Assembly (NCBI RefSeq): GCF_023273855.1
Contig: NZ_CP096884.1
Coordinates: 1-64,000, forward strand
Source: Seonamhaeicola sp. ML3
Lineage (GTDB): Bacteria; Bacteroidota; Bacteroidia; Flavobacteriales; Flavobacteriaceae
Length of the DNA: 64,000 nucleotides
Direction of reading: 5' to 3'
Shown: in pieces, positions 1-64,000 of the stretch
Layout: each line of letters starts with the position of its first letter
Position numbering within the stretch: position 1 is the stretch's first letter
The notes under the pieces: generated by a model
Seen by the model: only the letters and a program-made list of their open reading frames with translations
What the model was told of the DNA's origin: nothing
Database searches by the model: none
Position numbers and translations under genes: made by a program

Positions 1-1428
1 ATGAGTAGAACTGCGCAATCGGTATGGAACAATTGTCTAAAATTCATACAAGATAATATTCAACCGCAAGCATATAAAACTTGGTTCGAACCAATAATAG
101 CAGTAAAGCTCACTGAAAATGCCTTAAGCATTCAGGTACCTAGTAAATTCTTTTATGAATGGTTGGAGGAACATTATGTTAAAATCCTCAAAGTTGCATT
201 AACCAAAGAATTAGGTGAAACCGCCAAATTAGTGTACATCATTAAAATGGAAAACACCTACGGTAACAAACAACCTTTTACAGAAAAAATCCCTAGTTCC
301 AACAGAACCGCCGTTAAATCTCAAGAAGTTGATATTCCTTTAAATAATAAAAGCCCAGAATTAAGAAACCCTTTTGTTATTCCTGGCATTAGAAATGTAA
401 AGGTAGAATCTCAACTTAATCCTAATTATAGTTTCGATAACTTTTTAGAAGGCGACTCCAACAGACTCGCCAGAAGTGCTGGGTTAGCAGTGGCTAATAA
501 GCCTGGAGGAACATCTTTTAATCCGTTATTGATTTTTGGAGGTGTAGGTTTAGGAAAAACACATTTAGCCCATGCTATTGGTGTTGATATTAAAGACAAA
601 TATCCTGAAAAAACGGTTTTATATATTTCTGCGGAAAAATTTACGCAACAATACATAGAAGCCATAAAGAAGAATAACAGAAATGACTTTATTCATTTTT
701 ATCAGATAATTGATGTACTTATCATTGATGACGTTCAATTCCTATCTGGTAAATCTGGAACTCAAGATGTTTTCTTCCATATTTTCAACCATTTACATCA
801 AAACGGAAAACAAGTTGTATTAACAAGTGATAAAGCACCTGTTGATATGCAAGATATAGAACAACGTTTATTATCCCGTTTTAAATGGGGGCTTTCTGCC
901 GAATTGCAAACACCTGACTTTGAAACCAGAGTTTCAATTTTAAAGAATAAGCTTTATCGTGACGGTGTTGAAATGCCCGAAGAAATTATTGATTATGTTG
1001 CTAAAAACATCAAATCTAACGTTCGTGAGTTAGAAGGCGCCATTATTTCACTAATTGCTCAATCTTCTTTTAACAAAAAGGAAATCACCATTGACTTAGC
1101 ACGAGTTATTGTTGAGAAATTTGTTAAAAACACCAAACGCGAAGTATCTATAGATTACATACAAAAAGTAGTGTCTGATTATTTCCAAATGGATATCGAC
1201 ACCCTTCAATCTAAGACCAGGAAACGCCACATCGTTCAGGCGCGTCAGCTAGCCATGTTCTTCGCCAAAAAGTTTACTAAAGCCTCATTAGCAAGCATAG
1301 GTTCACAAATTGGAAAACGAGATCATGCCACTGTACTGCATGCTTGCAAAACGGTTGACAACCTTTCTTCAACAGACAAGCAATTCAGAAAATACGTTGA
1401 AGATATTACCAAAAAACTTTCTGTTTAA
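1..1428 (+). CDS. dnaA: Chromosomal replication initiator protein DnaA
   Basis: DnaA binds DnaA boxes at the origin, oligomerises with ATP and melts the duplex. At 475 residues it has normal family length. Seen: an N-terminal DnaA/DnaB interaction domain (about 1-85), a poorly conserved linker, the AAA+ core with Walker A GGVGLGKTH at about 180-188 and Walker B VLIIDD at about 239-244, and the C-terminal box-binding helix-turn-helix with the signature KRDHATVLHACKTV at about 439-452. The ATG is the first base of the window, so its promoter and any upstream DnaA boxes are out of view. A phosphatase gene follows after 12 bases in the same direction. Confidence 0.98.
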   Translation: MSRTAQSVWNNCLKFIQDNIQPQAYKTWFEPIIAVKLTENALSIQVPSKFFYEWLEEHYVKILKVALTKELGETAKLVYIIKMENTYGNKQPFTEKIPSSNRTAVKSQEVDIPLNNKSPELRNPFVIPGIRNVKVESQLNPNYSFDNFLEGDSNRLARSAGLAVANKPGGTSFNPLLIFGGVGLGKTHLAHAIGVDIKDKYPEKTVLYISAEKFTQQYIEAIKKNNRNDFIHFYQIIDVLIIDDVQFLSGKSGTQDVFFHIFNHLHQNGKQVVLTSDKAPVDMQDIEQRLLSRFKWGLSAELQTPDFETRVSILKNKLYRDGVEMPEEIIDYVAKNIKSNVRELEGAIISLIAQSSFNKKEITIDLARVIVEKFVKNTKREVSIDYIQKVVSDYFQMDIDTLQSKTRKRHIVQARQLAMFFAKKFTKASLASIGSQIGKRDHATVLHACKTVDNLSSTDKQFRKYVEDITKKLSV

Positions 1429-1440
1429 AACTTAATTCAG

Positions 1441-1890
1441 ATGACTAAAATACTAATGGTTTGTCTTGGCAATATTTGTCGTTCGCCATTAGCCGAGGGT
1501 ATTCTTAAATCAAAACTTTCTAATAATTTCTTAGTCGATTCTGCAGGCACAGCCAATTATCATACTGGCAGCCAACCAGATCCTCGCTCTATAGCGGTTG
1601 CTAGAAAACATGGTTTAGAAATATCTCATTTAAAGGGAAGACAATTTACCGCAAATGATTTTGATACCTTCGATTACATTTATGCAATGGACCAATCCAA
1701 CTATCTGAATGTAATTAGATTAGCTAGAAATGAAGACGACAGAAACAAAGTTGAAATGATTTTAAATCTAGTTCATCCTAATCAGGATTATGATGTCCCT
1801 GATCCTTATTACGGAGGAGACCAAGGTTTTGAAAATGTTTACCAAATGCTGGACGAAGCCTGTGATATTATTGCCGAAAGATTAAGCTAA
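1441..1890 (+). CDS. Low-molecular-weight protein-tyrosine phosphatase
   Basis: A cytoplasmic cysteine phosphatase of the arsenate reductase-like fold. The P-loop CLGNICRS gives catalytic Cys8 and Arg14 of the CX5R motif, and the general-acid loop DPDP-type segment (VPDPYYGG, about 119-126) carries the aspartate. The length of 149 residues is typical. In other bacteria such enzymes act on autophosphorylated tyrosine kinases that control capsule export, but no such kinase is visible in this window. It starts 12 bases after dnaA and ends 2 bases before the next gene, so the three genes are probably co-transcribed. Confidence 0.93.
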   Translation: MTKILMVCLGNICRSPLAEGILKSKLSNNFLVDSAGTANYHTGSQPDPRSIAVARKHGLEISHLKGRQFTANDFDTFDYIYAMDQSNYLNVIRLARNEDDRNKVEMILNLVHPNQDYDVPDPYYGGDQGFENVYQMLDEACDIIAERLS

Positions 1891-1892
1891 CC

Positions 1893-2609
1893 ATGGATAA
1901 CGAAAAAGGTAATCTATATTTAATTCCAACAACTTTAGGAGATAACGACCCTGTAGAAGTACTTCCAATATCAGTAAAAGAAACCATCGAAAAGTTAGAC
2001 ACTTTTATTGTTGAAAACGGAAAAACAGCCAGAAGGTTTATCAAAAAAATAGCGCCTAGCAAGCCGCAACCAAGTTTAAATCTTTTCATTTTAAACAAAC
2101 ACACAGAAACTACTGAGTTGCCCGGGTTTTTAGAACCCTGCCTAAACGGTAAAAACATTGGCCTATTATCTGAGGCGGGTTGCCCAGGTGTAGCCGATCC
2201 CGGAGCTGATGTTGTAAAAATTGCACACCAAAAGAATATAAAAGTTGTGCCGCTTGTCGGCCCCTCTTCTATTCTGCTTGCCCTTATGGGTTCTGGCATG
2301 AATGGGCAAAGCTTTGCATTTAACGGTTACCTTCCTATCGATAAAGGCGATAGAAAAAATGAATTACGACGATTGGAACGCTTGTCATTTGACCACAACC
2401 AATCTCAAATATTTATTGAAACACCATATCGAAACAACAAAATGTTAGAAGACATCACTTCGGTTTTGGGCGGAAATACTGATGTCTGTGTGGCTTGTGA
2501 TATTACATTACCTTCAGAATTCATTAAAACGAAATCCGTGAGCCTATGGAAAAAAAATATGGTAGACCTACATAAAAGACCTACCATATTTATTATTCAT
2601 AAAAGCTAA
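1893..2609 (+). CDS. SAM-dependent methyltransferase, RsmI-like (tetrapyrrole methylase fold)
   Basis: The N-terminal LYLIPTTLG and the central SEAGCPGVADPGADVV and VPLVGPSS segments are hallmarks of the tetrapyrrole methylase superfamily branch that includes RsmI (16S rRNA C1402 2'-O-methylation). The 238-residue length is shorter than E. coli RsmI, and Bacteroidota often carry this short form; whether it methylates rRNA is inference. The start is 2 bases after the phosphatase stop (TAAccATG), consistent with translational coupling. The ORF ends 11 bases before the convergent lysozyme-like gene, and no strong terminator is seen between them. Confidence 0.88.
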   Translation: MDNEKGNLYLIPTTLGDNDPVEVLPISVKETIEKLDTFIVENGKTARRFIKKIAPSKPQPSLNLFILNKHTETTELPGFLEPCLNGKNIGLLSEAGCPGVADPGADVVKIAHQKNIKVVPLVGPSSILLALMGSGMNGQSFAFNGYLPIDKGDRKNELRRLERLSFDHNQSQIFIETPYRNNKMLEDITSVLGGNTDVCVACDITLPSEFIKTKSVSLWKKNMVDLHKRPTIFIIHKS

Positions 2610-2620
2610 TAATCTAGAAA

Positions 2621-3271
2621 CTATATAGCTTTTGCTTTTTTGTTTGGTTTGATAAAAGAAGTATCATATCCAGAAAAACGTTTCATGTATGTGTAGACTG
2701 TTGTACCGAATCCGTCGGCAAAATTATCCAGTCCGTAACTTCTCAAATACTTTTTTACACTTCCAGGTCCAGCCAAATGCGCTGCTGCTAAAATCCCAGA
2801 TTCCGTGACTAAAACACCATTAATTCGTTTACCAACAAAATTTCTGATGTCTCGTCTCAAAATCCACTTGTTTCTTTCAGCATTTGCAATAAAAGCCTTT
2901 TCCTGAAGTTTAGGATCATTTAAAAACTCTGTCGGATTGTTAATCCCGATAAGCTTTAAAGTTCCCGCACCAAATTGGTACTTACCCAAATACCCAAAGG
3001 TATTTACACAAGCATAATCCCCTCTTGATTCCTTAAAAGCCACCGCTTCTTTAAAACCAACAAAAGATTTACCTAAATAAGGAGTGAAAACTTCATTAGA
3101 TGCTATAAGACCCCTGTCTCTAACATCGTCTGGATTTACAGTGTAGTTCAAATCCAGTCCCTTTGTAGAATACTTACTCAGGTCTACATTTTCATTTGAT
3201 GAAAACGAAACATACAATAAAATACCTATTGTAAGCCCGAGGGTAAAATATCTTGCAATATTTCTTACCAT
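2621..3271 (-). CDS. Membrane-anchored lysozyme/transglycosylase-like protein
   Basis: 216 residues with one N-terminal membrane segment (about 5-23, ITLGLTIGILLYV-type) and a periplasmic domain. The block KESRGDYACVNTFGYLGKYQFG-like (about 78-98) has the Glu followed by Ser that marks lysozyme-fold transglycosylases, and AAHLAGPGSVKKYL further on matches the substrate-cleft helix of that fold. It therefore probably binds or cleaves peptidoglycan; activity is inferred. It is transcribed on the minus strand from its own promoter (3329-3359), 110 bases downstream of the DUF2279 gene. Confidence 0.75.
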   Translation of the reverse strand: MVRNIARYFTLGLTIGILLYVSFSSNENVDLSKYSTKGLDLNYTVNPDDVRDRGLIASNEVFTPYLGKSFVGFKEAVAFKESRGDYACVNTFGYLGKYQFGAGTLKLIGINNPTEFLNDPKLQEKAFIANAERNKWILRRDIRNFVGKRINGVLVTESGILAAAHLAGPGSVKKYLRSYGLDNFADGFGTTVYTYMKRFSGYDTSFIKPNKKAKAI

Positions 3272-3328
3272 AATTCTAAATTTTTCAGCATACTTTTTTC
3301 AAAAACCATGCCTTGAAATTTGAGCGTG

Positions 3329-3359
3329 CAAAATTATAAAAAAAATAAATAACTTCAAA
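3329..3359 (-). promoter_or_regulatory. Bacteroidota-type promoter of the lysozyme-like gene
   Basis: On the minus strand TTTG (3359-3356) is followed by exactly 19 bases and TAATTTTG (3336-3329), a full match to the TTTG-N19-TAnnTTTG consensus of the Bacteroidota primary sigma factor. Transcription would begin about 50 bases upstream of the ATG at 3271. Confidence 0.7.
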
Positions 3360-3381
3360 ACTATTCGACCAAATAATTATT

Positions 3382-4293
3382 TTAGTAGTAGAATAGATGA
3401 AATACACTTCTTTTTTTACCAAATTCCAATGTTGGAAATGGTACTTTTATCATATTGACAACGCTAAAAACGGTCCTTAAAAGGGAGGATTTGGTATTAA
3501 TCTTATTCAAATTTACATCAAAACTAAGATAGAATTGGCGGTTGGAAGAAATACTTGTTAACAACTGATTGTCAACATCTTCAATATCACCCAAAACACC
3601 TTCTGCACCATAGCCAAAGGCTATATTAAGCCATTTAGGGACTTTACTGGTTTTAAAGAATGCGTGTATATTAAAACTTAGCCAGTATGTTTGTCCGTTA
3701 TAATCCTTTAAAGCCTCCTCTAAAAAGCCTTTCCCCAACTTGTTTGGGTTTAATGCAGCATATTTAGTTTGACGAAAAGAGTATTTAAGGTTAATGCGCT
3801 GCTCATTCCAAAGTAATTCTTGACCGACATAGAGTCCTGTACCTGCGGCATTGGCTGTAATATCGCCCCAAGAAAAGCCCCACTCTTTAGAAAAACCATC
3901 CAACACTTCAATAGCAGTTAAAAAACCAAAACCTAAAGTGGCACCATATAATAATTGGTCTTTTTTACTAACACCGCTCCAATTCAACACATTTGCCCCA
4001 ACTCTACCTAATTGATACGATGAAAAAACATGCCCCATTTTATCCATTTGTAACCAATCGCCATTATCGTTAATGGTATGAAACTTAGAGCGCTCAAAAT
4101 CAGCATACCACACTTCATTTAAGCCTAATAAAGTTATACTAGCTAAAGCAGCTTCAGATATTACGACCGTATTTCGCCTTGGTATATTTAAAGTATCAGT
4201 AGGAGTTAAAAACCTATTAAATTTTGATTGTGCTAATGAAGAAACTGATATTAAAACTAAAACCAGAAAATATTTAGCTTTATCAATGTCCAC
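3382..4293 (-). CDS. DUF2279 (YfiM-like) family exported protein
   Basis: 303 residues with a signal peptide (YFLVLVLISVSSLAQ, about 8-22). The motif DKMGHVFSSYQLGR near 83-96 and WGDITANAAGTGLYVGQ near 142-158 are the conserved parts of DUF2279, a family of unknown function thought to sit in the envelope. The start codon is GTG, sharing its G with the TAG stop of mltG (TAGTG), so translation is probably coupled. It forms an operon with mltG, an acetyltransferase and dapF upstream. No biochemical role can be assigned. Confidence 0.82.
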   Translation of the reverse strand: MDIDKAKYFLVLVLISVSSLAQSKFNRFLTPTDTLNIPRRNTVVISEAALASITLLGLNEVWYADFERSKFHTINDNGDWLQMDKMGHVFSSYQLGRVGANVLNWSGVSKKDQLLYGATLGFGFLTAIEVLDGFSKEWGFSWGDITANAAGTGLYVGQELLWNEQRINLKYSFRQTKYAALNPNKLGKGFLEEALKDYNGQTYWLSFNIHAFFKTSKVPKWLNIAFGYGAEGVLGDIEDVDNQLLTSISSNRQFYLSFDVNLNKINTKSSLLRTVFSVVNMIKVPFPTLEFGKKRSVFHLFYY

Positions 4294-5336
4294 TATTTAT
4301 AGATTCCTTTTGAAGATAAGTACTTTTGGTAAGCTCTTGCATTGGCATTATGTTGCGACAAAGTCTTAGCAAACTTATGAAACCCAACATGTTTTGGATC
4401 GGCTGCAAAATATAGGTATTTATGCTTTTCATAATTCAAAACGGCGTCAATTGCCGATAAATCTGGCATAGCCACTAATCCTGGAGGCAATCCGGTATTC
4501 TTATAGGTGTTATAAGGAGATTTTATGTCTTTATGTACATTTAAAACACGTTTAATAACCGTATTCTTGTATTTCGGCAATTGATAAGCTGCAAACTTAA
4601 GGGTAGGATCTGCCTGTAAAGGCATGCCTATTTTCAACCTATTTAAATAAACACCCGCAATTCGTGGCTGTTCCTTAGGCTCCTTAGATTCTTCATAAAC
4701 AATAGATGCCAAAGTAATAACTTCGTCTTTAGACAAACCAATCCTTTTAGCTTTCTCAACTCTAGTTTTATTCCAATAGCGATTGTACTCAGAAAGCATC
4801 TTATCCCTAAACTTTTCTGCCGAGGTATTCCAGAAAAACTCATAGCTATTAGGCAAATACATACCCAGAGCTGTTTCAGCTTTAAAACTGTTCTTATCAT
4901 AGAAAGCCTGATCCTTCATCGCATTTACTAAAGAGGTACTATCTGCTTCTATTTGCTTAGCTATTCTACCAGCAAGCTTCTCCAAAGAATTCTGATTGTT
5001 AAAAGACACTTTAACTGGAATATTTTTACTCCTTATAGAGTTAATGATATCATTATTACTCATGCCCTTTTTAATCGCGAATTTGCCAGCCTTAATATTG
5101 TTGACATATTTCTTTTGGTTGGCCAAGGCATCAAACTTATCTATATCCTTTAACAAAGGTTCCAATTGGCTTCTTACATCCTTGTAAGTGTCTGTAGACT
5201 TGATATAAATATAGGCTTCTTCATTATTAAATGCTGTATTGGGAGTCATCATAGCCGAATATACATAGTATGCAAAATAACCCGCTGCTACTAACCCGAT
5301 TAACGCTATGGCCCAAAGTATTTTTTTAATATACAT
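4293..5336 (-). CDS. mltG: Endolytic murein transglycosylase MltG
   Basis: MltG cleaves nascent glycan strands at the inner membrane and so sets glycan length. The protein has 347 residues, one N-terminal transmembrane helix (about 5-27), a LysM-like region and the YceG domain. The catalytic glutamate lies in the VYEESKEP segment (about 213-220), followed by the family hallmark RIAGVYLNRL and MPLQADPT. The end of the gene touches the GTG start of DUF2279, and its start is 2 bases from the upstream acetyltransferase stop. Co-occurrence with dapF fits a cell-wall operon. Confidence 0.94.
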   Translation of the reverse strand: MYIKKILWAIALIGLVAAGYFAYYVYSAMMTPNTAFNNEEAYIYIKSTDTYKDVRSQLEPLLKDIDKFDALANQKKYVNNIKAGKFAIKKGMSNNDIINSIRSKNIPVKVSFNNQNSLEKLAGRIAKQIEADSTSLVNAMKDQAFYDKNSFKAETALGMYLPNSYEFFWNTSAEKFRDKMLSEYNRYWNKTRVEKAKRIGLSKDEVITLASIVYEESKEPKEQPRIAGVYLNRLKIGMPLQADPTLKFAAYQLPKYKNTVIKRVLNVHKDIKSPYNTYKNTGLPPGLVAMPDLSAIDAVLNYEKHKYLYFAADPKHVGFHKFAKTLSQHNANARAYQKYLSSKGIYK

Positions 5337-5337
5337 T

Positions 5338-5862
5338 CTATCTGTTGATTAACTGAAATAATAGTTCATTTTTGTAGGTGTTATTTACTAAGTTCCAGTC
5401 TTTTTTAACACCAACTTCTTCAAAACCTTGTTTTTTGAACATACTAATACTAACGTGGTTATCTTCTGAAATATTACAGTACAACTGATGCAAACTTAGG
5501 TGATTAAAACAATAATCTATCAACAATCTTAAGGCCTCAGAACCGTAGCCTTTACCTCTATTTTCCTCGTCTTTAACCAAAACACCTATACCAGCTCTTC
5601 TGTTTTTAAAATCGAAATCGAAAATATCAATCATTCCCAAAGGCTTGGAATCATAACTGGAAATAACCAATCTCAATTGCTTAACCTCATAAATATCCTT
5701 ATGGGCATTTTCTATGTACTCTTTTATCAAATACTTTGAAAAAGGACTTATGGTATTGCTTAATCCCCATACAGATTCGTCATTTTCTACGGCATGCACA
5801 AACTCCAAATCTTCAGGCTCTAGAGCACGTAAGTAGATATGTTCTCCTTTAAGGGTAATCAT
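5338..5862 (-). CDS. GNAT family N-acetyltransferase (RimJ/RimL type)
   Basis: About 174 residues using the ATG at 5862, which overlaps the dapF stop as ATGA; a longer in-frame reading from 5904 would lie inside dapF and is unlikely. MITLKGEHIYLRALEPEDLEF is typical of the RimJ/RimL-like acetyltransferase start, and RGKGYGSEALRLLIDYCF carries the acetyl-CoA pyrophosphate loop (R/Q-x-x-G-x-G/A). Substrate is unknown; the position between dapF and mltG is often seen in Flavobacteriaceae but does not reveal the target. Confidence 0.88.
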   Translation of the reverse strand: MITLKGEHIYLRALEPEDLEFVHAVENDESVWGLSNTISPFSKYLIKEYIENAHKDIYEVKQLRLVISSYDSKPLGMIDIFDFDFKNRRAGIGVLVKDEENRGKGYGSEALRLLIDYCFNHLSLHQLYCNISEDNHVSISMFKKQGFEEVGVKKDWNLVNNTYKNELLFQLINR

Positions 5863-6632
5863 ATGGTTCCTTTGAATACAAATTTTGCAGGACCAACAAG
5901 CCATACATTTTTGTAGGTTCCGTTTTCTTCCTCGAAAGAGACTTTTAATTCACCCCCTTCTACATTTAGATTTATTAAGTTATCATGAGTTTGCTTTGTA
6001 GCATGCATAGCTATGGCTACTGCAGTAACACCCGTACCACAAGATAAGGTTTCATCTTCAACACCACGCTCATAAGTTCTAACCCTGTAAGTGTTATCAT
6101 TTAACTTTTTTACAAAATTAACGTTACTACCAGCCTCATTATAAGGGGCTCCATATCGTATGTTGGCGCCTAAGGTTTTTATGTCGAAATCTTCTATTTG
6201 CTCTTCAAATTGTACATGGTGAGGCGACCCTGTATCCAAGAATACATGACTGTCATGTTTTTCTACAGTATTAACATCCACCATCTGAAGTTTTACGATA
6301 TCTCCATCGATAGACGCATGATGAAGCCCATCTATAGCCTCGAAAAGAGCTGTATTTGTAATGACTCCCAAATCTCTGGCAAAGGCCACTAAACAGCGTC
6401 CGCCATTACCACACATAGTACTTTCATTACCATCAGAATTGTAATAGACCATCTTAAAATCGCAGGTTTCGTGATGTTCTAAAAGTATTAATCCGTCTGC
6501 TCCTATGCCAAAACGTCGGTCGCATAAAAAAGCAACCTGTTTGGTATCGTTTTTGTCGAATGTTAGTTGACGATTGTCAATCATGACAAAATCGTTTCCC
6601 GTTCCTTGATATTTATAAAAAACTTGCTCCAT
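5859..6632 (-). CDS. dapF: Diaminopimelate epimerase
   Basis: Converts LL- to meso-diaminopimelate for lysine and peptidoglycan synthesis. The 257-residue protein carries both catalytic cysteines in their usual settings: STMCGNGGRC (about 71-80) and LSCGTGVTA (about 196-204), plus the N-terminal YQGTGNDFVMID. It is the first gene of a minus-strand operon running to acetyltransferase, mltG and DUF2279, so a lysine/DAP enzyme is joined to a glycan-processing enzyme. The upstream gap is shared with the divergent htrA gene. Confidence 0.97.
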   Translation of the reverse strand: MEQVFYKYQGTGNDFVMIDNRQLTFDKNDTKQVAFLCDRRFGIGADGLILLEHHETCDFKMVYYNSDGNESTMCGNGGRCLVAFARDLGVITNTALFEAIDGLHHASIDGDIVKLQMVDVNTVEKHDSHVFLDTGSPHHVQFEEQIEDFDIKTLGANIRYGAPYNEAGSNVNFVKKLNDNTYRVRTYERGVEDETLSCGTGVTAVAIAMHATKQTHDNLINLNVEGGELKVSFEEENGTYKNVWLVGPAKFVFKGTI

Positions 6633-6674
6633 AATATGGGGTAAAGATATGAATATTAAATAGTTTTTTCGGTT

Positions 6675-6713
6675 GTTAAACCAGCGTTAAAATTGTCGTA
6701 AAAAACCGTTAAA
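6675..6713. promoter_or_regulatory. Four 11-bp-phased GTTAAA repeats upstream of htrA
   Basis: GTTAAA occurs at 6675, 6686 and 6708, with CGTAAA at 6697, so the TAAA core recurs exactly every 11 bases four times, 70-110 bases before the htrA ATG. Direct repeats of 11-base period are the usual target of OmpR/PhoB-family response regulators. No clear TAnnTTTG element follows, which would fit an activator-dependent promoter. The assignment to a regulator family is inference. Confidence 0.5.
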
Positions 6714-6781
6714 ACTAAAAACCAAATTCAATAAATATTTAATTTTAATCGTTCAACAAATTAAACTTAATACTGAAAATT

Positions 6782-8191
6782 ATGAAGAAGATTCTATCGT
6801 TAGTACTGATTTCGGCCTTAGGTGGCGTTTTAACACTTGGAGGCTACAAATTATTCCTAGAAAAAGAAAACACTGTTATTGTTGAAAATGCTCAGCAAAC
6901 ACCAACCTTTTTACCCACAAACACTATAAACACATTGTTTAATGCTACAGAAGCACCCAATTTCGTGCAAGCTGCAGAAAATACTGTAAATGCTGTAGTA
7001 CATGTTAAAAACGTGTCTATGAGTAGCGGCCCCGTAACCTTTGAGGATTTATTTTGGGGAAGAAGTTCACAAAAACCGCAACTAGGAACAGGTTCTGGAG
7101 TTATTGTTAATAAAGATGGTTACATTATCACTAACAATCACGTTATCAAAAATGCGCAAAAACTTTCCGTTACACTTAATAATAACAAAACCTTTGAAGC
7201 AGAATTGATTGGTGCAGACCCCAAAACGGATATTGCACTTCTTAAAATTGAAGCCGATGAAGACCTTCCCTTCGTGACTTTTGGAGATTCTGATAATGCT
7301 AAGATTGGCGAATGGGTTTTAGCTGTTGGAAATCCTTTTAATCTAACCTCTACGGTTACAGCAGGAATTATAAGTGCTAAAGCAAGAGATTTGTCGGGAG
7401 TAAGCGCACAATCCTTTATTCAGACCGATGCGGCTGTAAATCCAGGAAATTCTGGAGGGGCCCTTGTCAACACCAACGGAGAATTAATTGGCATTAATAC
7501 GGCTATTAGCTCTCAAACAGGTTCTTATATTGGGTACTCTTTTGCAGTACCTAGCAATATCGCTAAGAAGGTTATCGAAGACATTATGGAATATGGTAAT
7601 GTTCAGAATGGTGTTTTAGGTATTACTGGAGGTACATTTACAAGTGAGTTTGCTGAAAAAGAAAATATAGATTATTCTGAAGGGGTTTACGTTACTGAAG
7701 TCATTAAAAACTCTGGAGCTGAAAAAGCAGGTATCAAGCCTAAAGATATCATAAAAAGGCTCGATAACATAGAGATTTCTAAGTTTGAAGATTTAAGTGG
7801 TTATATAAAAACCAAGCGTCCAAACGATGTGGTTAATGTTGAATTAGAAAGAGATGGAGAAATTAAAATATTCACTGTTACCCTTAGCAATACCAGTGCT
7901 TTTACAGTGAATTTCATTAAAATGGAGCTTCAAGATCTTTCAGATTCATTTAAAGAGGAACACGAAATCGAATACGGTGTATTGGTAAAAGAATCTAAAA
8001 ACAAATGGTTGTATTCTAACTTAGGCATTTCCGAAGGTTATATCATTACCGGAATAAATGACCAAAAAATTGAAAGTATTGCTGATATATCTAAAATTAA
8101 AGAAGAGTATGGAGACGATATTCTAGACAATATCAAGAAACTGGAATACATTAACAGAAGGTTAGAAAAGAAAGAAGTTATTTTCAGATAA
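6782..8191 (+). CDS. htrA: Do/DegP-type periplasmic serine protease (HtrA)
   Basis: Envelope quality-control protease/chaperone of 469 residues. An N-terminal hydrophobic segment (about 4-22) exports or anchors it. The trypsin-like domain shows His120 (TNNHVI), Asp150 (TDIALLKI) and Ser224 (NPGNSGGAL). Two PDZ domains follow: one at about 270-360 (NGVLGITG, AEKAGIKPKDIIKRLD) and a divergent C-terminal one. The gene stands alone, with a strong terminator at its end and four phased GTTAAA repeats upstream, suggesting envelope-stress control by a response regulator. Confidence 0.94.
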   Translation: MKKILSLVLISALGGVLTLGGYKLFLEKENTVIVENAQQTPTFLPTNTINTLFNATEAPNFVQAAENTVNAVVHVKNVSMSSGPVTFEDLFWGRSSQKPQLGTGSGVIVNKDGYIITNNHVIKNAQKLSVTLNNNKTFEAELIGADPKTDIALLKIEADEDLPFVTFGDSDNAKIGEWVLAVGNPFNLTSTVTAGIISAKARDLSGVSAQSFIQTDAAVNPGNSGGALVNTNGELIGINTAISSQTGSYIGYSFAVPSNIAKKVIEDIMEYGNVQNGVLGITGGTFTSEFAEKENIDYSEGVYVTEVIKNSGAEKAGIKPKDIIKRLDNIEISKFEDLSGYIKTKRPNDVVNVELERDGEIKIFTVTLSNTSAFTVNFIKMELQDLSDSFKEEHEIEYGVLVKESKNKWLYSNLGISEGYIITGINDQKIESIADISKIKEEYGDDILDNIKKLEYINRRLEKKEVIFR

Positions 8192-8216
8192 AGCTTTCTA
8201 AAAAACTTATTAAGCG

Positions 8217-8254
8217 ATAACCTCTTTAAGTAAAATTAAAGGGGTTATTTTTTT
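8217..8254 (+). terminator. Intrinsic terminator after htrA
   Basis: A 13-base-pair stem (ATAACCTCTTTAA, 8217-8229, with TTAAAGGGGTTAT, 8236-8248, one G-T wobble) closes a six-base loop and runs into seven T residues. Confidence 0.88.
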
Positions 8255-8273
8255 AAATGTATTACAAAAAACA

Positions 8274-8304
8274 TTTGAAATATTATTGTTTTGTCTTAAC
8301 TTTA
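8274..8304 (+). promoter_or_regulatory. Promoter of the GAPDH gene
   Basis: TTTG at 8274-8277, a 19-base spacer, and TAACTTTA at 8297-8304 (7 of 8 matches to TAnnTTTG). Transcription would start about 22 bases before the ATG at 8330. Confidence 0.55.
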
Positions 8305-8329
8305 ATACACAAACTAAACTATTTAAACC

Positions 8330-9778
8330 ATGAATTTCAATAAAACCTACGAAAAGGAGCTTGCCTTTCAAGCAGACCGTAGAAGAGCTACGGTAGAGTT
8401 TATAAAAATTATAAGCGATTTGTGGTACGACAAATCAATTGAACTGGTACTTTTTAGAAATCAATTAATAGACCGCAATGTGAGTCAGATATTGAATTTA
8501 CATGACTATGCGGGCAAGTTTGTCCAAAAACCTATTTCTATTTTCGATTCTGTTGAAATTGCTGGTGCGATTAAAGCTTTGGATATTCCCCCAGCTAAAC
8601 TGGATATTGGTAAACTGACCTATGAATTTCATTCTAACGACAACAAACATGCTAACGCTACAGCTTTTGTAGCAAGAAAACTTAAAGGTGCCGATAAGGG
8701 TAATGGCATTAAGCCTAAAGATGTTATACTCTATGGATTTGGAAGAATTGGAAGATTGGTCGCCAGAGAGTTAATGGTTAGAACTGGAAAAGGCAATCAG
8801 TTGCGTTTGAGAGCTATTGTTACCAGGGGTGTTATCGACGAAACGGTGCTTAAAAAAAGAGCATCCCTGTTAAGCAATGATTCTGTTCATGGTGATTTTC
8901 CAGGTACCGTATCTGTAGATTTAAAAAACAGCGCTTTAATAATCAATGGAACAACTGTAAAAATAATATCGGCTAATGCGCCAGAAGATATAGATTATAC
9001 ACAATTCGATATAAAGAATGCGTTACTCATTGATAACACAGGTGCTTTCAGGGATAAAGAAGCTTTGAGTAGGCATTTAAAAGCTAAAGGCGTAAACAAG
9101 GTATTACTTACTGCCCCAGGTAAAGAAATCCCAAATATAGTTTATGGCGTTAACCACAAAGATTATGATCCAAAGAAAGTGGACATCTTTTCAGCAGCCT
9201 CTTGTACCACCAACGCCATTACAACAGTTTTAAAAGCTATAGAAGATTCTTTCGGAATTAAAAGTGGCCATTTAGAGACCATTCATGCCTACACAAACGA
9301 CCAGAATTTAGTGGATAATATGCATAAAAAATACAGGCGCGGTCGTGCTGCAGCATTAAATATGGTTATTACTGAAACTGGAGCAGGGAAAGCTGTTGCT
9401 AAAGCACTACCTAGTTTAGAGGGCAAATTAACTTCTAATGCCATTAGAGTTCCTGTACCCAATGGCTCTTTGGCGATATTAAACCTAGAACTTGAAAATA
9501 AAACAAGCGTTGACGGCATAAACACTATTTTAAAGAAATATGCTTTGGAAGGTGATTTGGTAGAACAAATAAAATATGAAATTAGCGATGAATTGGTGTC
9601 TAGTGATATCGTTGGTAGTTCTGCGCCCTCAATTTATGATAGTAAAGCTACTATAGTGCGTCCTGATGGAAAAAACGCCATTTTATACATTTGGTACGAC
9701 AATGAATATGGTTATAGCAACCAAGTTATCAGATTGGCAAAATATATTGCTCAAGTGCGTCGTTATACCTATTATTAA
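8330..9778 (+). CDS. gap: Glyceraldehyde-3-phosphate dehydrogenase, long Bacteroidota form
   Basis: 482 residues, against about 335 for classical GAPDH. An N-terminal extension of about 125 residues precedes the Rossmann domain (LYGFGRIGRLVAREL, about 131-145). The catalytic cysteine is Cys292 in SAASCTTNA, followed by the conserved His region (ETIHAYTNDQN) and the C-terminal WYDNEYGYSNQVI. Extended GAPDHs of this kind are known in Bacteroidota, often beside a short glycolytic paralogue; the second copy is not in this window. Whether it works in glycolysis or gluconeogenesis cannot be decided here. Confidence 0.93.
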   Translation: MNFNKTYEKELAFQADRRRATVEFIKIISDLWYDKSIELVLFRNQLIDRNVSQILNLHDYAGKFVQKPISIFDSVEIAGAIKALDIPPAKLDIGKLTYEFHSNDNKHANATAFVARKLKGADKGNGIKPKDVILYGFGRIGRLVARELMVRTGKGNQLRLRAIVTRGVIDETVLKKRASLLSNDSVHGDFPGTVSVDLKNSALIINGTTVKIISANAPEDIDYTQFDIKNALLIDNTGAFRDKEALSRHLKAKGVNKVLLTAPGKEIPNIVYGVNHKDYDPKKVDIFSAASCTTNAITTVLKAIEDSFGIKSGHLETIHAYTNDQNLVDNMHKKYRRGRAAALNMVITETGAGKAVAKALPSLEGKLTSNAIRVPVPNGSLAILNLELENKTSVDGINTILKKYALEGDLVEQIKYEISDELVSSDIVGSSAPSIYDSKATIVRPDGKNAILYIWYDNEYGYSNQVIRLAKYIAQVRRYTYY

Positions 9779-9862
9779 AAAAAGTGCATCCAAAATCCAG
9801 ACTCTTTCGTATATAGTTCTAGTGAAAAAAATCCTTTTGCTCCTTGTGAATATGAACATACT

Positions 9863-9905
9863 CAAAACCTGATTTTAACTTTCAAAATCAAAATGTTTTG
9901 TTTTT
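9863..9905 (+). terminator. Possible terminator hairpin after GAPDH
   Basis: Nested inverted repeats CAAAAC (9863) / GTTTTG (9895) and GATTTT (9871) / AAAATC (9884), followed by TTTTTG. The stems are AT-rich and weak. A further AAATCCTTTT (9829) / AAAAGGATTT (9920) pair encloses the whole. Confidence 0.35.
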
Positions 9906-10004
9906 GCGGAATGTGAAATAAAAGGATTTCTTTTAAAACACGCCTTATAAATATAAATTTATAACTTAGTGCCGACCAAATACAACCCAAAAAAACCAAA
10001 AGCA

Positions 10005-10628
10005 ATGAATCCCTTAAAGCAATCTACCTCTATTTTTCTCTTTTTCTTAATTTCCTTTTCTTACTTAAATGCACAAGATAACATTCAATCTCAAAGCATT
10101 AACGACGGTTCGATAAATGATAAATTTGAATTCGTACTAAGAAAATCTGGGAATTTTAAAGGTACCAACGGACAGGCTTACGAAGCTGTAAAACGTAGTA
10201 TGTTTTTAAGCTTACAGCAACACACAAAAGACTCTATTAACACTCTAAAAAGTAAATTGTCTAATGCGAATTCTACAATTTCTAATCAAACTCAAGAAAT
10301 ATCTGAGCTAAAATCGAAACTCACAAATACCCAAAGTAGTTTAGACAAAACTAACCTTGAAAAAGACAGTATGGCGCTTTTTGGAATACAAATGAGTAAA
10401 GGTGGTTATAATTCACTTATGTGGATAATTATTGCTGGCTTGTTGGCGCTTTTAATTCTATTTATTTATAAATTCAAAAACAGTAATGCAGTAACCAAAC
10501 AGGCTAAACAAAACCTTGCCGAAATAGAGGAAGAATTCGATGAGCACAGAAGAGTAGCTTTAGAACGCGAGCAAAAAGTAAGACGCCAATTACAAGATGA
10601 GATTAATAAACAAAAAGGAGCTCAATAA
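10005..10628 (+). CDS. Exported coiled-coil protein with one membrane helix, function unknown
   Basis: 207 residues from the ATG at 10005; a GTG reading from 9969 would add twelve basic residues before the signal peptide and is less likely. Seen: signal peptide (FLFFLISFSYLNAQ), a short globular part, a long heptad-like coiled coil rich in Ser, Asn and Lys (about 75-120), one transmembrane helix (LMWIIIAGLLALLILFIY, about 144-161), and a second charged coiled coil ending in KQKGAQ. It would link periplasm and cytoplasm. I do not recognise the family. A perfect bidirectional terminator follows. Confidence 0.7.
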   Translation: MNPLKQSTSIFLFFLISFSYLNAQDNIQSQSINDGSINDKFEFVLRKSGNFKGTNGQAYEAVKRSMFLSLQQHTKDSINTLKSKLSNANSTISNQTQEISELKSKLTNTQSSLDKTNLEKDSMALFGIQMSKGGYNSLMWIIIAGLLALLILFIYKFKNSNAVTKQAKQNLAEIEEEFDEHRRVALEREQKVRRQLQDEINKQKGAQ

Positions 10629-10650
10629 TCCTTTTCAGGGTTTTATAAAA

Positions 10651-10689
10651 AACACAAAAGCTGCAATTAAAAATTGCAGCTTTTGTGTT
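10651..10689. terminator. Bidirectional intrinsic terminator
   Basis: A perfect 18-base-pair inverted repeat (10651-10668 and 10672-10689) with a three-A loop, A-rich on one flank and T-rich on the other. It separates the plus-strand coiled-coil gene from the convergent CotH gene and can serve both. Confidence 0.9.
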
Positions 10690-10740
10690 TACTAAAATCA
10701 AATACTAATATTAATCGACAGATTTAACAAACTCTAACTT

Positions 10741-12237
10741 TTATTCATTACCTAAATAGCTATTCACTGCCGAGTTTCTTAGAGCAACATGCGAGTTTAG
10801 CGTATTTACAGCATTTTGAAAATCTGAACTAGTTTCTATAAACGTGTAGCCACTAATTTCTGAGTTAGCATATGGTTCAAGTAATGATGAATAATACGCA
10901 TATTGGGATTGGATATTACTTACACTAAAGACATTAGCAACTACCTGCTCTACATAAGTATCATACTTCGCTTTATAAACATCATCTTCATACAGGTACC
11001 CTATTAGCGGCCAACTGCTACCACTCAATTCTGAAAAATCTAACGATAAGGCTCCTCCCCTCTTTCCATCTTGTAATGCCTCATTATTATCCCAAGGAAT
11101 CCATGTTAACTTGTTATTATCTGGATTGCTATACAAGTAATAATTATGAGTCATCCTACCATAAGTATCCCAATTTTGAATAACGGTATTTACGGCTAAA
11201 TATTTAAGAAAGACATCCGTATCAAAAACAGCTTCAAGATTTGTTCTCCATGTTTCAGGGGCAGAGGTTCTTGTATTATCATGTAAAATCAAAAGTAAGT
11301 TTTGTACATCACTAAAATCTGCATCTTCCTCATTATTCTTTTTTTCATATTCGTCTACATCAAAAGTTCCATTAGCAAAACTTGCAGCATCACCATCTGG
11401 TTTATATAAATTTCCTTCATCACTTGAGAAGTTAGCATCTAATACGGTATTTTCAACGTCTTCAACCATGGTATAAACTCCAAAATAGGTCGGTCCATTA
11501 CCATAATCTATATATACCGTATAAAACGCAGTATGTGAAGCTGCCAATCCAAAATTTCTGAATGTATCTCCAGCTACTTTTTCCCTCAACATGGATTTAT
11601 CATCATAATTATTTTTGAGGTGTAATTTTTTAAACCCATAAAAACGTTGATTATCTATTTGCGGATAATCGTCCTCAAATTCATCAAAATCTAACTTAAA
11701 AGACAATTTTAAATTACCTCTTTGCCAAGTTGATTGTAAACTTGAATTCCCTTTAAACCGAACCCCAACACGATACCATTCCTTTCCATTATAAAAAACT
11801 TCTGCAGGAACAAACACCGGATCCTCATCGGTATCTATGAGTCCTCCTCCAGGCCCACCGCCCCCTGGGCCTCCTCCTCCAGGGCCTCCAGAACTTCCAC
11901 CTGAACCAAAACTACCATAAGTATCGGTCATGTCATTCAACATAATTTGCCAACGCTCTTCCGTGAAGACTATATCTATTCGTTTTACCACATTATCTGC
12001 AAAAACTTCGCTAAAGTTAGGTTCTGCATCTTTACCATGTGTTTCGGTAGTCCAGTCTGTAACTTCAAAATCTGTATCATTATTTACAACCTCTTCCTGT
12101 TCTTTTTCTTCTTGTTCTTCGTCATCAATAAATTCAACAGAAACATCATCATTATTACATGCATACAAGGTTATTAATGTGGCACTAAAAATTAATGCTG
12201 TAAAAAGCATTCCTAGGGGTTTTCTCTTACTTTTCAT
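10741..12237 (-). CDS. CotH-type kinase family lipoprotein
   Basis: 498 residues with a lipoprotein signal (LITLYAC, cysteine near 27). The CotH kinase domain is recognisable from GVRFKGNSSLQSTWQRG, KLHLKNNYDDKSMLREKVAGD, YFGVYTMVEDVE and IPWDNNEAL; the last carries the metal-binding Asp of these atypical protein kinases. Between the start of the domain and its core is a Gly/Pro-rich linker (about 110-135). In Bacillus, CotH phosphorylates spore coat proteins; the target here is unknown. It is the last gene of an operon with VTC, DUF4956 and DUF2490 genes, overlapping the latter by 11 bases. Confidence 0.88.
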   Translation of the reverse strand: MKSKRKPLGMLFTALIFSATLITLYACNNDDVSVEFIDDEEQEEKEQEEVVNNDTDFEVTDWTTETHGKDAEPNFSEVFADNVVKRIDIVFTEERWQIMLNDMTDTYGSFGSGGSSGGPGGGGPGGGGPGGGLIDTDEDPVFVPAEVFYNGKEWYRVGVRFKGNSSLQSTWQRGNLKLSFKLDFDEFEDDYPQIDNQRFYGFKKLHLKNNYDDKSMLREKVAGDTFRNFGLAASHTAFYTVYIDYGNGPTYFGVYTMVEDVENTVLDANFSSDEGNLYKPDGDAASFANGTFDVDEYEKKNNEEDADFSDVQNLLLILHDNTRTSAPETWRTNLEAVFDTDVFLKYLAVNTVIQNWDTYGRMTHNYYLYSNPDNNKLTWIPWDNNEALQDGKRGGALSLDFSELSGSSWPLIGYLYEDDVYKAKYDTYVEQVVANVFSVSNIQSQYAYYSSLLEPYANSEISGYTFIETSSDFQNAVNTLNSHVALRNSAVNSYLGNE

Positions 12238-12955
12238 GTTTATTGTTTTTAATTGTGTATGTATAATTTAAGCCTATAATCTTGGTTATTTCTGGAACAG
12301 AAACGTTTATTTCCTTTTCTATTCTATAGAATAGCCCAATGGTTCCAAATGATTTAAATTTGTATTCTGTTCCTAATGTTAACCGATACTTGCTAAACTC
12401 ATTTTCCCGGTCTACACCAAAGCTCCTAAATATTTCTGCCGAAAATTTGGGGTCTAATTTCCAATTGTTCACACCATACTCCAATGAAGTTTTAAATCGA
12501 AATTTCTGATTAGCGTAATCACCTTCTGAAGTACTTATACCTAATTCATTTTTGTTTTGATAACGTAGCCTATATTTAAGTGATAAATCGTTTATTTTAT
12601 GTTTGTAGGAGGCATCTAGATTAAATCTAAAATGATTTTCATAGCCTTGGATTTTCCCAACATTATCGTTTTCTTTTATATAACGAAATCCTGCCCCAAG
12701 CTTAAAACCCCTAAAAACAGTATATGAAGTACCGAAATCGGAAAAGTACTCACTAACCTCGGTTATATACTCTTTCATTCTAAGTTGCCCCTCTAGATTG
12801 AAAGCCCATTTTTTGTTGAGCTTAAACTTTAAATTGATTCCCGTCCAACTCTCTAAATCCCTAGTATCCTGGTTTTGAGAAAAAGCTAAAGATGTAAAAA
12901 GCAATGAAGCCATAACCATTAATAGGCACAAATGTTTTCTTCTTTTGTAAAACAT
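12227..12955 (-). CDS. DUF2490 family outer-membrane protein
   Basis: 242 residues with a signal peptide (LLMVMASLLFTSLAFSQ). The rest consists of alternating amphipathic strands with frequent aromatic ends (FRGFKLGAGFRYIKE, SLKYRLRYQNKNELG), typical of small beta-barrels, and matches DUF2490 in length and in the opening RDLESWTGINLKFKLNKKW. Function is unknown; a porin or scaffold role is inference. It lies between DUF4956 (13 bases upstream) and CotH (11-base overlap), so it probably supplies the outer-membrane part of the VTC/CotH system. Confidence 0.8.
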   Translation of the reverse strand: MFYKRRKHLCLLMVMASLLFTSLAFSQNQDTRDLESWTGINLKFKLNKKWAFNLEGQLRMKEYITEVSEYFSDFGTSYTVFRGFKLGAGFRYIKENDNVGKIQGYENHFRFNLDASYKHKINDLSLKYRLRYQNKNELGISTSEGDYANQKFRFKTSLEYGVNNWKLDPKFSAEIFRSFGVDRENEFSKYRLTLGTEYKFKSFGTIGLFYRIEKEINVSVPEITKIIGLNYTYTIKNNKHEK

Positions 12956-12968
12956 AACTTATATAGCT

Positions 12969-13574
12969 TTAGTTATTATTTTTAAAATAAAATATGGTTA
13001 CTTCTGCTGTGTCTTTTAAAAAGTCTACATTGCCAATGGTAATCTTATTGATACTTAAGCCGGTTCTATTCTCCAAATCGCTTTTTAGACTCTCATAGTT
13101 TTCGGGTTTTATATTTTCTATGTTTTCATAAATGACAGATTTAGATTCTTCTTGCTTTAGAGCCCAGTATTTTTCAATTGCTACTAGCACTGTAATTACC
13201 AATATATTGGCTGCAAAAATTTCTGCATAGCTCATTTTTTTATTTGCCAATGCATTAATTACCGATACACCTATGACAACAAACAGATAGGTCATTTCCT
13301 TAATATCAACAGGGTCGGTACGGTAACGAATTATTCCGAAAATGGCGAACAACCCTAGTGCCATTCCTATGTCTAATTCATATTTTTTAAGTGTAAAGCA
13401 CAAGAAAAATACAATAACACTTATAAGATAGTATGTAAACACATAGTCTTTGCGTTTGGAAACAGGATAGTATATAAACCTTATGATAAACGTTAAAAAC
13501 GTAAAGTTTATAATGAACCTAAACATCATTTTAAAAAAGTCGTCATCAAAGATGGGGATCTCTAAAAATTCCAT
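12969..13574 (-). CDS. DUF4956 family integral membrane protein
   Basis: 201 residues with about four transmembrane helices in the N-terminal two thirds, including the family hallmark GLFAIFGIIRYRTDPVDIKE (about 93-112) with its charged RYRT turn, and a soluble C-terminal alpha/beta domain (about 150-201). DUF4956 genes are repeatedly found beside VTC-domain polymerase and CotH genes in bacteria; the biochemical role is unknown. An inner-membrane transporter or partner of the polymerase is a reasonable inference. Gene spacing is 5 bases from VTC and 13 from DUF2490. Confidence 0.87.
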   Translation of the reverse strand: MEFLEIPIFDDDFFKMMFRFIINFTFLTFIIRFIYYPVSKRKDYVFTYYLISVIVFFLCFTLKKYELDIGMALGLFAIFGIIRYRTDPVDIKEMTYLFVVIGVSVINALANKKMSYAEIFAANILVITVLVAIEKYWALKQEESKSVIYENIENIKPENYESLKSDLENRTGLSINKITIGNVDFLKDTAEVTIFYFKNNN

Positions 13575-13579
13575 AGATA

Positions 13580-14329
13580 TTATGCTATTAATTTGTTTAT
13601 TCTTATTAGTTTTTCCTTAAATCTATTGTACTTTAATTCATTATAAATACTAATCATTCCAATACAATACTTACTAAACTTATAAGGGTTGATTTGTTTT
13701 AATTTTAATTGTTTTACCACAGAAGAACTTCTATTAAAACGTTCTTGTTTCACTTCAATAATCACTAAATTATTATAGGTTTTAAAAGAATTATTTACCT
13801 TAAAAGATAGATTTAGATCAATTGTTAATCGTTCTTTTGAATTTCTATTGATTAATGTAATTCTATTGAAGTCGTTCCAGATTACAGGTTCTAAATCAAA
13901 GTTTTTTTTGGTTGTATCTTGAATAAAATCTAATGCGGTATTGGATAAATTCGTTTCAAAATCATTAATAGGTATTCTCGTTTTTATAGTCTTACCTCTT
14001 CCGTCTTTTTGTTTAACCTCTAAAAAACATAAATCTGTTTCTACATACTTACGCATTCTAATCTTAGTTCTATTAACTTTTTGATTATGATGGTCATTAT
14101 AAAATTTCTTTGAGGGAGTATCAAAATACAATGAAGAATAGGTTAGCACTCTATGTCCTTTGATATCCAGTATTCTGTAATTATCTTTAATACTTAATAG
14201 AACATAGGCTAAATCCTTCTCATGAATTACGAATTTGGTATCTGTTCTTCTCATTAAAGACACCGTTTCCATCTCTTCTAATGAAATAGGTTTTAAATTA
14301 TCTATAATATTTACTAATTCTTGTTTCAT
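13580..14329 (-). CDS. VTC domain protein, putative polyphosphate polymerase
   Basis: 249 residues forming a triphosphate-tunnel (VTC) domain. Basic and acidic tunnel residues are visible in order: MRRTDTKFVI (about 26-35), YSSLYFDTP, RTKIRMRKYV, FLEVKQKDGRGKTIKTR (about 103-119), RLTIDLNLSF and NLVIIEVKQ (about 187-195). In yeast Vtc4 such a domain makes polyphosphate from ATP and feeds it through a membrane channel. Here the stand-alone domain is the first gene of an operon with membrane protein DUF4956, barrel DUF2490 and kinase CotH. Polyphosphate synthesis is inferred from the fold. Confidence 0.88.
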   Translation of the reverse strand: MKQELVNIIDNLKPISLEEMETVSLMRRTDTKFVIHEKDLAYVLLSIKDNYRILDIKGHRVLTYSSLYFDTPSKKFYNDHHNQKVNRTKIRMRKYVETDLCFLEVKQKDGRGKTIKTRIPINDFETNLSNTALDFIQDTTKKNFDLEPVIWNDFNRITLINRNSKERLTIDLNLSFKVNNSFKTYNNLVIIEVKQERFNRSSSVVKQLKLKQINPYKFSKYCIGMISIYNELKYNRFKEKLIRINKLIA

Positions 14330-14704
14330 AACCTTGATAAATCCCTCTACTTAAATATGGGTTGAGATTGTTTTACATCTTTACTGGATTGATTTTTAAC
14401 AATAACAGATAGAGAATCTTTAAATCTTACTTGATTTAACCGATTAATTTTTTAATAGAATTTTTAAAAACCAACTAAAAACATCACTTATGGGCACAAC
14501 TTAAAAATGACAACTTTCATTCTATTTATTTTTGGTATTTAGACTCCGAATTTATTTTTTGGTTCAATGTGCAATAGTGGTTATCTGTGAATGACTACTC
14601 CTTTTCTGTGAACCCTACTTTTTGTTCAGTTATTGGTTTTATTCATACACCTTTTTAGCTCGTTTTCAAATAATTGTTGATTTATTTTTCCGTTACTTTG
14701 TGAT
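14330..14704. other. 375-base divergent intergenic region, VTC operon / LytS gene
   Basis: No ORF or RNA gene. It holds two near-identical direct repeats (14581 and 14602), two TTTATTTTTGGT-like repeats 26-27 bases apart (14525 and 14551), and a weak TTG-N17-TACTTTG element (14674-14700) directly before the LytS ATG. No TAnnTTTG match was found for the VTC side, which may mean that promoter needs an activator. Confidence 0.6.
14581..14612. promoter_or_regulatory. Direct repeats of LytTR-operator type
   Basis: TTATCTGTGAA (14581-14591) and TTTTCTGTGAA (14602-14612) match in 10 of 11 bases and are spaced exactly 21 bases, the two-turn spacing used by LytTR regulators such as AgrA. The reverse strand reads TTCACAGA followed by A/T, resembling the ACAGTTAAG core. 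They lie between the LytTR two-component genes and the VTC operon. Confidence 0.5.
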
Positions 14705-15736
14705 ATGAACAAACTTAAAAGGCTAGTTGTTCAAGTTGTTTTGTGGCTGGCCATAGGCATAATAATTTGGTTGTATCAAGAAAAACCAACAGAAGCACTT
14801 AAAGAGAATTTAGTCATTCTCTTCTTTCAATTTTTTCTTATTAGTAGTTTAATCTTTTATGCATCATCAAACTTTTTACAAAAGAAGAAATATGTAGTTT
14901 TCTCAGTTTTTTCAATAATGCTTTTGTTTTTTTCAGCCTGGGTATTGTCTTCTGTTTATCCAATGATTACAGTAAGGCCTCACCACGTTAATCTCCCAGA
15001 ATTTGGCCCACCTCCACCTCCAAGGATGAAAAGACCCCCTTCTCATTTCCTACTTCATACCTTAATTTTAATCATAACTTATACTTCTTCTACTATTATT
15101 GAAGTATTCAATTATTTAATTAAAAGAGAAAAAGAGGTCATATTAGCTAAAAACGCTAATCTGCAAAATGAACTAAAACTATTGAAATCACAGATTAACC
15201 CTCATTTTCTATTTAATGCTTTAAATAATATTTATGCACTTTCTACCATAGATTCCAACAAAACACAACAAAGTATTAGCTATTTGTCAGACATGCTACG
15301 CTATGTGCTGTACGAATGCGAGAACGAACTTGTTCCTATTAAAAAAGAGATAGAGTATATTGAGAATTACTTAAAACTATTTGCTTTAAAGAGCAGTAAA
15401 ACCTATCCAATAAAAACCAAATTCCATATAGAAAATAATTTAACCATTGCCCCTATGTTATTTATTCCTTTTATTGAAAATGCCCTAAAACATGGTAATA
15501 TTGAAAAAATGAAGGAATCATTTATCAACATTAATATTGTTACTAAAAAAAATAATATAATTTTTGAAGTTGAAAATAGCATCCCTAAAACAGATATTAA
15601 TAAGGATGACATGGGTGGTATTGGTATAGAAAACGTGAAAAAACGATTAGCAATATTGTATCCTCAAAAACATAATCTTTTAATTTCTCAAAATAAACAT
15701 AGCTTTAAAGTTCAACTAAACCTTGACCTTACATGA
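14705..15736 (+). CDS. LytS-type sensor histidine kinase
   Basis: 343 residues. Four N-terminal membrane helices (about 7-25, 32-53, 60-83, 113-135) with a proline-rich loop (FGPPPPPRMKRPP, about 100-112) between helices 3 and 4, then a short coiled coil and the His_kinase domain of the LytS/YehU class. The phospho-acceptor His lies in QINPHFLFNALNNIY (about 164-178); an ATP-lid N box is seen at FIENALKHG. It has no PAS or other sensor domain beyond the membrane part. Its stop overlaps the ATG of the response regulator (ATGA). Confidence 0.93.
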   Translation: MNKLKRLVVQVVLWLAIGIIIWLYQEKPTEALKENLVILFFQFFLISSLIFYASSNFLQKKKYVVFSVFSIMLLFFSAWVLSSVYPMITVRPHHVNLPEFGPPPPPRMKRPPSHFLLHTLILIITYTSSTIIEVFNYLIKREKEVILAKNANLQNELKLLKSQINPHFLFNALNNIYALSTIDSNKTQQSISYLSDMLRYVLYECENELVPIKKEIEYIENYLKLFALKSSKTYPIKTKFHIENNLTIAPMLFIPFIENALKHGNIEKMKESFININIVTKKNNIIFEVENSIPKTDINKDDMGGIGIENVKKRLAILYPQKHNLLISQNKHSFKVQLNLDLT

Positions 15737-16404
15737 AATATTTAAAATGCTTAGTTGTTGATGATGAGGAATTAGCAAGGACTTTGCTAAAAACATACAT
15801 TGATAAAATAGATTTTTTAGAATTGGTTGACTCCTTTGAAAACCCTGTTGAAGCTTTTTCTGTGTTAAAGGAAAAATCTATTGATATTATCTTTTTAGAT
15901 ATTCAAATGCCAGAATTAAAAGGTACAGATTTTGCTAAAATGATAAACCCTGAAACCAAAATTATTTTCACAACAGCCTATTCTGAATATGCCTTGGAAG
16001 GTTTTGATTTAAATGCCCTGGATTATCTATTAAAACCTATAACGTTTCAACGCTTTTTACAAGCTGTAAACAAAATAAAACCTGAGATTATTAATTCAGA
16101 AGATTACATTACCATTAAATCTGGTTACGATTTACATAAACTAAAATATACAGATATACTTTTTATTGAAAGTGATAATGAATATGTGGTGTTTAATACT
16201 TCTGAAAGAAAAATCATGAGCCATCAAACATTAAAATCTTTAGAAGAAAGCTTACCTGAATCCATGTTTATGCGTGTGCATCGTTCGTACATAGTAAACA
16301 AGGAAAAAGTAGCTGCTTTAAAAGGAAAAAACTTAGTGGTTACAAACACGAAAATACCAATAAGTGATAGCTACTATGACAAGGTAAAAAAAAACCTGTT
16401 TTAA
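15733..16404 (+). CDS. LytTR family response regulator
   Basis: 223 residues: receiver domain with acidic pocket VVDDEE (about 8-13), phospho-acceptor Asp in FLDIQMPE (about 56), Thr in TTAYSEYALEGF and Lys in LLKPI; then a C-terminal LytTR DNA-binding domain (about 125-223) with SDNEYVVF and the diagnostic MRVHRSYIVNKEKV. It is the partner of the overlapping LytS kinase. Likely targets are its own promoter and the divergent VTC/DUF4956/DUF2490/CotH operon, because 21-bp direct repeats lie between them. No ligand can be inferred. Confidence 0.94.
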   Translation: MKYLKCLVVDDEELARTLLKTYIDKIDFLELVDSFENPVEAFSVLKEKSIDIIFLDIQMPELKGTDFAKMINPETKIIFTTAYSEYALEGFDLNALDYLLKPITFQRFLQAVNKIKPEIINSEDYITIKSGYDLHKLKYTDILFIESDNEYVVFNTSERKIMSHQTLKSLEESLPESMFMRVHRSYIVNKEKVAALKGKNLVVTNTKIPISDSYYDKVKKNLF

Positions 16405-16408
16405 AAAC

Positions 16409-16440
16409 AAAGGCCTAAATTTAAAATCAGGCCTTTATTT
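16409..16440. terminator. Bidirectional terminator between LytTR gene and guaB
   Basis: AAAGGCCT (16409-16416) pairs with AGGCCTTT (16429-16436), with A and T runs on the two sides. It can end both convergent transcripts. Confidence 0.75.
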
Positions 16441-16457
16441 ACTTCTTTATATCTAAC

Positions 16458-17930
16458 CTACCTAGAATAATTAGGCGATTCTTTAGTTATGGTAACATCA
16501 TGCGGATGACTTTCATTAATACCACTGGCTGTGATTTTAACAAATTGACCATTCTCTTTTAAATCTTCAATATCCTTGGCGCCACAGTATCCCATTCCGG
16601 CACGTAATCCACCAACAAATTGATGAATACTTTCAAATAACTCACCTTTGTATGGCACTCTACCTACTATTCCCTCTGGAACTAATTTTTTAATATCATC
16701 TTCAACATCTTGGAAATATCTGTCTTTACTTCCTTTCTTCATAGCTTCAACAGACCCCATACCACGGTAGGACTTAAATTTTCTTCCTTCGTAAATAATA
16801 GTTTCTCCCGGAGATTCTTTGGTTCCCGCCAATAACGAGCCTAACATCACTGTATCTGCACCTGCTGCAATCGCCTTAGGTATATCGCCTGTGTAACGAA
16901 TACCACCATCTGCAATGACAGGAACACCACTTCCTTTAATAGCTGCGGCAACTTCCAAAACGGCAGAAAACTGAGGAAAACCAACACCTGCAACCACACG
17001 TGTAGTACAGATAGACCCTGGACCAATTCCTACTTTAACCGCATCTGCTCCTGCTTCAACTAAATACTTGGCTGCAGCACCAGTAGCGATATTTCCAACT
17101 ACGACATCTAAATCAGGGAACTTAGATTTCACCTCTTTGAGTACATGAACAACTCCTTTGGTATGTCCATGAGCAGTATCGATAACAACAGCATCAACAC
17201 CAGCTTTTACTAGAGCTTCGGCACGTTCTACAGCATCACCTGTAACACCTAAAGCTGCGGCAACGCGTAAACGTCCGTACTTATCTTTATTGGCTATAGG
17301 TTTCTGATTTAACTTGGTTATATCTCTAAAAGTTATTAATCCCGATAACTTATAATTATCGTCTACAATTAATAATTTCTCAATTTTATGCTTTTGAAGA
17401 ATAATTTCAGCATCTTTTAATGAAGTTCCCACAGAGGAAGTCACTAAGTTTTCACTAGTCATTACTTCTACGATAGGTTTTTTATTATCGTGCTCAAAAC
17501 GCAAATCCCTATTGGTAACAATACCTTTTAACTTCCCTGCTTCATCTACGATAGGAATACCACCAATACTGTGTTCTGCCATAGCACGCTTAGCGTCTTT
17601 AACAACAGCTGTTAATGGTAATGTTACGGGATCGATGATCATACCGCTCTCGGCACGTTTAACACGTCTTACCTTATCGGCTTGAGCCTCGATGGTCATA
17701 TTCTTATGAAGTACACCAATACCACCTTCTTGAGCCATGGCAATAGCCATTTTGCTCTCGGTAACCGTATCCATAGCCGCAGAAATAATAGGCACGTTTA
17801 TGGTTATATTACGTGTGAACTTGGTTTGGATGTTTACTTCTCTTGGAAGTACTTCAGAAAATGCTGGAACTAAGAGTACGTCATCATAAGTTAGACCTTC
17901 CCCTAAAATCTTGTTTTCGTGTGCAGTCAT
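16458..17930 (-). CDS. guaB: Inosine-5'-monophosphate dehydrogenase
   Basis: Oxidises IMP to XMP, the committed step of GMP synthesis. 490 residues from the ATG at 17930 (a TTG two codons upstream is less likely). The N-terminal [20 protein letters not shown], two CBS domains (about 95-205), the catalytic Cys loop GPGSICTTR, the flap containing GSKDRYFQ and the C-terminal [12 protein letters not shown] are all present, so the barrel is complete. It is a single-gene unit with a -7 element 26 bases upstream and a shared terminator downstream. Confidence 0.98.
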
Positions 17931-17955
17931 GTGCAATTACATTAATAATTGCGTG

Positions 17956-17963
17956 CAAATATA
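17956..17963 (-). promoter_or_regulatory. -7 element of guaB
   Basis: TATATTTG on the minus strand, a full TAnnTTTG match, 26 bases before the guaB ATG. No good TTTG lies 19 bases further upstream. Confidence 0.5.
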
Positions 17964-18019
17964 CGATTTAAAAATGAAATAAATCTTCAAAAACATGTTA
18001 AGAATAAGTGGAGAATATT

Positions 18020-20797
18020 CTAACGCCTACGCATACCGCCACCAAATCGTCTTCCGCCACCCATTCTACCACCTTGACCTAATCCTTTTGGTCTTTTGTT
18101 CATATTTTGACCGGCAATCCTACCAAATTTAAAAACAAAAGTAACCATGAAATACTGTTCTAAAATCTTATCTTCCACGTCTTGGATATACGTCCCTGTC
18201 ACAGTTCTTCTAAAACCATTGTTCTGGCCTAAAACATCGTAACCAACTAAGGTAAGCGTACCTTTATCTCCCCATAATTGAACACCTAATCCTGCGTTCC
18301 AAAAAACGGCATCGCCATCAAACTCATCACCAACTCTACTATTGTATCTGTATCCTATTTTGTTAGAGAAAAAGGCATTCTTTAAAAAGAAAATAGAGGC
18401 ATCGACATTTAAATTTTGAATAAAAAAGTCGTTATCGTCAAACATATCGGTATCAAATTCATTCTTATTTTTAGAGTAGCTGTAGGTAGCGCTTAAATCT
18501 AATTTGTTGTCATAAGAATACCGGAATGAAAAAGAGGGTCTTAATGTTGTATTTTTGGAAACAAACCTGATGGCATTCTGAAGAGAAACATTGTTTCTAT
18601 ACGATGCAAAAAATCTGAAGTTAAAATTTAGATTCGTCTTTTTATCGAAATAAGACTTAGATACTGCCGTATTACCATTTACCGAATAATCTCCATTTAG
18701 GTTAACATAGGTCGTATTTCTAATTAAATCTTCATTGGTAACGGTTGAATTTACAATTTTATCCTCAATGAACTGAGCACGTACATTTCCAGTAACATTA
18801 ATATTATGATAAGCCAAATTATTTTGATATTCAAAAGCTAAGATGTGATTAACTTCAGGCTCCAAAAAAGGATTTCCTATTCTTGTATTAATTTGGTTGC
18901 TTACATCTTCAACAGGTTGCAGTTGAGATGCTGAAGGTAAATCGACATTTTGTCGGTAATTTAGAGACACATTCTTGTACCCATTTTTATCACGGTATCG
19001 CAACCTTCCGGAATAGGTGAAATATTCAAAATCGGCATTAAAATTTCGCGCTGGTATTAATTCGTCTTTATACTTTCTATATGTGTTTGTATATGCCCCT
19101 TCTATTTCAAAACGAAAGTCTTTATAATCGTATCTTAACCTTAATGCGGGTTTCACTGTAGTGGTAACATATCGGCTATCAAAACTTTGTAAATCATTAA
19201 AGTCGGTAAAATCGTTATCTACTTCGTTAAAATCGAAAACATACTTTTCGTTATTGTTATGGTTTATATTAGCATTATACTTTGGGATTATTCTAAAGTT
19301 TTGAAATAATTCCTTAAACCACATACCATTAAAATTGATGTTAGCATTGGTGTTTTCGGTAGATCTTATTTGATTCTGAATACGGGTTCTATTTCTTTCG
19401 TATAGGATGTTTTCTGAAAAATTCTCAGAATCGGTATTAGACTCGGTAAAATTTGTACTTAAATTCAACGTAAAGAAATCTGTACCTTTCCCCGTTCTCG
19501 ATATTATACCAATCCTGTTTTTAATTTCACGATTAGTAGAAGTAGATTGGTTCTTGGAATTAACATCGCTTATTAAATCGCCATCGATAGACTTCGAACT
19601 GGTAGTAGACTCTGAAAAGGCATTGGAATTACTGGAGTTAAAATCAACTTCATTAGAAAGCTGAACTCTACTATTTGATAGTTTGTTCTTGGGATTTATC
19701 ACATATTTCAAATCGAAATTACCAATATGAGTATCGGTATCTCTAAAGCTTTCACTTTCTGTTTTGGAGATGTAATTTAAATTGGGGAGAAAGTTTTCTC
19801 GTTCCCTTCTCTGGGCATTATCTACATTATTCGAATTAAAACGGTAATTACCATTTACTCTTGTTTCATTCCATTTTCCTTTGGTGTAATTAGCACCCAC
19901 AAAGTCAGATTCTATAGCACCAACACTAGATTTTGCATCTGGCAACGCATTAAAACCTCTTCGCATGTTTATATTGTTAGTACCAGAAATAAGACCAATT
20001 TGCTTCCCATCAATCAGTTTAAACAGATTAGCATTTACCTGATACTTTTCATCTGTTCCGTAGCCTGCATTTATATCCCCAAAAAAAGCCGTGTTTTTGC
20101 CTTTCTTAATTTTTAGATTTATCTCTTTTGTACCAGAATCAGATTCTTCACCAGTAAACTTCTGCATATTGGTTTTGTAGTCTGTAACTTGAACTTTACT
20201 AATAACATTACTAGGTAAGTTTTTTAAGGCTATATCTCCATTTTTCTCTCCAAAAAAGCGCATACCGTCAACATTTATGGCTTCAACATCCACGCCATTA
20301 ACCGTAATGTTACCATCTACATCTATTTCAAAACCAGGGAGCTTTTTTAGCAGGTCTTCTGCCCTATCGTTTGGTAAGGTTTTAAAACTATCCGCATTAA
20401 ATTCTATGGTATCTGTTTTAATTACTATAGGTGGAGCTTTTGCAGTTATGGAAACCGTATTTAATTGCTCAACAGATTCCTCTAAGGTAATAACCCCTAA
20501 ATCCAATACATCGGTCTTTGGCACCGTTATAACTTTAGTGAATGGTTTATACCCTAAATACCCAACATTTAAAATTAAGGATTGGTCGTTATCTGCATTA
20601 ACTTTTATGGAGAATTGGCCTTCTTTATTGGTTATACCATAAGCTATTACCAAACTATCTTTAGCCGCTTGAAGAAACACTGTTGCTGCTTCTAGCTTAT
20701 ACGTATTTGTATCTTTTACAATACCCTCTAGCGTAAACTTTTGGGCGAACAATGAAACCGTAAACAAAAGAAATACGATACAAGTTTTAGTTTTCAA
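18020..20797 (-). CDS. TonB-receptor-like outer-membrane beta-barrel protein
   Basis: 925 residues: signal peptide (FLLFTVSLFAQ), an N-terminal carboxypeptidase-regulatory-like domain (about 20-110), a plug-like region (DRAEDLLKKLPGFEIDVDGNI, about 145-165) and a long barrel of the OMP_b-brl_3 type with many N/T/S-rich strands. No TonB box is obvious. The last barrel strand (YFMVTFVFKFG) is followed by about 35 residues rich in Gly, Arg and Met, an unusual basic tail beyond the barrel. Substrate unknown; no SusD-like partner adjoins. It stands alone, 89 bases from guaB. Confidence 0.87.
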   Translation of the reverse strand: MKTKTCIVFLLFTVSLFAQKFTLEGIVKDTNTYKLEAATVFLQAAKDSLVIAYGITNKEGQFSIKVNADNDQSLILNVGYLGYKPFTKVITVPKTDVLDLGVITLEESVEQLNTVSITAKAPPIVIKTDTIEFNADSFKTLPNDRAEDLLKKLPGFEIDVDGNITVNGVDVEAINVDGMRFFGEKNGDIALKNLPSNVISKVQVTDYKTNMQKFTGEESDSGTKEINLKIKKGKNTAFFGDINAGYGTDEKYQVNANLFKLIDGKQIGLISGTNNINMRRGFNALPDAKSSVGAIESDFVGANYTKGKWNETRVNGNYRFNSNNVDNAQRRERENFLPNLNYISKTESESFRDTDTHIGNFDLKYVINPKNKLSNSRVQLSNEVDFNSSNSNAFSESTTSSKSIDGDLISDVNSKNQSTSTNREIKNRIGIISRTGKGTDFFTLNLSTNFTESNTDSENFSENILYERNRTRIQNQIRSTENTNANINFNGMWFKELFQNFRIIPKYNANINHNNNEKYVFDFNEVDNDFTDFNDLQSFDSRYVTTTVKPALRLRYDYKDFRFEIEGAYTNTYRKYKDELIPARNFNADFEYFTYSGRLRYRDKNGYKNVSLNYRQNVDLPSASQLQPVEDVSNQINTRIGNPFLEPEVNHILAFEYQNNLAYHNINVTGNVRAQFIEDKIVNSTVTNEDLIRNTTYVNLNGDYSVNGNTAVSKSYFDKKTNLNFNFRFFASYRNNVSLQNAIRFVSKNTTLRPSFSFRYSYDNKLDLSATYSYSKNKNEFDTDMFDDNDFFIQNLNVDASIFFLKNAFFSNKIGYRYNSRVGDEFDGDAVFWNAGLGVQLWGDKGTLTLVGYDVLGQNNGFRRTVTGTYIQDVEDKILEQYFMVTFVFKFGRIAGQNMNKRPKGLGQGGRMGGGRRFGGGMRRR

Positions 20798-20882
20798 TTT
20801 AATAAAATCGGTTTGTTAGTTTTCACTTAGACAAATTAAAAGAACAATAGTTTAATACCAGTATAAAAACTTGAATAATACT

Positions 20883-20912
20883 TTTGAAAAGTTATAACTT
20901 TTATTAAATTTG
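20883..20912 (+). promoter_or_regulatory. Promoter overlapping the apparent start of the following gene
   Basis: TTTG at 20883-20886, 18 bases, then TAAATTTG at 20905-20912. The match is complete, and its last bases are the only TTG start codon (20910) of the downstream ORF, so that codon would lie upstream of the transcript start. Confidence 0.6.
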
Positions 20913-21296
20913 TTATTTATAATTAGTCTAAATAAATATAAAATACATCATGGTCATGTACTCATAGCAAAAAACAAGAACGGGCAATTAACCTTTTCTG
21001 AAGATTACAAAATTTACCATCTTACCTTTAACAATGTTCACTTAGAGTTTTTCGAAAAGGAGCTGATTAGGTTTAAAGAGTTCATATTAGAACTAGAAAT
21101 AGGATATGCCGAAGGCTGTTACAACCGTGTTATTATGAACAGAAAAGTTCCTATAAAAACCATGCAACATAACCTTACTCTTATATTTAATAAACAAGAA
21201 CTCGATGGGCTAAAAAGGCTTTTAACCCAAACTGATAAAACGCTTTTAGAAAATTTAAAGGTCAGCGATATCGATTACCTTTTGTATTTAAATTAA
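20910..21296 (+). CDS. Conserved hypothetical protein, possibly DUF6686-like; start uncertain
   Basis: Up to 128 residues, no signal peptide and no membrane helix. The pattern NGQLTFSEDYKIYHLTFNN followed by an acidic-basic helix and KVPIKTMQHNLTLIFNKQEL resembles small Bacteroidota proteins I associate with DUF6686, but this is from memory and weak. There is no ATG near the start: the only standard codon is TTG at 20910, inside the -7 element, so translation may begin at ATT 20922 or a base may be missing. A TAG-ended mini-ORF starts in another frame at 20950. A second small gene follows after 9 bases. Confidence 0.6.
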   Translation: MLFIISLNKYKIHHGHVLIAKNKNGQLTFSEDYKIYHLTFNNVHLEFFEKELIRFKEFILELEIGYAEGCYNRVIMNRKVPIKTMQHNLTLIFNKQELDGLKRLLTQTDKTLLENLKVSDIDYLLYLN

Positions 21297-21305
21297 AACC
21301 AGGAT

Positions 21306-21659
21306 ATGGAAGACATAAATATCATTTACAAGACTAACATAGGCCTTTCATTCTATTGGAAACGAGGTCCGTTAAGACAAGTTAACAAGCTCAATATTGT
21401 CATTAATGATATTGCACTTCATCTTTCCTATAGTGAGCTGACCGAATTCTCGAAAAACATAGATACTGCCTTAAGCAGAAAATCGGCGCATTGTAAAGAT
21501 TGTCCCCATAAGTCAAACTGCGAAGTCACTATGTTAGAAACTCCAATACCACAAATTACATTTGTTAAGAGTTACCAGGAAATTAAATCCATACAAGACT
21601 TGGTTAAAGGAACTTTATTCGAGCTGGATTTGAATTCAATGTTAAAAGAAATCTTGTAA
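21306..21659 (+). CDS. Hypothetical protein with CxxC-x5-C motif
   Basis: 117 residues, no signal peptide. A cysteine cluster HCKDCPHKSNC (about 69-79; Cys-x2-Cys-x5-Cys) with two nearby histidines could bind metal or form a redox site. The rest is mixed alpha/beta with no motif I recognise. It starts 9 bases after the preceding small gene, so the two are probably one transcript and may work together. The stop codon lies one base from the convergent haem-binding gene, with no terminator visible between. Confidence 0.65.
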   Translation: MEDINIIYKTNIGLSFYWKRGPLRQVNKLNIVINDIALHLSYSELTEFSKNIDTALSRKSAHCKDCPHKSNCEVTMLETPIPQITFVKSYQEIKSIQDLVKGTLFELDLNSMLKEIL

Positions 21660-21660
21660 G

Positions 21661-22116
21661 CTACTCGATATTATAACTTGCTCTTACACCATTTGCCCAT
21701 TTAATAAGCGTTTCTTTTTCTTCTTCTGTAATCGAACCATGTAACCAAGAATAAGACTCTAAAGGCATTTCACCCTCCTCAACTTCTTCTATAAGTTCAT
21801 CTAGCTTATGGTCTCTTTTCTTTAACTTATACTTACTCCAATTAGATACGTTAAAATGTTCCTTCCCCTCCTCAACATGATGATCAATCCATAAAGATAC
21901 CGGAGCGAGTTCGGCATACCAAGGATAAGTGGTTTTATCGCTATGACAATCGTAACAGTGTTTTTCTAAAATGGCTGTGACTTCTGTAGATGGTTTGGTA
22001 TCGGTTATAAATGCGGTTAGATTTCTTGTTTCTGCGTTATTTTTGTCGGGTCTTATAAATTGAATAATTACGAGGGCAATGATTAAAACAAGACCTATTT
22101 TTTTTATTAATTTCAT
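21661..22116 (-). CDS. Haem-binding domain protein (Haem_bd family)
   Basis: 151 residues with one N-terminal membrane anchor (IGLVLIIALVIIQFI) and a periplasmic domain bearing a single c-type haem motif CYDCH (about 54-58) followed by SDKTTYPWY and LAPVSLWIDHHVEEG, the typical Haem_bd layout. It is the last gene of a minus-strand cluster with a TonB receptor, HTTM protein, imelysin and DUF4856 lipoprotein, starting 30 bases after the receptor. A redox or haem-handling role in iron uptake is inferred. Confidence 0.85.
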   Translation of the reverse strand: MKLIKKIGLVLIIALVIIQFIRPDKNNAETRNLTAFITDTKPSTEVTAILEKHCYDCHSDKTTYPWYAELAPVSLWIDHHVEEGKEHFNVSNWSKYKLKKRDHKLDELIEEVEEGEMPLESYSWLHGSITEEEKETLIKWANGVRASYNIE

Positions 22117-22146
22117 GGGTTAGAATTTCTATTTAGTATTTCAAAA

Positions 22147-24570
22147 TTAAAATTTAATCTGTAAAGTCGTATACCAATTTCTGGGTGCTGAGGGTATAAT
22201 ACCTGGACCAGGATACCCTGTAGCTCTTCGTGTAAAGTACGCATTATCCAGCAAATTATTTACACCAGCCTCTAATTTAAAATTTTTATAACGGTAAGAC
22301 ATCGATATATCTAGAATATCGTATTCTGGAATTTCACCAACAACACCACTTAAACTAGCTTCTGTAGAATTGGTGGCATCTGTAAATTGTTTGCCAAGAT
22401 AGGTGTATTGTATACTAGCTTGTAAATTTCTATATCCACCATTTAAACCTGTTTTTAAATTTAAATCTGGCACAAATTCAACTTTATTCCCAACAATACC
22501 TGGTTGATCTGATGATCTATACTCCGAGTTAATGATAGACGTATTAATAAAATAATTAAGTTGGAAATTGTTATTGAGATTGAAGACGTTCTTCAAATTA
22601 AAATCGAATAAAGATTCAACACCATACATAAGGGCATCACCTATATTCCCGCGTTCACTAGTAACCCTGCCGTCTGGTAATCCTTTTTGAACAAAACCAA
22701 TTCGACCGTTATAGAATAAACCAAAAACACCTAAATCGTAAGAAACAATTTGTTTAAAATTACCGCGAATACCCAAATCTGCTGTAAATCCTTTTTCATC
22801 TGTAATATCGGGACTTATGGAGAACGCCGGATTGATTATATTTATATCTGAAAATGTTACAGAACGATAATTCTGGGAGACATTTCCATAAAGCTCTAAA
22901 CCAGAATTGGGTTTATAACTCAGTCCAATACCCAATAGAACGAAGGAACGCTCAAAATCCCTATTATCTTCTACATTCTGTTCGAAAATAACATTCCCAG
23001 CGGCATCGGTATTAATTTGTTTGAAATAACCCTCACTTTGAGTTTTGATATACTCAAATCGGAATCCTGGGGTTACAGAAAAATTATCGGATAAATAAAA
23101 GATATTTTCACCAAAAACCGCCATATTCAGGTTAGGCAAATCAAATTCGGATTGGTTGGGATAGTTTGGAAAATCATCTGTCCTAAAATTAAAATCTGCA
23201 TCACTTCCTGCACTACCGGGACCTTGTCTTTGATAATTATCTGCTTTATAAAACTTAGAACCTATTAGAAAAGTGGCATTTTTGCTACCCAACTTATACT
23301 TACTTAATAATCGTGATTCAAAGCCAAAATTATTGAAATCGCCTTTAATTAAATCACGTTCGCTTCCCGGGTCAACTTGATTCACTCTATTAGTTCTAAA
23401 ACCTAAGGCATCTCTAGAGGCATTTAACCCAAAGAAATTAAAAGTGAAATTTATGTTTTCAGAAAATTCATGTGCAAACTTTAAATTATATAATAACCAA
23501 TTGACTTCAAACCAATTTCTAGCTCTATTACTCTGATAAGGATCTTGGACAAACATATTATCTGTTAATCCACCAGCCTGTTGTGCTAGGTAATTCATAT
23601 AAGTCACCTCCCCTTCTAAAGATGTTTTTGTATTGAATTGATAGCCTAAATGGGTGAAGATATTTTTGGATTCAAATTCTGAATTAGGTCTAAACCCATC
23701 TCCTTTTTTGTAGTTGAAATAGGTGTAATAACTAAATTTATTTTTGGTCCCACTTAAACTTGTAAAGTTGGTATATAAGCCAAAACTTCCCAGAGTATTT
23801 CTTGTAATAACTTCTAGAGCTTTATTTGGATTTGGTGATTTCATTTTGAAGTTTATTAATCCTCCAAATTGCGTTCCATACTGCAAAGAAGCTGCACCTC
23901 TAATGACTTGAATTTCAGAAAGCCCCTCAGCTGCAGGCGTGTAATAACTTTCTGGATAACCCAAAACATCGGCACTAATATCATATCCGTTTTGTCGGGT
24001 ATTGAAATTCGCTGTCCTGTTGGGGTCCAGACCTCTACCACCAACATTTAATTGCAAACCGGCATCGTCATTTTGATAAATATTTAGTCCTGCTACTTGG
24101 CTGTATATCTGCCGGGCGTTGTTAGAAGCTAAGTTAGCCATAGATTGCTCAACTAACACAACTTCTGTTTTCTTTCCTGCGTAAATGGCTGTTTCTTCTA
24201 CATCCTTTAACCGTTTCAATTCAAAAGCACGTCGCTTGTGAGCATTAATAATAACCTCTGACAATTCTGTAGTTAAGTCTTTTAAAACAATAATTAAATT
24301 CTTGGCAGACTGTGGATCTACTTCAAATTCCTTTATTTCATATTCCGAGGAAAAGAAAACTAGAGTTATACTTTCCTTTGATGTTTCAAATTGAAATTTA
24401 CCTAGTTTATCGGTAGTGGTGAGCAATCCAGAATCTTTATCGTAAACGTTAACATCTGAAATTGGTTTATTCGTTTTAGAATAAGTGACTACTCCATTTA
24501 CCGTTTGCTGCGCGTACATCGATACGCTAAAAATTAATGCTATTAATAGCTTACAATCCTTTAATGTCAT
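22147..24570 (-). CDS. TonB-dependent receptor, iron/haem-type
   Basis: 807 residues with a signal peptide (LLIALIFSVSMYAQQ), a carboxypeptidase-like N-terminal repeat (about 22-95), a plug with QIYSQVAGLNIYQND and SEIQVIRGAASLQYGTQFGG (about 210-232), and a barrel ending in NWYTTLQIKF, a typical C-terminal aromatic strand. Organisation and neighbours resemble FecA-like receptors. The receptor start lies 20 bases inside the HTTM gene. Together with imelysin and the haem-binding protein it probably imports iron or a metal complex under iron control. Confidence 0.9.
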   Translation of the reverse strand: MTLKDCKLLIALIFSVSMYAQQTVNGVVTYSKTNKPISDVNVYDKDSGLLTTTDKLGKFQFETSKESITLVFFSSEYEIKEFEVDPQSAKNLIIVLKDLTTELSEVIINAHKRRAFELKRLKDVEETAIYAGKKTEVVLVEQSMANLASNNARQIYSQVAGLNIYQNDDAGLQLNVGGRGLDPNRTANFNTRQNGYDISADVLGYPESYYTPAAEGLSEIQVIRGAASLQYGTQFGGLINFKMKSPNPNKALEVITRNTLGSFGLYTNFTSLSGTKNKFSYYTYFNYKKGDGFRPNSEFESKNIFTHLGYQFNTKTSLEGEVTYMNYLAQQAGGLTDNMFVQDPYQSNRARNWFEVNWLLYNLKFAHEFSENINFTFNFFGLNASRDALGFRTNRVNQVDPGSERDLIKGDFNNFGFESRLLSKYKLGSKNATFLIGSKFYKADNYQRQGPGSAGSDADFNFRTDDFPNYPNQSEFDLPNLNMAVFGENIFYLSDNFSVTPGFRFEYIKTQSEGYFKQINTDAAGNVIFEQNVEDNRDFERSFVLLGIGLSYKPNSGLELYGNVSQNYRSVTFSDINIINPAFSISPDITDEKGFTADLGIRGNFKQIVSYDLGVFGLFYNGRIGFVQKGLPDGRVTSERGNIGDALMYGVESLFDFNLKNVFNLNNNFQLNYFINTSIINSEYRSSDQPGIVGNKVEFVPDLNLKTGLNGGYRNLQASIQYTYLGKQFTDATNSTEASLSGVVGEIPEYDILDISMSYRYKNFKLEAGVNNLLDNAYFTRRATGYPGPGIIPSAPRNWYTTLQIKF

Positions 24571-25906
24571 CTTTAAAAGGTAAAATCCAGTGTTTTGATT
24601 TAAACGACTCTTTTTCGGCGTACAAATCTACAGTTTTATCAATAAACGGGGCACTTAATCTGCCATTTAATGCCACATAACTTTCAACAAAAACTTGTAT
24701 ATTCTCATGCCCTTGAGATTTAAAATGGTCGCCTAAATAATGTGCATATTCTAGAATAAAATCTGGCTGAAAGCTCATTTGTTTTTCTTGAAATGGCGTT
24801 AAAAAATCTTTATTATCAACTAAGAAAAACTCACCTGTTTTTCCATTAACGATTTTAAAGGTAGAAATCCCCATTTTTTCCATGAGCATGACGCGCCACG
24901 AAAATCGATACCCCTCTTCTGTCCAAAATAATTCCCCAGGATATAAAATATTTCTAAATGGAAATAATAGTTGAACTGAAAAGAAAATTGCAAAAAAAAC
25001 AGCCACCGGTTGTTTGAATTTATATCTGTAATTTGAAGTACTTAAAATCGTATTCCGTTTTGGTAAAAAACGCTTTATAATGTTTATTAGTCTCTTGTGT
25101 AATTGATAATCAAAGAAAATTAAGGTTGATACAATCATGATAAATGGAAACATCCCGATTGGGAACAAAACTCTTGTAAATACATGAAAAAATACTACGA
25201 GAGCAAAAGCCAGTAATCTTGTTTTCTTGTAGAGTAATAAAAATGGGATAGCCAAATCATACAACATGCCACCCCAGCTCATGGCATAGTGAAACCAATT
25301 TTGATGCATTAAACTATCACCAATTAAAGGTAAGTCGTATTTTGAAGGCAGCCATATTTTTAAGGGCTGTGCTCTAAATAACCAATCTGAATTAATCTTG
25401 GCTAATCCTGCGTAGAAATAAACAATTCCCAATAACAATTTTATACTATCTACAGTCCATTTCGGAACGTTCTCATAGCTTTTCTTCCTTAAAACATTAT
25501 CAACAGAAAAGTGAGCATTGGCCGGTAAAAAAATCATTAGAAAACTCAATAGACTAATAAAGTAATAATGATTAAGGTAAGTGGTTTTATCCATCAACTC
25601 TATGTAGGTAAAACTCAAAAAGAAGGTAATTATGGCTAATCTGTACTTTAACCCTATAGCTACCATAAGCGCTGCTACCCCGCAAATAAGAAAAAGCAAA
25701 TAGGTGTAATTACCCAAAGGTTTTACCCATTCAAAACCATAATAGGTAAAATGAAACTTGGGCTCAATATAAAGGGTCTCAATCCAGCCATGATACCAGA
25801 ACCTCATCATTCCAAAACACATCATAATACCAAAGGCTATTCTAAAAACAGCTAAAGGTGCCGCATTGGTATTTCTATTTAGATATGTTTTAAAACTTAA
25901 ATTCAT
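24551..25906 (-). CDS. HTTM domain membrane protein
   Basis: 451 residues with about eight predicted membrane helices in the first 310 residues (for example YLLFLICGVAALMVAIGL, YYFISLLSFLMIFLPANAH) and a soluble C-terminal part. The HTTM domain is shared with vitamin K-dependent gamma-carboxylase; IKLLLGIVYFYAGLAKINSDW is the diagnostic segment. Its start is only 6 bases after a terminator-like hairpin that follows the imelysin gene, and its end overlaps the TonB receptor by 20 bases. The reaction in iron operons is unknown. Confidence 0.86.
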   Translation of the reverse strand: MNLSFKTYLNRNTNAAPLAVFRIAFGIMMCFGMMRFWYHGWIETLYIEPKFHFTYYGFEWVKPLGNYTYLLFLICGVAALMVAIGLKYRLAIITFFLSFTYIELMDKTTYLNHYYFISLLSFLMIFLPANAHFSVDNVLRKKSYENVPKWTVDSIKLLLGIVYFYAGLAKINSDWLFRAQPLKIWLPSKYDLPLIGDSLMHQNWFHYAMSWGGMLYDLAIPFLLLYKKTRLLAFALVVFFHVFTRVLFPIGMFPFIMIVSTLIFFDYQLHKRLINIIKRFLPKRNTILSTSNYRYKFKQPVAVFFAIFFSVQLLFPFRNILYPGELFWTEEGYRFSWRVMLMEKMGISTFKIVNGKTGEFFLVDNKDFLTPFQEKQMSFQPDFILEYAHYLGDHFKSQGHENIQVFVESYVALNGRLSAPFIDKTVDLYAEKESFKSKHWILPFKDDIKGL

Positions 25907-25912
25907 AGTAAG

Positions 25913-25947
25913 AAAAAAAGGTTGCCTTTAGAAGACAACCTTTTTTT
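25913..25947 (-). terminator. Intra-operon terminator/attenuator hairpin, imelysin-HTTM
   Basis: On the minus strand AAAAAAAGGTTG, an 11-base loop, and CAACCTTTTTTT form a 12-base-pair stem ending in seven T residues. It lies 15 bases after the imelysin stop and 6 bases before the HTTM start codon, so it could reduce expression of the distal genes. Confidence 0.75.
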
Positions 25948-25961
25948 AATGCTTTGTTTTT

Positions 25962-27056
25962 TTAATCGCCATCGGCATCAACATAATCAACATTTATATT
26001 AAATGCTTGAAGCATATCTACTTTTAAGGACACCACAGCTAGTTGAAGTGCATCATAAGCTTGTGTCATTTTAGTGTTATCATCATTTATTTGCATAGCT
26101 AAATCGCTATTTAAAGCTTGTAATTTTTGACGTGCATCATCAAATCTTGAATTAATTAGCGTAACCAAATCATTCCTATTCAAACTTTGTAAATAGGTTT
26201 TAAAGCTATCTCCAGCAGTGCCGTTAGTATAGGCCTTTCCATTAAAAAAGTCTTGAACAGCATCTAATGCTACAAGTACTAATTCTTTAGAGTATATTTT
26301 ACTATAAAGTCCTTCAACTTTTTCTGGTAAAGGGGTTGCGGAGAAGTTGCCCGCTGGAATACCAATTTTATTTGCTCTTAATCCTTTTTCGTAATAATAA
26401 ACAAAATCATTAGTTAATTTATTTAAAGCACTTGTTGCAGTATTACCCGTTTGAGCAATGAATGAAGATTTATAACTTCCAGTCCAATCATTAAGAACCG
26501 TTTTTGTTAAAGATTCCATTTGATCTACAAGATCAGAGAGGTAAGAAAGATATTTAGCGTCACCATACTTGGCTAATATAGCAGTATCATCTTGAGCCAG
26601 TCCAAAAAGCATGTAATCTAACGCAGGGAAACCAACGGCATCGTTATTATTCACATTAGATAAATCGTAGGTTCCAGAAGCAATATTATTTTCAACATCT
26701 ACTGTGTTAGTTGGGTAGACATTCATTTGAAATCCATAAAGAATTTCCTCGGCTTTACCAATATTAAACATTTCAACATACTGCCATACTTTATAAGCAT
26801 TGAACCAAGTACTTCTCAATGCATCCAAATTGTTTTGATTAGGTGTAGCCATGAAGCTATCTTTAGCTGACTTTAAATCTGAAAGCTCAGTATCTAAATC
26901 TTGTAAAGCCGCAATGATTATATTATCGGCAACATTAGATAACAATGCACCTCTGTCAAAAGTATCAACTGGTCCCGTTGGGCCATCATCAGAAGATGAT
27001 GAACTACAGGCCATAATTAAACCTAGTGCAACTAATCCTAAAAAAAACTTCTTCAT
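25962..27056 (-). CDS. Imelysin family lipoprotein
   Basis: 364 residues with a lipoprotein signal (GLVALGLIMACSSSS, Cys17). The helical imelysin fold is indicated by DALRSTWFNAYKVWQYVEMF (about 75-95), NDAVGFPALDYMLFG (about 139-153) and a second repeat half with KLQALNSDLAMQIND. The family includes insulin-cleaving membrane protease homologues and iron-regulated IrpA; the peptidase GxHxxE motif is replaced here by GFPALDY, as in other imelysin-like proteins, so proteolysis is unlikely. It is the second gene of the iron-type operon. Confidence 0.9.
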   Translation of the reverse strand: MKKFFLGLVALGLIMACSSSSSDDGPTGPVDTFDRGALLSNVADNIIIAALQDLDTELSDLKSAKDSFMATPNQNNLDALRSTWFNAYKVWQYVEMFNIGKAEEILYGFQMNVYPTNTVDVENNIASGTYDLSNVNNNDAVGFPALDYMLFGLAQDDTAILAKYGDAKYLSYLSDLVDQMESLTKTVLNDWTGSYKSSFIAQTGNTATSALNKLTNDFVYYYEKGLRANKIGIPAGNFSATPLPEKVEGLYSKIYSKELVLVALDAVQDFFNGKAYTNGTAGDSFKTYLQSLNRNDLVTLINSRFDDARQKLQALNSDLAMQINDDNTKMTQAYDALQLAVVSLKVDMLQAFNINVDYVDADGD

Positions 27057-27099
27057 TTTATTATTCTTTTTTTAATAAACTTTTGCAAAAGTATTAAAA

Positions 27100-27131
27100 G
27101 TAGCTGTAGTAATATAATAAACCACAGCTAC
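27100..27131 (-). other. Stem-loop between DUF4856 and imelysin genes
   Basis: GTAGCTGTAGT (27100-27110) pairs with ACCACAGCTAC (27121-27131) with one wobble and a 10-base loop. On the minus strand only a short TTTT follows, so it may be a processing or stabilising hairpin more than a terminator. A TACTTTTG (27093-27086) next to it could be a weak second promoter for imelysin. Confidence 0.45.
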
Positions 27132-27158
27132 CTAAAAATTTTATCATTTCTATATTGT

Positions 27159-28355
27159 TTAACTACCAGCTTGAGCTGTTGTAAAGTTAAATCTCGCTGA
27201 AATTTCATCAGACATGGTATCTAAAGTTTGCGTAGTTATATCCCAGAAACCATTTCCAGATAAAAGAGTAGCTATAAAAGCATCTACTTCTGCTTTTGTA
27301 AAATATGGTGCTCCGGTACCAGGTTTTCTGGTAAACTGTAAACTATATACAAACCCGAATCCTTCAGATAAATCATGGAAAGCCGCACCTTTATCATTAA
27401 CTAGAGTTAACTTGGCCTGTTGAAGGTAATAAACTGCTCTAATTCCAATAATCTCAGATATCTTTTCTCTGATGATAGCAGCTTGTTCGTCTCTTACGTC
27501 ATAGTTCTTAGCAACAATTGCTGCTCTTCCTAGTTTGAAAGCCTCAAAAATTTCATCTGCAATTCCTGCAAAATCGCTGTCACCTTCAACTCTTCCTAAA
27601 TATTTATTTAAAAAGCTATCTGCTCCTAAATCAGCATTTGGATTAGCAGGGTCTGCATTTACGCCATAAACATAACCGTAAGCTTCGTCCCACTTATGTT
27701 CCATGTTTGTGTATGTCTTACCATCGGCAACGGTGCCAGCATCATTATCAGCAACATTAGTTCCCGCATCTAAAACAGCAGGACTTAAATAATTATTTAA
27801 AGCTTGATCAACCATTAAAGCACCTATTAAACCTTTATTTACAGCTTGACTATACTCTAACCCTTTTGCATTGACATAACGTGTAGAACCACCACCAGCT
27901 TCTTGAATTTTACCGGCAGTTCCTGAAGCTGCATCTACAGACCAGTTTGGATAAACCTCATCAACTTGACCTTTTATCCATGCATCAAAATCAGCTTTAA
28001 TAGCATTGGCATCTGTTGTATTTGCAGAGAAATAATCTGCTGAAGCGGCAGTTTTACTTCTTATTGTTTTAGATGAAGCATTTAAATCTGCATCAGCAAA
28101 TTTATCTCCTGTATTTGTGAACATACCATCTAAATCGGCTTCAGATTTTGAAGTATCCTTTAGAGCATCGATTAATTCTTGCCCCATTTCAATTCTTGTT
28201 GTTTGACCACTAAAACTAACGGTAGATGCACCATCTCTGGTAAAGCTATACGTAGCTGGAGCAACCACTTGGTTTCCTCCTACGTTATCATCATCGTTTG
28301 AACACGACACAAATAAGCTTCCTAAAATTAATGCGCTTATCGTAATTTTTTTCAT
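27159..28355 (-). CDS. DUF4856 family lipoprotein
   Basis: 398 residues with a lipoprotein signal (ALILGSLFVSCSND, cysteine near 18). The N-terminal PATYSFTRDGASTVSFSGQTTRIEM and the HKWDEAYGYVYG segment are characteristic of DUF4856, a family related in neighbourhood and probably in fold to imelysin. It is mainly helical, function unknown, surface or periplasmic by signal. It is the first gene of the five-gene iron/haem-type operon, with a well formed promoter bracketed by two identical palindromes. Confidence 0.88.
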   Translation of the reverse strand: MKKITISALILGSLFVSCSNDDDNVGGNQVVAPATYSFTRDGASTVSFSGQTTRIEMGQELIDALKDTSKSEADLDGMFTNTGDKFADADLNASSKTIRSKTAASADYFSANTTDANAIKADFDAWIKGQVDEVYPNWSVDAASGTAGKIQEAGGGSTRYVNAKGLEYSQAVNKGLIGALMVDQALNNYLSPAVLDAGTNVADNDAGTVADGKTYTNMEHKWDEAYGYVYGVNADPANPNADLGADSFLNKYLGRVEGDSDFAGIADEIFEAFKLGRAAIVAKNYDVRDEQAAIIREKISEIIGIRAVYYLQQAKLTLVNDKGAAFHDLSEGFGFVYSLQFTRKPGTGAPYFTKAEVDAFIATLLSGNGFWDITTQTLDTMSDEISARFNFTTAQAGS

Positions 28356-28360
28356 TGTTT

Positions 28361-28383
28361 TTTATTTAGATTAAATTTAAATA
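28361..28383. promoter_or_regulatory. Fur-like palindrome, proximal copy
   Basis: A near-palindrome TTTATTTAGATTAAATTTAA extending to 28383, 6 bases before the DUF4856 start codon and just downstream of the predicted transcription start. The first 23 bases are identical to the copy at 28429. Its ATTTAGAtt/aatTTAAAT architecture resembles Fur sites; the regulator is inferred. Confidence 0.6.
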
Positions 28384-28396
28384 GTTGTTTCGAATG

Positions 28397-28427
28397 CAAA
28401 TATAGAACTCATTTTCACTCATACAAA
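28397..28427 (-). promoter_or_regulatory. Promoter of the DUF4856-imelysin operon
   Basis: Minus-strand TTTG (28427-28424), exactly 19 bases, then TATATTTG (28404-28397): a perfect TTTG-N19-TAnnTTTG promoter. It lies between the two palindromes at 28361 and 28429. Confidence 0.8.
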
Positions 28428-28428
28428 G

Positions 28429-28453
28429 TTTATTTAGATTAAATTTAAATAAA
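28429..28453. promoter_or_regulatory. Fur-like palindrome, distal copy
   Basis: A 25-base near-palindrome (TTTATTTAG and a central ATTAAAT, then TTAAATAAA) with only three mismatched positions to its own reverse complement (positions 9, 13, 17). It abuts the -33 element of the operon promoter and repeats the proximal copy, 68 bases away. Confidence 0.6.
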
Positions 28454-28520
28454 AATAGAGGTAGAATTATATTAAACTGTATGTCAATATTTTATATGAA
28501 AAATTTAACATTTAGATAAA

Positions 28521-29384
28521 CTATCGATAATATTTAAAAATCTTTGAGGCCTCATTATAGGCACTCTCAAAGCTCATGGCGTTAAGTGTGTTGAGTTGCT
28601 TTGATGTAAAGTAAGAAAGTAACTTTTCGGTGGGCATATTTCCTGTTAGTTCGTCTTTTGCCATGGGACAACCACCAAAACCTTGTATGGCGCCATCAAA
28701 ACGTTTACAACCAGAATTAAAAGCTGCATCTATTTTTTCAAACCAAGAAGTTGGTGTGGTGTGTAAATGCGCTCCGAATTCAATATTAGGATATTTGGGA
28801 ATTAAATTTGAAAATAAATATGTGATACTTTCAGAAGTAGAACTGCCAATGGTATCACTTAAAGACAATATCTTAACGCCCATATGGTTTAAGCGTTCTG
28901 TCCACTCCCCTACAATGTCAACATTCCACGGGTCTCCATAAGGGTTTCCAAAACCCATTGAGATATAAACTACCAGCTCCTTGTTATTCTTGTCTGCCAA
29001 TTCAAGAATATCATTCAGAATATCAACCGATTGTGCAATAGTTTTATGCGTATTCCTCATCTGAAAATTCTCTGATATCGAGAAAGGATAACCCAAATAT
29101 GTTATCTCAGGGTGCCGGCATGCATCTTGGGCACCTCTTAAATTAGCTACTATGGCCAGAAGTTTACTCGTAGTTTTACTCAAATCTAATTGAGATAATA
29201 CTTCGGCTGTATCTTTCATTTGTGGGATCGCCTTTGGCGACACAAAACTCCCAAAATCGATGGTATCGAAACCTACCCTAAGCAATGCCTGAATATATTG
29301 CACCTTTTGCGATGTAGGTATAAATTGTTTTATACCTTGCATAGCATCTCTCGGACATTCAATAATCTTTATATTCTCCGGCAT
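28521..29384 (-). CDS. Hydroxymethylglutaryl-CoA lyase
   Basis: Splits HMG-CoA into acetoacetate and acetyl-CoA in leucine and ketone-body breakdown. 287 residues, TIM barrel of the DRE-TIM class: N-terminal KIIECPRDAMQGI (the Arg is the catalytic ligand), GFDTIDFGSFVSPKAIPQMKD, metal-binding HLHTT (about 207) and the C-terminal signature GFGGCPMAKDELTGNMPTE with the active-site cysteine. The gene is single, between the iron operon and a long intergenic region. No strong promoter or terminator was seen. Confidence 0.93.
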   Translation of the reverse strand: MPENIKIIECPRDAMQGIKQFIPTSQKVQYIQALLRVGFDTIDFGSFVSPKAIPQMKDTAEVLSQLDLSKTTSKLLAIVANLRGAQDACRHPEITYLGYPFSISENFQMRNTHKTIAQSVDILNDILELADKNNKELVVYISMGFGNPYGDPWNVDIVGEWTERLNHMGVKILSLSDTIGSSTSESITYLFSNLIPKYPNIEFGAHLHTTPTSWFEKIDAAFNSGCKRFDGAIQGFGGCPMAKDELTGNMPTEKLLSYFTSKQLNTLNAMSFESAYNEASKIFKYYR

Positions 29385-29782
29385 AAGCGTAGTAAATCTG
29401 GGTAAAAATACTATTAATTTTTATAAGATAATTTGGGAATGAAATCTTTGAAGTACTCCTTTTTTAATTAATCCTAATTGATTCAAAATAATTCTTTTAG
29501 TTTTCTAAATATTAATATAAACATCCTCATCAAAGAGCCTTAGTAACTTTTCTAAAATTCGTCATTCGAATAATGAAAAATTATAAAAAAGTTGCTATTG
29601 AACGTATCTATTTTAAATTCAGGCATTTGTTTCTTTTCGTTAGTTTTTACAAGATAACACCTCAACTAATGACGATTATTCAAGAATTAACGCATGTTAT
29701 CGACAAAACCTTACAATTAACGTTTTTTTTGTATGAATTTCGTTCCATGGGATACATTTGAAGTATTCAATTGCCCCAAACA
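29385..29782. other. 398-base divergent intergenic region
   Basis: Contains no RNA gene or convincing coding sequence. The right end holds the promoter of the secreted metalloprotease (29728-29760). A 62-codon ORF at 29573-29761 has no conserved feature and overlaps that promoter. Nothing else stands out. Confidence 0.5.
29728..29760 (+). promoter_or_regulatory. Promoter of the secreted metalloprotease
   Basis: TTTG (29728-29731), 21 bases, TACATTTG (29753-29760), a full TAnnTTTG match 22 bases before the ATG at 29783. Confidence 0.6.
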
Positions 29783-31714
29783 ATGAAATCCTGTTCTACT
29801 AAAATATTATTCCAATTCTTTTTGGTTTTGTTTACAAGCTCGTCTTTTGTGTTTTCTCAAGACTTGGAAGTACATTGTACCACTAATGTATCATCAGAAC
29901 AATTAGAATTTTATAAGAGTATTAGAAGTCAATTAAAGTCTGTTGAAAAACAGTTCAATACCGAACTATCTAATAAAACAAACTCGTCTAATATTGTAAA
30001 TTTCATACCCGTTAAAATACATGTGTTAAGATATGCCGATGGCTCTGAGGGAATTTCTGAATCTGATATAGATTTTAGTATCGATAATTTAAACGATTTC
30101 TTTAAGGGTTCACTTTTAGAGTTCTTTAATTGCTCGGATATTAATTACATTGACGATGACGCTTTAGCTCAGGTTAAGAAAGGAGAAGTAGACGATTTAA
30201 TAGATGCTCACAACGTTCAAGGAATGGTAAATATATATTTTTCGCATTCCATTAAGAACGAATCCGATCAGCATATTTGCGGATACAGTAACAACACTAG
30301 AAATAAAGATTTTATTTTTATCAAAAACTTTTGTGCACTTGGATCTACGCTAGCTCATGAAATGGGACATTACTTCTCGCTAATCCATACGCATGGTGCA
30401 GATAATTATCAAATAACAACAGAATTGGTTGATGGTAGCAACTGTGATACCGACGGTGATGGTATTTGCGACACCCCTGCCGACCCTGGTCTTTCTTCCA
30501 ATAATGTAAATAACTTTTGCGAATATACAGGTGATTTAAAAGATGCTTATGGCCACACATTTAAGCCTGATACTAAAAACATAATGTCTTACTCCAGAAA
30601 AAGTTGTCGTTCTCATTTTTCTAAGCAACAACTTATTAGAATGTATGCTTTTTATGTTACACAAAAGAATTATTTAGCGTGTCCGGATTTTAACGCAGAT
30701 TTTAATGTTAGCGCATACGCTACTTGCGAAACAACTCTTAACGTCAGTTTTAGTAACGATTGTGAAGGTATTACAAACTGGGAGTGGGATATCGACTCCG
30801 ATGGCACTATAGATTACACCACAAAAAACCCAACACATACCTTCGGAACTGGTGTTTATGATGTAACATTGACTGTTACCAAAAAATCAAAAAAGATTAG
30901 TAAAACCTATCACAACCTTATAAAAGTTGGATATTATGCAGAGGCGCTATTTGATGAAACTTTTGATTCTTTCAATATTGCTGAAGATAATGGCTGGACA
31001 ACCATAGATCGCTCCAAAAGTGGATACAATTGGTTAATAAACCATGGAGCTACAACCACAAAAGAAACGGGGCCTCTTAATGACCATTCAAAACAAAGCA
31101 GTATTGGAAAATACATTTATACTGAAGCCTCTGGAGCCAAAGCTGGTGATATTGCTGAATTTATATCGCCATGTTTAGATGTGGTTTACGATAATTCTGA
31201 AATACAGTTCTCTTACCATATGTTTGGAAAAAATATTGGCGAACTTCATGTTGATATTGAAACAGAATCTGGATACATTCTAGATGTTATAGATCCATTA
31301 ATAGGAAGCCAACAAGATTATCAAGATGATGATTTCCTCACCACAAGTATCAATTTATCACCCTATACTGGAAAAACCATTAAGATAAGATTTAGAGCCA
31401 TTCGTGGAAAAGGCTTTGAAGGTGACATTGCTATTGACGATGTCTTTCTAAAGACCATTATCAAGCCAATATCTGACGAATCGGTATCACTATATCCAAA
31501 TCCGGTTAAGAACGATTTACTTTTTGTGAAGATCAATAACGAAAGAAACGATAATGAAATCCTAAACTATACGATTTCTAATTTAATGGGACAAACGTTC
31601 TCTTCTGGAATGGTTTCCGGTAACCCTATAAACACAAGCGATTTATCTTCAGGAGCTTATATACTTACAGTTTCAGGAGAAAAATCTAAAGTTATGAAAC
31701 GCTTTGTTAAATAG
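29783..31714 (+). CDS. Secreted M43-like zinc metalloprotease with PKD and T9SS sorting domains
   Basis: 643 residues from the ATG at 29783 (a TTG at 29771 precedes it). Order: signal peptide ([15 protein letters not shown]), a prodomain, a metzincin-like catalytic domain with [11 protein letters not shown] (about 195-205; Glu catalytic, three His zinc ligands), a calcium-type [15 protein letters not shown] loop, a PKD domain (FNADFNV to TVTKKSKK, about 305-370), a MAM-like jelly-roll domain (about 390-555) and a C-terminal type A T9SS sorting domain ([12 protein letters not shown] to MKRFVK). It is exported through the outer membrane by T9SS and probably digests proteins outside the cell. 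Confidence 0.88.
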
Positions 31715-32741
31715 CCTTCAAAATAGCTTTATTAATTCGTTTGATAAGACTCGGGCCTTCGTAAATAAATCCGGTATAAATTTGAACTAAATCTGCTCCC
31801 GCATTTATTTTTTCAAGAGCATCCTCGGCAGAATGGATACCACCAACTCCAATAATTGGAAACGCCTTGTTACTCTTATCGGAGAGATATTTAATAACAC
31901 TAGTACTTTTATCCTTAATGGGTTGTCCGCTTAAGCCTCCGTTTCCTATTTCTTTTAACCTTTCATCAGATGCTTTTAAACCAGTCCTATCTATCGATGT
32001 ATTACTAGCAATAACACCATCAAGCTTGGTGTCGTTAACCAGCCCTATGATTTCATCTAATTGACCATTATTTAAATCTGGAGCAATTTTTAAAAGAATA
32101 GGTTTTTGGTTTTTAAATGTTTTATTAGCTCCTTGTACGGCACCAATTAACTCTTCTAAATAATCTTTATCACTAAGTTTCGCATGACTCCCAACATTGG
32201 GACAACTCACATTTAAAACAAAATAATCCACATAAGGATGTAGTGCATTAAAACATTCTAGGTAATCTTTTGTGTAATCCTCAGGTTTAGTAGCTGTATT
32301 TTTTCCAATATTCCCACCAATGATAAGTTTTCCTTCGTTTTTTTTGAGTTGCTCAATAGCAGCTTCAACACCTTCATTATTAAAACCCATACGGTTTATA
32401 ATACCTTGGTCATCTTTCAATCTAAACAAACGCTTTTTGGGATTTCCTGTTTGCCCCTTAGGGGTTACTGTACCTATTTCTATAAAACCAAATCCAAAAT
32501 CTGCTAACTCATTATACAAAACCGCATTTTTATCGAAGCCAGCTGCAAGACCAACAGGGTTTTTAAATTTCAATCCAAAAAGATTTCGCTCCAACCGCTT
32601 GTCTTCTATGGTATATAACCCCTTGAAAATAGATGAAACACCAGGGATTTTAGAAGAAAATTTTATTAGCGAAAAAGTAAAATGATGAATTTTTTCAGGA
32701 TCAAAAGAAAAAAATATAGGACGAAGTAATGTTTTGTACAT
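31707..32741 (-). CDS. pyrD: Dihydroorotate dehydrogenase (quinone), class 2
   Basis: Fourth step of pyrimidine synthesis, membrane-associated, quinone-linked. 344 residues from the ATG at 32741, giving the usual opening [21 protein letters not shown] with its amphipathic membrane-binding helices. FMN-barrel motifs include [30 protein letters not shown], the catalytic Ser loop [10 protein letters not shown] and IIGVGGI. An upstream reading to 32795 is not needed. Its 3' end overlaps the metalloprotease 3' end by 8 bases (convergent). Confidence 0.96.
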
Positions 32742-32755
32742 CTGTTTTATTTGTG

Positions 32756-32763
32756 CAAAAGTA
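32756..32763 (-). promoter_or_regulatory. -7 element of pyrD
   Basis: Minus-strand TACTTTTG, a full TAnnTTTG match, 14 bases before the pyrD ATG. No matching TTTG lies at the normal spacing upstream. Confidence 0.45.
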
Positions 32764-32859
32764 CACCTAAATAGTTTAAATAAAAAATGCATCAATACTC
32801 AAATAATCGTAATTTTACGTACGGCCACGTGCCTATCTTCAACTTAAATTTACTTATTA

Positions 32860-34101
32860 ATGATTTCCAAAGAACATATTATAAATCGGTTTATTAGCTA
32901 CGTTACTATTGATACTGAATCTGACCCAAATTCTGAAACTACACCAAGCACCAAAAAACAATGGGACTTGGCCAATAAACTAGTAAGAGAGCTTGAAAAC
33001 ATTGGTATGGAAGACGTTTCAATTGATGAAAACGCTTATGTTTTGGCAACGCTTCCCAGTAATGTAGACCACAATGTTCCAACTATTGGTTTTATATCGC
33101 ATTTCGATACTTCTCCAGATTTTACTGGAGCCAATGTCACTCCGCAAATTCACGAAAACTATTTAGGAGGCGAACTACTGTTAAATAAAGAGGAAGGTAT
33201 TGTTCTATCGCCAGACTATTTTGAAGACTTACGGTTATATATTGGACAAACCCTTATCACAACAGATGGCACAACACTTCTGGGCGCAGATGATAAGGCT
33301 GGTATTTGTGAAATCGTTTCGGCTATGGAATACTTAATTAATCATCCTGAAATAAAACATGGAAAAATAAGGGTTGGATTTACCCCAGATGAAGAAATTG
33401 GTAGAGGTGCCCATAAATTTGATGTTGAAAAATTTGGAGCCGACTGGGCTTATACCATGGATGGAAGCCAGATTGGTGAATTAGAATACGAAAATTTTAA
33501 TGCTGCTTCTGCTGTTGTGAAAATTAAAGGTAAAATGGTTCACCCCGGTTATGCAAAAGGTAAGATGGTCAATTCAATGCTTATCGCTACAGATTTTATA
33601 AACTCACTTCCTCCCATGGAAACACCAGAACAAACTGAAGGCTATCAGGGTTTTTTCCATTTACATAATATGACTTGTGACGTTGAAGAAACTACTTTAG
33701 AGTACATTATTAGGGACCATGACAAGGAACACTTTGAAGCCCGAAAAGAAATGATGCTAAAACTTACTGGAGAATTAAATTCGCAGTACGATAAAGAAAT
33801 CATTTCTACCGAAATTAAAGACCAATATTACAATATGCGCGAAAAAATAGAACCCGTAATGCACATTGTTGATATTGCCGAAGAAGCTATGAGAGCGCTG
33901 GATATTGAACCGTTAATAAAAGCTATTCGAGGAGGTACTGACGGCTCACAGCTAAGTTACATGGGGCTTCCATGCCCCAATATATTTGCAGGAGGGCACA
34001 ACTTTCACGGACGTTATGAGTATATTCCCGTAGAAAGTATGATCAAAGCTACCGAGGTTATCTGTAAAATTGCTGAGCTGACTGCTTTAAAGCACAATTA
34101 A
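32860..34101 (+). CDS. pepT: Peptidase T (tripeptide aminopeptidase)
   Basis: Cytoplasmic dizinc M20B peptidase that removes N-terminal residues from tripeptides. 413 residues, normal length. Zinc and catalytic residues are visible in order: SHFDTSPD (about 83), [18 protein letters not shown] (catalytic Glu pair about 174), MDGSQIGE and the C-terminal [10 protein letters not shown]. The lid domain carries [18 protein letters not shown]. The gene is monocistronic, divergent from pyrD with 118 bases between the start codons. Confidence 0.96.
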
Positions 34102-34176
34102 TTTAAAATAAAGAAACTTATACAATGTTATACTTCGATAAAAGGTGGGATTAATTCGGCTTAATTCACAAAAAAA

Positions 34177-34281
34177 ATGAGCAAATTTCCTTTAACCTAT
34201 AAAAAATGGTTTAATCGAAAATTTGATGTATACGACTACATTTTACTTAATTTTACCAAGCTATTAATTCTAATAATATAA
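34177..34281 (+). CDS. Small ORF, 34 codons, possible membrane miniprotein or leader peptide
   Basis: An ATG after seven A residues opens 34 codons ending TAA at 34281, three bases before the ATG of the CTERM-tailed gene. The product begins MSKFPLTYKKWFNRKFDVYD and ends in a hydrophobic helix (YILLNFTKLLILII), so it looks like a small single-pass membrane peptide. The tight spacing suggests translational coupling. It has no homologue that I recognise, and it may be non-coding. Confidence 0.35.
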   Translation: MSKFPLTYKKWFNRKFDVYDYILLNFTKLLILII

Positions 34282-34284
34282 AAA

Positions 34285-34614
34285 ATGAAGGGTAACATTT
34301 TTGTAAAGACAATTAAAACGGTGGTTTTTATTTTTGCCTTTGTAATTTGTACAAGCGCAAATGCCACCAGTAGTGCACAAGCTGCAACTATCAGTACACC
34401 AACTACGGTTTTATCTTCTGCTAATGCACATGCTTTAACATGGACATGGTGGTGGAAAAAGAAAAAAAGAAAAAAACCGAGAAAGAAAAAATACGTTTAC
34501 AAAAGACCAGCAAGAGATTGTAAACCTGACAGAATTCCTGTAGATGGAGGTCTAGGTATTTTACTTTTAGGTGCTACTGCATTTGGAGTAAGAAAACTTC
34601 GAAAAGACAAATAA
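34285..34614 (+). CDS. Small exported protein with PID/PEP-CTERM-like tail and Trp/Lys block
   Basis: 109 residues. Signal peptide (TVVFIFAFVICTSANA, about 13-28), a short Ala/Ser/Thr-rich part, a striking TWTWWWKKKKRKKPRKKK stretch (about 52-69), and a C-terminal tripartite signal: RIPVDGG, hydrophobic GILLLGATAFGV, basic RKLRKDK (about 84-109). This order (short motif, membrane helix, positive cluster) is that of PID/PEP-CTERM sorting signals handled by exosortase-type enzymes in other bacteria. No such enzyme is in this window. A paralogue lies 188 bases downstream. Function unknown. Confidence 0.75.
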   Translation: MKGNIFVKTIKTVVFIFAFVICTSANATSSAQAATISTPTTVLSSANAHALTWTWWWKKKKRKKPRKKKYVYKRPARDCKPDRIPVDGGLGILLLGATAFGVRKLRKDK

Positions 34615-34638
34615 TGATATTAATTTGAATTAATATTT

Positions 34639-34669
34639 AAAAGGCTTCCTGTTTAGGAAGCCTTTTTTT
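34639..34669 (+). terminator. Intrinsic terminator after first CTERM gene
   Basis: AAAAGGCTTCCT, four-base loop, AGGAAGCC and seven T residues: a perfect 12-base-pair stem. It makes the second CTERM gene an independent transcript. Confidence 0.9.
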
Positions 34670-34802
34670 AAACTTAAATTCTCTTAAAGGGCTGAAATTT
34701 AGCTATCAAAGTCTAAAAATGCAGTTTAACGACAAAATTCTTTAATCTCAAATCAATTAGTTAGATTTAACCAGCTGTTAATCAAAAAAATGGGTAATTA
34801 AA

Positions 34803-35120
34803 ATGAAAACACAAAGTAAACTTCTAAAATTTATTGGAGCATTTATGGTTATACTTGCTCTAACATTCTCGACCAATTCTTATGCCAGTACTGTACAAGA
34901 AAAGAGTGAAAGTAAAAGTATGAGCAAGAGCGAAAGTAAAAGCATGAGTAAAAGCGAAAGCAAGAGCATGAGTAAAAGCATGAGCAAAAGTATGAGCAAA
35001 AGCATGAGTTACAGTCGTAGTAACGATAAACCAGATGAAATTCCTGTAGGCGGTGGTATTGGAGTCTTATTACTTGGTGCTGCTTTTTATGGGGTAAAAA
35101 AGTTGAAAGATCTTAAATAA
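34803..35120 (+). CDS. Small exported Ser-Lys-repeat protein with PID/PEP-CTERM-like tail
   Basis: 105 residues. Signal peptide (FIGAFMVILALTFSTNSYA, about 11-29), then about 38 residues made almost only of SKSM and SKSE units (about 35-70), then PDEIPVGGG, hydrophobic IGVLLLGAAFYGV and KKLKDLK. Head and tail match the upstream gene, but the middle is wholly different: a Ser/Lys low-complexity block in place of the Trp/Lys block. It has an independent terminator. Serine-rich repeats could carry glycans or phosphate; that is inference. Confidence 0.75.
   Translation: MKTQSKLLKFIGAFMVILALTFSTNSYASTVQEKSESKSMSKSESKSMSKSESKSMSKSMSKSMSKSMSYSRSNDKPDEIPVGGGIGVLLLGAAFYGVKKLKDLK
34905..35009 (+). repeat. 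Tandem AGTAAAAGCATG-type coding repeats
   Basis: Imperfect 12-base units encoding Ser-Lys-Ser-Met or Ser-Lys-Ser-Glu, about nine in a row, with AGT/AGC and AAA/AAG swaps. Such tracts are prone to copy-number change. All units keep the reading frame. Confidence 0.8.
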
Positions 35121-35145
35121 TAAACTAAAGAACTTTTAAACATAT

Positions 35146-35180
35146 AAAAAAAGAGAGGTTGTTTGGCCTCTCTTTTTTTT
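35146..35180. terminator. Bidirectional terminator
   Basis: AAAAAAAGAGAGG, eight-base loop, CCTCTCTTTTTTT: 13 base pairs with A and T runs on either side, between the second CTERM gene and the convergent membrane-protein gene. Confidence 0.88.
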
Positions 35181-35250
35181 ATGCTCTCTTTTGAGATAAA
35201 TTATCTAAAACTATTTTGAACAGGTATTGTTTACCTAAGACAAATAAAGT

Positions 35251-36084
35251 CTAATCTTTTTCATCTTCAACCTTATTCACTTTTGAATAAAAATGTATGT
35301 TCCATTGGTTTGAATAACTTATCAACTGTTTTGTGAATGCCAACATAAAAAAGGTATTACCAATCATTTCCAGTATCTCCTCTATAAGCCTAGAGAAATG
35401 TTCGATATTATAAAGTTCAGTATTGAAAAAATTAACAACCGGATCATATACTGAAGCATCCATATCCTCAAAGAAATCAAGAAAAACAGAACCAGCAAAA
35501 CATCCAAATCCAAGAATAATAAAGATAAACTGTTTCTTTTCTTTTAATTTTTTATAGAGGAAGAATAATAACAGTAAAGCAACAACACCAAAAATTGGAA
35601 CATAGACAAACTGCCATCCATAACTTGGAAAAACATCAAAAAGCTTAGTTATAAAATTGGGGTCAGACTTATGCTTTGATTCCAATAGTACTCTGGCCGT
35701 AGTACCAACTCGTTCATGCATTTTAGATCCGTCATCAATTGCCAAATAAGAAAAAAACATGGCACAAAACGACCAACCATACTTAAAAACTCTTTTATTT
35801 TCTATTACTGGTTTGGAATAGGATTCAACGACGAAAATACTCCACAACACCATACTTACACAAAACAACTGCACACTAGAAAACCAATTAGGCAAACCAT
35901 CATCTTTAGATATACTCACTAGCCTTTGTATTGGCCCGCTGTCTATCCATTCGTAATGATTTATAAATACATCGGCCCATGCTAGAAAAGCAATAATTAA
36001 AAGCCAAATAAAAAGTAACAGGTTAATAAAAAAATCTTTATTGATAGAAAGATTTCGTGAGGAACCGTTGGATAATCCAGACAT
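35251..36084 (-). CDS. Six-helix membrane protein of unknown function with DD-x4-HE motif
   Basis: 277 residues with about six transmembrane helices (about 15-35, 60-80, 97-117, 150-172, 183-205, 233-256). Charged residues sit at or inside helices: LAIDDGSKMHERVG (about 113-126), VFLDFFEDMDAS (about 202) and LIEEILEMIGNTFFML (about 232-247). Proteins with this D/E-D-x4-HE and EExLEMxG pattern are widespread but, to my knowledge, uncharacterised. Position next to the two CTERM-tailed genes (convergent) gives no proof of a link. A membrane hydrolase is one possibility. Confidence 0.7.
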   Translation of the reverse strand: MSGLSNGSSRNLSINKDFFINLLLFIWLLIIAFLAWADVFINHYEWIDSGPIQRLVSISKDDGLPNWFSSVQLFCVSMVLWSIFVVESYSKPVIENKRVFKYGWSFCAMFFSYLAIDDGSKMHERVGTTARVLLESKHKSDPNFITKLFDVFPSYGWQFVYVPIFGVVALLLLFFLYKKLKEKKQFIFIILGFGCFAGSVFLDFFEDMDASVYDPVVNFFNTELYNIEHFSRLIEEILEMIGNTFFMLAFTKQLISYSNQWNIHFYSKVNKVEDEKD

Positions 36085-36265
36085 AACTTAAAATGTTAAG
36101 TAGTTGATTTATCTATATTAATAAAAAATATATCTTTAAACTATTAATTTAGATTAAGCACCAATATACTCCTCGAAATATTTAAAACCTATAATCTCTA
36201 TTAAACATTTTCAGTATGAATAAACCCAACTTATTTTATTTATTCTAAAATCTAATTCCTGTATT

Positions 36266-36865
36266 ATGAAAAAAGTTAACTCAATAGAAGAATATATTGA
36301 AACTCACGAAAAATGGTCTCAAGCGCTATCATTACTTAGAGATATTATAAAATCTACCGAACTAAAGGAAACCATAAAGTGGAGTATCCCAACCTATACT
36401 TTAAACGGCAAAAACGTTTGTGGTATCGGAGCCTTTAAAGAACATTTTGGAATCTGGTTTTTCAACGGAGTATTTCTAAATGACGAACATAATTTACTCA
36501 TAAATGCTCAAGAGGGTAAAACGAAAGCTATGCGCCAATTAAATTTTAAATCTATTAGAGACATCGATAAGAATATCGTTCTCAAATATGTTAAAGAAGC
36601 TATAGAAAATCAAAAATTGGGGAAAGAATTAAAGCCTAACAGAGAAAAAAAGGAAAGTGCAATCCCGCATGAATTACAAAATGAATTTTATAAAAACCCT
36701 GAGTTAGAAACTGCTTTTAATGCTCTTACACCTTACAAAAAGCGTGAATATTGCGAATATATTCTATCAGCCAAGCGAGACACCACTAAAATTTCCCGTT
36801 TAGAAAAAATAAAACCTTTAATCTTAAAAGGTGTAGGGTTGCATGATAAATACAAAAACTGTTAA
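36266..36865 (+). CDS. DUF1801 / YdeI-OmdA family protein
   Basis: 199 residues, cytoplasmic. The N-terminal part (LLRDIIKSTELKETIKWSIPTYTLNGKNVCGIGAFKEHFGIWFFNG) is a DUF1801 domain, and the C-terminal third (IPHELQNEFYKNPELETAFNALTPYKKREYCEYI) is the OmdA-like helical domain of the YdeI family. This two-part arrangement is usual. Role unknown. The gene is monocistronic and ends at a strong bidirectional terminator. Confidence 0.83.
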   Translation: MKKVNSIEEYIETHEKWSQALSLLRDIIKSTELKETIKWSIPTYTLNGKNVCGIGAFKEHFGIWFFNGVFLNDEHNLLINAQEGKTKAMRQLNFKSIRDIDKNIVLKYVKEAIENQKLGKELKPNREKKESAIPHELQNEFYKNPELETAFNALTPYKKREYCEYILSAKRDTTKISRLEKIKPLILKGVGLHDKYKNC

Positions 36866-36868
36866 AAA

Positions 36869-36908
36869 ACAAACAAGGTTTCCGTGATGGAAACCTTGTT
36901 TGTGTTTT
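36869..36908. terminator. Bidirectional terminator between DUF1801 gene and yajC
   Basis: A perfect 15-base-pair stem (36869-36883 with 36889-36903) and five-base loop GTGAT, followed by GTTTT on one side and TTTTTAACAG on the other strand. Confidence 0.88.
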
Positions 36909-36925
36909 ATTTTGGCTTGCTGCAA

Positions 36926-37216
36926 TTACTTGGCAGGAGCATTTAATTTAGTGCTCATTTCCATTGATACTGCAGAACGGTCGAATTTAATTTTTCCAGA
37001 CAACGTCTCTATAACACAGCTATTGTCTTTATCGTTTAATTCAACGACCTTACCGTGCATACCACTTTTGGTAACGATTTTGTCTCCTTTTTTCAATTCT
37101 GCTGCAAATTTCTTTTCTTTTTTTGCGCGTTTCATTTGTGGTGCAATCATAAAGAAATACAACACCGCAAATAATAAAATCATAGGCATAAATGCCCCTA
37201 TTCCTCCTTCTCCCAT
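36926..37216 (-). CDS. yajC: Preprotein translocase subunit YajC
   Basis: 96 residues, an accessory of SecDF-YajC in the inner membrane. One N-terminal membrane helix (MPMILLFAVLYFFMIAPQMKR, about 10-30) followed by the conserved KKEKKFAAELKKGDKIVTKSGMHGKVV. Length is normal. It is the last gene of a nusB-DUF1573-yajC set on the minus strand, 17 bases after the DUF1573 gene, and ends at a bidirectional terminator. Confidence 0.95.
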   Translation of the reverse strand: MGEGGIGAFMPMILLFAVLYFFMIAPQMKRAKKEKKFAAELKKGDKIVTKSGMHGKVVELNDKDNSCVIETLSGKIKFDRSAVSMEMSTKLNAPAK

Positions 37217-37233
37217 GAGTGTGTTTAATGTTA

Positions 37234-37692
37234 TTATGCTGGTTTATCAGCTGTTTCTACTTGTGCTTTTATTTTAACTGTTTCTGTTCCCTTTTCTGTA
37301 TTGGCAGTGACTGTAATGGTTTTAGATATTGCCCCGGTTCCACTTCCGTTATAAGTAACTGTAAACTCTCCAGTATCTCCAGGAGATAATGGTTCCCTAC
37401 TCCAGTCTTGGGGTACGGTGCATCCACATGAACTTTTAATCTCTGTAATAACCAAAGGGCCATCTCCGGTATTTTTGTATTTAAAAACGGTCGTTACTTT
37501 TTTACCTTTTTCAATGTTTCCAAAATCATGTTCTACTTTATCAAATTCGATTATAGGAAACTTCGATGCATTCTCATCTCTTTCGGCAGCTGCAGCAACA
37601 TTCTTTTCATCAATTTTATTTGCTGGATTTTCTTTACATGACGTCAATATTACTAAGCAAATAGCAACTAAACCTAAAAATATTTTTTTCAT
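37234..37692 (-). CDS. DUF1573 domain lipoprotein
   Basis: 152 residues with a lipoprotein signal (GLVAICLVILTSC, Cys19). The single immunoglobulin-like DUF1573 domain shows EHDFGNIEKGKKVTTVFKYKNTG and KSSCGCTVPQDW, a pair of cysteines typical of the family. The role is unknown; DUF1573 proteins are common in Bacteroidota envelopes. The gene lies between nusB and yajC, an arrangement conserved in Flavobacteriaceae as far as I recall. Confidence 0.9.
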   Translation of the reverse strand: MKKIFLGLVAICLVILTSCKENPANKIDEKNVAAAAERDENASKFPIIEFDKVEHDFGNIEKGKKVTTVFKYKNTGDGPLVITEIKSSCGCTVPQDWSREPLSPGDTGEFTVTYNGSGTGAISKTITVTANTEKGTETVKIKAQVETADKPA

Positions 37693-37776
37693 ATTCTTTT
37701 TGTTTTTCTATTAACCTGGGTAAAAATAATAATTATTTCACCGTTTGAAAACTTTTGTAAAATATCTTAACTGATT

Positions 37777-38721
37777 TTACATAAGGCCGCGCCCAACCTT
37801 TTTTAAACTACCTTTTTGTTCGTATTCTTTTACCAACTTGTCTAAAATACCATTAATAAAGATGCTACTTTTAGGTGTAGAATACTCCTTGGCTATCTCC
37901 AAATACTCGTTTATGGTAACCTTGACAGGAATTGAAGGAAAGTTTTGCAACTCACCTATTGCCATTTGTAGTAAAGTATAATCTACATCGGCTATCCTAT
38001 CTGCATCCCAATTCTTAGTTTTCTTTTCAATCTCAGTATTAAGAACAGACCTGTTTAACAAGGTTTTCTTAAAAAGTTCTATTGCAAATTCTTTATCTTC
38101 TTCCTCTCTATATAACTTTGGCACAAAATGATTGCCCCCAGTTGTAGATTTTGTTTTTCTTAATAATTTTAAAATGGTCGTATTTACAGTAGGTAGATCG
38201 TCTAACCAAGTTAAATTTTTATCCTCTATATAATCGTAGAGCTTATCATTAGGAGCAATGATTTCTTTGTAAATATCAATAATAAACTGCTTATCCTCTT
38301 TAAAATCAGACACTCTGGTCTTCATGTAATCCTTGTATAAATCACTGGATATAATAGCTTTAAAAATCACTTCAACATACTCATCGTCTAGCTCCCAATG
38401 TGTGATTTTATTCAATTCCAATTCATTCTTCAAACCATTATCATCCCTAAGTAGTTGCAGTAGTTGATTGTTAACAAACTTTCTATTGGGATCTTTGTCT
38501 TCGGCAGTGGCCAAGAATTTCTGCTTTTTCTTCTCTAAATCTTTTTCGGCTCTTTTTTTTACCTCAATTAATAAAGAAATTAGCAGTAAATACAAGTTAT
38601 ACATGTTTCCTATACTGAACAGCAAAAATTTTTGATCTTTACTAAAATCATCACTTTCGCTGCCCTTGTAGGCGTATAGAGTTTGCATAACTTTTACACG
38701 AATATGTCTTCTGGTTAGCAT
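37777..38721 (-). CDS. nusB: Transcription antitermination factor NusB
   Basis: NusB with NusE binds boxA RNA for rRNA antitermination. 314 residues, about twice the E. coli length; the extra part is an N-terminal and central insertion usual in Bacteroidota. The start TRRHIRVKVMQTLYAYK and the C-terminal VDYTLLQMAIGELQNFPSIPVKVTINEYLEIAKEYSTPKSSIFINGILDKL are clear NusB segments. A TACTTTTG element 52 bases upstream is a likely promoter. An 84-base gap follows before the DUF1573 gene. Confidence 0.93.
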   Translation of the reverse strand: MLTRRHIRVKVMQTLYAYKGSESDDFSKDQKFLLFSIGNMYNLYLLLISLLIEVKKRAEKDLEKKKQKFLATAEDKDPNRKFVNNQLLQLLRDDNGLKNELELNKITHWELDDEYVEVIFKAIISSDLYKDYMKTRVSDFKEDKQFIIDIYKEIIAPNDKLYDYIEDKNLTWLDDLPTVNTTILKLLRKTKSTTGGNHFVPKLYREEEDKEFAIELFKKTLLNRSVLNTEIEKKTKNWDADRIADVDYTLLQMAIGELQNFPSIPVKVTINEYLEIAKEYSTPKSSIFINGILDKLVKEYEQKGSLKKVGRGLM

Positions 38722-38772
38722 AATTACAAAGAACTTAATTTAATAGAGTAAGGTGTTTACCGTTTTATGCTG

Positions 38773-38780
38773 CAAAAGTA
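38773..38780 (-). promoter_or_regulatory. -7 element of nusB
   Basis: Minus-strand TACTTTTG, a full TAnnTTTG match, 52 bases before the nusB ATG; the -33 element is not evident. Confidence 0.45.
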
Positions 38781-38895
38781 ATATTATTTTAAGAAGTAGC
38801 TCTATTTTTAAATCTTATATTATCATGAATAAATCATTAGTACACTTTTAACAAATACTAAACATTTTATAAGTTTATAATAGTGAGATATACGC

Positions 38896-38903
38896 TATAT
38901 TTG
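38896..38903 (+). promoter_or_regulatory. -7 element of the ABC exporter gene
   Basis: TATATTTG, 20 bases before the ATG at 38924. A weak TTT lies at the 19-base spacing upstream. Confidence 0.5.
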
Positions 38904-38923
38904 TTAATTGTTGAAACTGCTTG

Positions 38924-40681
38924 ATGAAAGAATTAAAACATTTAAACAAATACTTTTTAAAGTATAGAACCCACTTAATAATTGGAGGCTTAATTACTAT
39001 TGCCGCGAGGATATTTTTACTTTACACGCCAAGATATGTTAAGGAAATTTTCACAACGGTAGAGAGATACAATAACAAGTCTATTTCTACAGAAGTATTT
39101 AGGTCTAACCTACTGGAATCTATTTTTTATATAATAGGAGCCGCTATTGTAGCTGGTATTTTAACGTTTTTTATGAGACAAACCATTATTAATGTGTCTC
39201 GCTATATAGAGTTTGACCTGAAAAATGAAATCTATCAGCAATACCAAAAGTTATCCTTAAACTTTTACAAGAAAAATAGAACGGGCGATTTAATGAACCG
39301 TATTACTGAAGATGTTGGTAGAGTAAGAATGTATGCAGGTCCTGCCATTATGTACAGTATAAATACAATTGCACTATTTGTTGTTGCTCTTATTTATATG
39401 TTCAATGCTGCTCCTAAACTTACGCTTTACACTATTTTACCCTTACCGATATTGTCTGTTATTATCTATAAATTGAGTAAAGAGATTCATAACAGAAGTA
39501 CTATAGTTCAACAATATCTTTCTAAACTTTCTACTTATACACAAGAATCATTTAGCGGTATTTCGGTAATTAAGGCCTATGGTATTGAACCCCAAACGGC
39601 TTCAGATTTTGAATCGCTAGCCGTTGAAAGCAGAGATAAACAAGTGAATTTAGCCAAGGTGCAAGCATGGTTTTTCCCCATGATGATTTTACTCATTGGC
39701 ACCAGTAATTTATTGGTTATTTACATTGGTGGCATGCAGTATATTAATGGTGAAATTGAAAGTTTAGGTACCATTGCAGAATTTATAATTTACGTAAATA
39801 TGCTTACTTGGCCAGTAGCTACTGTTGGTTGGGTAACCTCTATTGTTCAGCAAGCAGAAGCATCGCAAAAGCGTATTAATGAGTTTTTAAAAATTGAACC
39901 TGAAATAAAAAACACGGTCGAAGTACCCTCTAACATAACTGGCGATATTGCCTTTCAAAATGTTTCTTTCACATACGATGATACTAACATACAAGCCTTA
40001 AAACACATTTCCTTTAAGATAAAAGAGGGCGAAACACTGGCTATTCTGGGAAAAACAGGTTCTGGAAAATCTACCATCTTAGATCTTATCGGCAGACTTT
40101 ATGACGTTCAGGAAGGTGATATCTTTGTTAATGGAGTTAACGTTAAACAACATAATCTTAACACACTAAGAGACAACATTGGTTATGTTCCCCAAGACGC
40201 ATTCCTATTCTCAGATACAATAAAGAATAATATTAAGTTTGGAAAAGAAGATGCCACCGATAACGATGTAATTGAAGCTGCTAAAAATGCTCAAGTACAT
40301 AAAAACATTGCTAAGTTCAAGAATGGTTATGAAACAGTTTTAGGCGAACGTGGTATCACTCTTTCTGGTGGACAAAAACAACGTGTCTCAATTGCAAGAG
40401 CTATCATAAAATCTCCTAAAATATTGTTATTTGATGATTGTCTTTCTGCAGTCGATACTGAAACTGAAGAAAAAATCCTCCAAAATCTTGAAAAAATCTC
40501 TAAAGGAAAAACAGCCATAATTGTAAGCCATAGGGTTTCATCAGCTAAAAATGCTGATAAAATAATTGTTCTTGAAGACGGAGAAATAGTTCAAGAAGGC
40601 ACCCATGAAAGTCTTGTGAACAGCGAAGGATATTACAAGCATTTGTACCTAAAACAAATTAGCGATACAACATCTAAATAG
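38924..40681 (+). CDS. ABC transporter, fused permease and ATP-binding protein (MdlB/MsbA type)
   Basis: 585 residues from the ATG at 38924; a TTG codon directly before it is not needed. The six-helix exporter domain (about 15-310) is followed by the nucleotide-binding domain: Walker A GKTGSGKST (about 377), Q-loop YVPQDAFLF, signature LSGGQKQR (about 480), Walker B ILLFDDCLSAVD and H-loop IVSHRVSSA. The Walker B catalytic Glu is Asp here (DD instead of DE), as in MdlA-like half-transporters, so it may pair with another subunit. Substrate unknown. Confidence 0.92.
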   Translation: MKELKHLNKYFLKYRTHLIIGGLITIAARIFLLYTPRYVKEIFTTVERYNNKSISTEVFRSNLLESIFYIIGAAIVAGILTFFMRQTIINVSRYIEFDLKNEIYQQYQKLSLNFYKKNRTGDLMNRITEDVGRVRMYAGPAIMYSINTIALFVVALIYMFNAAPKLTLYTILPLPILSVIIYKLSKEIHNRSTIVQQYLSKLSTYTQESFSGISVIKAYGIEPQTASDFESLAVESRDKQVNLAKVQAWFFPMMILLIGTSNLLVIYIGGMQYINGEIESLGTIAEFIIYVNMLTWPVATVGWVTSIVQQAEASQKRINEFLKIEPEIKNTVEVPSNITGDIAFQNVSFTYDDTNIQALKHISFKIKEGETLAILGKTGSGKSTILDLIGRLYDVQEGDIFVNGVNVKQHNLNTLRDNIGYVPQDAFLFSDTIKNNIKFGKEDATDNDVIEAAKNAQVHKNIAKFKNGYETVLGERGITLSGGQKQRVSIARAIIKSPKILLFDDCLSAVDTETEEKILQNLEKISKGKTAIIVSHRVSSAKNADKIIVLEDGEIVQEGTHESLVNSEGYYKHLYLKQISDTTSK

Positions 40682-40761
40682 ACTTTAAATCAATTAATTA
40701 CACAACCAATACTTTTAAAGAAATGTAACAAAAATGCAGAATCAAAAAAGAAACTTCATTA

Positions 40762-40796
40762 TTTGTTGCTTAATAGAGGTTTTTTTTAGATTTTTG
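40762..40796 (+). promoter_or_regulatory. Promoter of the PUR/DUF3276 gene
   Basis: TTTG (40762-40765), 21 bases, TAGATTTT (40787-40794; 7 of 8 consensus), about 40 bases before the ATG at 40835. Confidence 0.4.
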
Positions 40797-40834
40797 ATAC
40801 AGAAACTATAACGTAAATAATTTTCTAAACAACT

Positions 40835-41224
40835 ATGAACAATAATGATATGATGGAGAGAGAAGAGATATTTTCTAAGGTTCTGAGAGCCGGAAGACGA
40901 ACCTACTTTTTTGATGTAAGAGCTACAAAGGCAGATGATTATTACTTAACGATCACAGAAAGCAAGAAGTTCACAAACGATGATGGTTCCTTCCATTATA
41001 AAAAACATAAAATATACATTTACAAAGAAGACTTTGCCGAGTTCAAAGAAATCTTATCTGAAATGACCGATTATATTATCGAGAAAAGAGGCGATGAAGT
41101 AATTAGTGAGCGTCACCAAAAAGACTTTAAAAAAGAATATAATACGGATTTTGAAAACAATGGAACAGAGGAAACCTCAAAAAGTTCTGAAAGTTTTACC
41201 GACGTAGACTTTGATGATATTTAA
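40835..41224 (+). CDS. PUR family DNA/RNA-binding protein (DUF3276)
   Basis: 129 residues, cytoplasmic. The core EIFSKVLRAGRRTYFFDVRATKADDYYLTITESKKF, with KIYIYKEDFAEFKEIL, is the PUR-alpha-like nucleic-acid-binding repeat found across Bacteroidota; the C-terminal 35 residues are acidic and likely flexible. In solved relatives the domain dimerises and binds single-stranded nucleic acid; the cellular role is unclear. The gene is monocistronic with a strong terminator. Confidence 0.92.
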   Translation: MNNNDMMEREEIFSKVLRAGRRTYFFDVRATKADDYYLTITESKKFTNDDGSFHYKKHKIYIYKEDFAEFKEILSEMTDYIIEKRGDEVISERHQKDFKKEYNTDFENNGTEETSKSSESFTDVDFDDI

Positions 41225-41244
41225 TCGAGATTCCAAAAAAATAT

Positions 41245-41280
41245 AAAAAAACCCGCTTTACTTTGTATAGCGGGTTTTTT
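41245..41280. terminator. Bidirectional terminator, PUR gene / acyltransferase gene
   Basis: AAAAAACCCGCT (about 41245-41257) pairs with AGCGGGTTTTTT (41269-41280). It ends one base before the stop codon region of the convergent acyltransferase gene. Confidence 0.88.
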
Positions 41281-41281
41281 A

Positions 41282-42313
41282 TTACAATTTAACAGCCAAC
41301 AATGCCACTAGTAAACTAATCGCTAAATAAATTAACCCCATTTGCCAACCAAAATAAATGAGAATAAATGCAAATAATAATAAAACCCAAAAAGGGACTA
41401 TAGTTAAGGCTACTGCAAATCGAAATGTAGACTTAAACTCCAGCTCCTTTATTTTTGGTTCAATCCCCAATTTCCAAACAAAATAAGGTAAAATCAAATT
41501 AAGAATCATTAAAAGCTTGAAAAGTATTTGTAACCCCCTAATATTAGACATCTTCTTTGGTTTGCAATTCTCAAAACTACCCTTAATACAAGCATTCACA
41601 TCCTTAGGCTTTAAAAAATCAACTTGCAAAGCTTCTAGTTTATTTAAATATTCTTCATAATTACTCTCTGGGATATGAGTTGTTAATTTCATTAACTCCT
41701 CATGAATTCTAATTTTTAATGCTAACACATTTTCATTTCGATTTACAGCCGTGAACTCTTTAACCGAAATGGATTTACCGAAATATAAGGCTGTGCTATC
41801 TGGACATCCTATGGCTTTCTGATAGTTTACACCTACTGGAACTAATTGTAAATCCAAATCAGGATATTTTTCTAAAGTATCAAAAACAATACGTGTAAAT
41901 CCTTTACTAAGTGGCCTAACCCTTCTGGCCAAATTATGATTGCCTTCGGGAAAGATGACTATGGATTCCCCTTTTTTTAATAATCCTGAACAGATTTCAA
42001 AAATGGCATTGTTATTAGATAGGTTATTCCATCCATCTCTAACCCTATAAACCGGTAGCATTCTTAAACTTCCCAGCAATTTACTTACAAACTTTTTTTT
42101 GAAAACGGCCGCCCTAGTCAAGAAATATGAAAATCGGCCTCCATATACGGCAATTAAAAGAGCATCTAAAAGGGCATTTTGATGGTTCCCTAAAAGTAGA
42201 ACGGGTTTATCCTTTGGAATATTTTCAATATCATGAATGTGAATTCTTTTAAAATAAAAGAACATTCCCAACCTTAAATATGCCCGTACACTATGTAACC
42301 AAAGTTTTTTCAA
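41282..42313 (-). CDS. Lysophospholipid acyltransferase (PlsC family)
   Basis: 343 residues. Acyltransferase motifs: GNHQNALLDAL (the HX4D catalytic motif, about 42-52), FPEGNHN (about 120) and VPVGVNY. The C-terminal part holds two to three membrane helices (ILFKLLMILNLILPYFVW, FAVALTIVPFWVLLLFAFILIYF). It probably acylates glycerol-phosphate or a related lipid at the inner membrane. The start codon is TTG at 42313, 11 bases after the transporter stop; the first ATG (42265) would remove 16 residues that resemble the family N-terminus, so TTG is preferred. Confidence 0.85.
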   Translation of the reverse strand: MKKLWLHSVRAYLRLGMFFYFKRIHIHDIENIPKDKPVLLLGNHQNALLDALLIAVYGGRFSYFLTRAAVFKKKFVSKLLGSLRMLPVYRVRDGWNNLSNNNAIFEICSGLLKKGESIVIFPEGNHNLARRVRPLSKGFTRIVFDTLEKYPDLDLQLVPVGVNYQKAIGCPDSTALYFGKSISVKEFTAVNRNENVLALKIRIHEELMKLTTHIPESNYEEYLNKLEALQVDFLKPKDVNACIKGSFENCKPKKMSNIRGLQILFKLLMILNLILPYFVWKLGIEPKIKELEFKSTFRFAVALTIVPFWVLLLFAFILIYFGWQMGLIYLAISLLVALLAVKL

Positions 42314-42324
42314 ATGTTATAGAA

Positions 42325-43221
42325 TTATTCCTTTTTGTTAGACCAATAAAACGCCAACAACAAGCCTGAAATGATATGCCATATTCCCCAGAATGCTGCT
42401 AATATAGCCATACCACCTAAACCATTAAAAAAGGTAAAAATCAGCAAAAGACCCAAACCAGAGTTTTGAATACCTGTTTCTATGGCAATAGTCTTTTTAT
42501 TTTTAAATGAGAGCTTAAATATTATTGCCACCGATAAACCCAATAGTATAGCCAAAATATTATGAGAAATCCCAATTACTAATACATGATGAATATAGGT
42601 GTTAAACACATCAATATTGTTAGAAAAAGCAATGATAACAATGCCTCCAAAAATAAATATGGATAATGGCCTTAAAATTTTTGAAAGCTTAAGCGCTAAC
42701 TGTTCTTTATAGTATCTAACCAACATGCCAATGAACAACGGAATTCCTAAAATTAAACTAACCAGCTTTAATAACTCTAATGGATTTAGTTCAACTTCCT
42801 CTAATAATTTTGAAGTGGGCTCATATAAACTCCCATAAAACTGAAAATTAAATGGTGTCATGAAAATAGCAAAAAACGTAGCAAAAGCAGTTAAACTTAT
42901 GGATAATGCGGTGTTTCCTTTTGCCAAATGAGTCATAAAATTAGAAATATTACCACCAGGACAGGCAGCCACCATAATCATTCCTAGTGCTATGCTGGGC
43001 TGTGGCTTAATAAGTATAACTAACAAAAAGGTAACCAATGGCAATAAGATAAACTGAGACAGCACACCTACCATTAATAATTTAGGCTGTTTAATTAAAC
43101 TTTTAAAGTCAACTACTGTGATACCTAAAGCAACTCCAAACATAACCACTGCAAGGGCTATATTCAAAACCCAAAGACCGCTACTATCAAAGTTTATTTT
43201 TACCGAATCTAATTCCTGCAT
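42325..43221 (-). CDS. Bile acid:sodium symporter (BASS) family transporter
   Basis: 298 residues with about ten membrane helices. The discontinuous-helix segment with VAACPGGNISNFMTHLAKGN (about 83-102) and the second-half IETGIQNSGLGLLLI are the BASS signatures that form the sodium and substrate sites. Substrates in bacteria include organic acids and pantoate; none can be assigned. It lies 4 bases after the CsaA-like gene and before the acyltransferase, so the three are likely one operon. Confidence 0.92.
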   Translation of the reverse strand: MQELDSVKINFDSSGLWVLNIALAVVMFGVALGITVVDFKSLIKQPKLLMVGVLSQFILLPLVTFLLVILIKPQPSIALGMIMVAACPGGNISNFMTHLAKGNTALSISLTAFATFFAIFMTPFNFQFYGSLYEPTSKLLEEVELNPLELLKLVSLILGIPLFIGMLVRYYKEQLALKLSKILRPLSIFIFGGIVIIAFSNNIDVFNTYIHHVLVIGISHNILAILLGLSVAIIFKLSFKNKKTIAIETGIQNSGLGLLLIFTFFNGLGGMAILAAFWGIWHIISGLLLAFYWSNKKE

Positions 43222-43225
43222 GTAT

Positions 43226-43558
43226 TTAAGAGATTACACTTCCGTTCTTTATCTTATTTTCTGGGCACAGAAGAGTAACATCTTTACCGTTAACAGCTCC
43301 TAAAACCAAACATTCGCTCATAAAATTGGCAATCTGTTTATTTGGAAAATTTACCACAGCTACTATTTGTCTATTCAATAAATCCTCCTTATTGTATAAG
43401 GTAGTTATCTGTGCTGATGATTTTTTAACACCTAAATCACCGAAATCAATAGTTAGTTGATAAGCAGGGTTTCTTGCTTCTGGAAAGTCGTCTACACTTA
43501 TAATGGTCCCAATCCTTAAATCAACTTTTATGAAATTTTCGAAAGTTATTGTATCCAT
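43226..43558 (-). CDS. CsaA-like tRNA-binding domain protein
   Basis: 110 residues forming a single OB-fold tRNA-binding domain: FIKVDLRIGTIISVDDFPEARNPAYQL, then STAQITTLYN-type and VAVVNFPNKQIANFMSECLVLG. Homologues are described as a secretion chaperone (CsaA in Bacillus) or as tRNA-binding proteins; the role here is uncertain. First gene of an operon with the BASS transporter and acyltransferase, divergent from a thioredoxin-like gene 49 bases away. Confidence 0.9.
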   Translation of the reverse strand: MDTITFENFIKVDLRIGTIISVDDFPEARNPAYQLTIDFGDLGVKKSSAQITTLYNKEDLLNRQIVAVVNFPNKQIANFMSECLVLGAVNGKDVTLLCPENKIKNGSVIS

Positions 43559-43607
43559 GACTTTTTAAAAATACAAATAATCACGAACTTTGTAAAAAGT
43601 TAAAACC

Positions 43608-44165
43608 ATGGCCAGAACTCCATCAAATATGCTTGCTTTAGGAACTCAAGCACCAGATTTTTCATTACTTGATACTGTATCAGATTCATTAAAAAACTTA
43701 AACGATATTAAGGGAGAAAAAGGTACTGTAATCATGTTTATTTGCAACCATTGTCCGTTTGTTATTCATGTGAATCCCGAAATTATAGCTATTGCAAATA
43801 CATACAAAGAGAAAGGTTTTGGTTTTGCGGCCATTTCAAGTAACGATGTAGTTAACTACCCTCAGGACAGTCCTGAAAAGATGAAAGCTCATGCTGCTAC
43901 CGAAGGCTATCCGTTCCCATATTTATACGATGAATCTCAAGATATAGCCAAGGCTTATGATGCTGCTTGCACACCTGATTTTTATGTTTTTGATTCAGAG
44001 GACAAATTGGTATATAGAGGACAACTGGATGATTCAAGACCAGAAAATGGTAAACCGCTAAACGGAAACGATTTAAGAGGTGCACTAGACTGCCTTATAC
44101 AAGGAATAGAATATACCGAAACACAAAAACCAAGTATTGGTTGTAATATAAAATGGAAGGTTTAA
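43608..44165 (+). CDS. Thioredoxin-fold redoxin domain protein
   Basis: 185 residues, cytoplasmic by lack of signal. The redoxin/AhpC-TSA fold is shown by GTQAPDFSLLDT and FICNHCPFVIHV: a CxxC motif (CNHC, about 47-50) at the active site. Later segments SSNDVVNYPQDSPEKM and ACTPDFYVFD carry the cis-Pro loop. Homologues are annotated as thioredoxin family proteins; substrate unknown. It overlaps the convergent GNAT gene by 4 bases at the stop codons. Confidence 0.9.
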   Translation: MARTPSNMLALGTQAPDFSLLDTVSDSLKNLNDIKGEKGTVIMFICNHCPFVIHVNPEIIAIANTYKEKGFGFAAISSNDVVNYPQDSPEKMKAHAATEGYPFPYLYDESQDIAKAYDAACTPDFYVFDSEDKLVYRGQLDDSRPENGKPLNGNDLRGALDCLIQGIEYTETQKPSIGCNIKWKV

Positions 44166-44647
44166 CCTAAGGTTAATTGCCAAAAGCCTACATCTAACCA
44201 AGTCCCAAACTTCTTGCCTACGTGCTTAAAGTGTGCGACTTTGCTAAAACCAAATTTTTCATGAAGTGCGACGCTGGCTTCATTAGGTAGTGTAATGCCT
44301 CCCAAGATAACGTGGAAACCAAAATCTTTTAGGTCTGACAACAAACTGTCATACAATCGTGTACCAATCTTTTTACCTTGTACGCCATTTTTAACATAGA
44401 CAGTAACCTCAACGCTATGTTTATAAGCCGGCTTAGGCCTAAATCTACTTCCGTAGGCATAACCCAAAAGCTCATTTTTTTCCTCAAAAACAATAAAGGG
44501 ATATTCAGAATTTATCCTATTGACTTTTTCTGTAAAAGCTTTCAGTGATAACGGTTCGTCATCAAAAGTTACTACAGAGTTCAAAACGTAATAATTATAA
44601 ATATCTAGGAGCTGATGGGTATCTCCTTCTTGAAACGCCCTAATCAT
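44162..44647 (-). CDS. GNAT N-acetyltransferase, phosphinothricin-acetyltransferase-like
   Basis: 161 residues. IRAFQEGDTHQLLDIYNYYV, VTFDDEPLS and the acetyl-CoA loop VQGKKIGTRLYDSLL (about 93-107) are typical of the Pat/YncA branch, which acetylates amino groups of amino-acid analogues such as methionine sulfoximine. The final GTWLDVGFWQL is a family signature. The ATG follows the stop of the DinB-family gene directly (TAA then ATG), so the two are coupled. Confidence 0.9.
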   Translation of the reverse strand: MIRAFQEGDTHQLLDIYNYYVLNSVVTFDDEPLSLKAFTEKVNRINSEYPFIVFEEKNELLGYAYGSRFRPKPAYKHSVEVTVYVKNGVQGKKIGTRLYDSLLSDLKDFGFHVILGGITLPNEASVALHEKFGFSKVAHFKHVGKKFGTWLDVGFWQLTLG

Positions 44648-45193
44648 TTATAACCAACCTTTACGCTTTAGTAAATTTTCAATATGAGCATAATGGTGAT
44701 TGCTATGCCAAGCATAGTTACCTACATTATAGGATAACACTACCTCTGAATTCGTTTCTGGGTGAATGAAGCACTTTTTTAAATCCTTTTCAGTCAGTTG
44801 TTTTAGTAAATTCACCAACTTATAATGAATGGCTTTAATGTGTTCCAAAGACATTTGAATGGGATCATTTTTACTATCACTCAGTTCTGCCCAGTCTGCT
44901 TCATTATACGCTTTAATTAATGGTTTATCTTCAGTCAATGCCCATTTAAAGCGCGTATAACTATGATGATGACTATCGGACACATGATGTACTACCTGTC
45001 TTACTGTCCACCCTCCTGGTCTATAAACAGTATCTAGTTGTTCTTTTGTAAGGTGTTTTACAAGAGCTTCAAAACGGATTGGGAACTGCTCTAAAACAGT
45101 AATCCAGTTTTTAATATCCGCTTTGGTAATTGGTGATGGACATTCAAATTGTCCTATGGGGTATTTTAATTGTTCTAATTTTAAATCTGTCAT
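44648..45193 (-). CDS. DinB-fold metal-dependent enzyme, YfiT/BstA-like
   Basis: 181 residues, four-helix DinB fold. The three metal-binding His are likely in RQVVHHVSDSHHHSYTRFK (about 64-82) and YAWHSNHHYAHIENLL (about 162-177). The opening DLKLEQLKYPIGQFECP resembles Bacillus YfiT, and relatives include bacillithiol transferases. Substrate unknown; bacillithiol is made by some Bacteroidota. The upstream neighbour is a CrtC-like secreted protein, 26 bases away. Confidence 0.88.
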   Translation of the reverse strand: MTDLKLEQLKYPIGQFECPSPITKADIKNWITVLEQFPIRFEALVKHLTKEQLDTVYRPGGWTVRQVVHHVSDSHHHSYTRFKWALTEDKPLIKAYNEADWAELSDSKNDPIQMSLEHIKAIHYKLVNLLKQLTEKDLKKCFIHPETNSEVVLSYNVGNYAWHSNHHYAHIENLLKRKGWL

Positions 45194-45219
45194 AAATCAA
45201 TTTCTTAGTCTAAACTCGC

Positions 45220-46857
45220 TTATTTATCTTTCACAAATTTAATAACCTGTTTTCCTTTGTTTGATACCAAACTTAAAAAATATAATCCATTGGATAATGT
45301 TTCCAAATTTAAATTATGGTTTCTCTTGGCATTGGTATAGAAATTCGAAATCGATCTACCATTAACATCTAAAATTTCAATTTTACCTGAAATATTTTCT
45401 CCAAATTCAATAAACAAATTGTCTTTTGCAGGGTTAGGGTGAACACTAAATAAATCTTTATTTAAAATAAAATTGCTTAATGTTACAGAAGAGGATGCGG
45501 TACTTATCACCTCACCACTTAAAGTATTATCTAAAGAATACCCTTTAACTCTAAACCAAATAGTATCTGCGTTGTTTGTACCTGCTCCATTCCATGAAAA
45601 AAAAGTGTCTGTCAATCCGCTAGCTATGGGAATAAATGTTGCCTGATTATCAATACTGTACTCTAAATCGTATTTCAAGGGTCTTCCATCATCTGGGTTA
45701 TTAACTTGCCAGCTAATGTTATTGGACGTATCGTAAACGCCACCATTGGGACTTATAATACTTAAGGACGGATTTTCGTAAGTGTGCAATAATTCTGTAA
45801 ATCCAACACCAGTAACTGGAGTAGAATTTATTGTACCAGTAATGGTTGTGGCTCCCTCAAAAAACTTAAATGATAATTCTGAGATATCAACTTCAGAATT
45901 TTCGTGATTTATAGTGATTATTAGATCTATATTTTTAGACGATGATGTTAAACGCCATTTCTTTGAATAACATCGGAGATTATCAGGAGTGAAAAAATAT
46001 TCCAACCGTTCAATTTCAAAATCGGATATTGTATACTGGGAACTTTCAGACTCATCAACATAAGCCGATAGTATTCTAAATTTCGAATTTTCTGGAATTG
46101 ATCTACTAGAATTAAAAATATTCCATAGATTGATATCCGTTCCATTATCTAACTTTATACTAAACCATTCATAATCCTCTCCAGTAAATGGATTGAAACT
46201 TCCATACTGACGATCAATCCAAGCTTCTCCTGTTACGTTTTCTGTTACACTTCCCACTCTTAAACTTCCAGTAACCGTGTTTTCGGTTTGCGAATAATAA
46301 TACGTGTAACTCGAATCACCTTGATCAAATAAGCCATCTCCCCCAACAATTAATGGTCTTTTAACAGTTTCTAAATTGAAATCCATGCTTATATCAGTGC
46401 TAGAAGCGCTAATTTCATATTCAAATGGCAGTATTTGTCCGCCCGAATCTTCTTTATTTCTCCAATACTCTGTTCCTGTGGGGAATAAAGAAGCTACAAT
46501 ATTTAACTCAGTTTCAGATAATGTTGCATAATTCAAAGCCTTTGTATCTTGATAAAATGTCCCATCAGATTCATCGGTAACATTTAAAATCCTAAACCCA
46601 TCAAAATTAAAAATTGATATAGATGTTGGTCTAAAAAAATACGTAAGCATAAAACTGTATTTCTTGTTTGTATCAGTTGTAATGTGACCAGAAACGTACC
46701 ACCATTCGGTTGTTTCAGCTGAATGTCGTCCTTCATCGACTGGAAATGAGACCAAGCTCCCACCGGAAGGCACATAGGGATAGGTTTTCCAATCTTGTGA
46801 ATACGTGGTAATACAAACAAAAAATATTAAAACCGATAAAGTAATCTTTAATTTCAT
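45220..46857 (-). CDS. Secreted CrtC/AttH-like lipocalin-type protein with T9SS sorting domain
   Basis: 545 residues: signal peptide (ITLSVLIFFVCITTYSQ), then about 330 residues of the AttH/CrtC lipocalin-like fold (ETTEWWYVSGHITTD near 50-64, EAWIDRQYG near 210), a linker domain of immunoglobulin-like type (about 370-455), and a C-terminal type A T9SS sorting domain (SVHPNPAKDNLFIEF to VIKFVKDK). The CrtC relatives add water to carotenoid precursors, but here the protein is exported outside the cell, so that reaction is unlikely to be assumed. No cofactor site is visible. Confidence 0.8.
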   Translation of the reverse strand: MKLKITLSVLIFFVCITTYSQDWKTYPYVPSGGSLVSFPVDEGRHSAETTEWWYVSGHITTDTNKKYSFMLTYFFRPTSISIFNFDGFRILNVTDESDGTFYQDTKALNYATLSETELNIVASLFPTGTEYWRNKEDSGGQILPFEYEISASSTDISMDFNLETVKRPLIVGGDGLFDQGDSSYTYYYSQTENTVTGSLRVGSVTENVTGEAWIDRQYGSFNPFTGEDYEWFSIKLDNGTDINLWNIFNSSRSIPENSKFRILSAYVDESESSQYTISDFEIERLEYFFTPDNLRCYSKKWRLTSSSKNIDLIITINHENSEVDISELSFKFFEGATTITGTINSTPVTGVGFTELLHTYENPSLSIISPNGGVYDTSNNISWQVNNPDDGRPLKYDLEYSIDNQATFIPIASGLTDTFFSWNGAGTNNADTIWFRVKGYSLDNTLSGEVISTASSSVTLSNFILNKDLFSVHPNPAKDNLFIEFGENISGKIEILDVNGRSISNFYTNAKRNHNLNLETLSNGLYFLSLVSNKGKQVIKFVKDK

Positions 46858-47068
46858 AAGCAGATGTTTTAGTAAACAAGTATATTACTTTAGTTTTCTA
46901 TTTAAAAAAAATCAAGATAACTCGTTCATTTTAAAGCATAAACGGGATTTTAAGTTCTCTGTAAACGAAATAAAACTTATTTGGAATTGGAATTATAAAA
47001 CTACTTTAAGACTTAAATAACAATATGATCTTCATATATTAATGAATTTGTATGTAACTATTTATTTC

Positions 47069-47100
47069 AAAAAAAAGCACCTCAAAAATGAGATGCTTTT
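47069..47100 (-). terminator. Terminator after the cyclophilin-FKBP gene
   Basis: Minus-strand GCATCTCA, four-base loop, TGAGGTGC followed by eight T residues; one G-T wobble in an 8-base-pair stem extended by A-T pairs. Confidence 0.8.
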
Positions 47101-47125
47101 ATACATTTAAAAAATTGTTTTTAGA

Positions 47126-48058
47126 TTACTTCACATTCATCAACTCAACATCAAAAATTAAGGTAGCATTTGGAGGAATAACACCTCCTGCACCTCTACT
47201 TCCATAACCTAAATCACTTGGGATAACCAACCTTGCTTTGTCTCCAATATTTAATAATTGAATACCTTCCTCCCACCCTGGGATTACTTGACCAACACCT
47301 AAAGGGAAATCAATTGGTTGATTTCTCTTGTAAGATGAATCGAATACTGTGCCATCTGCTAATTGCCCTTTGTAATGCACAGAAACCGTTTTTCCTTTTT
47401 CTGCCTTAGCGCCTTCTCCTTTTTGAATAATTTGGTATCTAAGTCCGCTTTCTGTTTTTTCAAAACCAGTAGCAAGTTTATCTAATTCTGCGTCAGCCTT
47501 AGCCTTTTCTTCCGCTACTCTTCTTTCTCTAGCACCCTCAAATGTTCTAAAAGCCTCGATGGCATTAAACCCTTCAGCTTCTGCCCCAACTCTTAAGATC
47601 TCTAAACTCTCAATAACATCACCTTGTGCAATAGCATCTACAACATCTTGACCTTCTGAAACTTTTCCGAAAACAGTATGGTTATTATCCAACCAAGGTG
47701 TTTCTACATGAGTGATAAAAAATTGACTACCGTTGGTACCAGGACCAGCATTGGCCATGGATAATACACCTGGACCATCGTGTTTTAATTCTGGATGGAA
47801 TTCATCATCAAATTGGTAACCAGGGTTACCGCTTCCAGTACCTTGAGGACAACCACCTTGAATCATAAAATCTGGAATCACTCTATGAAATTTTAATCCG
47901 TTATAATAAGGTGTACCTTGAGGTTTAGCCGAGTTTTCTAAATTACCTTCTGCTAAAGCTACGAAGTTACCTACTGTACCTGGTGTTTTTTGATATTCTA
48001 AAGACACTAAAATCTCGCCTTTACTTGTATTGAATTTTGCGTATAAACCGTCTTGCAT
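47126..48058 (-). CDS. Cyclophilin-FKBP fusion peptidyl-prolyl isomerase
   Basis: 310 residues from the ATG at 48058; a longer in-frame reading to 48109 would run through the promoter. The N-terminal cyclophilin domain (about 1-160) has [21 protein letters not shown] and [16 protein letters not shown], the last being the active-site stretch. A helical linker (about 165-205) leads to an FKBP domain ([49 protein letters not shown]). Both isomerase types on one chain is known in some Bacteroidota. No signal peptide, so cytoplasmic. Confidence 0.93.
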
Positions 48059-48080
48059 TGTTCTGTTTTTTAAGAAAGTG

Positions 48081-48110
48081 CAAAGATAAGAATGATAGAC
48101 GATTTTCAAA
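48081..48110 (-). promoter_or_regulatory. Promoter of the cyclophilin-FKBP gene
   Basis: Minus-strand TTTG (48110-48107), 18 bases, TATCTTTG (48088-48081), 23 bases before the ATG at 48058. Confidence 0.65.
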
Positions 48111-48142
48111 TGAGGATTGACGAGTTTTTTAATTGTCCTCTA

Positions 48143-48679
48143 TTATAAGCGCTTTTTGTTTAGCTTTAAATTTAGCACAAAACTAACCAATGCCCTGTTT
48201 ATAGGTTGATAGCTTTTGTTAATTACTACAAGATGTGGATTTATAGTAGCTCTAAATCTATGGCTTCCAATACCAAATATAGGAACAACTCTTAATGTTA
48301 ACTTATTGAAATCTGTATAAGTAACGACCTCGGTTCCTAAGACAACAATATTATAAAAAAATATACCTGTTATTTTTGGACCAATAGTAAAATTCTCTGT
48401 ATCCAATCCTATTTCTGTACCTACCCCATATAGAAGACCACCTCCATGCCTTCCGCCATAACTCGTTTTATTAATAGAAAACTCTAAAAGTTTGTAACTC
48501 TCCTTTCGAGAATCAGAATCGGAGTAACTATAATTATATCCAACACCAATATTAAGAGATTCATAATGTTCATAATCTCTTAATTCGTTCTCCTGACCAT
48601 AAGTAAAAAACACAAATCCAGTTAGAAAAAGACTAATACTGAACCTTTGTCTTCTATATTTTTTAATTAGCGACCTCAC
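48143..48679 (-). CDS. Small outer-membrane or periplasmic beta-rich protein, unknown
   Basis: 178 residues with a signal peptide (FSISLFLTGFVFFTYGQ). The mature part has alternating strands with aromatic residues and glycine hairpins (YGGRHGGGLLYGVGTEIGL, TIGPKITGIFFYN) compatible with a small beta-barrel. No family recognised. The start codon is GTG at 48679, overlapping the recQ stop by 17 bases; there is no ATG in the first 60 codons. It is transcribed behind recQ but functionally unconnected as far as I can tell. Confidence 0.65.
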   Translation of the reverse strand: MRSLIKKYRRQRFSISLFLTGFVFFTYGQENELRDYEHYESLNIGVGYNYSYSDSDSRKESYKLLEFSINKTSYGGRHGGGLLYGVGTEIGLDTENFTIGPKITGIFFYNIVVLGTEVVTYTDFNKLTLRVVPIFGIGSHRFRATINPHLVVINKSYQPINRALVSFVLNLKLNKKRL

Positions 48680-50867
48680 TAATAAACTTTATGCGGTAGA
48701 GGCGTAATTCTTCTTCGTCATAATCACCATCAAACTCTTCTATAGCATCATCTATACCATCTGTTTCAGATTCCATAAAATACTCATGTATTTCTTCTTG
48801 TTGATCCTCGTCTAAAATCTCATCTATCCAATAATCGATATTTAATTTAGTTCCAGAATATACAATGGCTTCCATTTGTTTTATAAAATCTTCCATTTCC
48901 AATCCCTTAGCAGAGGCTATATCATCTAAAGGTAATTTACGATCTATGTTTTGAATGATATAGAGCTTATTCGCAGAGTTGGTACCGGTAGATTTGACCA
49001 CCATATCATCAGGACGAACAATATCGTTTTCTTCTACATATTTTGCGATAAGCCCAACAAATTCTTTACCATATTTCTTGGCTTTCCCTTCACCAACACC
49101 ATGTACATTTCCTAGTTCTTGTAATGAAATGGGATATTTCAATGCCATATCCTCTAGAGAAGGATCCTGAAAAATAACAAATGGAGGTACACCTAATTTC
49201 TTAGCATTCTTCTTACGTAAATCCTTGAGCATACGCATTAAGGTATCGTCTGCACTAACACCCCCAGCTTTTGCTGCGGTTATAATATTACCACCATCTT
49301 TATCGTCATCATACACATGGTCTTCGGCCATCATGAAAGACACTGGCTTTTCAATAAAACGTCTGCCTTTATCATTTAACTTAATGATACCATAAGTTTC
49401 TATATCTTTATTTAGGTATCCGGCAACAAGCACTTGTCTTAAAAGCGCCATCCAATAAAATTTTTCTTTTCCTTTACCTCTTCCAAAAAAGGGTTGTTCA
49501 TTAGTTTTGTGTGAATTAATCATGGCATTCTCTGTACCTACAATTACATTCACTAAATCTTTAGATTTATATTTTTCGTTAGTGTCATTTATTGTTTCCA
49601 GCAATACTAAGACATCTTCTTGAGCTTCTATCTTCTTTTTCGGATGCCTAACGTTATCATCCATATCGCCGCCTTCTCCAGTTTCATTATCGAACGCTTC
49701 ACCAAAATAATGTAAAATAAACTTCCTTCTGGATATAGAAGTTTCAGCAAATGCAACAACTTCTTGTAACAAGGCATGACCTATTTCCTGTTCGGCTACT
49801 GGTTTACCCGACATAAACTTTTCCAGTTTCTCTATATCCTTGTAGGAATAAAACGCAACACAATGGCCTTCACCACCATCGCGTCCAGCACGACCAGTTT
49901 CCTGGTAATAACTTTCTATACTTTTTGGAATATCATGATGGATTACAAAACGAACATCGGGTTTATCAATACCCATCCCAAAGGCAATTGTCGCAACTAC
50001 AACATCTATATCTTCCATGAGGAACATATCCTGATGACTGGATCTTGATTTAGCATCTAATCCTGCGTGATAGGGTACTGCTTTTATGCCATTTACCTGT
50101 AAGACCTGAGCAAGTTCTTCTACCCGCTTTCTACTCAAACAGTAAACGATACCAGATTTACCTTCGTTTTGTTTGACAAATCGAATGATGTCGGCATCAA
50201 CATTTTTTGTTTTTGGTCTTACTTCATAGTATAAATTGGCCCTATTAAATGAGGCTTTAAATGTATTGGCCCCAGTAATACCGAGATTTTTTATTATATC
50301 CTCTTGAACTTTAGGAGTAGCTGTGGCAGTTAAGCCAATAATTGGAATACCTTCTCCTATTCTAGAAAAGATATGACGAAGATTTCTATATTCCGGTCTA
50401 AAATCGTGTCCCCACTCACTGATACAATGTGCCTCGTCAATAGCCATAAAAGAAACCTTGACCGATCTTAGAAAATCAACATTCTCCTCTTTAGTTAAAG
50501 ATTCGGGAGCAACATACAGAAGCTTAGTGACACCATTAATAATGTCTTCTTTTACCCGTTTTACTTCAGTTTTATTTAATGACGAATTAAGTACATGAGC
50601 AATACCTTCTTCGTTAGAGACACCTCTGATAGCATCTACCTGATTTTTCATTAAGGCAATTAATGGAGAGACCACTATAGCTGTCCCTTCTTGCATCAGC
50701 GCAGGCAATTGATAACAAAGCGATTTACCGCCACCTGTTGGCATAATTACAAAGGTATGCTTTCCTGATAAAATACTTTCTACAACATCTTCTTGCAACC
50801 CTTTGAATTTATTAAATCCAAAATATTTTTTTAGCGCAGATTGCAAGTCACTTTTTGCTATTAACAT
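48663..50867 (-). CDS. recQ: ATP-dependent DNA helicase RecQ
   Basis: 734 residues. Superfamily 2 helicase motifs: MPTGGGKSLCYQLPAL (motif I), AIDEAHCISEWGHDFRPEY (DEAH plus the aromatic-rich loop), GLTATAT (III) and YQETGRAGRDG (VI). After the helicase core, the region that normally binds zinc reads SISRRKFILHYFGEAF followed by an acidic stretch with no cysteine, so the four zinc ligands of E. coli RecQ are missing. A winged-helix region and an HRDC domain (VPPFVIFQDPSLEDMALKYP, about 575) follow. The C-terminus is acidic. Confidence 0.93.
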   Translation of the reverse strand: MLIAKSDLQSALKKYFGFNKFKGLQEDVVESILSGKHTFVIMPTGGGKSLCYQLPALMQEGTAIVVSPLIALMKNQVDAIRGVSNEEGIAHVLNSSLNKTEVKRVKEDIINGVTKLLYVAPESLTKEENVDFLRSVKVSFMAIDEAHCISEWGHDFRPEYRNLRHIFSRIGEGIPIIGLTATATPKVQEDIIKNLGITGANTFKASFNRANLYYEVRPKTKNVDADIIRFVKQNEGKSGIVYCLSRKRVEELAQVLQVNGIKAVPYHAGLDAKSRSSHQDMFLMEDIDVVVATIAFGMGIDKPDVRFVIHHDIPKSIESYYQETGRAGRDGGEGHCVAFYSYKDIEKLEKFMSGKPVAEQEIGHALLQEVVAFAETSISRRKFILHYFGEAFDNETGEGGDMDDNVRHPKKKIEAQEDVLVLLETINDTNEKYKSKDLVNVIVGTENAMINSHKTNEQPFFGRGKGKEKFYWMALLRQVLVAGYLNKDIETYGIIKLNDKGRRFIEKPVSFMMAEDHVYDDDKDGGNIITAAKAGGVSADDTLMRMLKDLRKKNAKKLGVPPFVIFQDPSLEDMALKYPISLQELGNVHGVGEGKAKKYGKEFVGLIAKYVEENDIVRPDDMVVKSTGTNSANKLYIIQNIDRKLPLDDIASAKGLEMEDFIKQMEAIVYSGTKLNIDYWIDEILDEDQQEEIHEYFMESETDGIDDAIEEFDGDYDEEELRLYRIKFISEVAN

Positions 50868-51096
50868 GAACAGTACAAATAATAATTAACATTTAAAAAC
50901 AATCCGCCAAAGTCGAGATGTAAACCTAATAGACAGCAAATTGATTTTAAAATTTCCCCCTTAATGATTCGTTAAATTTCAATCCAGAAAATTTGATTGG
51001 TACAGATGAATTCTGCTTTAATCTAAATGAAAAATAACAAGTACAGATAATTTTGTTCAAATGGCTTTTTCGAATCTTCAAATGAAAAAAATCGTG

Positions 51097-51104
51097 TACT
51101 TTTG
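51097..51104 (+). promoter_or_regulatory. -7 element of kdsD-tatC-lptB
   Basis: TACTTTTG, a full TAnnTTTG match, about 92 bases before the TTG start of kdsD. The -33 region (CTTC) is weak. Confidence 0.5.
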
Positions 51105-51147
51105 TAACGAAAATCCAAATTACAATAAAATTTAAATCTGGATAACA

Positions 51148-51169
51148 TTAAAGATAATAAAATCTTTAA
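51148..51169 (+). other. Leader hairpin upstream of kdsD
   Basis: TTAAAGAT, six-base loop, ATCTTTAA: a perfect 8-base-pair AT-rich hairpin 26 bases before the TTG start. No T run follows, so it is not a terminator. Confidence 0.4.
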
Positions 51170-51195
51170 AAGGGTCAACTAAAAAGACACAAAAT

Positions 51196-52161
51196 TTGAA
51201 TAGCAAGAACTCTATTTTACAAATAGCAAAACAGACCATAGAGGCCGAGAGCCAAGCTATTTTTAATCTTTCTAATTTAGTTACAGAAGATTTTGCAGAA
51301 GCCGTTAAACTAATATATAATTCCAAAGGGCGAGTTATCATAACAGGGATTGGTAAAAGCGCGATTATAGCCAATAAAATAGTAGCGACATTAAACTCTA
51401 CTGGTACACCGGCTGTTTTCATGCATGCAGCAGATGCCATTCATGGAGACCTTGGGTTGATTTTAAAAAACGATATTGTAATTTGTATCTCTAAAAGCGG
51501 TAACACCCCAGAAATAAAAGTTTTAGTACCCCTTATTAAGAGTGCCAAAAATAAAATTATTGCTATAACTGGTAATAAAAATTCTTACTTGGGTCAACAG
51601 GTTGATTATGTTTTAGATGCCTATGTAGATAAGGAGGCTTGCCCGAATAACCTAGCTCCAACGACTAGCACAACTGCCCAATTGGTTATAGGCGATGCGC
51701 TTGCTGTTTGCCTCTTGGAAATGCGAGGGTTTTCAAGCAATGATTTTGCAAAATACCATCCCGGAGGCTCTCTAGGCAAGAAACTTTACTTAAGGGTTCA
51801 AGACATATCTTCTGTAAACGAGAAACCAAAAGTATCTCCCGACACTAATGTTAAAGATGTTATTGTTGAAATTTCGGAAAAAAGATTGGGCGTTACAGCT
51901 GTTGTAGAAAATGATACAATTGTAGGCATAGTAACTGATGGTGATATAAGAAGAATGTTGAGCCACTCTAACGACTTCACTAACTTAAAAGCTAAGGATA
52001 TCATGAGCGCCAGCCCAAAACGGGTTACAACCCAAACCATGGCTGTTGATGCTCTAGATATTATGGAAAACAATGCCATTTCTCAACTACTTGTTGAAGA
52101 AAACGGAAAATATGCTGGGGTTGTCCATTTACATGATCTAATAAAAGAAGGCATTATATAA
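51196..52161 (+). CDS. kdsD: Arabinose-5-phosphate isomerase KdsD/KpsF
   Basis: Makes arabinose 5-phosphate, the first precursor of Kdo for lipopolysaccharide. 321 residues: SIS domain (about 40-175) with VIITGIGKSAIIANKIVATLNSTGTPA and the catalytic-site CISKSGNTPE, then two CBS repeats (about 205-321). The start codon is TTG at 51196, giving MNSKNSILQIAKQTIEAE, the usual opening; there is no ATG before residue 70. The stop overlaps the tatC start (TAATG), and lptB follows, so this is an envelope operon. Confidence 0.94.
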   Translation: MNSKNSILQIAKQTIEAESQAIFNLSNLVTEDFAEAVKLIYNSKGRVIITGIGKSAIIANKIVATLNSTGTPAVFMHAADAIHGDLGLILKNDIVICISKSGNTPEIKVLVPLIKSAKNKIIAITGNKNSYLGQQVDYVLDAYVDKEACPNNLAPTTSTTAQLVIGDALAVCLLEMRGFSSNDFAKYHPGGSLGKKLYLRVQDISSVNEKPKVSPDTNVKDVIVEISEKRLGVTAVVENDTIVGIVTDGDIRRMLSHSNDFTNLKAKDIMSASPKRVTTQTMAVDALDIMENNAISQLLVEENGKYAGVVHLHDLIKEGII

Positions 52162-52985
52162 TGGCAAAGAAAAACATAAACGAGATGTCTTTTTTAGACC
52201 ATCTTGAGGATTTAAGATGGCATTTAATTAGAATATGCATAGCTGTTGTTATAGTGGCCACATTAGCCTTTATTTTCAGCAGATTCATATTTGATGAAAT
52301 TATTTTTGCTCCTCTAGATATGAGTTTTCCAACGTATGACTTTTTATGTAGAACAGCTACTTTTATTGGTGTAGATACTACATTCTGTAACGAAAAGGTA
52401 CCCATGATTATCCAAAACAGGACCATGGCTGGGCAATTTTCGGCAGATATTTGGACCGCTATTTTGGGAGGTTTCGTTATTTCCTTTCCTTATGTAATTT
52501 ATCAACTTTGGAAATTTGTTAGTCCGGGCTTGCATGATAATGAAAGGAAGCATTCTAGAGGCTTTATAATTATTTCCTCTTTATTGTTCTTTATTGGCGT
52601 CCTTTTTGGATATTATATCGTAACACCGCTATCAATAAACTTTTTAGCTAATTATAGTGTCTCAACTACCGTAGACAATCAAATTGATATAAGTTCCTAT
52701 ATAGCTTTAGTGCGTTCTTCTGCTCTCGCTTCTGGACTTATATTCGAACTGCCTATTATTATTTATTTCTTTACAAGGATTGGACTAGTAACTCCTGAAA
52801 TACTTAAAAAATATAGAAAATATGCTTTGGTGGTTGTTTTGATTATGTCGGCAATTATAACACCACCAGATATAGCAAGTCAGGTCATTGTGGCCATTCC
52901 TATTTTAATACTCTATCAAGTAAGTATCTATATCTCTAAAGTGGTTGTGAGGAATCAAAAACGAAAGGAAACAGTTAATACTTAG
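52161..52985 (+). CDS. tatC: Twin-arginine translocase subunit TatC
   Basis: 274 residues, six membrane helices. The cytoplasmic N-terminus has MSFLDHLEDLRWHLIR (the conserved signal-binding segment), and later KFVSPGLHDNERKHSRGF and the GLVTPEILKKYRKY loop match TatC. A 60-residue first periplasmic loop (about 40-95) with CRTATFIGVDTTFC is longer than in E. coli; two cysteines there could pair. TatC with TatA exports folded proteins; TatA is not seen here. It overlaps the kdsD stop by one base. Confidence 0.95.
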   Translation: MAKKNINEMSFLDHLEDLRWHLIRICIAVVIVATLAFIFSRFIFDEIIFAPLDMSFPTYDFLCRTATFIGVDTTFCNEKVPMIIQNRTMAGQFSADIWTAILGGFVISFPYVIYQLWKFVSPGLHDNERKHSRGFIIISSLLFFIGVLFGYYIVTPLSINFLANYSVSTTVDNQIDISSYIALVRSSALASGLIFELPIIIYFFTRIGLVTPEILKKYRKYALVVVLIMSAIITPPDIASQVIVAIPILILYQVSIYISKVVVRNQKRKETVNT

Positions 52986-53030
52986 TATTATTTAGCCCAA
53001 TAATTAATTAAATTTCACGTTATTGCAAAT

Positions 53031-53771
53031 ATGATTTTAAGAGCTGAAAATTTAATGAAGTCCTATAACGGACGTAAAGTTGTTAAAGATGTTTCTTTAG
53101 AGGTCAATCAGGGAGAAATCGTTGGGTTATTAGGTCCTAATGGTGCTGGTAAAACCACATCGTTTTATATGATTGTTGGGCTTATTAAGCCTAATGGCGG
53201 ACAAATTTTTTTAGACAACCAAGAAATCACCAATTTCCCGATGTACAAACGTGCTCAAAATGGTATTGGATATTTGGCTCAGGAAGCATCGGTTTTTAGA
53301 AAATTAAGTATTGAAGATAATATACTAAGTGTGCTTCAACTTACTAAACTGAGCAAGAAAGAACAGCACCACAAAATGGAGTCTTTAATTGAAGAGTTTA
53401 GTTTAGGGCATATTAGAAAAAACCGAGGCGACCTACTTTCTGGTGGTGAGCGAAGACGAACAGAAATTGCTCGTGCTCTGGCTACAGACCCAAATTTCAT
53501 TTTATTAGATGAACCTTTTGCTGGCGTTGACCCGGTAGCAGTGGAAGATATACAGCGCATTGTAGCACAGCTAACAAAAAAGAATATTGGAATCTTAATT
53601 ACCGACCACAACGTACAGGAAACCTTGGCAATTACCGATAGAACTTACCTGATGTTTGAAGGCGGTATCTTAAAACATGGTATCCCAGAAGATTTGGCTA
53701 ATGATGAAATGGTGCGTAAAGTCTACTTAGGCCAAAACTTTGAACTTAGAAAGAAGAAGATTCGGGATTAA
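53031..53771 (+). CDS. lptB: LPS export ABC transporter ATP-binding protein LptB
   Basis: 246 residues. LptB powers extraction of lipopolysaccharide from the inner membrane with LptFG. Walker [11 protein letters not shown] (about 37), Q-loop [14 protein letters not shown] with the LptB-specific FRKLS, signature LSGGERRR (about 137) and Walker [14 protein letters not shown] are complete. It follows tatC by 45 bases in the kdsD-tatC-lptB operon, fitting an envelope theme. The 164 bases downstream hold no visible terminator. Confidence 0.96.
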
Positions 53772-53935
53772 AAGACTGTACCTTACAGGAATATCCCTAC
53801 CCTCCAACTAGAGCAGGAATCCATCATTAAAGAGAAACATTGCCCAATAACATTTCGACTTTTGGCAAGGTAAAACAGACGTTACTTAAGACACTCAAAA
53901 ACAACACCCCAATAATCTCCTCGAATGGATATTAT

Positions 53936-54763
53936 TTATTCGTCCTTGTTATGTAACTCCTCACGAGCTTCCTGAGCTATTATTTTCTTTTGATAGCGCC
54001 CTTGAACTATATCTGTGATAACCAGTACAGCAATAACAAAATAAAAAGTTGTTTTACTCATAGATTCAATTGGATTACCAAAAAGTTCTAGATGCGCTAA
54101 ATGCCCACCTTCGGTAACCAACATAATGCCAACTATAAAAAGAATAAAGAGCCCTAGTACCTCGTACATTCTGTTCTTGGCTAGAAATGCCGAAATCCTA
54201 TCGGCTAGAAACAACATCAGCAAACCACTAATTACAATTGCAATGGCCATAACAATGAATGCTGTAGTAGAATTTTCAATTTCACTTGTAAGACCGATGG
54301 CTGCTAAAATAGAATCAAATGAAAACACAAGGTTCATTAAAACGATACTTGCTATAACAGCATTAGATGATTTTTTTCCTTTAGTTTTATCTACCCCTTC
54401 TACATCATGAGTTAAATCGTGTGTAGCAATCATATGCCAAATTTCTTTTATGGCTGTATAGATAATAAAACCACCTCCAGCTAAGACAATAAGACTGTGC
54501 CCGTTGAAAGCGAAATGAGCTACACCATCAACATCACCGGTTAAAAAAGAAAATGGCTCTTGGAAATACCCAATTAAAGATACCAAAACAAAGAGCAATA
54601 CAATCCGTAACGCTATGGCAATAAGAATACCTACTTTCCTAACTTTCTTTTGATCGTTTTGGGCTGCCTTTTTCGACTCTAAAGAAATATACAATAAGTT
54701 GTCAAAACCCAATACAGCCTGCAACATAACAAGCATTAAAAGTGTAAATATAATTCCTAGCAT
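53936..54763 (-). CDS. TerC family integral membrane protein
   Basis: 275 residues, about seven to eight helices. QAVLGFDNLLYISLES (about 15-30) and NLVFSFDSILAAIG (about 144-157) carry the paired FDN/FDS acidic motifs of TerC, thought to bind metal. Homologues act in tellurite resistance or in manganese export to assist secreted metalloproteins; the choice here is open. It lies 6 bases after pssA on the same strand, so they are co-transcribed. Confidence 0.93.
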   Translation of the reverse strand: MLGIIFTLLMLVMLQAVLGFDNLLYISLESKKAAQNDQKKVRKVGILIAIALRIVLLFVLVSLIGYFQEPFSFLTGDVDGVAHFAFNGHSLIVLAGGGFIIYTAIKEIWHMIATHDLTHDVEGVDKTKGKKSSNAVIASIVLMNLVFSFDSILAAIGLTSEIENSTTAFIVMAIAIVISGLLMLFLADRISAFLAKNRMYEVLGLFILFIVGIMLVTEGGHLAHLELFGNPIESMSKTTFYFVIAVLVITDIVQGRYQKKIIAQEAREELHNKDE

Positions 54764-54769
54764 TATGGT

Positions 54770-55498
54770 TTATTTTGGTGTTAAATTATCTATTACTGAC
54801 ATGATGATATACAATAAAATGACTATTGGAATAGCGGCAAATTTTAATACAATAAGTAAAACTGCGCAAAGCATTACAAAAATATATCGTGTTGCATTCT
54901 CTTTAAATCCCCACGTCTTAAATTTTAATGCAAATAACTTTATACCAGAATTTAGTAGCCAACAACTTAAAATTGTTACACCTATTAAAAACCATTTGTT
55001 TAAAATAATAGCATTAATTACATCGTTATTTTGAAATTCCAGTATTAATGGAAAAGACACTATCAATAGCGTATTTGCTGGTGTTGGCAAGCCTTTAAAA
55101 AAGTTTTGCTGCTCTGTATCTACGTTGAACTTTGCCAAACGATAAGCTGAGGCTAAAGTAATTAACAAACCAAAACAACAAAGCGGGGTAACACCAAATT
55201 CAATTTGAGAATTATCCCAATTACCAATTTCAAATTCTACATACTGAAAAAGTTTATACATAATTACCCCAGGCACCAAACCACTAGTAACCACATCTGC
55301 CAAAGAATCCAGTTGTAAACCAATATCACTTTGTACATTTAACTTCCTTGCAGCAAAACCATCGAAAAAATCAAAAAAGACACCTAAAAACACAAAAAAA
55401 GCTGCAGTAATAAGATTGTCATTTACAGCCAAAATTACAGCAATACTTCCACTAAAAAGATTCATTAATGTTAAAGCATTAGGAATGTATCGCTTCAT
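54770..55498 (-). CDS. pssA: CDP-diacylglycerol-serine O-phosphatidyltransferase
   Basis: Makes phosphatidylserine, precursor of phosphatidylethanolamine. 242 residues, about seven helices. The CDP-alcohol phosphotransferase motif DG-x2-AR-x8-G-x3-D-x3-D is complete (DGFAARKL ... GLQLDSLAD, about 46-68). The ATG at 55498 gives MKRYIPNALTLMNLFSGSIA; an upstream TTG reading is not needed. A full -7 element lies only 3 bases before this ATG, so the transcript probably starts at the start codon. Confidence 0.94.
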   Translation of the reverse strand: MKRYIPNALTLMNLFSGSIAVILAVNDNLITAAFFVFLGVFFDFFDGFAARKLNVQSDIGLQLDSLADVVTSGLVPGVIMYKLFQYVEFEIGNWDNSQIEFGVTPLCCFGLLITLASAYRLAKFNVDTEQQNFFKGLPTPANTLLIVSFPLILEFQNNDVINAIILNKWFLIGVTILSCWLLNSGIKLFALKFKTWGFKENATRYIFVMLCAVLLIVLKFAAIPIVILLYIIMSVIDNLTPK

Positions 55499-55501
55499 GT
55501 A

Positions 55502-55509
55502 CAAATATA
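55502..55509 (-). promoter_or_regulatory. -7 element abutting the pssA start codon
   Basis: Minus-strand TATATTTG, a full TAnnTTTG match, ending 3 bases before the pssA ATG. Given its position at about -10 to -3, it would give a leaderless mRNA. Confidence 0.5.
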
Positions 55510-55674
55510 GTTGAAAAGAATTCCTCGATTTTTTATCGAGTTCTATTGTAAAATATAATCTCCACCTTAAAGCTTCATACTAGAATGGTTCTTGGTAGAA
55601 ATCCAAAATAACAAACAATTTTACTGATATACAAGGATTAAACAATAACTATTATATTTTACAGTTTATAGGGT

Positions 55675-55682
55675 TATATTTG
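55675..55682 (+). promoter_or_regulatory. -7 element of the PorV/PorQ-like gene
   Basis: TATATTTG, full TAnnTTTG match, 14 bases before the TTG at 55697. No TTTG at normal spacing upstream. Confidence 0.5.
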
Positions 55683-55696
55683 TAAAAAATTTGCAA

Positions 55697-56767
55697 TTGA
55701 AGGTTTTAACTACTGCTTTATTTTTTATTATATCGCTATCCTCTTTCTGCCAAACAACCAGAAAATACTCTAATGAGTTCATGAATATTGGTGTAGATGC
55801 GGCTGCTTTAGGGATGAGTGGAGCGGTCACCTCGCATACCTCAGACGTCAATTCGGGTTATTGGAACCCCGCCGGACTTTTAGCTCTGGAAGACAACCAA
55901 TTGGCATTGATGCATTCAAGCTATTTTGCAAATATTGCCAACTACGATTATGCAGGGTTTGCTATGCCTTTAGATAACACAAGTGCCATAGGTATTTCCT
56001 TAATAAGGTTTGCTGTAGATGATATTTTAAACACAACACAATTAATTGACGAACAAGGCAATATTAACTATGACAGAATAAGTCTTTTTTCCACAGCCGA
56101 TTACGGACTCACCTTTTCATATGCCAGAAAATTACCTGTTCAAGGTTTAAATTACGGAATTAATGCCAAGGTCATCCGTAGAGTTATTGGCGATTTCGCA
56201 TCGTCTTGGGGATTTGGCTTAGATGCTGGAATTCAGTTTGAAACCAAGAACAATTGGAAATTTGGAATTATGGCCAGAGACATAACCACAACTTTTAACG
56301 CTTGGGCCATCGATGAAGCCGAATTCGATACCATAAAAAATGCGGTTGAAGGTCAAAATCAGGAACTTCCGGAAAGTACCGAAATTACCATCCCAAAATT
56401 ACAAATAGGTATCTCTAAATTATTCGATTTTAATTTCGATTACACCTTACTTGCAGCAGCAAACTTAAATGTAAGATTTGAGGAAAATAACGATGTTATA
56501 TCAACGTCTTTTGCCAGTATTAACCCTGCTCTTGGTTTTGAATTTGGTTATATCGACATGGTTTACCTTCGAGCCGGTATGGGGAATTTTCAGAATGAAT
56601 TACAAATTGATAATACCGAACAACTTACATTTCAACCAAGCTTTGGAGTTGGTTTTAAATACAACGGCATTCAAATAGATTATGCTTTTACCGATATTGG
56701 TGACCAAAGTATAGCCCTATATTCTAATGTGTTTTCGTTAAAACTCGATTTTAGTATTTTTAGATAA
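55697..56767 (+). CDS. PorV/PorQ family outer-membrane protein
   Basis: 356 residues, FadL-like barrel. Signal peptide (LTTALFFIISLSSFCQ); then FMNIGVDAAALGMSGAVTSH and GYWNPAGLLAL (about 28-60), the N-terminal pattern of the PorV/PorQ family, whose best-known members are T9SS components. It is not clearly PorV or PorQ itself. The start is TTG: 55697 gives MKVLTTALFF, a more natural signal peptide than the TTG at 55691. The stop overlaps the DUF4105 gene by one base, so they form an operon. Confidence 0.83.
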   Translation: MKVLTTALFFIISLSSFCQTTRKYSNEFMNIGVDAAALGMSGAVTSHTSDVNSGYWNPAGLLALEDNQLALMHSSYFANIANYDYAGFAMPLDNTSAIGISLIRFAVDDILNTTQLIDEQGNINYDRISLFSTADYGLTFSYARKLPVQGLNYGINAKVIRRVIGDFASSWGFGLDAGIQFETKNNWKFGIMARDITTTFNAWAIDEAEFDTIKNAVEGQNQELPESTEITIPKLQIGISKLFDFNFDYTLLAAANLNVRFEENNDVISTSFASINPALGFEFGYIDMVYLRAGMGNFQNELQIDNTEQLTFQPSFGVGFKYNGIQIDYAFTDIGDQSIALYSNVFSLKLDFSIFR

Positions 56768-57942
56768 TGGCAAAACAATTACTCCTACTCTTTCTAATAA
56801 TATCATCTTTTGTTTACGGACAAGACATAACACTATCCAACTCCGCTGAAATTAGTGTGTTAACTGTAGGACCGGGAAGTTCTTTAAATGATGCTTTTGG
56901 ACATAGTGCGTTTAGAGTAAAAGATACAAATAACAACTTGGATGTAGTTTACGGTTATGGAGAATACGATTTTGAAGCACCTAACTTCTATTTAAAATTT
57001 GCCCAAGGAAAATTAAATTATCTTTTAAGTAAAGATCAATTTAGCAGGTTTTATCAACGATATGTTTACTATAACCGAACGATAAAAGAACATGTTTTAA
57101 ACTTATCTCAAAAAGAAAAACAAGATTTATGTAACTATTTAGCCAATAATTATAAACCTGAAAACCGTAGATATTTATATGAGTTCTTTTTTGACAATTG
57201 CGCTACTCGGATAAAAGATGTTGTAAACATTGCTACTGAAGACAACATCACATATAATAATCCCGAAGAATTTGAAGCAAAAACCTTTAGATATTTAATT
57301 TACGATCATGTGGACAGGAATTCTTGGGGAAGCCTGGGTATTGATATAGCTTTAGGATCTGTTATAGACCGACAGGCGACTCCCGAAGAACATATGTTTT
57401 TACCCGAAAATATTTATAAGTTCTTTGAAGTAGCCACCAAGAAAGATGGTTCCGCTCTGGTAAAAAACAGTAACACTATTTTTACCCAAATACCAAGAAA
57501 GCCGTCGGATTCGGTTTTTAGTAGTCCGCTTTTCATCTTAGGAATTGTTTCGCTCTTCATTTTATATATTACTTACAAAGACTTTAAAAAGCGAAAGAGA
57601 ACGATTTGGTTGGATATTGTATTGTTTGCTCTAACTGGTCTAATCGGGATTCTTATTCTTTTACTTTGGTTTGCTACAGACCACAAGGGAACACATCAAA
57701 ACTATAACTTTCTTTGGGCGTTTGCGTTCAATATTATAATGATTGGGCAACTTTTAAAAAGCAAGCCTAAACAATGGTTTGTCAAATACTTGAAGTTTTT
57801 AGTTATCATGCTATGCCTCATGACATTACATTGGATTATTGGTGTTCAAGTGTTTGCTATAGCTCTAATCCCTCTGATGATAGCTATTTTTGTCAGATAT
57901 GCTTATTTAGTCAATCACTTTTCTTCAAACAAAAGCGTATAA
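56767..57942 (+). CDS. DUF4105 / Lnb-type membrane protein
   Basis: 391 residues: signal peptide (LLLFLIISSFVYGQ), a periplasmic domain (about 20-250) with SSLNDAFGHSAFRV and YEFFFDNCATRIKD, and four to five C-terminal membrane helices. The conserved His and Cys in those two segments suggest a cysteine-type acyl-transfer or papain-like active site. The DUF4105 domain is the N-terminal part of Lnb, reported as a lipoprotein N-acyltransferase in Bacteroidota; whether this member has that activity is inference. Paired with a PorV/PorQ-like gene. Confidence 0.83.
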   Translation: MAKQLLLLFLIISSFVYGQDITLSNSAEISVLTVGPGSSLNDAFGHSAFRVKDTNNNLDVVYGYGEYDFEAPNFYLKFAQGKLNYLLSKDQFSRFYQRYVYYNRTIKEHVLNLSQKEKQDLCNYLANNYKPENRRYLYEFFFDNCATRIKDVVNIATEDNITYNNPEEFEAKTFRYLIYDHVDRNSWGSLGIDIALGSVIDRQATPEEHMFLPENIYKFFEVATKKDGSALVKNSNTIFTQIPRKPSDSVFSSPLFILGIVSLFILYITYKDFKKRKRTIWLDIVLFALTGLIGILILLLWFATDHKGTHQNYNFLWAFAFNIIMIGQLLKSKPKQWFVKYLKFLVIMLCLMTLHWIIGVQVFAIALIPLMIAIFVRYAYLVNHFSSNKSV

Positions 57943-57988
57943 CGGATTTTAACCTTTAAAGATGAAAATCAAAACTGCATACTGAAAC

Positions 57989-59380
57989 CTACTGACCTCT
58001 GAAAAAAATAACGGTACTAAATGTTTTGATTAAAATATTTATATCTAGAAAAAAACCTCGTCTTTTAATATAGTATAGATCATACTGTAGCTTAAGTAAA
58101 CTATCATCTACTGAAGACCCATATCTGGTTTTTACTTGGGCCCAACCAGTTAATCCGGGCTTAACAATATGCCTAGTTTCGTAAAAAGGAAGCAGATGCG
58201 ATAATTCCCTAACAAATTCTGGACGTTCTGGCCTTGGACCAATCAAACTCATATCGCCTTTTAAAATATTAATAAACTGTGGGATTTCATCCAACCTGGT
58301 ATTTCTCATAAATTTCCCAAATGGTGTAATACGTACATCATTCTTTTTTGCCCATTTCACACCATCTTTTTCAGCATTTTTTATCATAGTGCGATACTTA
58401 ATGATTTTAAAAAGATGTCCGTTTTTACCTATTCTTTCCTGGGTATATAACAACGGACCTCTATTGGCTATAACATTTCCTAAAAGTATAAATGGTAAAA
58501 AAAACAATCCAGATACCAATCCAATCACAGATACCAATACATCAAAAAAACGATTGAAGAACAAGTACATTTTATTATGGTTACTCCTACTAAAAGGGAA
58601 GTATTTGTAAAAATCCTTACCTACGAATTGTACGGGGACCCGTTGCGTCATTTCTTCATATACCTGAGTATATTCTTTTATAGGAAAACCACCTTCTAAC
58701 AACGTTATTAAATCTCGATATAAACTAGAAGTGATATTTTCAGAATTATAAGTTGCTACCACAATTTCCAAAATATTTCTGTCTTTAATGACATGAAAAA
58801 TTTCTTTAGGACTATATTCCTTAATATCTTTAAACTTTACTTTTTCTTTTCTGTTTCTCTCACAATTAATAAAACCAACAATTCTATAATTGGGATCTGC
58901 AGTATTGAAAGCTTTTACAATAGCTTCTATATTAGAATTTTCTCCAACAATTAAAACATTTCTGTAAAATCTAGGAGAGACAATTAACGTAATATAAGCC
59001 CAACGCCAAACAAATAATGCAACTAGTATAGAAACATAAAAAAACACTATTTGCAAACGATTTTCAGGAAGAAGAGGTGTAAAAAAAGGTGTTAACAAAT
59101 AAAAGAGTACCGTTACCGAAGTTGTAAGTATGATACTCGCTAAAATCCTATCTAACTTACTGGATTTTTGTAAATCATAAAGCTCAAAAATAGTACCAAA
59201 TAAAGAGATGTACAAGACTAAAACAATGGCCCAATGCCAATTATTTTTAGTCAAAATAAAATAGTCAAAAGTAAAAGTATTTCCAACAAAATATAATACA
59301 CCTAGCACAACTAGTACATCAAAAATACGAAGCAAAACCTTTCGTTCTGAGATGTTAAAGTGTATGTTGGTTTTGGGCAT
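57989..59380 (-). CDS. Exopolysaccharide initiating sugar-phosphate transferase (WcaJ/WbaP type)
   Basis: 463 residues. Transfers a sugar-phosphate to undecaprenyl phosphate to start repeat-unit synthesis. Four N-terminal helices, a cytoplasmic Rossmann-like domain (YRNVLIVGENSNIEA, about 138-152), one further helix (VLVSVIGLVSGLFFLPFILLG, about 285-305) and the catalytic bacterial sugar transferase domain with FKIIKYRTMIKNAEKDG, RLDEIPQFINIL and SLIGPRPERPEF. It is the last gene of the polysaccharide cluster, all on the minus strand. Confidence 0.93.
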   Translation of the reverse strand: MPKTNIHFNISERKVLLRIFDVLVVLGVLYFVGNTFTFDYFILTKNNWHWAIVLVLYISLFGTIFELYDLQKSSKLDRILASIILTTSVTVLFYLLTPFFTPLLPENRLQIVFFYVSILVALFVWRWAYITLIVSPRFYRNVLIVGENSNIEAIVKAFNTADPNYRIVGFINCERNRKEKVKFKDIKEYSPKEIFHVIKDRNILEIVVATYNSENITSSLYRDLITLLEGGFPIKEYTQVYEEMTQRVPVQFVGKDFYKYFPFSRSNHNKMYLFFNRFFDVLVSVIGLVSGLFFLPFILLGNVIANRGPLLYTQERIGKNGHLFKIIKYRTMIKNAEKDGVKWAKKNDVRITPFGKFMRNTRLDEIPQFINILKGDMSLIGPRPERPEFVRELSHLLPFYETRHIVKPGLTGWAQVKTRYGSSVDDSLLKLQYDLYYIKRRGFFLDINILIKTFSTVIFFRGQ

Positions 59381-59430
59381 TAATCTTTCTCTTTTGCAAT
59401 AAATATAATAAGTTTAACTGACTCTGAAGT

Positions 59431-60441
59431 TTAGGACAAAATTTTAAACCATTGATGTTTGACTACTTCCCAATCAAACAATTCTACTTTTCGTCTTGCA
59501 TTATTTGTCATTGCCTCTATACTACTTGGTGTGTTCGTGAGGGTTTTAATTGCAAAGAGAAAAGCCTCGACGCTATTAGGTTTGACCAATAACCCGTCAA
59601 CACCATTCTTAATTAAAAAGGGCATACCTCCAACATCGGTTGAAATTACTGGCAAACCCAAAGCCATGGCTTCGATAACGCTTACGGGTGTATTATCCAC
59701 GTTGGTCGTATTAATGAAAATGTTATACTCCTTGGAAAGCTCTATCCATTCTTCTTTAGATAATTTACCTGTAAATTTTAGGTCTACATCAAGTACTCTA
59801 GCCAAATCTTTAACTTCATTTAAACTGCCATCGTTATCAGGACCAACCATGCAAAGTTCTGCCTTAATGTCTTCATCATTTAACGCTTTAAGGATTTGCA
59901 CAGCTAAACTTGGATTATAAATATTTGAAAATGAACGCACCCATAACAATTTTACTTTATCAATACTTCTTTGTTTGAATGTATAATTTTTAAGTTCAAT
60001 GCTATTGGGAATATATTCTAGATTTTTATAACCGGCTTGCTCAAAATTGAACATCAGGTATTTCGATGGTGCCACATTAATATGAGCGTTTTTGAAAATG
60101 GCTTTGGATAGCTTGGGTGATTTTTTTAGTCTATCTGGCAGTTGACCACCATGTAAAACAGGTATATACTTAATTTTTAATATCCTACACAACTGACTAC
60201 ACAGATAAGCGTAGTAAAAGTTCAACGTACTGTAAGTATCTATTAAAACATAATTTGAGGTATTCCTGTTAATATAAATATGATATAACATATCCAGTAA
60301 ACGGATACCAATATTTTTTTTACTCGATGCTGTTATAACGTTAAGACCTTCCTGTTTAAAGTTATCACTCAAAGTATCAATAGTAGTAACCGTTTTATTG
60401 GCCAGTTTCAACTTATTACCTATGTAAAGTAGATTCTTCAT
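59431..60441 (-). CDS. Glycosyltransferase family 4 protein
   Basis: 336 residues, GT-B fold. N-terminal Rossmann-like half with VPVLHGGQLPDR and IPNSIELKNY; C-terminal GT1/GT4 half with KLLWVRSFSNIYNPSLAVQIL, LKFTGKLSKEEW and the donor-binding TPVSVIEAMALGLPVISTDVGG (E-x7-E). Donor and acceptor are unknown. It lies between the polymerase gene (15 bases) and the initiating transferase (50 bases), in the same polysaccharide cluster. Confidence 0.9.
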   Translation of the reverse strand: MKNLLYIGNKLKLANKTVTTIDTLSDNFKQEGLNVITASSKKNIGIRLLDMLYHIYINRNTSNYVLIDTYSTLNFYYAYLCSQLCRILKIKYIPVLHGGQLPDRLKKSPKLSKAIFKNAHINVAPSKYLMFNFEQAGYKNLEYIPNSIELKNYTFKQRSIDKVKLLWVRSFSNIYNPSLAVQILKALNDEDIKAELCMVGPDNDGSLNEVKDLARVLDVDLKFTGKLSKEEWIELSKEYNIFINTTNVDNTPVSVIEAMALGLPVISTDVGGMPFLIKNGVDGLLVKPNSVEAFLFAIKTLTNTPSSIEAMTNNARRKVELFDWEVVKHQWFKILS

Positions 60442-60455
60442 CGATGGTCTTAAAT

Positions 60456-61817
60456 CTAAGCTCTTATTTGTTCTAACTGCTTTACACCTCTTGGTTTAGT
60501 CTCATAAACAATATTCAATAAACATAACCCATAGACAAAAGCAGGCGCAGCTATACGCATGGCAGAATGATTTATAGTTAGTAACCAAAAAGCATAAAAG
60601 GAATAGAAAAATATATTAGTCTTATTTTTTAATCGCAGTATCAAAGGTGCAATTAACAAAATCAAAAAAGCTAAAATCCCAAATAAGCCATGCTCTGCCA
60701 AAATTCTACTCATTTCGTTATGAGATGCAGCTTCAATTCCTGTTTCGTTATAACGGACTTCTTTAACCTTTCCCACACCTATTCCTAAAAATGGATTATC
60801 TATAAACTCTTTAAATTCAAAAGCTAATAGATCTGCCCTTCCTGTAGTAACATCTTCCTTTGATCTTCCTGCGGCATCTTGATTAGCATAGCGTTTATCA
60901 ATAAATCCGCTCGTTTCTAGAGAACTCACAAACCAAGTAAATAAAATAACTCCTAAAAAAACAAATATCGATAACCTGATACTTAGTTTCTTTTTTCTAT
61001 TAACCTTTAAGTAGTACAACAGTAAAAACCCTAGAATCATTATGATTGCCGTAAGCACTCCTCCTCTACTAAATGTTACAATAGCTCTAAACCCCATTAG
61101 CCCAAGAATCCCCAAGTCTATTAACCTTGTTAATAAAATTTCATTTGACATAAAAAATCGAGTAGTCAAAACAAAAATACCCAGTCCTAGAACAGTTGCT
61201 ACCTGATTTGGACCAAAACCTCCAGAAGCTGCAAAGTTAGAGGCAGTGCCTGTAACCACAGATTTTATATCTGGCGTAAAAAGAAATAAAAACACCAGCA
61301 TACTAACCAATGGCAACAAAAATCCCAAAAGGATTATTTTAATTTGATTGAAAGTTATATTTCTTCGATAACAAAATATAGATACTAGCCCTAAACATAC
61401 CGGACCACTTAAATTAAAGGCAATTGCCTTCCTGATGTTTGTCTCAAATCCCATATCTGAAACTGCCACAAAAATGGCTGGTATCAACAATAAAACATAC
61501 AAAACATATATTAAGGCTTTACTGGTAAAACTAACGCTAAACATTCCAATCAAAACAAATAGAATAACTAGATATTTGCTAGCTTCATAAAAAAAAGTCC
61601 CTCCATTCATTCTTAAGAACACTTCTGCTCCAACCACATAAGCACTTGCCAATAGTACATAAAATGTCTTTTTTTGTTGTGAAACCATTACCACCTTGTA
61701 AAGACAGAAAAAAGTTGTAAACAAAAAATAGACAGTAGCCAATGGTTTCACAATAAAAACTGCAAAGCCCAATAAGCCATGAAAAATTAAAAGTTTGAAA
61801 TATAGAGACAACTTCAT
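60456..61817 (-). CDS. O-antigen ligase/polymerase family membrane protein
   Basis: 453 residues with about eleven to twelve helices. The Wzy_C/O-antigen ligase domain is shown by IVTFSRGGVLTAIIMILGF and the large periplasmic loop with NPFLGIGVGKVKE and ASHNEMSRILAEHGLFG, where the His is the usual catalytic residue. It either polymerises repeat units or ligates glycan to a lipid carrier. Its start overlaps the upstream glycosyltransferase stop by 4 bases (ATGA). Confidence 0.88.
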   Translation of the reverse strand: MKLSLYFKLLIFHGLLGFAVFIVKPLATVYFLFTTFFCLYKVVMVSQQKKTFYVLLASAYVVGAEVFLRMNGGTFFYEASKYLVILFVLIGMFSVSFTSKALIYVLYVLLLIPAIFVAVSDMGFETNIRKAIAFNLSGPVCLGLVSIFCYRRNITFNQIKIILLGFLLPLVSMLVFLFLFTPDIKSVVTGTASNFAASGGFGPNQVATVLGLGIFVLTTRFFMSNEILLTRLIDLGILGLMGFRAIVTFSRGGVLTAIIMILGFLLLYYLKVNRKKKLSIRLSIFVFLGVILFTWFVSSLETSGFIDKRYANQDAAGRSKEDVTTGRADLLAFEFKEFIDNPFLGIGVGKVKEVRYNETGIEAASHNEMSRILAEHGLFGILAFLILLIAPLILRLKNKTNIFFYSFYAFWLLTINHSAMRIAAPAFVYGLCLLNIVYETKPRGVKQLEQIRA

Positions 61818-62890
61818 TTTAAGTGAAGTTTATATATAGTTATTAATTTATTGACTACAGCAGTTTCAGAATAACTCTCAGTAACTTTTTCAAACAAACG
61901 TATTGCATTTTGAGTTCGTAGTCTTTTGTCGCTAATATATTTAATTATAGCCTCCTTTAAGGCTCCAATATCCTCTTTATTTATAAGTAATCCTTCTTTG
62001 AGAGAAGAGACTACCTTAATACAATCGCCTACATTAGTTACTACGACTGGTAATTTTGCAAAACCATATTCTAATAAAGCTATGGGTAAGCCCTCTGATT
62101 TAGAAGACAGAACACCAATATCACATGTTTTGAGGATATTTGATATATCCTGTTTACTACCATAAAAATACACACTGCTATTTAGTTGCAATTCACTTAC
62201 CAAAAATTTCAAAGATTTGCTGTACTCATCTTCAAAATCTTTACCAACACAATGCAATGTCCAATCAGGATAAACTTTAATTACTTCTTTAAAGGCCTTC
62301 AACAAAGTTTTATGATCCTTTTGGGGTCTTAAATTCGCTAAGTGAATAATTCTCATCCCAGCTTCCCCGCTCAACCTTGTAACAGGTTTATTGTTATCAG
62401 GTAATGCAAAATTCGGTAGATAATCTATATAATTACAGTTAAGTTTGGTTTCTGCCCAGACTTTTAGTTTAGTATTCACACTTAAAACATGAGAAAAAAA
62501 TCTGGAAGTAACAGGTAAAACCCCTGATTTTCTATGATTTATAAACTCACTGTTACCATAATGATCATGCCAAATAATTTTAACTTTAGGGTAAAGCAAC
62601 TTGATTAAAACTGCCAAAAAGAAAGAACTGGAATGTGCATGAATCAAATCTATCTCATTGACTCTGATAAAAGTTTTTAATTTTTTGATAGCTTTAAAAT
62701 CTATTCTTCTGTTCTTATCAAGAAATAAGTATTCAACGTTATCACTAATACTATCTTTTAAAATTCCTTCTTTCCGAGTAGCGCATAAATAGGATTTATC
62801 AATTCTATTCGATAATGCATTAGCCGTATTAACCGCAACTCGTTCAGTTCCTCCAACATCCAAAGAATCCACTAATTGAAGTACCTTCAT
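61814..62890 (-). CDS. Glycosyltransferase family 4 protein
   Basis: 358 residues, GT-B fold. VLQLVDSLDVGGTERVAVNTANAL is the usual opening of GT4 enzymes of the GGTER type, with WHDHYGNSEF in the first domain and MRIIHLANLRPQKDHKTLLKAF, then SSKSEGLPIALLEYGFAKLPVV (E-x7-E) in the donor-binding domain. Substrate unknown. It starts 1 base after the upstream glycosyltransferase stop and overlaps the polymerase gene, so all are one transcript. Confidence 0.92.
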   Translation of the reverse strand: MKVLQLVDSLDVGGTERVAVNTANALSNRIDKSYLCATRKEGILKDSISDNVEYLFLDKNRRIDFKAIKKLKTFIRVNEIDLIHAHSSSFFLAVLIKLLYPKVKIIWHDHYGNSEFINHRKSGVLPVTSRFFSHVLSVNTKLKVWAETKLNCNYIDYLPNFALPDNNKPVTRLSGEAGMRIIHLANLRPQKDHKTLLKAFKEVIKVYPDWTLHCVGKDFEDEYSKSLKFLVSELQLNSSVYFYGSKQDISNILKTCDIGVLSSKSEGLPIALLEYGFAKLPVVVTNVGDCIKVVSSLKEGLLINKEDIGALKEAIIKYISDKRLRTQNAIRLFEKVTESYSETAVVNKLITIYKLHLK

Positions 62891-62891
62891 A

Positions 62892-64000
62892 TTAATTCAG
62901 AAGTTTTTTTATTTCAGATTCAAATACGTCTAAAGTATAATTCTGAGACCATTGTGCAGCCAAAACGGAGATTTCACTTAAATCGTTACCCCTATTTAGG
63001 TAATTAATAATACGCTTTACAGCCATATCTTTATTGGGCTCAATTAGAATCCCTCTTTTTCCCTCATTTAACATAAATGGCACACAAGATACTCTGGTAG
63101 AGATAGGGATAACTCCAAAAAACATGGCTTCTGCAATAACTTTAGGCCAACCTTCAGACTTTGATGGTAAAATCAAAAAATGAGCTTGTTTCAAGGCTTC
63201 TTTTATTTCTCGCTTTTGTTTGTTACCATGGATTGTAATAAATTCATCCAACTGGTTATCAGCAATATAATCTTGTAACTGTTTCTTTAAAACTCCATCT
63301 CCATAGAAGTCTAACGTAACATTTTCAACATCTCTTTTTAATAGTTCAATTATTTTTATTGTCAATAACGGTCGTTTACCCTCTACAAGACTACCCATAA
63401 AAACAAACTTCAAATTGTTGGAATAATCTCGTTTTTTTATTGGTTCTATCTCATTTTTAAAATAAGTAGCTGTGAAAAAGGATTTAATGTTTTTGGTCTG
63501 ATTTTCCCAACTGCCATACACTAAAACATGTATATTCTTTGTTAAAAAAGTATTGCTTAAAATACGTTTCTGAATCTTGTAACTTAGCGGTTGTTTGGAA
63601 TTAGGGTCCCAATTACCAGCATATTTGGCCGTTTTTATTTTAGAAGGAAATAACATTTGAACAAAACAACCTATCAAACCAATGTTTCCTGGACACCTCA
63701 AATGAATATGATCTGCTTTTCTACAGGCTTGAAATATTTTAAGGAAAATTAATGGTAGTTTTAAAATTGAGTTCAAAACCTTTTTAAGAGAAATAAATGC
63801 AATTTCAGGTATCTTTACAAAAGTTAAATTTTTATGTGCATAGGCTATATCTATATTAGAAAATTCTTCATTGCATAATGGAGCAACTACAGTTACATTG
63901 TCTACATGCTTAAACCATAAATTCATCTCCCTTACGTAGGGCGCATAACCATAAAAGTCATTTCCTGTTTTTTTATGTACAACGTGTGTAATTATTAAAA
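62892..64000 (-). CDS. Glycosyltransferase family 4 protein, 5' end outside the window
   Basis: The visible reading frame continues without a stop to the last base of the window, so the true start lies beyond 64000. The ATG at 63926 is internal: upstream codons read THVVHKKTGNDFYGYAPYVR, a typical conserved opening of this GT4 subgroup. The visible part, about 369 residues, includes LKFVFMGSLVEGKRPLL and the donor site PSKSEGWPKVIAEAMFFGVIP. The polysaccharide cluster continues to the right. Confidence 0.9.
   Translation of the reverse strand, partial: LIITHVVHKKTGNDFYGYAPYVREMNLWFKHVDNVTVVAPLCNEEFSNIDIAYAHKNLTFVKIPEIAFISLKKVLNSILKLPLIFLKIFQACRKADHIHLRCPGNIGLIGCFVQMLFPSKIKTAKYAGNWDPNSKQPLSYKIQKRILSNTFLTKNIHVLVYGSWENQTKNIKSFFTATYFKNEIEPIKKRDYSNNLKFVFMGSLVEGKRPLLTIKIIELLKRDVENVTLDFYGDGVLKKQLQDYIADNQLDEFITIHGNKQKREIKEALKQAHFLILPSKSEGWPKVIAEAMFFGVIPISTRVSCVPFMLNEGKRGILIEPNKDMAVKRIINYLNRGNDLSEISVLAAQWSQNYTLDVFESEIKKLLN

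Follow-up and report, generated by a model that had tools for sequence, protein, structure and literature searches.

A candidate trans-envelope phosphate-polymer operon joined to a surface CotH-family kinase in Seonamhaeicola sp. ML3

The first 64,000 nucleotides of contig NZ_CP096884.1 from Seonamhaeicola sp. ML3 (the window) contain a tight minus-strand operon encoding a VTC-domain protein, a DUF4956 membrane protein, a DUF2490 beta-barrel and a CotH-family kinase lipoprotein, with a LytS-type kinase and a LytTR regulator divergent from it. The operon may encode a unit that carries a phosphate polymer across the envelope and is coupled to a surface kinase, a reading that we consider evenly balanced. 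In the cytoplasm, the VTC protein would build the phosphate chain from ATP while bound to DUF4956, which would thread the chain across the inner membrane; together the two proteins would be the prokaryotic equivalent of the yeast VTC complex. The chain would then cross the outer membrane via the DUF2490 barrel and could give local phosphate and calcium-binding charge. The CotH lipoprotein would target proteins that are secreted or exposed on the cell surface, probably those that are acidic and bind calcium through EF-hands, and a two-component switch linked to calcium proteins would govern the unit. The more specific proposal that exported VTC polyphosphate is the phosphate donor of CotH at the ATP-free surface, where secreted EF-hand calcium-binding proteins would be phosphorylated, is speculative and seems doubtful.

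If the main reading is true, the operon would provide a bacterial means of placing polyphosphate outside the cell. Our literature search found no description of a bacterial polyphosphate exporter, and no answer on the phosphate source of kinases that act outside bacterial cells. If the eukaryotic VTC complex has its two-gene equivalent in VTC and DUF4956, this pair would also be a simple model of coupled polyphosphate synthesis and translocation. The literature on the function of bacterial VTC or DUF4956 proteins gave passing mentions only, with no published function found. The VTC-DUF4956-CotH neighbourhood was already noted in 2020 beside pel genes (PMC7112168), where its role is given as a hypothesis only; the earlier sequence-only reading, which called such neighbourhoods recurrent and without a described function, was right for the literature searched.

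All six genes of that reading are present where it had placed them, and each has a Pfam match. The VTC and DUF4956 genes are separated by 5 bp and the DUF4956 and DUF2490 genes by 13 bp, while the DUF2490 and CotH genes overlap by 11 bp. A divergent intergenic promoter region of 375 bp (14330..14704, strand not assigned) separates the VTC operon from the kinase-regulator unit; a promoter scan gave fewer sites than in shuffled sequence. An NCBIfam search of the four operon genes returned no informative names. The same order of VTC, DUF4956, DUF2490 and CotH was found again in many other Bacteroidota loci, and the co-occurrence of the four families is supported by neighbourhood comparison. Genes for LpxK, PNP, GatB, thioredoxin and cytidine deaminase, which recur near Crocinitomicaceae loci, look like ordinary housekeeping genes and were set aside.

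The four-gene set is patchy and occurs in one of the seven genomes of the genus. Two of the six congeners (G148 and G152) have an empty site, in which the orthologue of a 219-aa gene directly adjoins IMPDH; therefore, the 10.7-16.4 kb block, including the regulator pair, behaves as one insertion or loss. Direct comparison with G148 puts the left boundary of the inserted block at a hairpin 3' of the 219-aa gene (10652..10690, strand not assigned), which is also present in G148. Since a separate PPK1 is encoded elsewhere in the genome, the operon is probably dispensable for ordinary internal polyphosphate.

The VTC gene (13580..14329, minus strand) encodes a single-domain triphosphate-tunnel protein of 249 aa, predicted to be a cytoplasmic polyphosphate polymerase. 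It matches PF09359 (E=2.8e-32, 112.6 bits) over positions 2-234 of the 235 in the profile. Among 48 homologues the invariant basic and acidic residues of the tunnel are K32, R91, R93, E104, K106, K116, R118, R156, R167, E192 and K220. A phmmer search of the PDB with this protein found nothing, and only a profile search reached the yeast Vtc2 and Vtc4 structures, as a weak match in which the RxR and ExK motifs aligned. The active-site residues fit polyphosphate as the predicted product. The protein has neither an SPX domain nor a fused membrane domain; a gene of its own codes for the membrane part.

This gene (12969..13574, minus strand; PF16316, E=4.8e-54) encodes the DUF4956 protein of 201 aa, which is a candidate inner-membrane translocator. 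Five helices and a C-terminal soluble domain are predicted (AlphaFold2 model, pLDDT 80), and the conserved basic residues are R19, R32, R83, R85 and K92. A fold search against the PDB gave no match above noise and no recognisable transporter fold. VTC and DUF4956 are almost inseparable: in 148 genomes, 32 of the 33 VTC matches have a DUF4956 gene on the same contig and strand, at a distance of 125-265 bp in 30 cases and about 2.8 kb in two. Among 14 named control genomes, both families occur in the same three (Bacteroides ihuae, C. glutamicum and M. acetivorans), so the pair is not tied to one envelope type. No recognised outer-membrane partner lies near 38 of the VTC-DUF4956 loci, and some DUF4956 genes adjoin adaptors in loci that have no VTC; therefore, DUF4956 may move other things as well.

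The DUF2490 gene (12227..12955, minus strand; PF10677, E=7.8e-23) encodes an outer-membrane beta-barrel of 242 aa, a candidate polyanion pore. A Pfam scan gave only DUF2490 and a sub-threshold Phenol_MetA_deg match. The model (pLDDT 89) is a KdgM/NanC-like barrel (Z 15.6-16.0 over 156-178 residues) and resembles in structure the anionic-oligosaccharide porins KdgM, NanC and VhGalP, at about 10-12% identity. Basic residues in the lumen are R59, R91, R110, R129, R131, R153, K155, K189 and R191. R91 is present in all 41 operon copies and in none of 20 paralogues, and the position of K155 is basic in 39/41 operon copies versus 4/20 paralogues. Both residues are on the hydrophilic face, and operon-linked members have extra lumen-facing basic residues relative to the paralogues. 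At 114 DUF4956 loci the envelope partner is DUF2490 in 53 and an HlyD-type adaptor in 19, with an overlap of 0 versus 8.8 expected; one of the adaptor loci also has a TolC-type OEP. The route from DUF4956 to an outer-membrane barrel, suggested earlier from the sequence, thus gains comparative support from the HlyD/TolC parts that replace DUF2490 in other lineages and from the basic lumen residues. Phylogeny is in part a confounder of the mutual exclusivity, the extra basic residues and the enrichment of CotH described below.

The last gene of the operon (10741..12237, minus strand; PF08757, E=2.3e-71) encodes a CotH-family kinase lipoprotein of 498 aa, the only CotH of the complete 3.47-Mb genome. 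It has an invariant lipobox cysteine (Cys27) and a Gly-rich insert near residues 107-133, and is predicted to be on the cell surface. A profile match to the solved CotH structure 5jd9 (E=1.1e-22) aligned D357 (QNWD) and D383 (PWD) to the Asp pair of 5jd9, 23 residues apart, so the catalytic Asp positions are kept. D357 and D383 would be equivalents of the catalytic residues D228 and D251 of the known CotH. A role of D228 in the CotH of Bacillus has been described (PMC7821199).

The divergent unit consists of a LytS-type membrane histidine kinase of 343 aa with a proline-rich extracytoplasmic loop (14705..15736, plus strand; His_kinase PF06580, E=9.7e-24) and a LytTR response regulator of 223 aa (15733..16404, plus strand; Response_reg 2e-22, LytTR 1e-21), whose genes overlap by 4 bp. 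The orthologue clade of the kinase is found in 26 of 397 family genomes; all 24 members that were read out have an adjoining LytTR partner, 58-78% identical. The intergenic region contains a candidate LytTR operator, GTTCACAGA-N12-ATTCACAGA (14584..14613, minus strand), oriented toward the VTC operon with a conserved 21-bp direct-repeat period. The consensus RTTYAYNGA-N12-RTTYAYNGA is conserved at kinase-regulator orthologues, facing EF-hand, CotH or VTC genes, and no repeat signal was seen upstream of the orthologous kinase genes at other periods or on the opposite strand. As a 9-12-9 direct repeat, the candidate is within the LytTR operator rule of 9-11-nt repeats spaced 11-13 nt (PMC4847170). 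In congener G151 a further near-match is sited immediately upstream of cotH. A one-mismatch match at 1.569 Mb in the genome falls in coding sequence and was put down to chance. The tie between the operon and the LytS-LytTR pair had been proposed from adjacency; the conserved operator supports a real link, although most four-gene loci do not have the pair. The conserved operator also offers a way to induce the operon and to trace its signal.

Most orthologues of the kinase-regulator pair adjoin EF-hand, YHYH or CotH genes but no VTC, so that the VTC operon may have joined this regulon only recently. The EF-hand and YHYH genes under a common regulator strengthen the alternative, raised in the sequence-only reading, of a shared surface modification. 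The same neighbourhoods also favor a possible but less probable explanation, that the island holds two functions with a common promoter and separate pathways: a polymer exporter (VTC-DUF4956-DUF2490) and an independent EF-hand/CotH surface phosphoprotein system, to which CotH and LytS-LytTR would belong. CotH is often absent from VTC-DUF4956-DUF2490 loci, and congener G151 has the kinase-regulator pair and a 73% identical CotH but no DUF4956 of this type. However, the order DUF2490-CotH, with the genes overlapping or abutting, is found in many genera, and CotH occurs mainly at loci that have an envelope partner (27/62 loci with one versus 2/38 without), which argues against two separate pathways.

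It is unlikely that CotH and the phosphate polymer instead modify or regulate a surface exopolysaccharide, as has been proposed beside Gram-positive pel operons. VTC, DUF4956 and CotH are pelDEADAFG accessory genes in streptococci, clostridia and bifidobacteria (PMC7112168), a VTC-CotH locus of C. perfringens contains a glycosyltransferase (PMC2879425), and KdgM and NanC are acidic-sugar porins; however, no glycosyltransferase family occurs among the annotated gene clusters that recur next to the Bacteroidota loci, for the part of the neighbours that was scanned. Uptake and breakdown, with DUF2490 and DUF4956 importing a polyanion such as polyphosphate for hydrolysis by the VTC-fold protein, is very improbable: some proteins of the triphosphate-tunnel fold are hydrolases and porins of the KdgM/NanC type are importers, but the VTC protein belongs to the polymerase family PF09359 with no hydrolase-type CYTH match, and the adaptor and TolC parts found in other lineages indicate export.

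Read as a trans-envelope polymer unit with a surface kinase, the operon shares parts with several known systems. Its CotH belongs to the same family as the Bacillus spore-coat kinase and has the same catalytic Asp positions, but is a lipoprotein predicted outside the cytoplasm, with a Gly-rich insert and a non-spore context. The DUF2490 model resembles the KdgM/NanC porins in its 12-strand-type barrel fold and basic lumen, but lies in another context, and the Pfam scan, at this low identity, linked it to no porin family. Adaptor and OEP genes adjoin DUF4956 in Bacteroidales loci as in HlyD/TolC tripartite exporters, but no ABC, RND or MFS pump was recognised among the flanking proteins, which are partly annotated, and DUF4956 is in the place of the pump. 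The Gram-positive cotH-PPP-DUF4956 pel accessory cluster (PMC7112168) has the same three families, also contiguous, and lies beside pel genes and DUF4832 without an outer-membrane part, whereas the operon here has DUF2490 and the LytS-LytTR pair and no pel genes were seen. Like the yeast VTC complex (Vtc4/Vtc3/Vtc1; PMC9911596), the operon would combine a cytoplasmic tunnel-fold polymerase having RxR and ExK motifs with a membrane channel, as proposed here; unlike it, the operon has no SPX domain, encodes the membrane part as a separate DUF4956 gene, and adds a second-membrane pore and a kinase.

All six genes under study were confirmed at the positions and with the family names that the sequence-only reading had assigned. 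VTC (13580-14329), DUF4956 (12969-13574), DUF2490 (12227-12955) and CotH (10741-12237) follow one another on the minus strand with gaps of 5 bp and 13 bp and an 11-bp overlap, a spacing which points to a single predicted transcript. The genes for a LytS-type kinase (14705-15736) and a LytTR regulator (15733-16404) overlap by 4 bp on the opposite strand, 375 bp from the operon. The Seonamhaeicola sp. ML3 genome, a single complete contig of 3.47 Mb, has one CotH copy and a PPK1 gene elsewhere.

VTC and DUF4956 occur together. In an even sample of 148 genomes of the phylum, VTC is present in 29 and DUF4956 in all 29 of those. A same-strand DUF4956 lies on the same contig for 32 of 33 VTC matches, at 125-265 bp in 30 cases and about 2.8 kb in two; the remaining match is a fragment. 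Of 14 named controls, the three that match VTC are also the three that match DUF4956, an archaeon among them; CotH matches in two of these and in B. subtilis. The VTC tunnel residues are invariant in 48 homologues. The RxR and ExK motifs align with those of Vtc4, in which R264, R266 and E426 were mutated together as an inactivating triple (PMC9911596).

The DUF4956 model has five helices and, at the C terminus, a soluble domain (predicted, pLDDT 80) which, by the positive-inside rule, would be cytoplasmic, on the same side as VTC. R19, R32, R83, R85 and K92 are near-invariant, and a fold search with the model matched no known fold. DUF4956 also occurs without VTC at L051, L062 and L063, in a conserved gene string (at L062: DUF6580, DUF4956, HlyD-like adaptor, a 412-aa protein without a family, short-chain dehydrogenase). 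DUF4956 may therefore have a role in other exports too.

About 115 neighbourhoods were annotated. DUF4956 is adjoined by DUF2490 at 53 loci and by an HlyD-like adaptor (Pfam HlyD_3 and Biotin_lipoyl matches) at 19, with both together at 0 against 8.8 expected; this exclusivity is partly confounded by lineage, the DUF2490 loci being mostly from Flavobacteriales and relatives and the adaptor loci mostly from other classes. The adaptors were identified also from a 98.5% match of their two clusters to each other in a profile-profile comparison, and one locus has a TolC-type OEP as well. The interchangeable outer parts imply a predicted exit of some substrate from the cell through DUF4956. CotH is found at 27 of 62 VTC loci with either envelope partner versus 2 of 38 without, as counted with a purpose-built profile that divergent CotH genes may escape.

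A Bacteroidales locus (L055:6957-12402) holds CotH, DUF4956, adaptor, TolC-type OEP, VTC and a lamin-tail-domain protein together. Its CotH is very close to that of the window (phmmer E=3e-158), and the locus suggests transfer between orders. Just upstream of VTC, 19 loci, every one DUF2490-type, encode a conserved small lipoprotein (L096:8479-8895; L139:8077-8832; L142:8852-9238; 16 further loci). Its domain, in one or two copies, has the motifs C..EGEGG.S.I.G and VYIIYGD, and no Pfam family scored above cut-off. The protein is possibly an outer-membrane part of the predicted export unit.

DUF2490 is modelled as an outer-membrane barrel (pLDDT 89), with KdgM, NanC and VhGalP as the nearest structures and the conserved arginines on the hydrophilic face. 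R59, R110, R129, R131, R153 and R191 are not specific to the operon copies: paralogues at other sites in the genomes share them. R91 (41/41 operon-linked copies versus 0/20 paralogues) and a basic residue at K155 (39/41 versus 4/20) mark the operon-linked subfamily; such markers are expected by common descent, and the informative point is that several are basic. In Bacteroidota, acidic residues after the lipoprotein cysteine suggest surface export. Those after lipobox Cys27 of the window CotH suggest that it is surface-exported, as a prediction. Both catalytic Asp positions are kept; the CotH mutant D228Q is inactive (PMC7821199). The proposed route, a polymer made inside, crossing via DUF4956 and DUF2490 and used by CotH, is strengthened at each anatomical step and is still inference as to polymer identity, transport and use.

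Kinase orthologues are present in 26 of 397 family genomes, the window's own counted. The 26 loci analysed comprise 24 other orthologue loci, congener G151 and the window. A gene for a small two-EF-hand secreted protein is divergent from the kinase-regulator pair in 20 of them, and CotH is near the pair in seven. The window and G476 (L266) carry the four-gene operon in this divergent slot itself. The direct repeat RTTYAYNGA-N12-RTTYAYNGA (window 14584-14613) stands out at period 21 only, with a mean best score of 14.46 of 16 compared with 11.1-12.3 at the other periods from 15 to 27; the consensus was derived from a few of the scored loci, whose own scores are partly by construction, and the period and position contrasts in the remaining loci are independent of it. 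Scores of at least 15 occur at 12 loci at period 21, at 0 at other periods, and at no locus on the opposite strand at periods 20-22. The distance between the beginning of the repeat and the kinase start is 70, 90 or 91 bp, with at most three exceptions. A stricter form has two perfect matches in seven genus genomes, both at kinase loci (by construction). G151 has an additional one-mismatch site directly upstream of cotH, which was left out of the pattern definition. Such repeat size and spacing are typical of LytTR regulators (PMC4847170, PMC6193735). The regulatory tie of the pair to the operon is now a candidate conserved operator open to direct test; most four-gene loci are without the pair, so it is not obligatory.

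At Lutibacter L070, the LytS-LytTR pair that lies downstream of CotH is a different one. The cassettes beside the LytS-LytTR clade (L265-L288, L234) differ in content: EF-hand; EF-hand, YHYH, MORN and SCO1; or EF-hand, Fer4, ferric reductase, flavoprotein and CotH. If they share a signal, it may be calcium or another metal. At L068, L069, L214 and L218, where the window's type of LytS-LytTR pair is not adjacent, the four-gene operon is likewise flanked by genes for EF-hand proteins.

DUF4956 of the operon's type is present in one of seven genus genomes. In congeners G148 and G152 the orthologue of a 219-aa gene (window 9969-10628) directly adjoins IMPDH, and a hairpin 3' of this gene is common to the window and G148. 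This empty junction and common hairpin indicate that the 10.7-16.4 kb block, which takes in the regulator pair, was gained or lost as a unit. Its GC content is 30.7% versus 33.5% for the window. Just past IMPDH, 18020-20797 encodes a large barrel of the OMP_b-brl_3 family whose C-terminal tail is rich in Gly and Arg. It is apparently part of the older neighbourhood; an orthologous end adjoins IMPDH in G149 and G151.

In the literature that could be searched, no description turned up of the envelope-partner switch, of the basic pore signature or of the EF-hand/CotH regulon. The VTC-DUF4956-CotH neighbourhood itself is already in the literature (PMC7112168).
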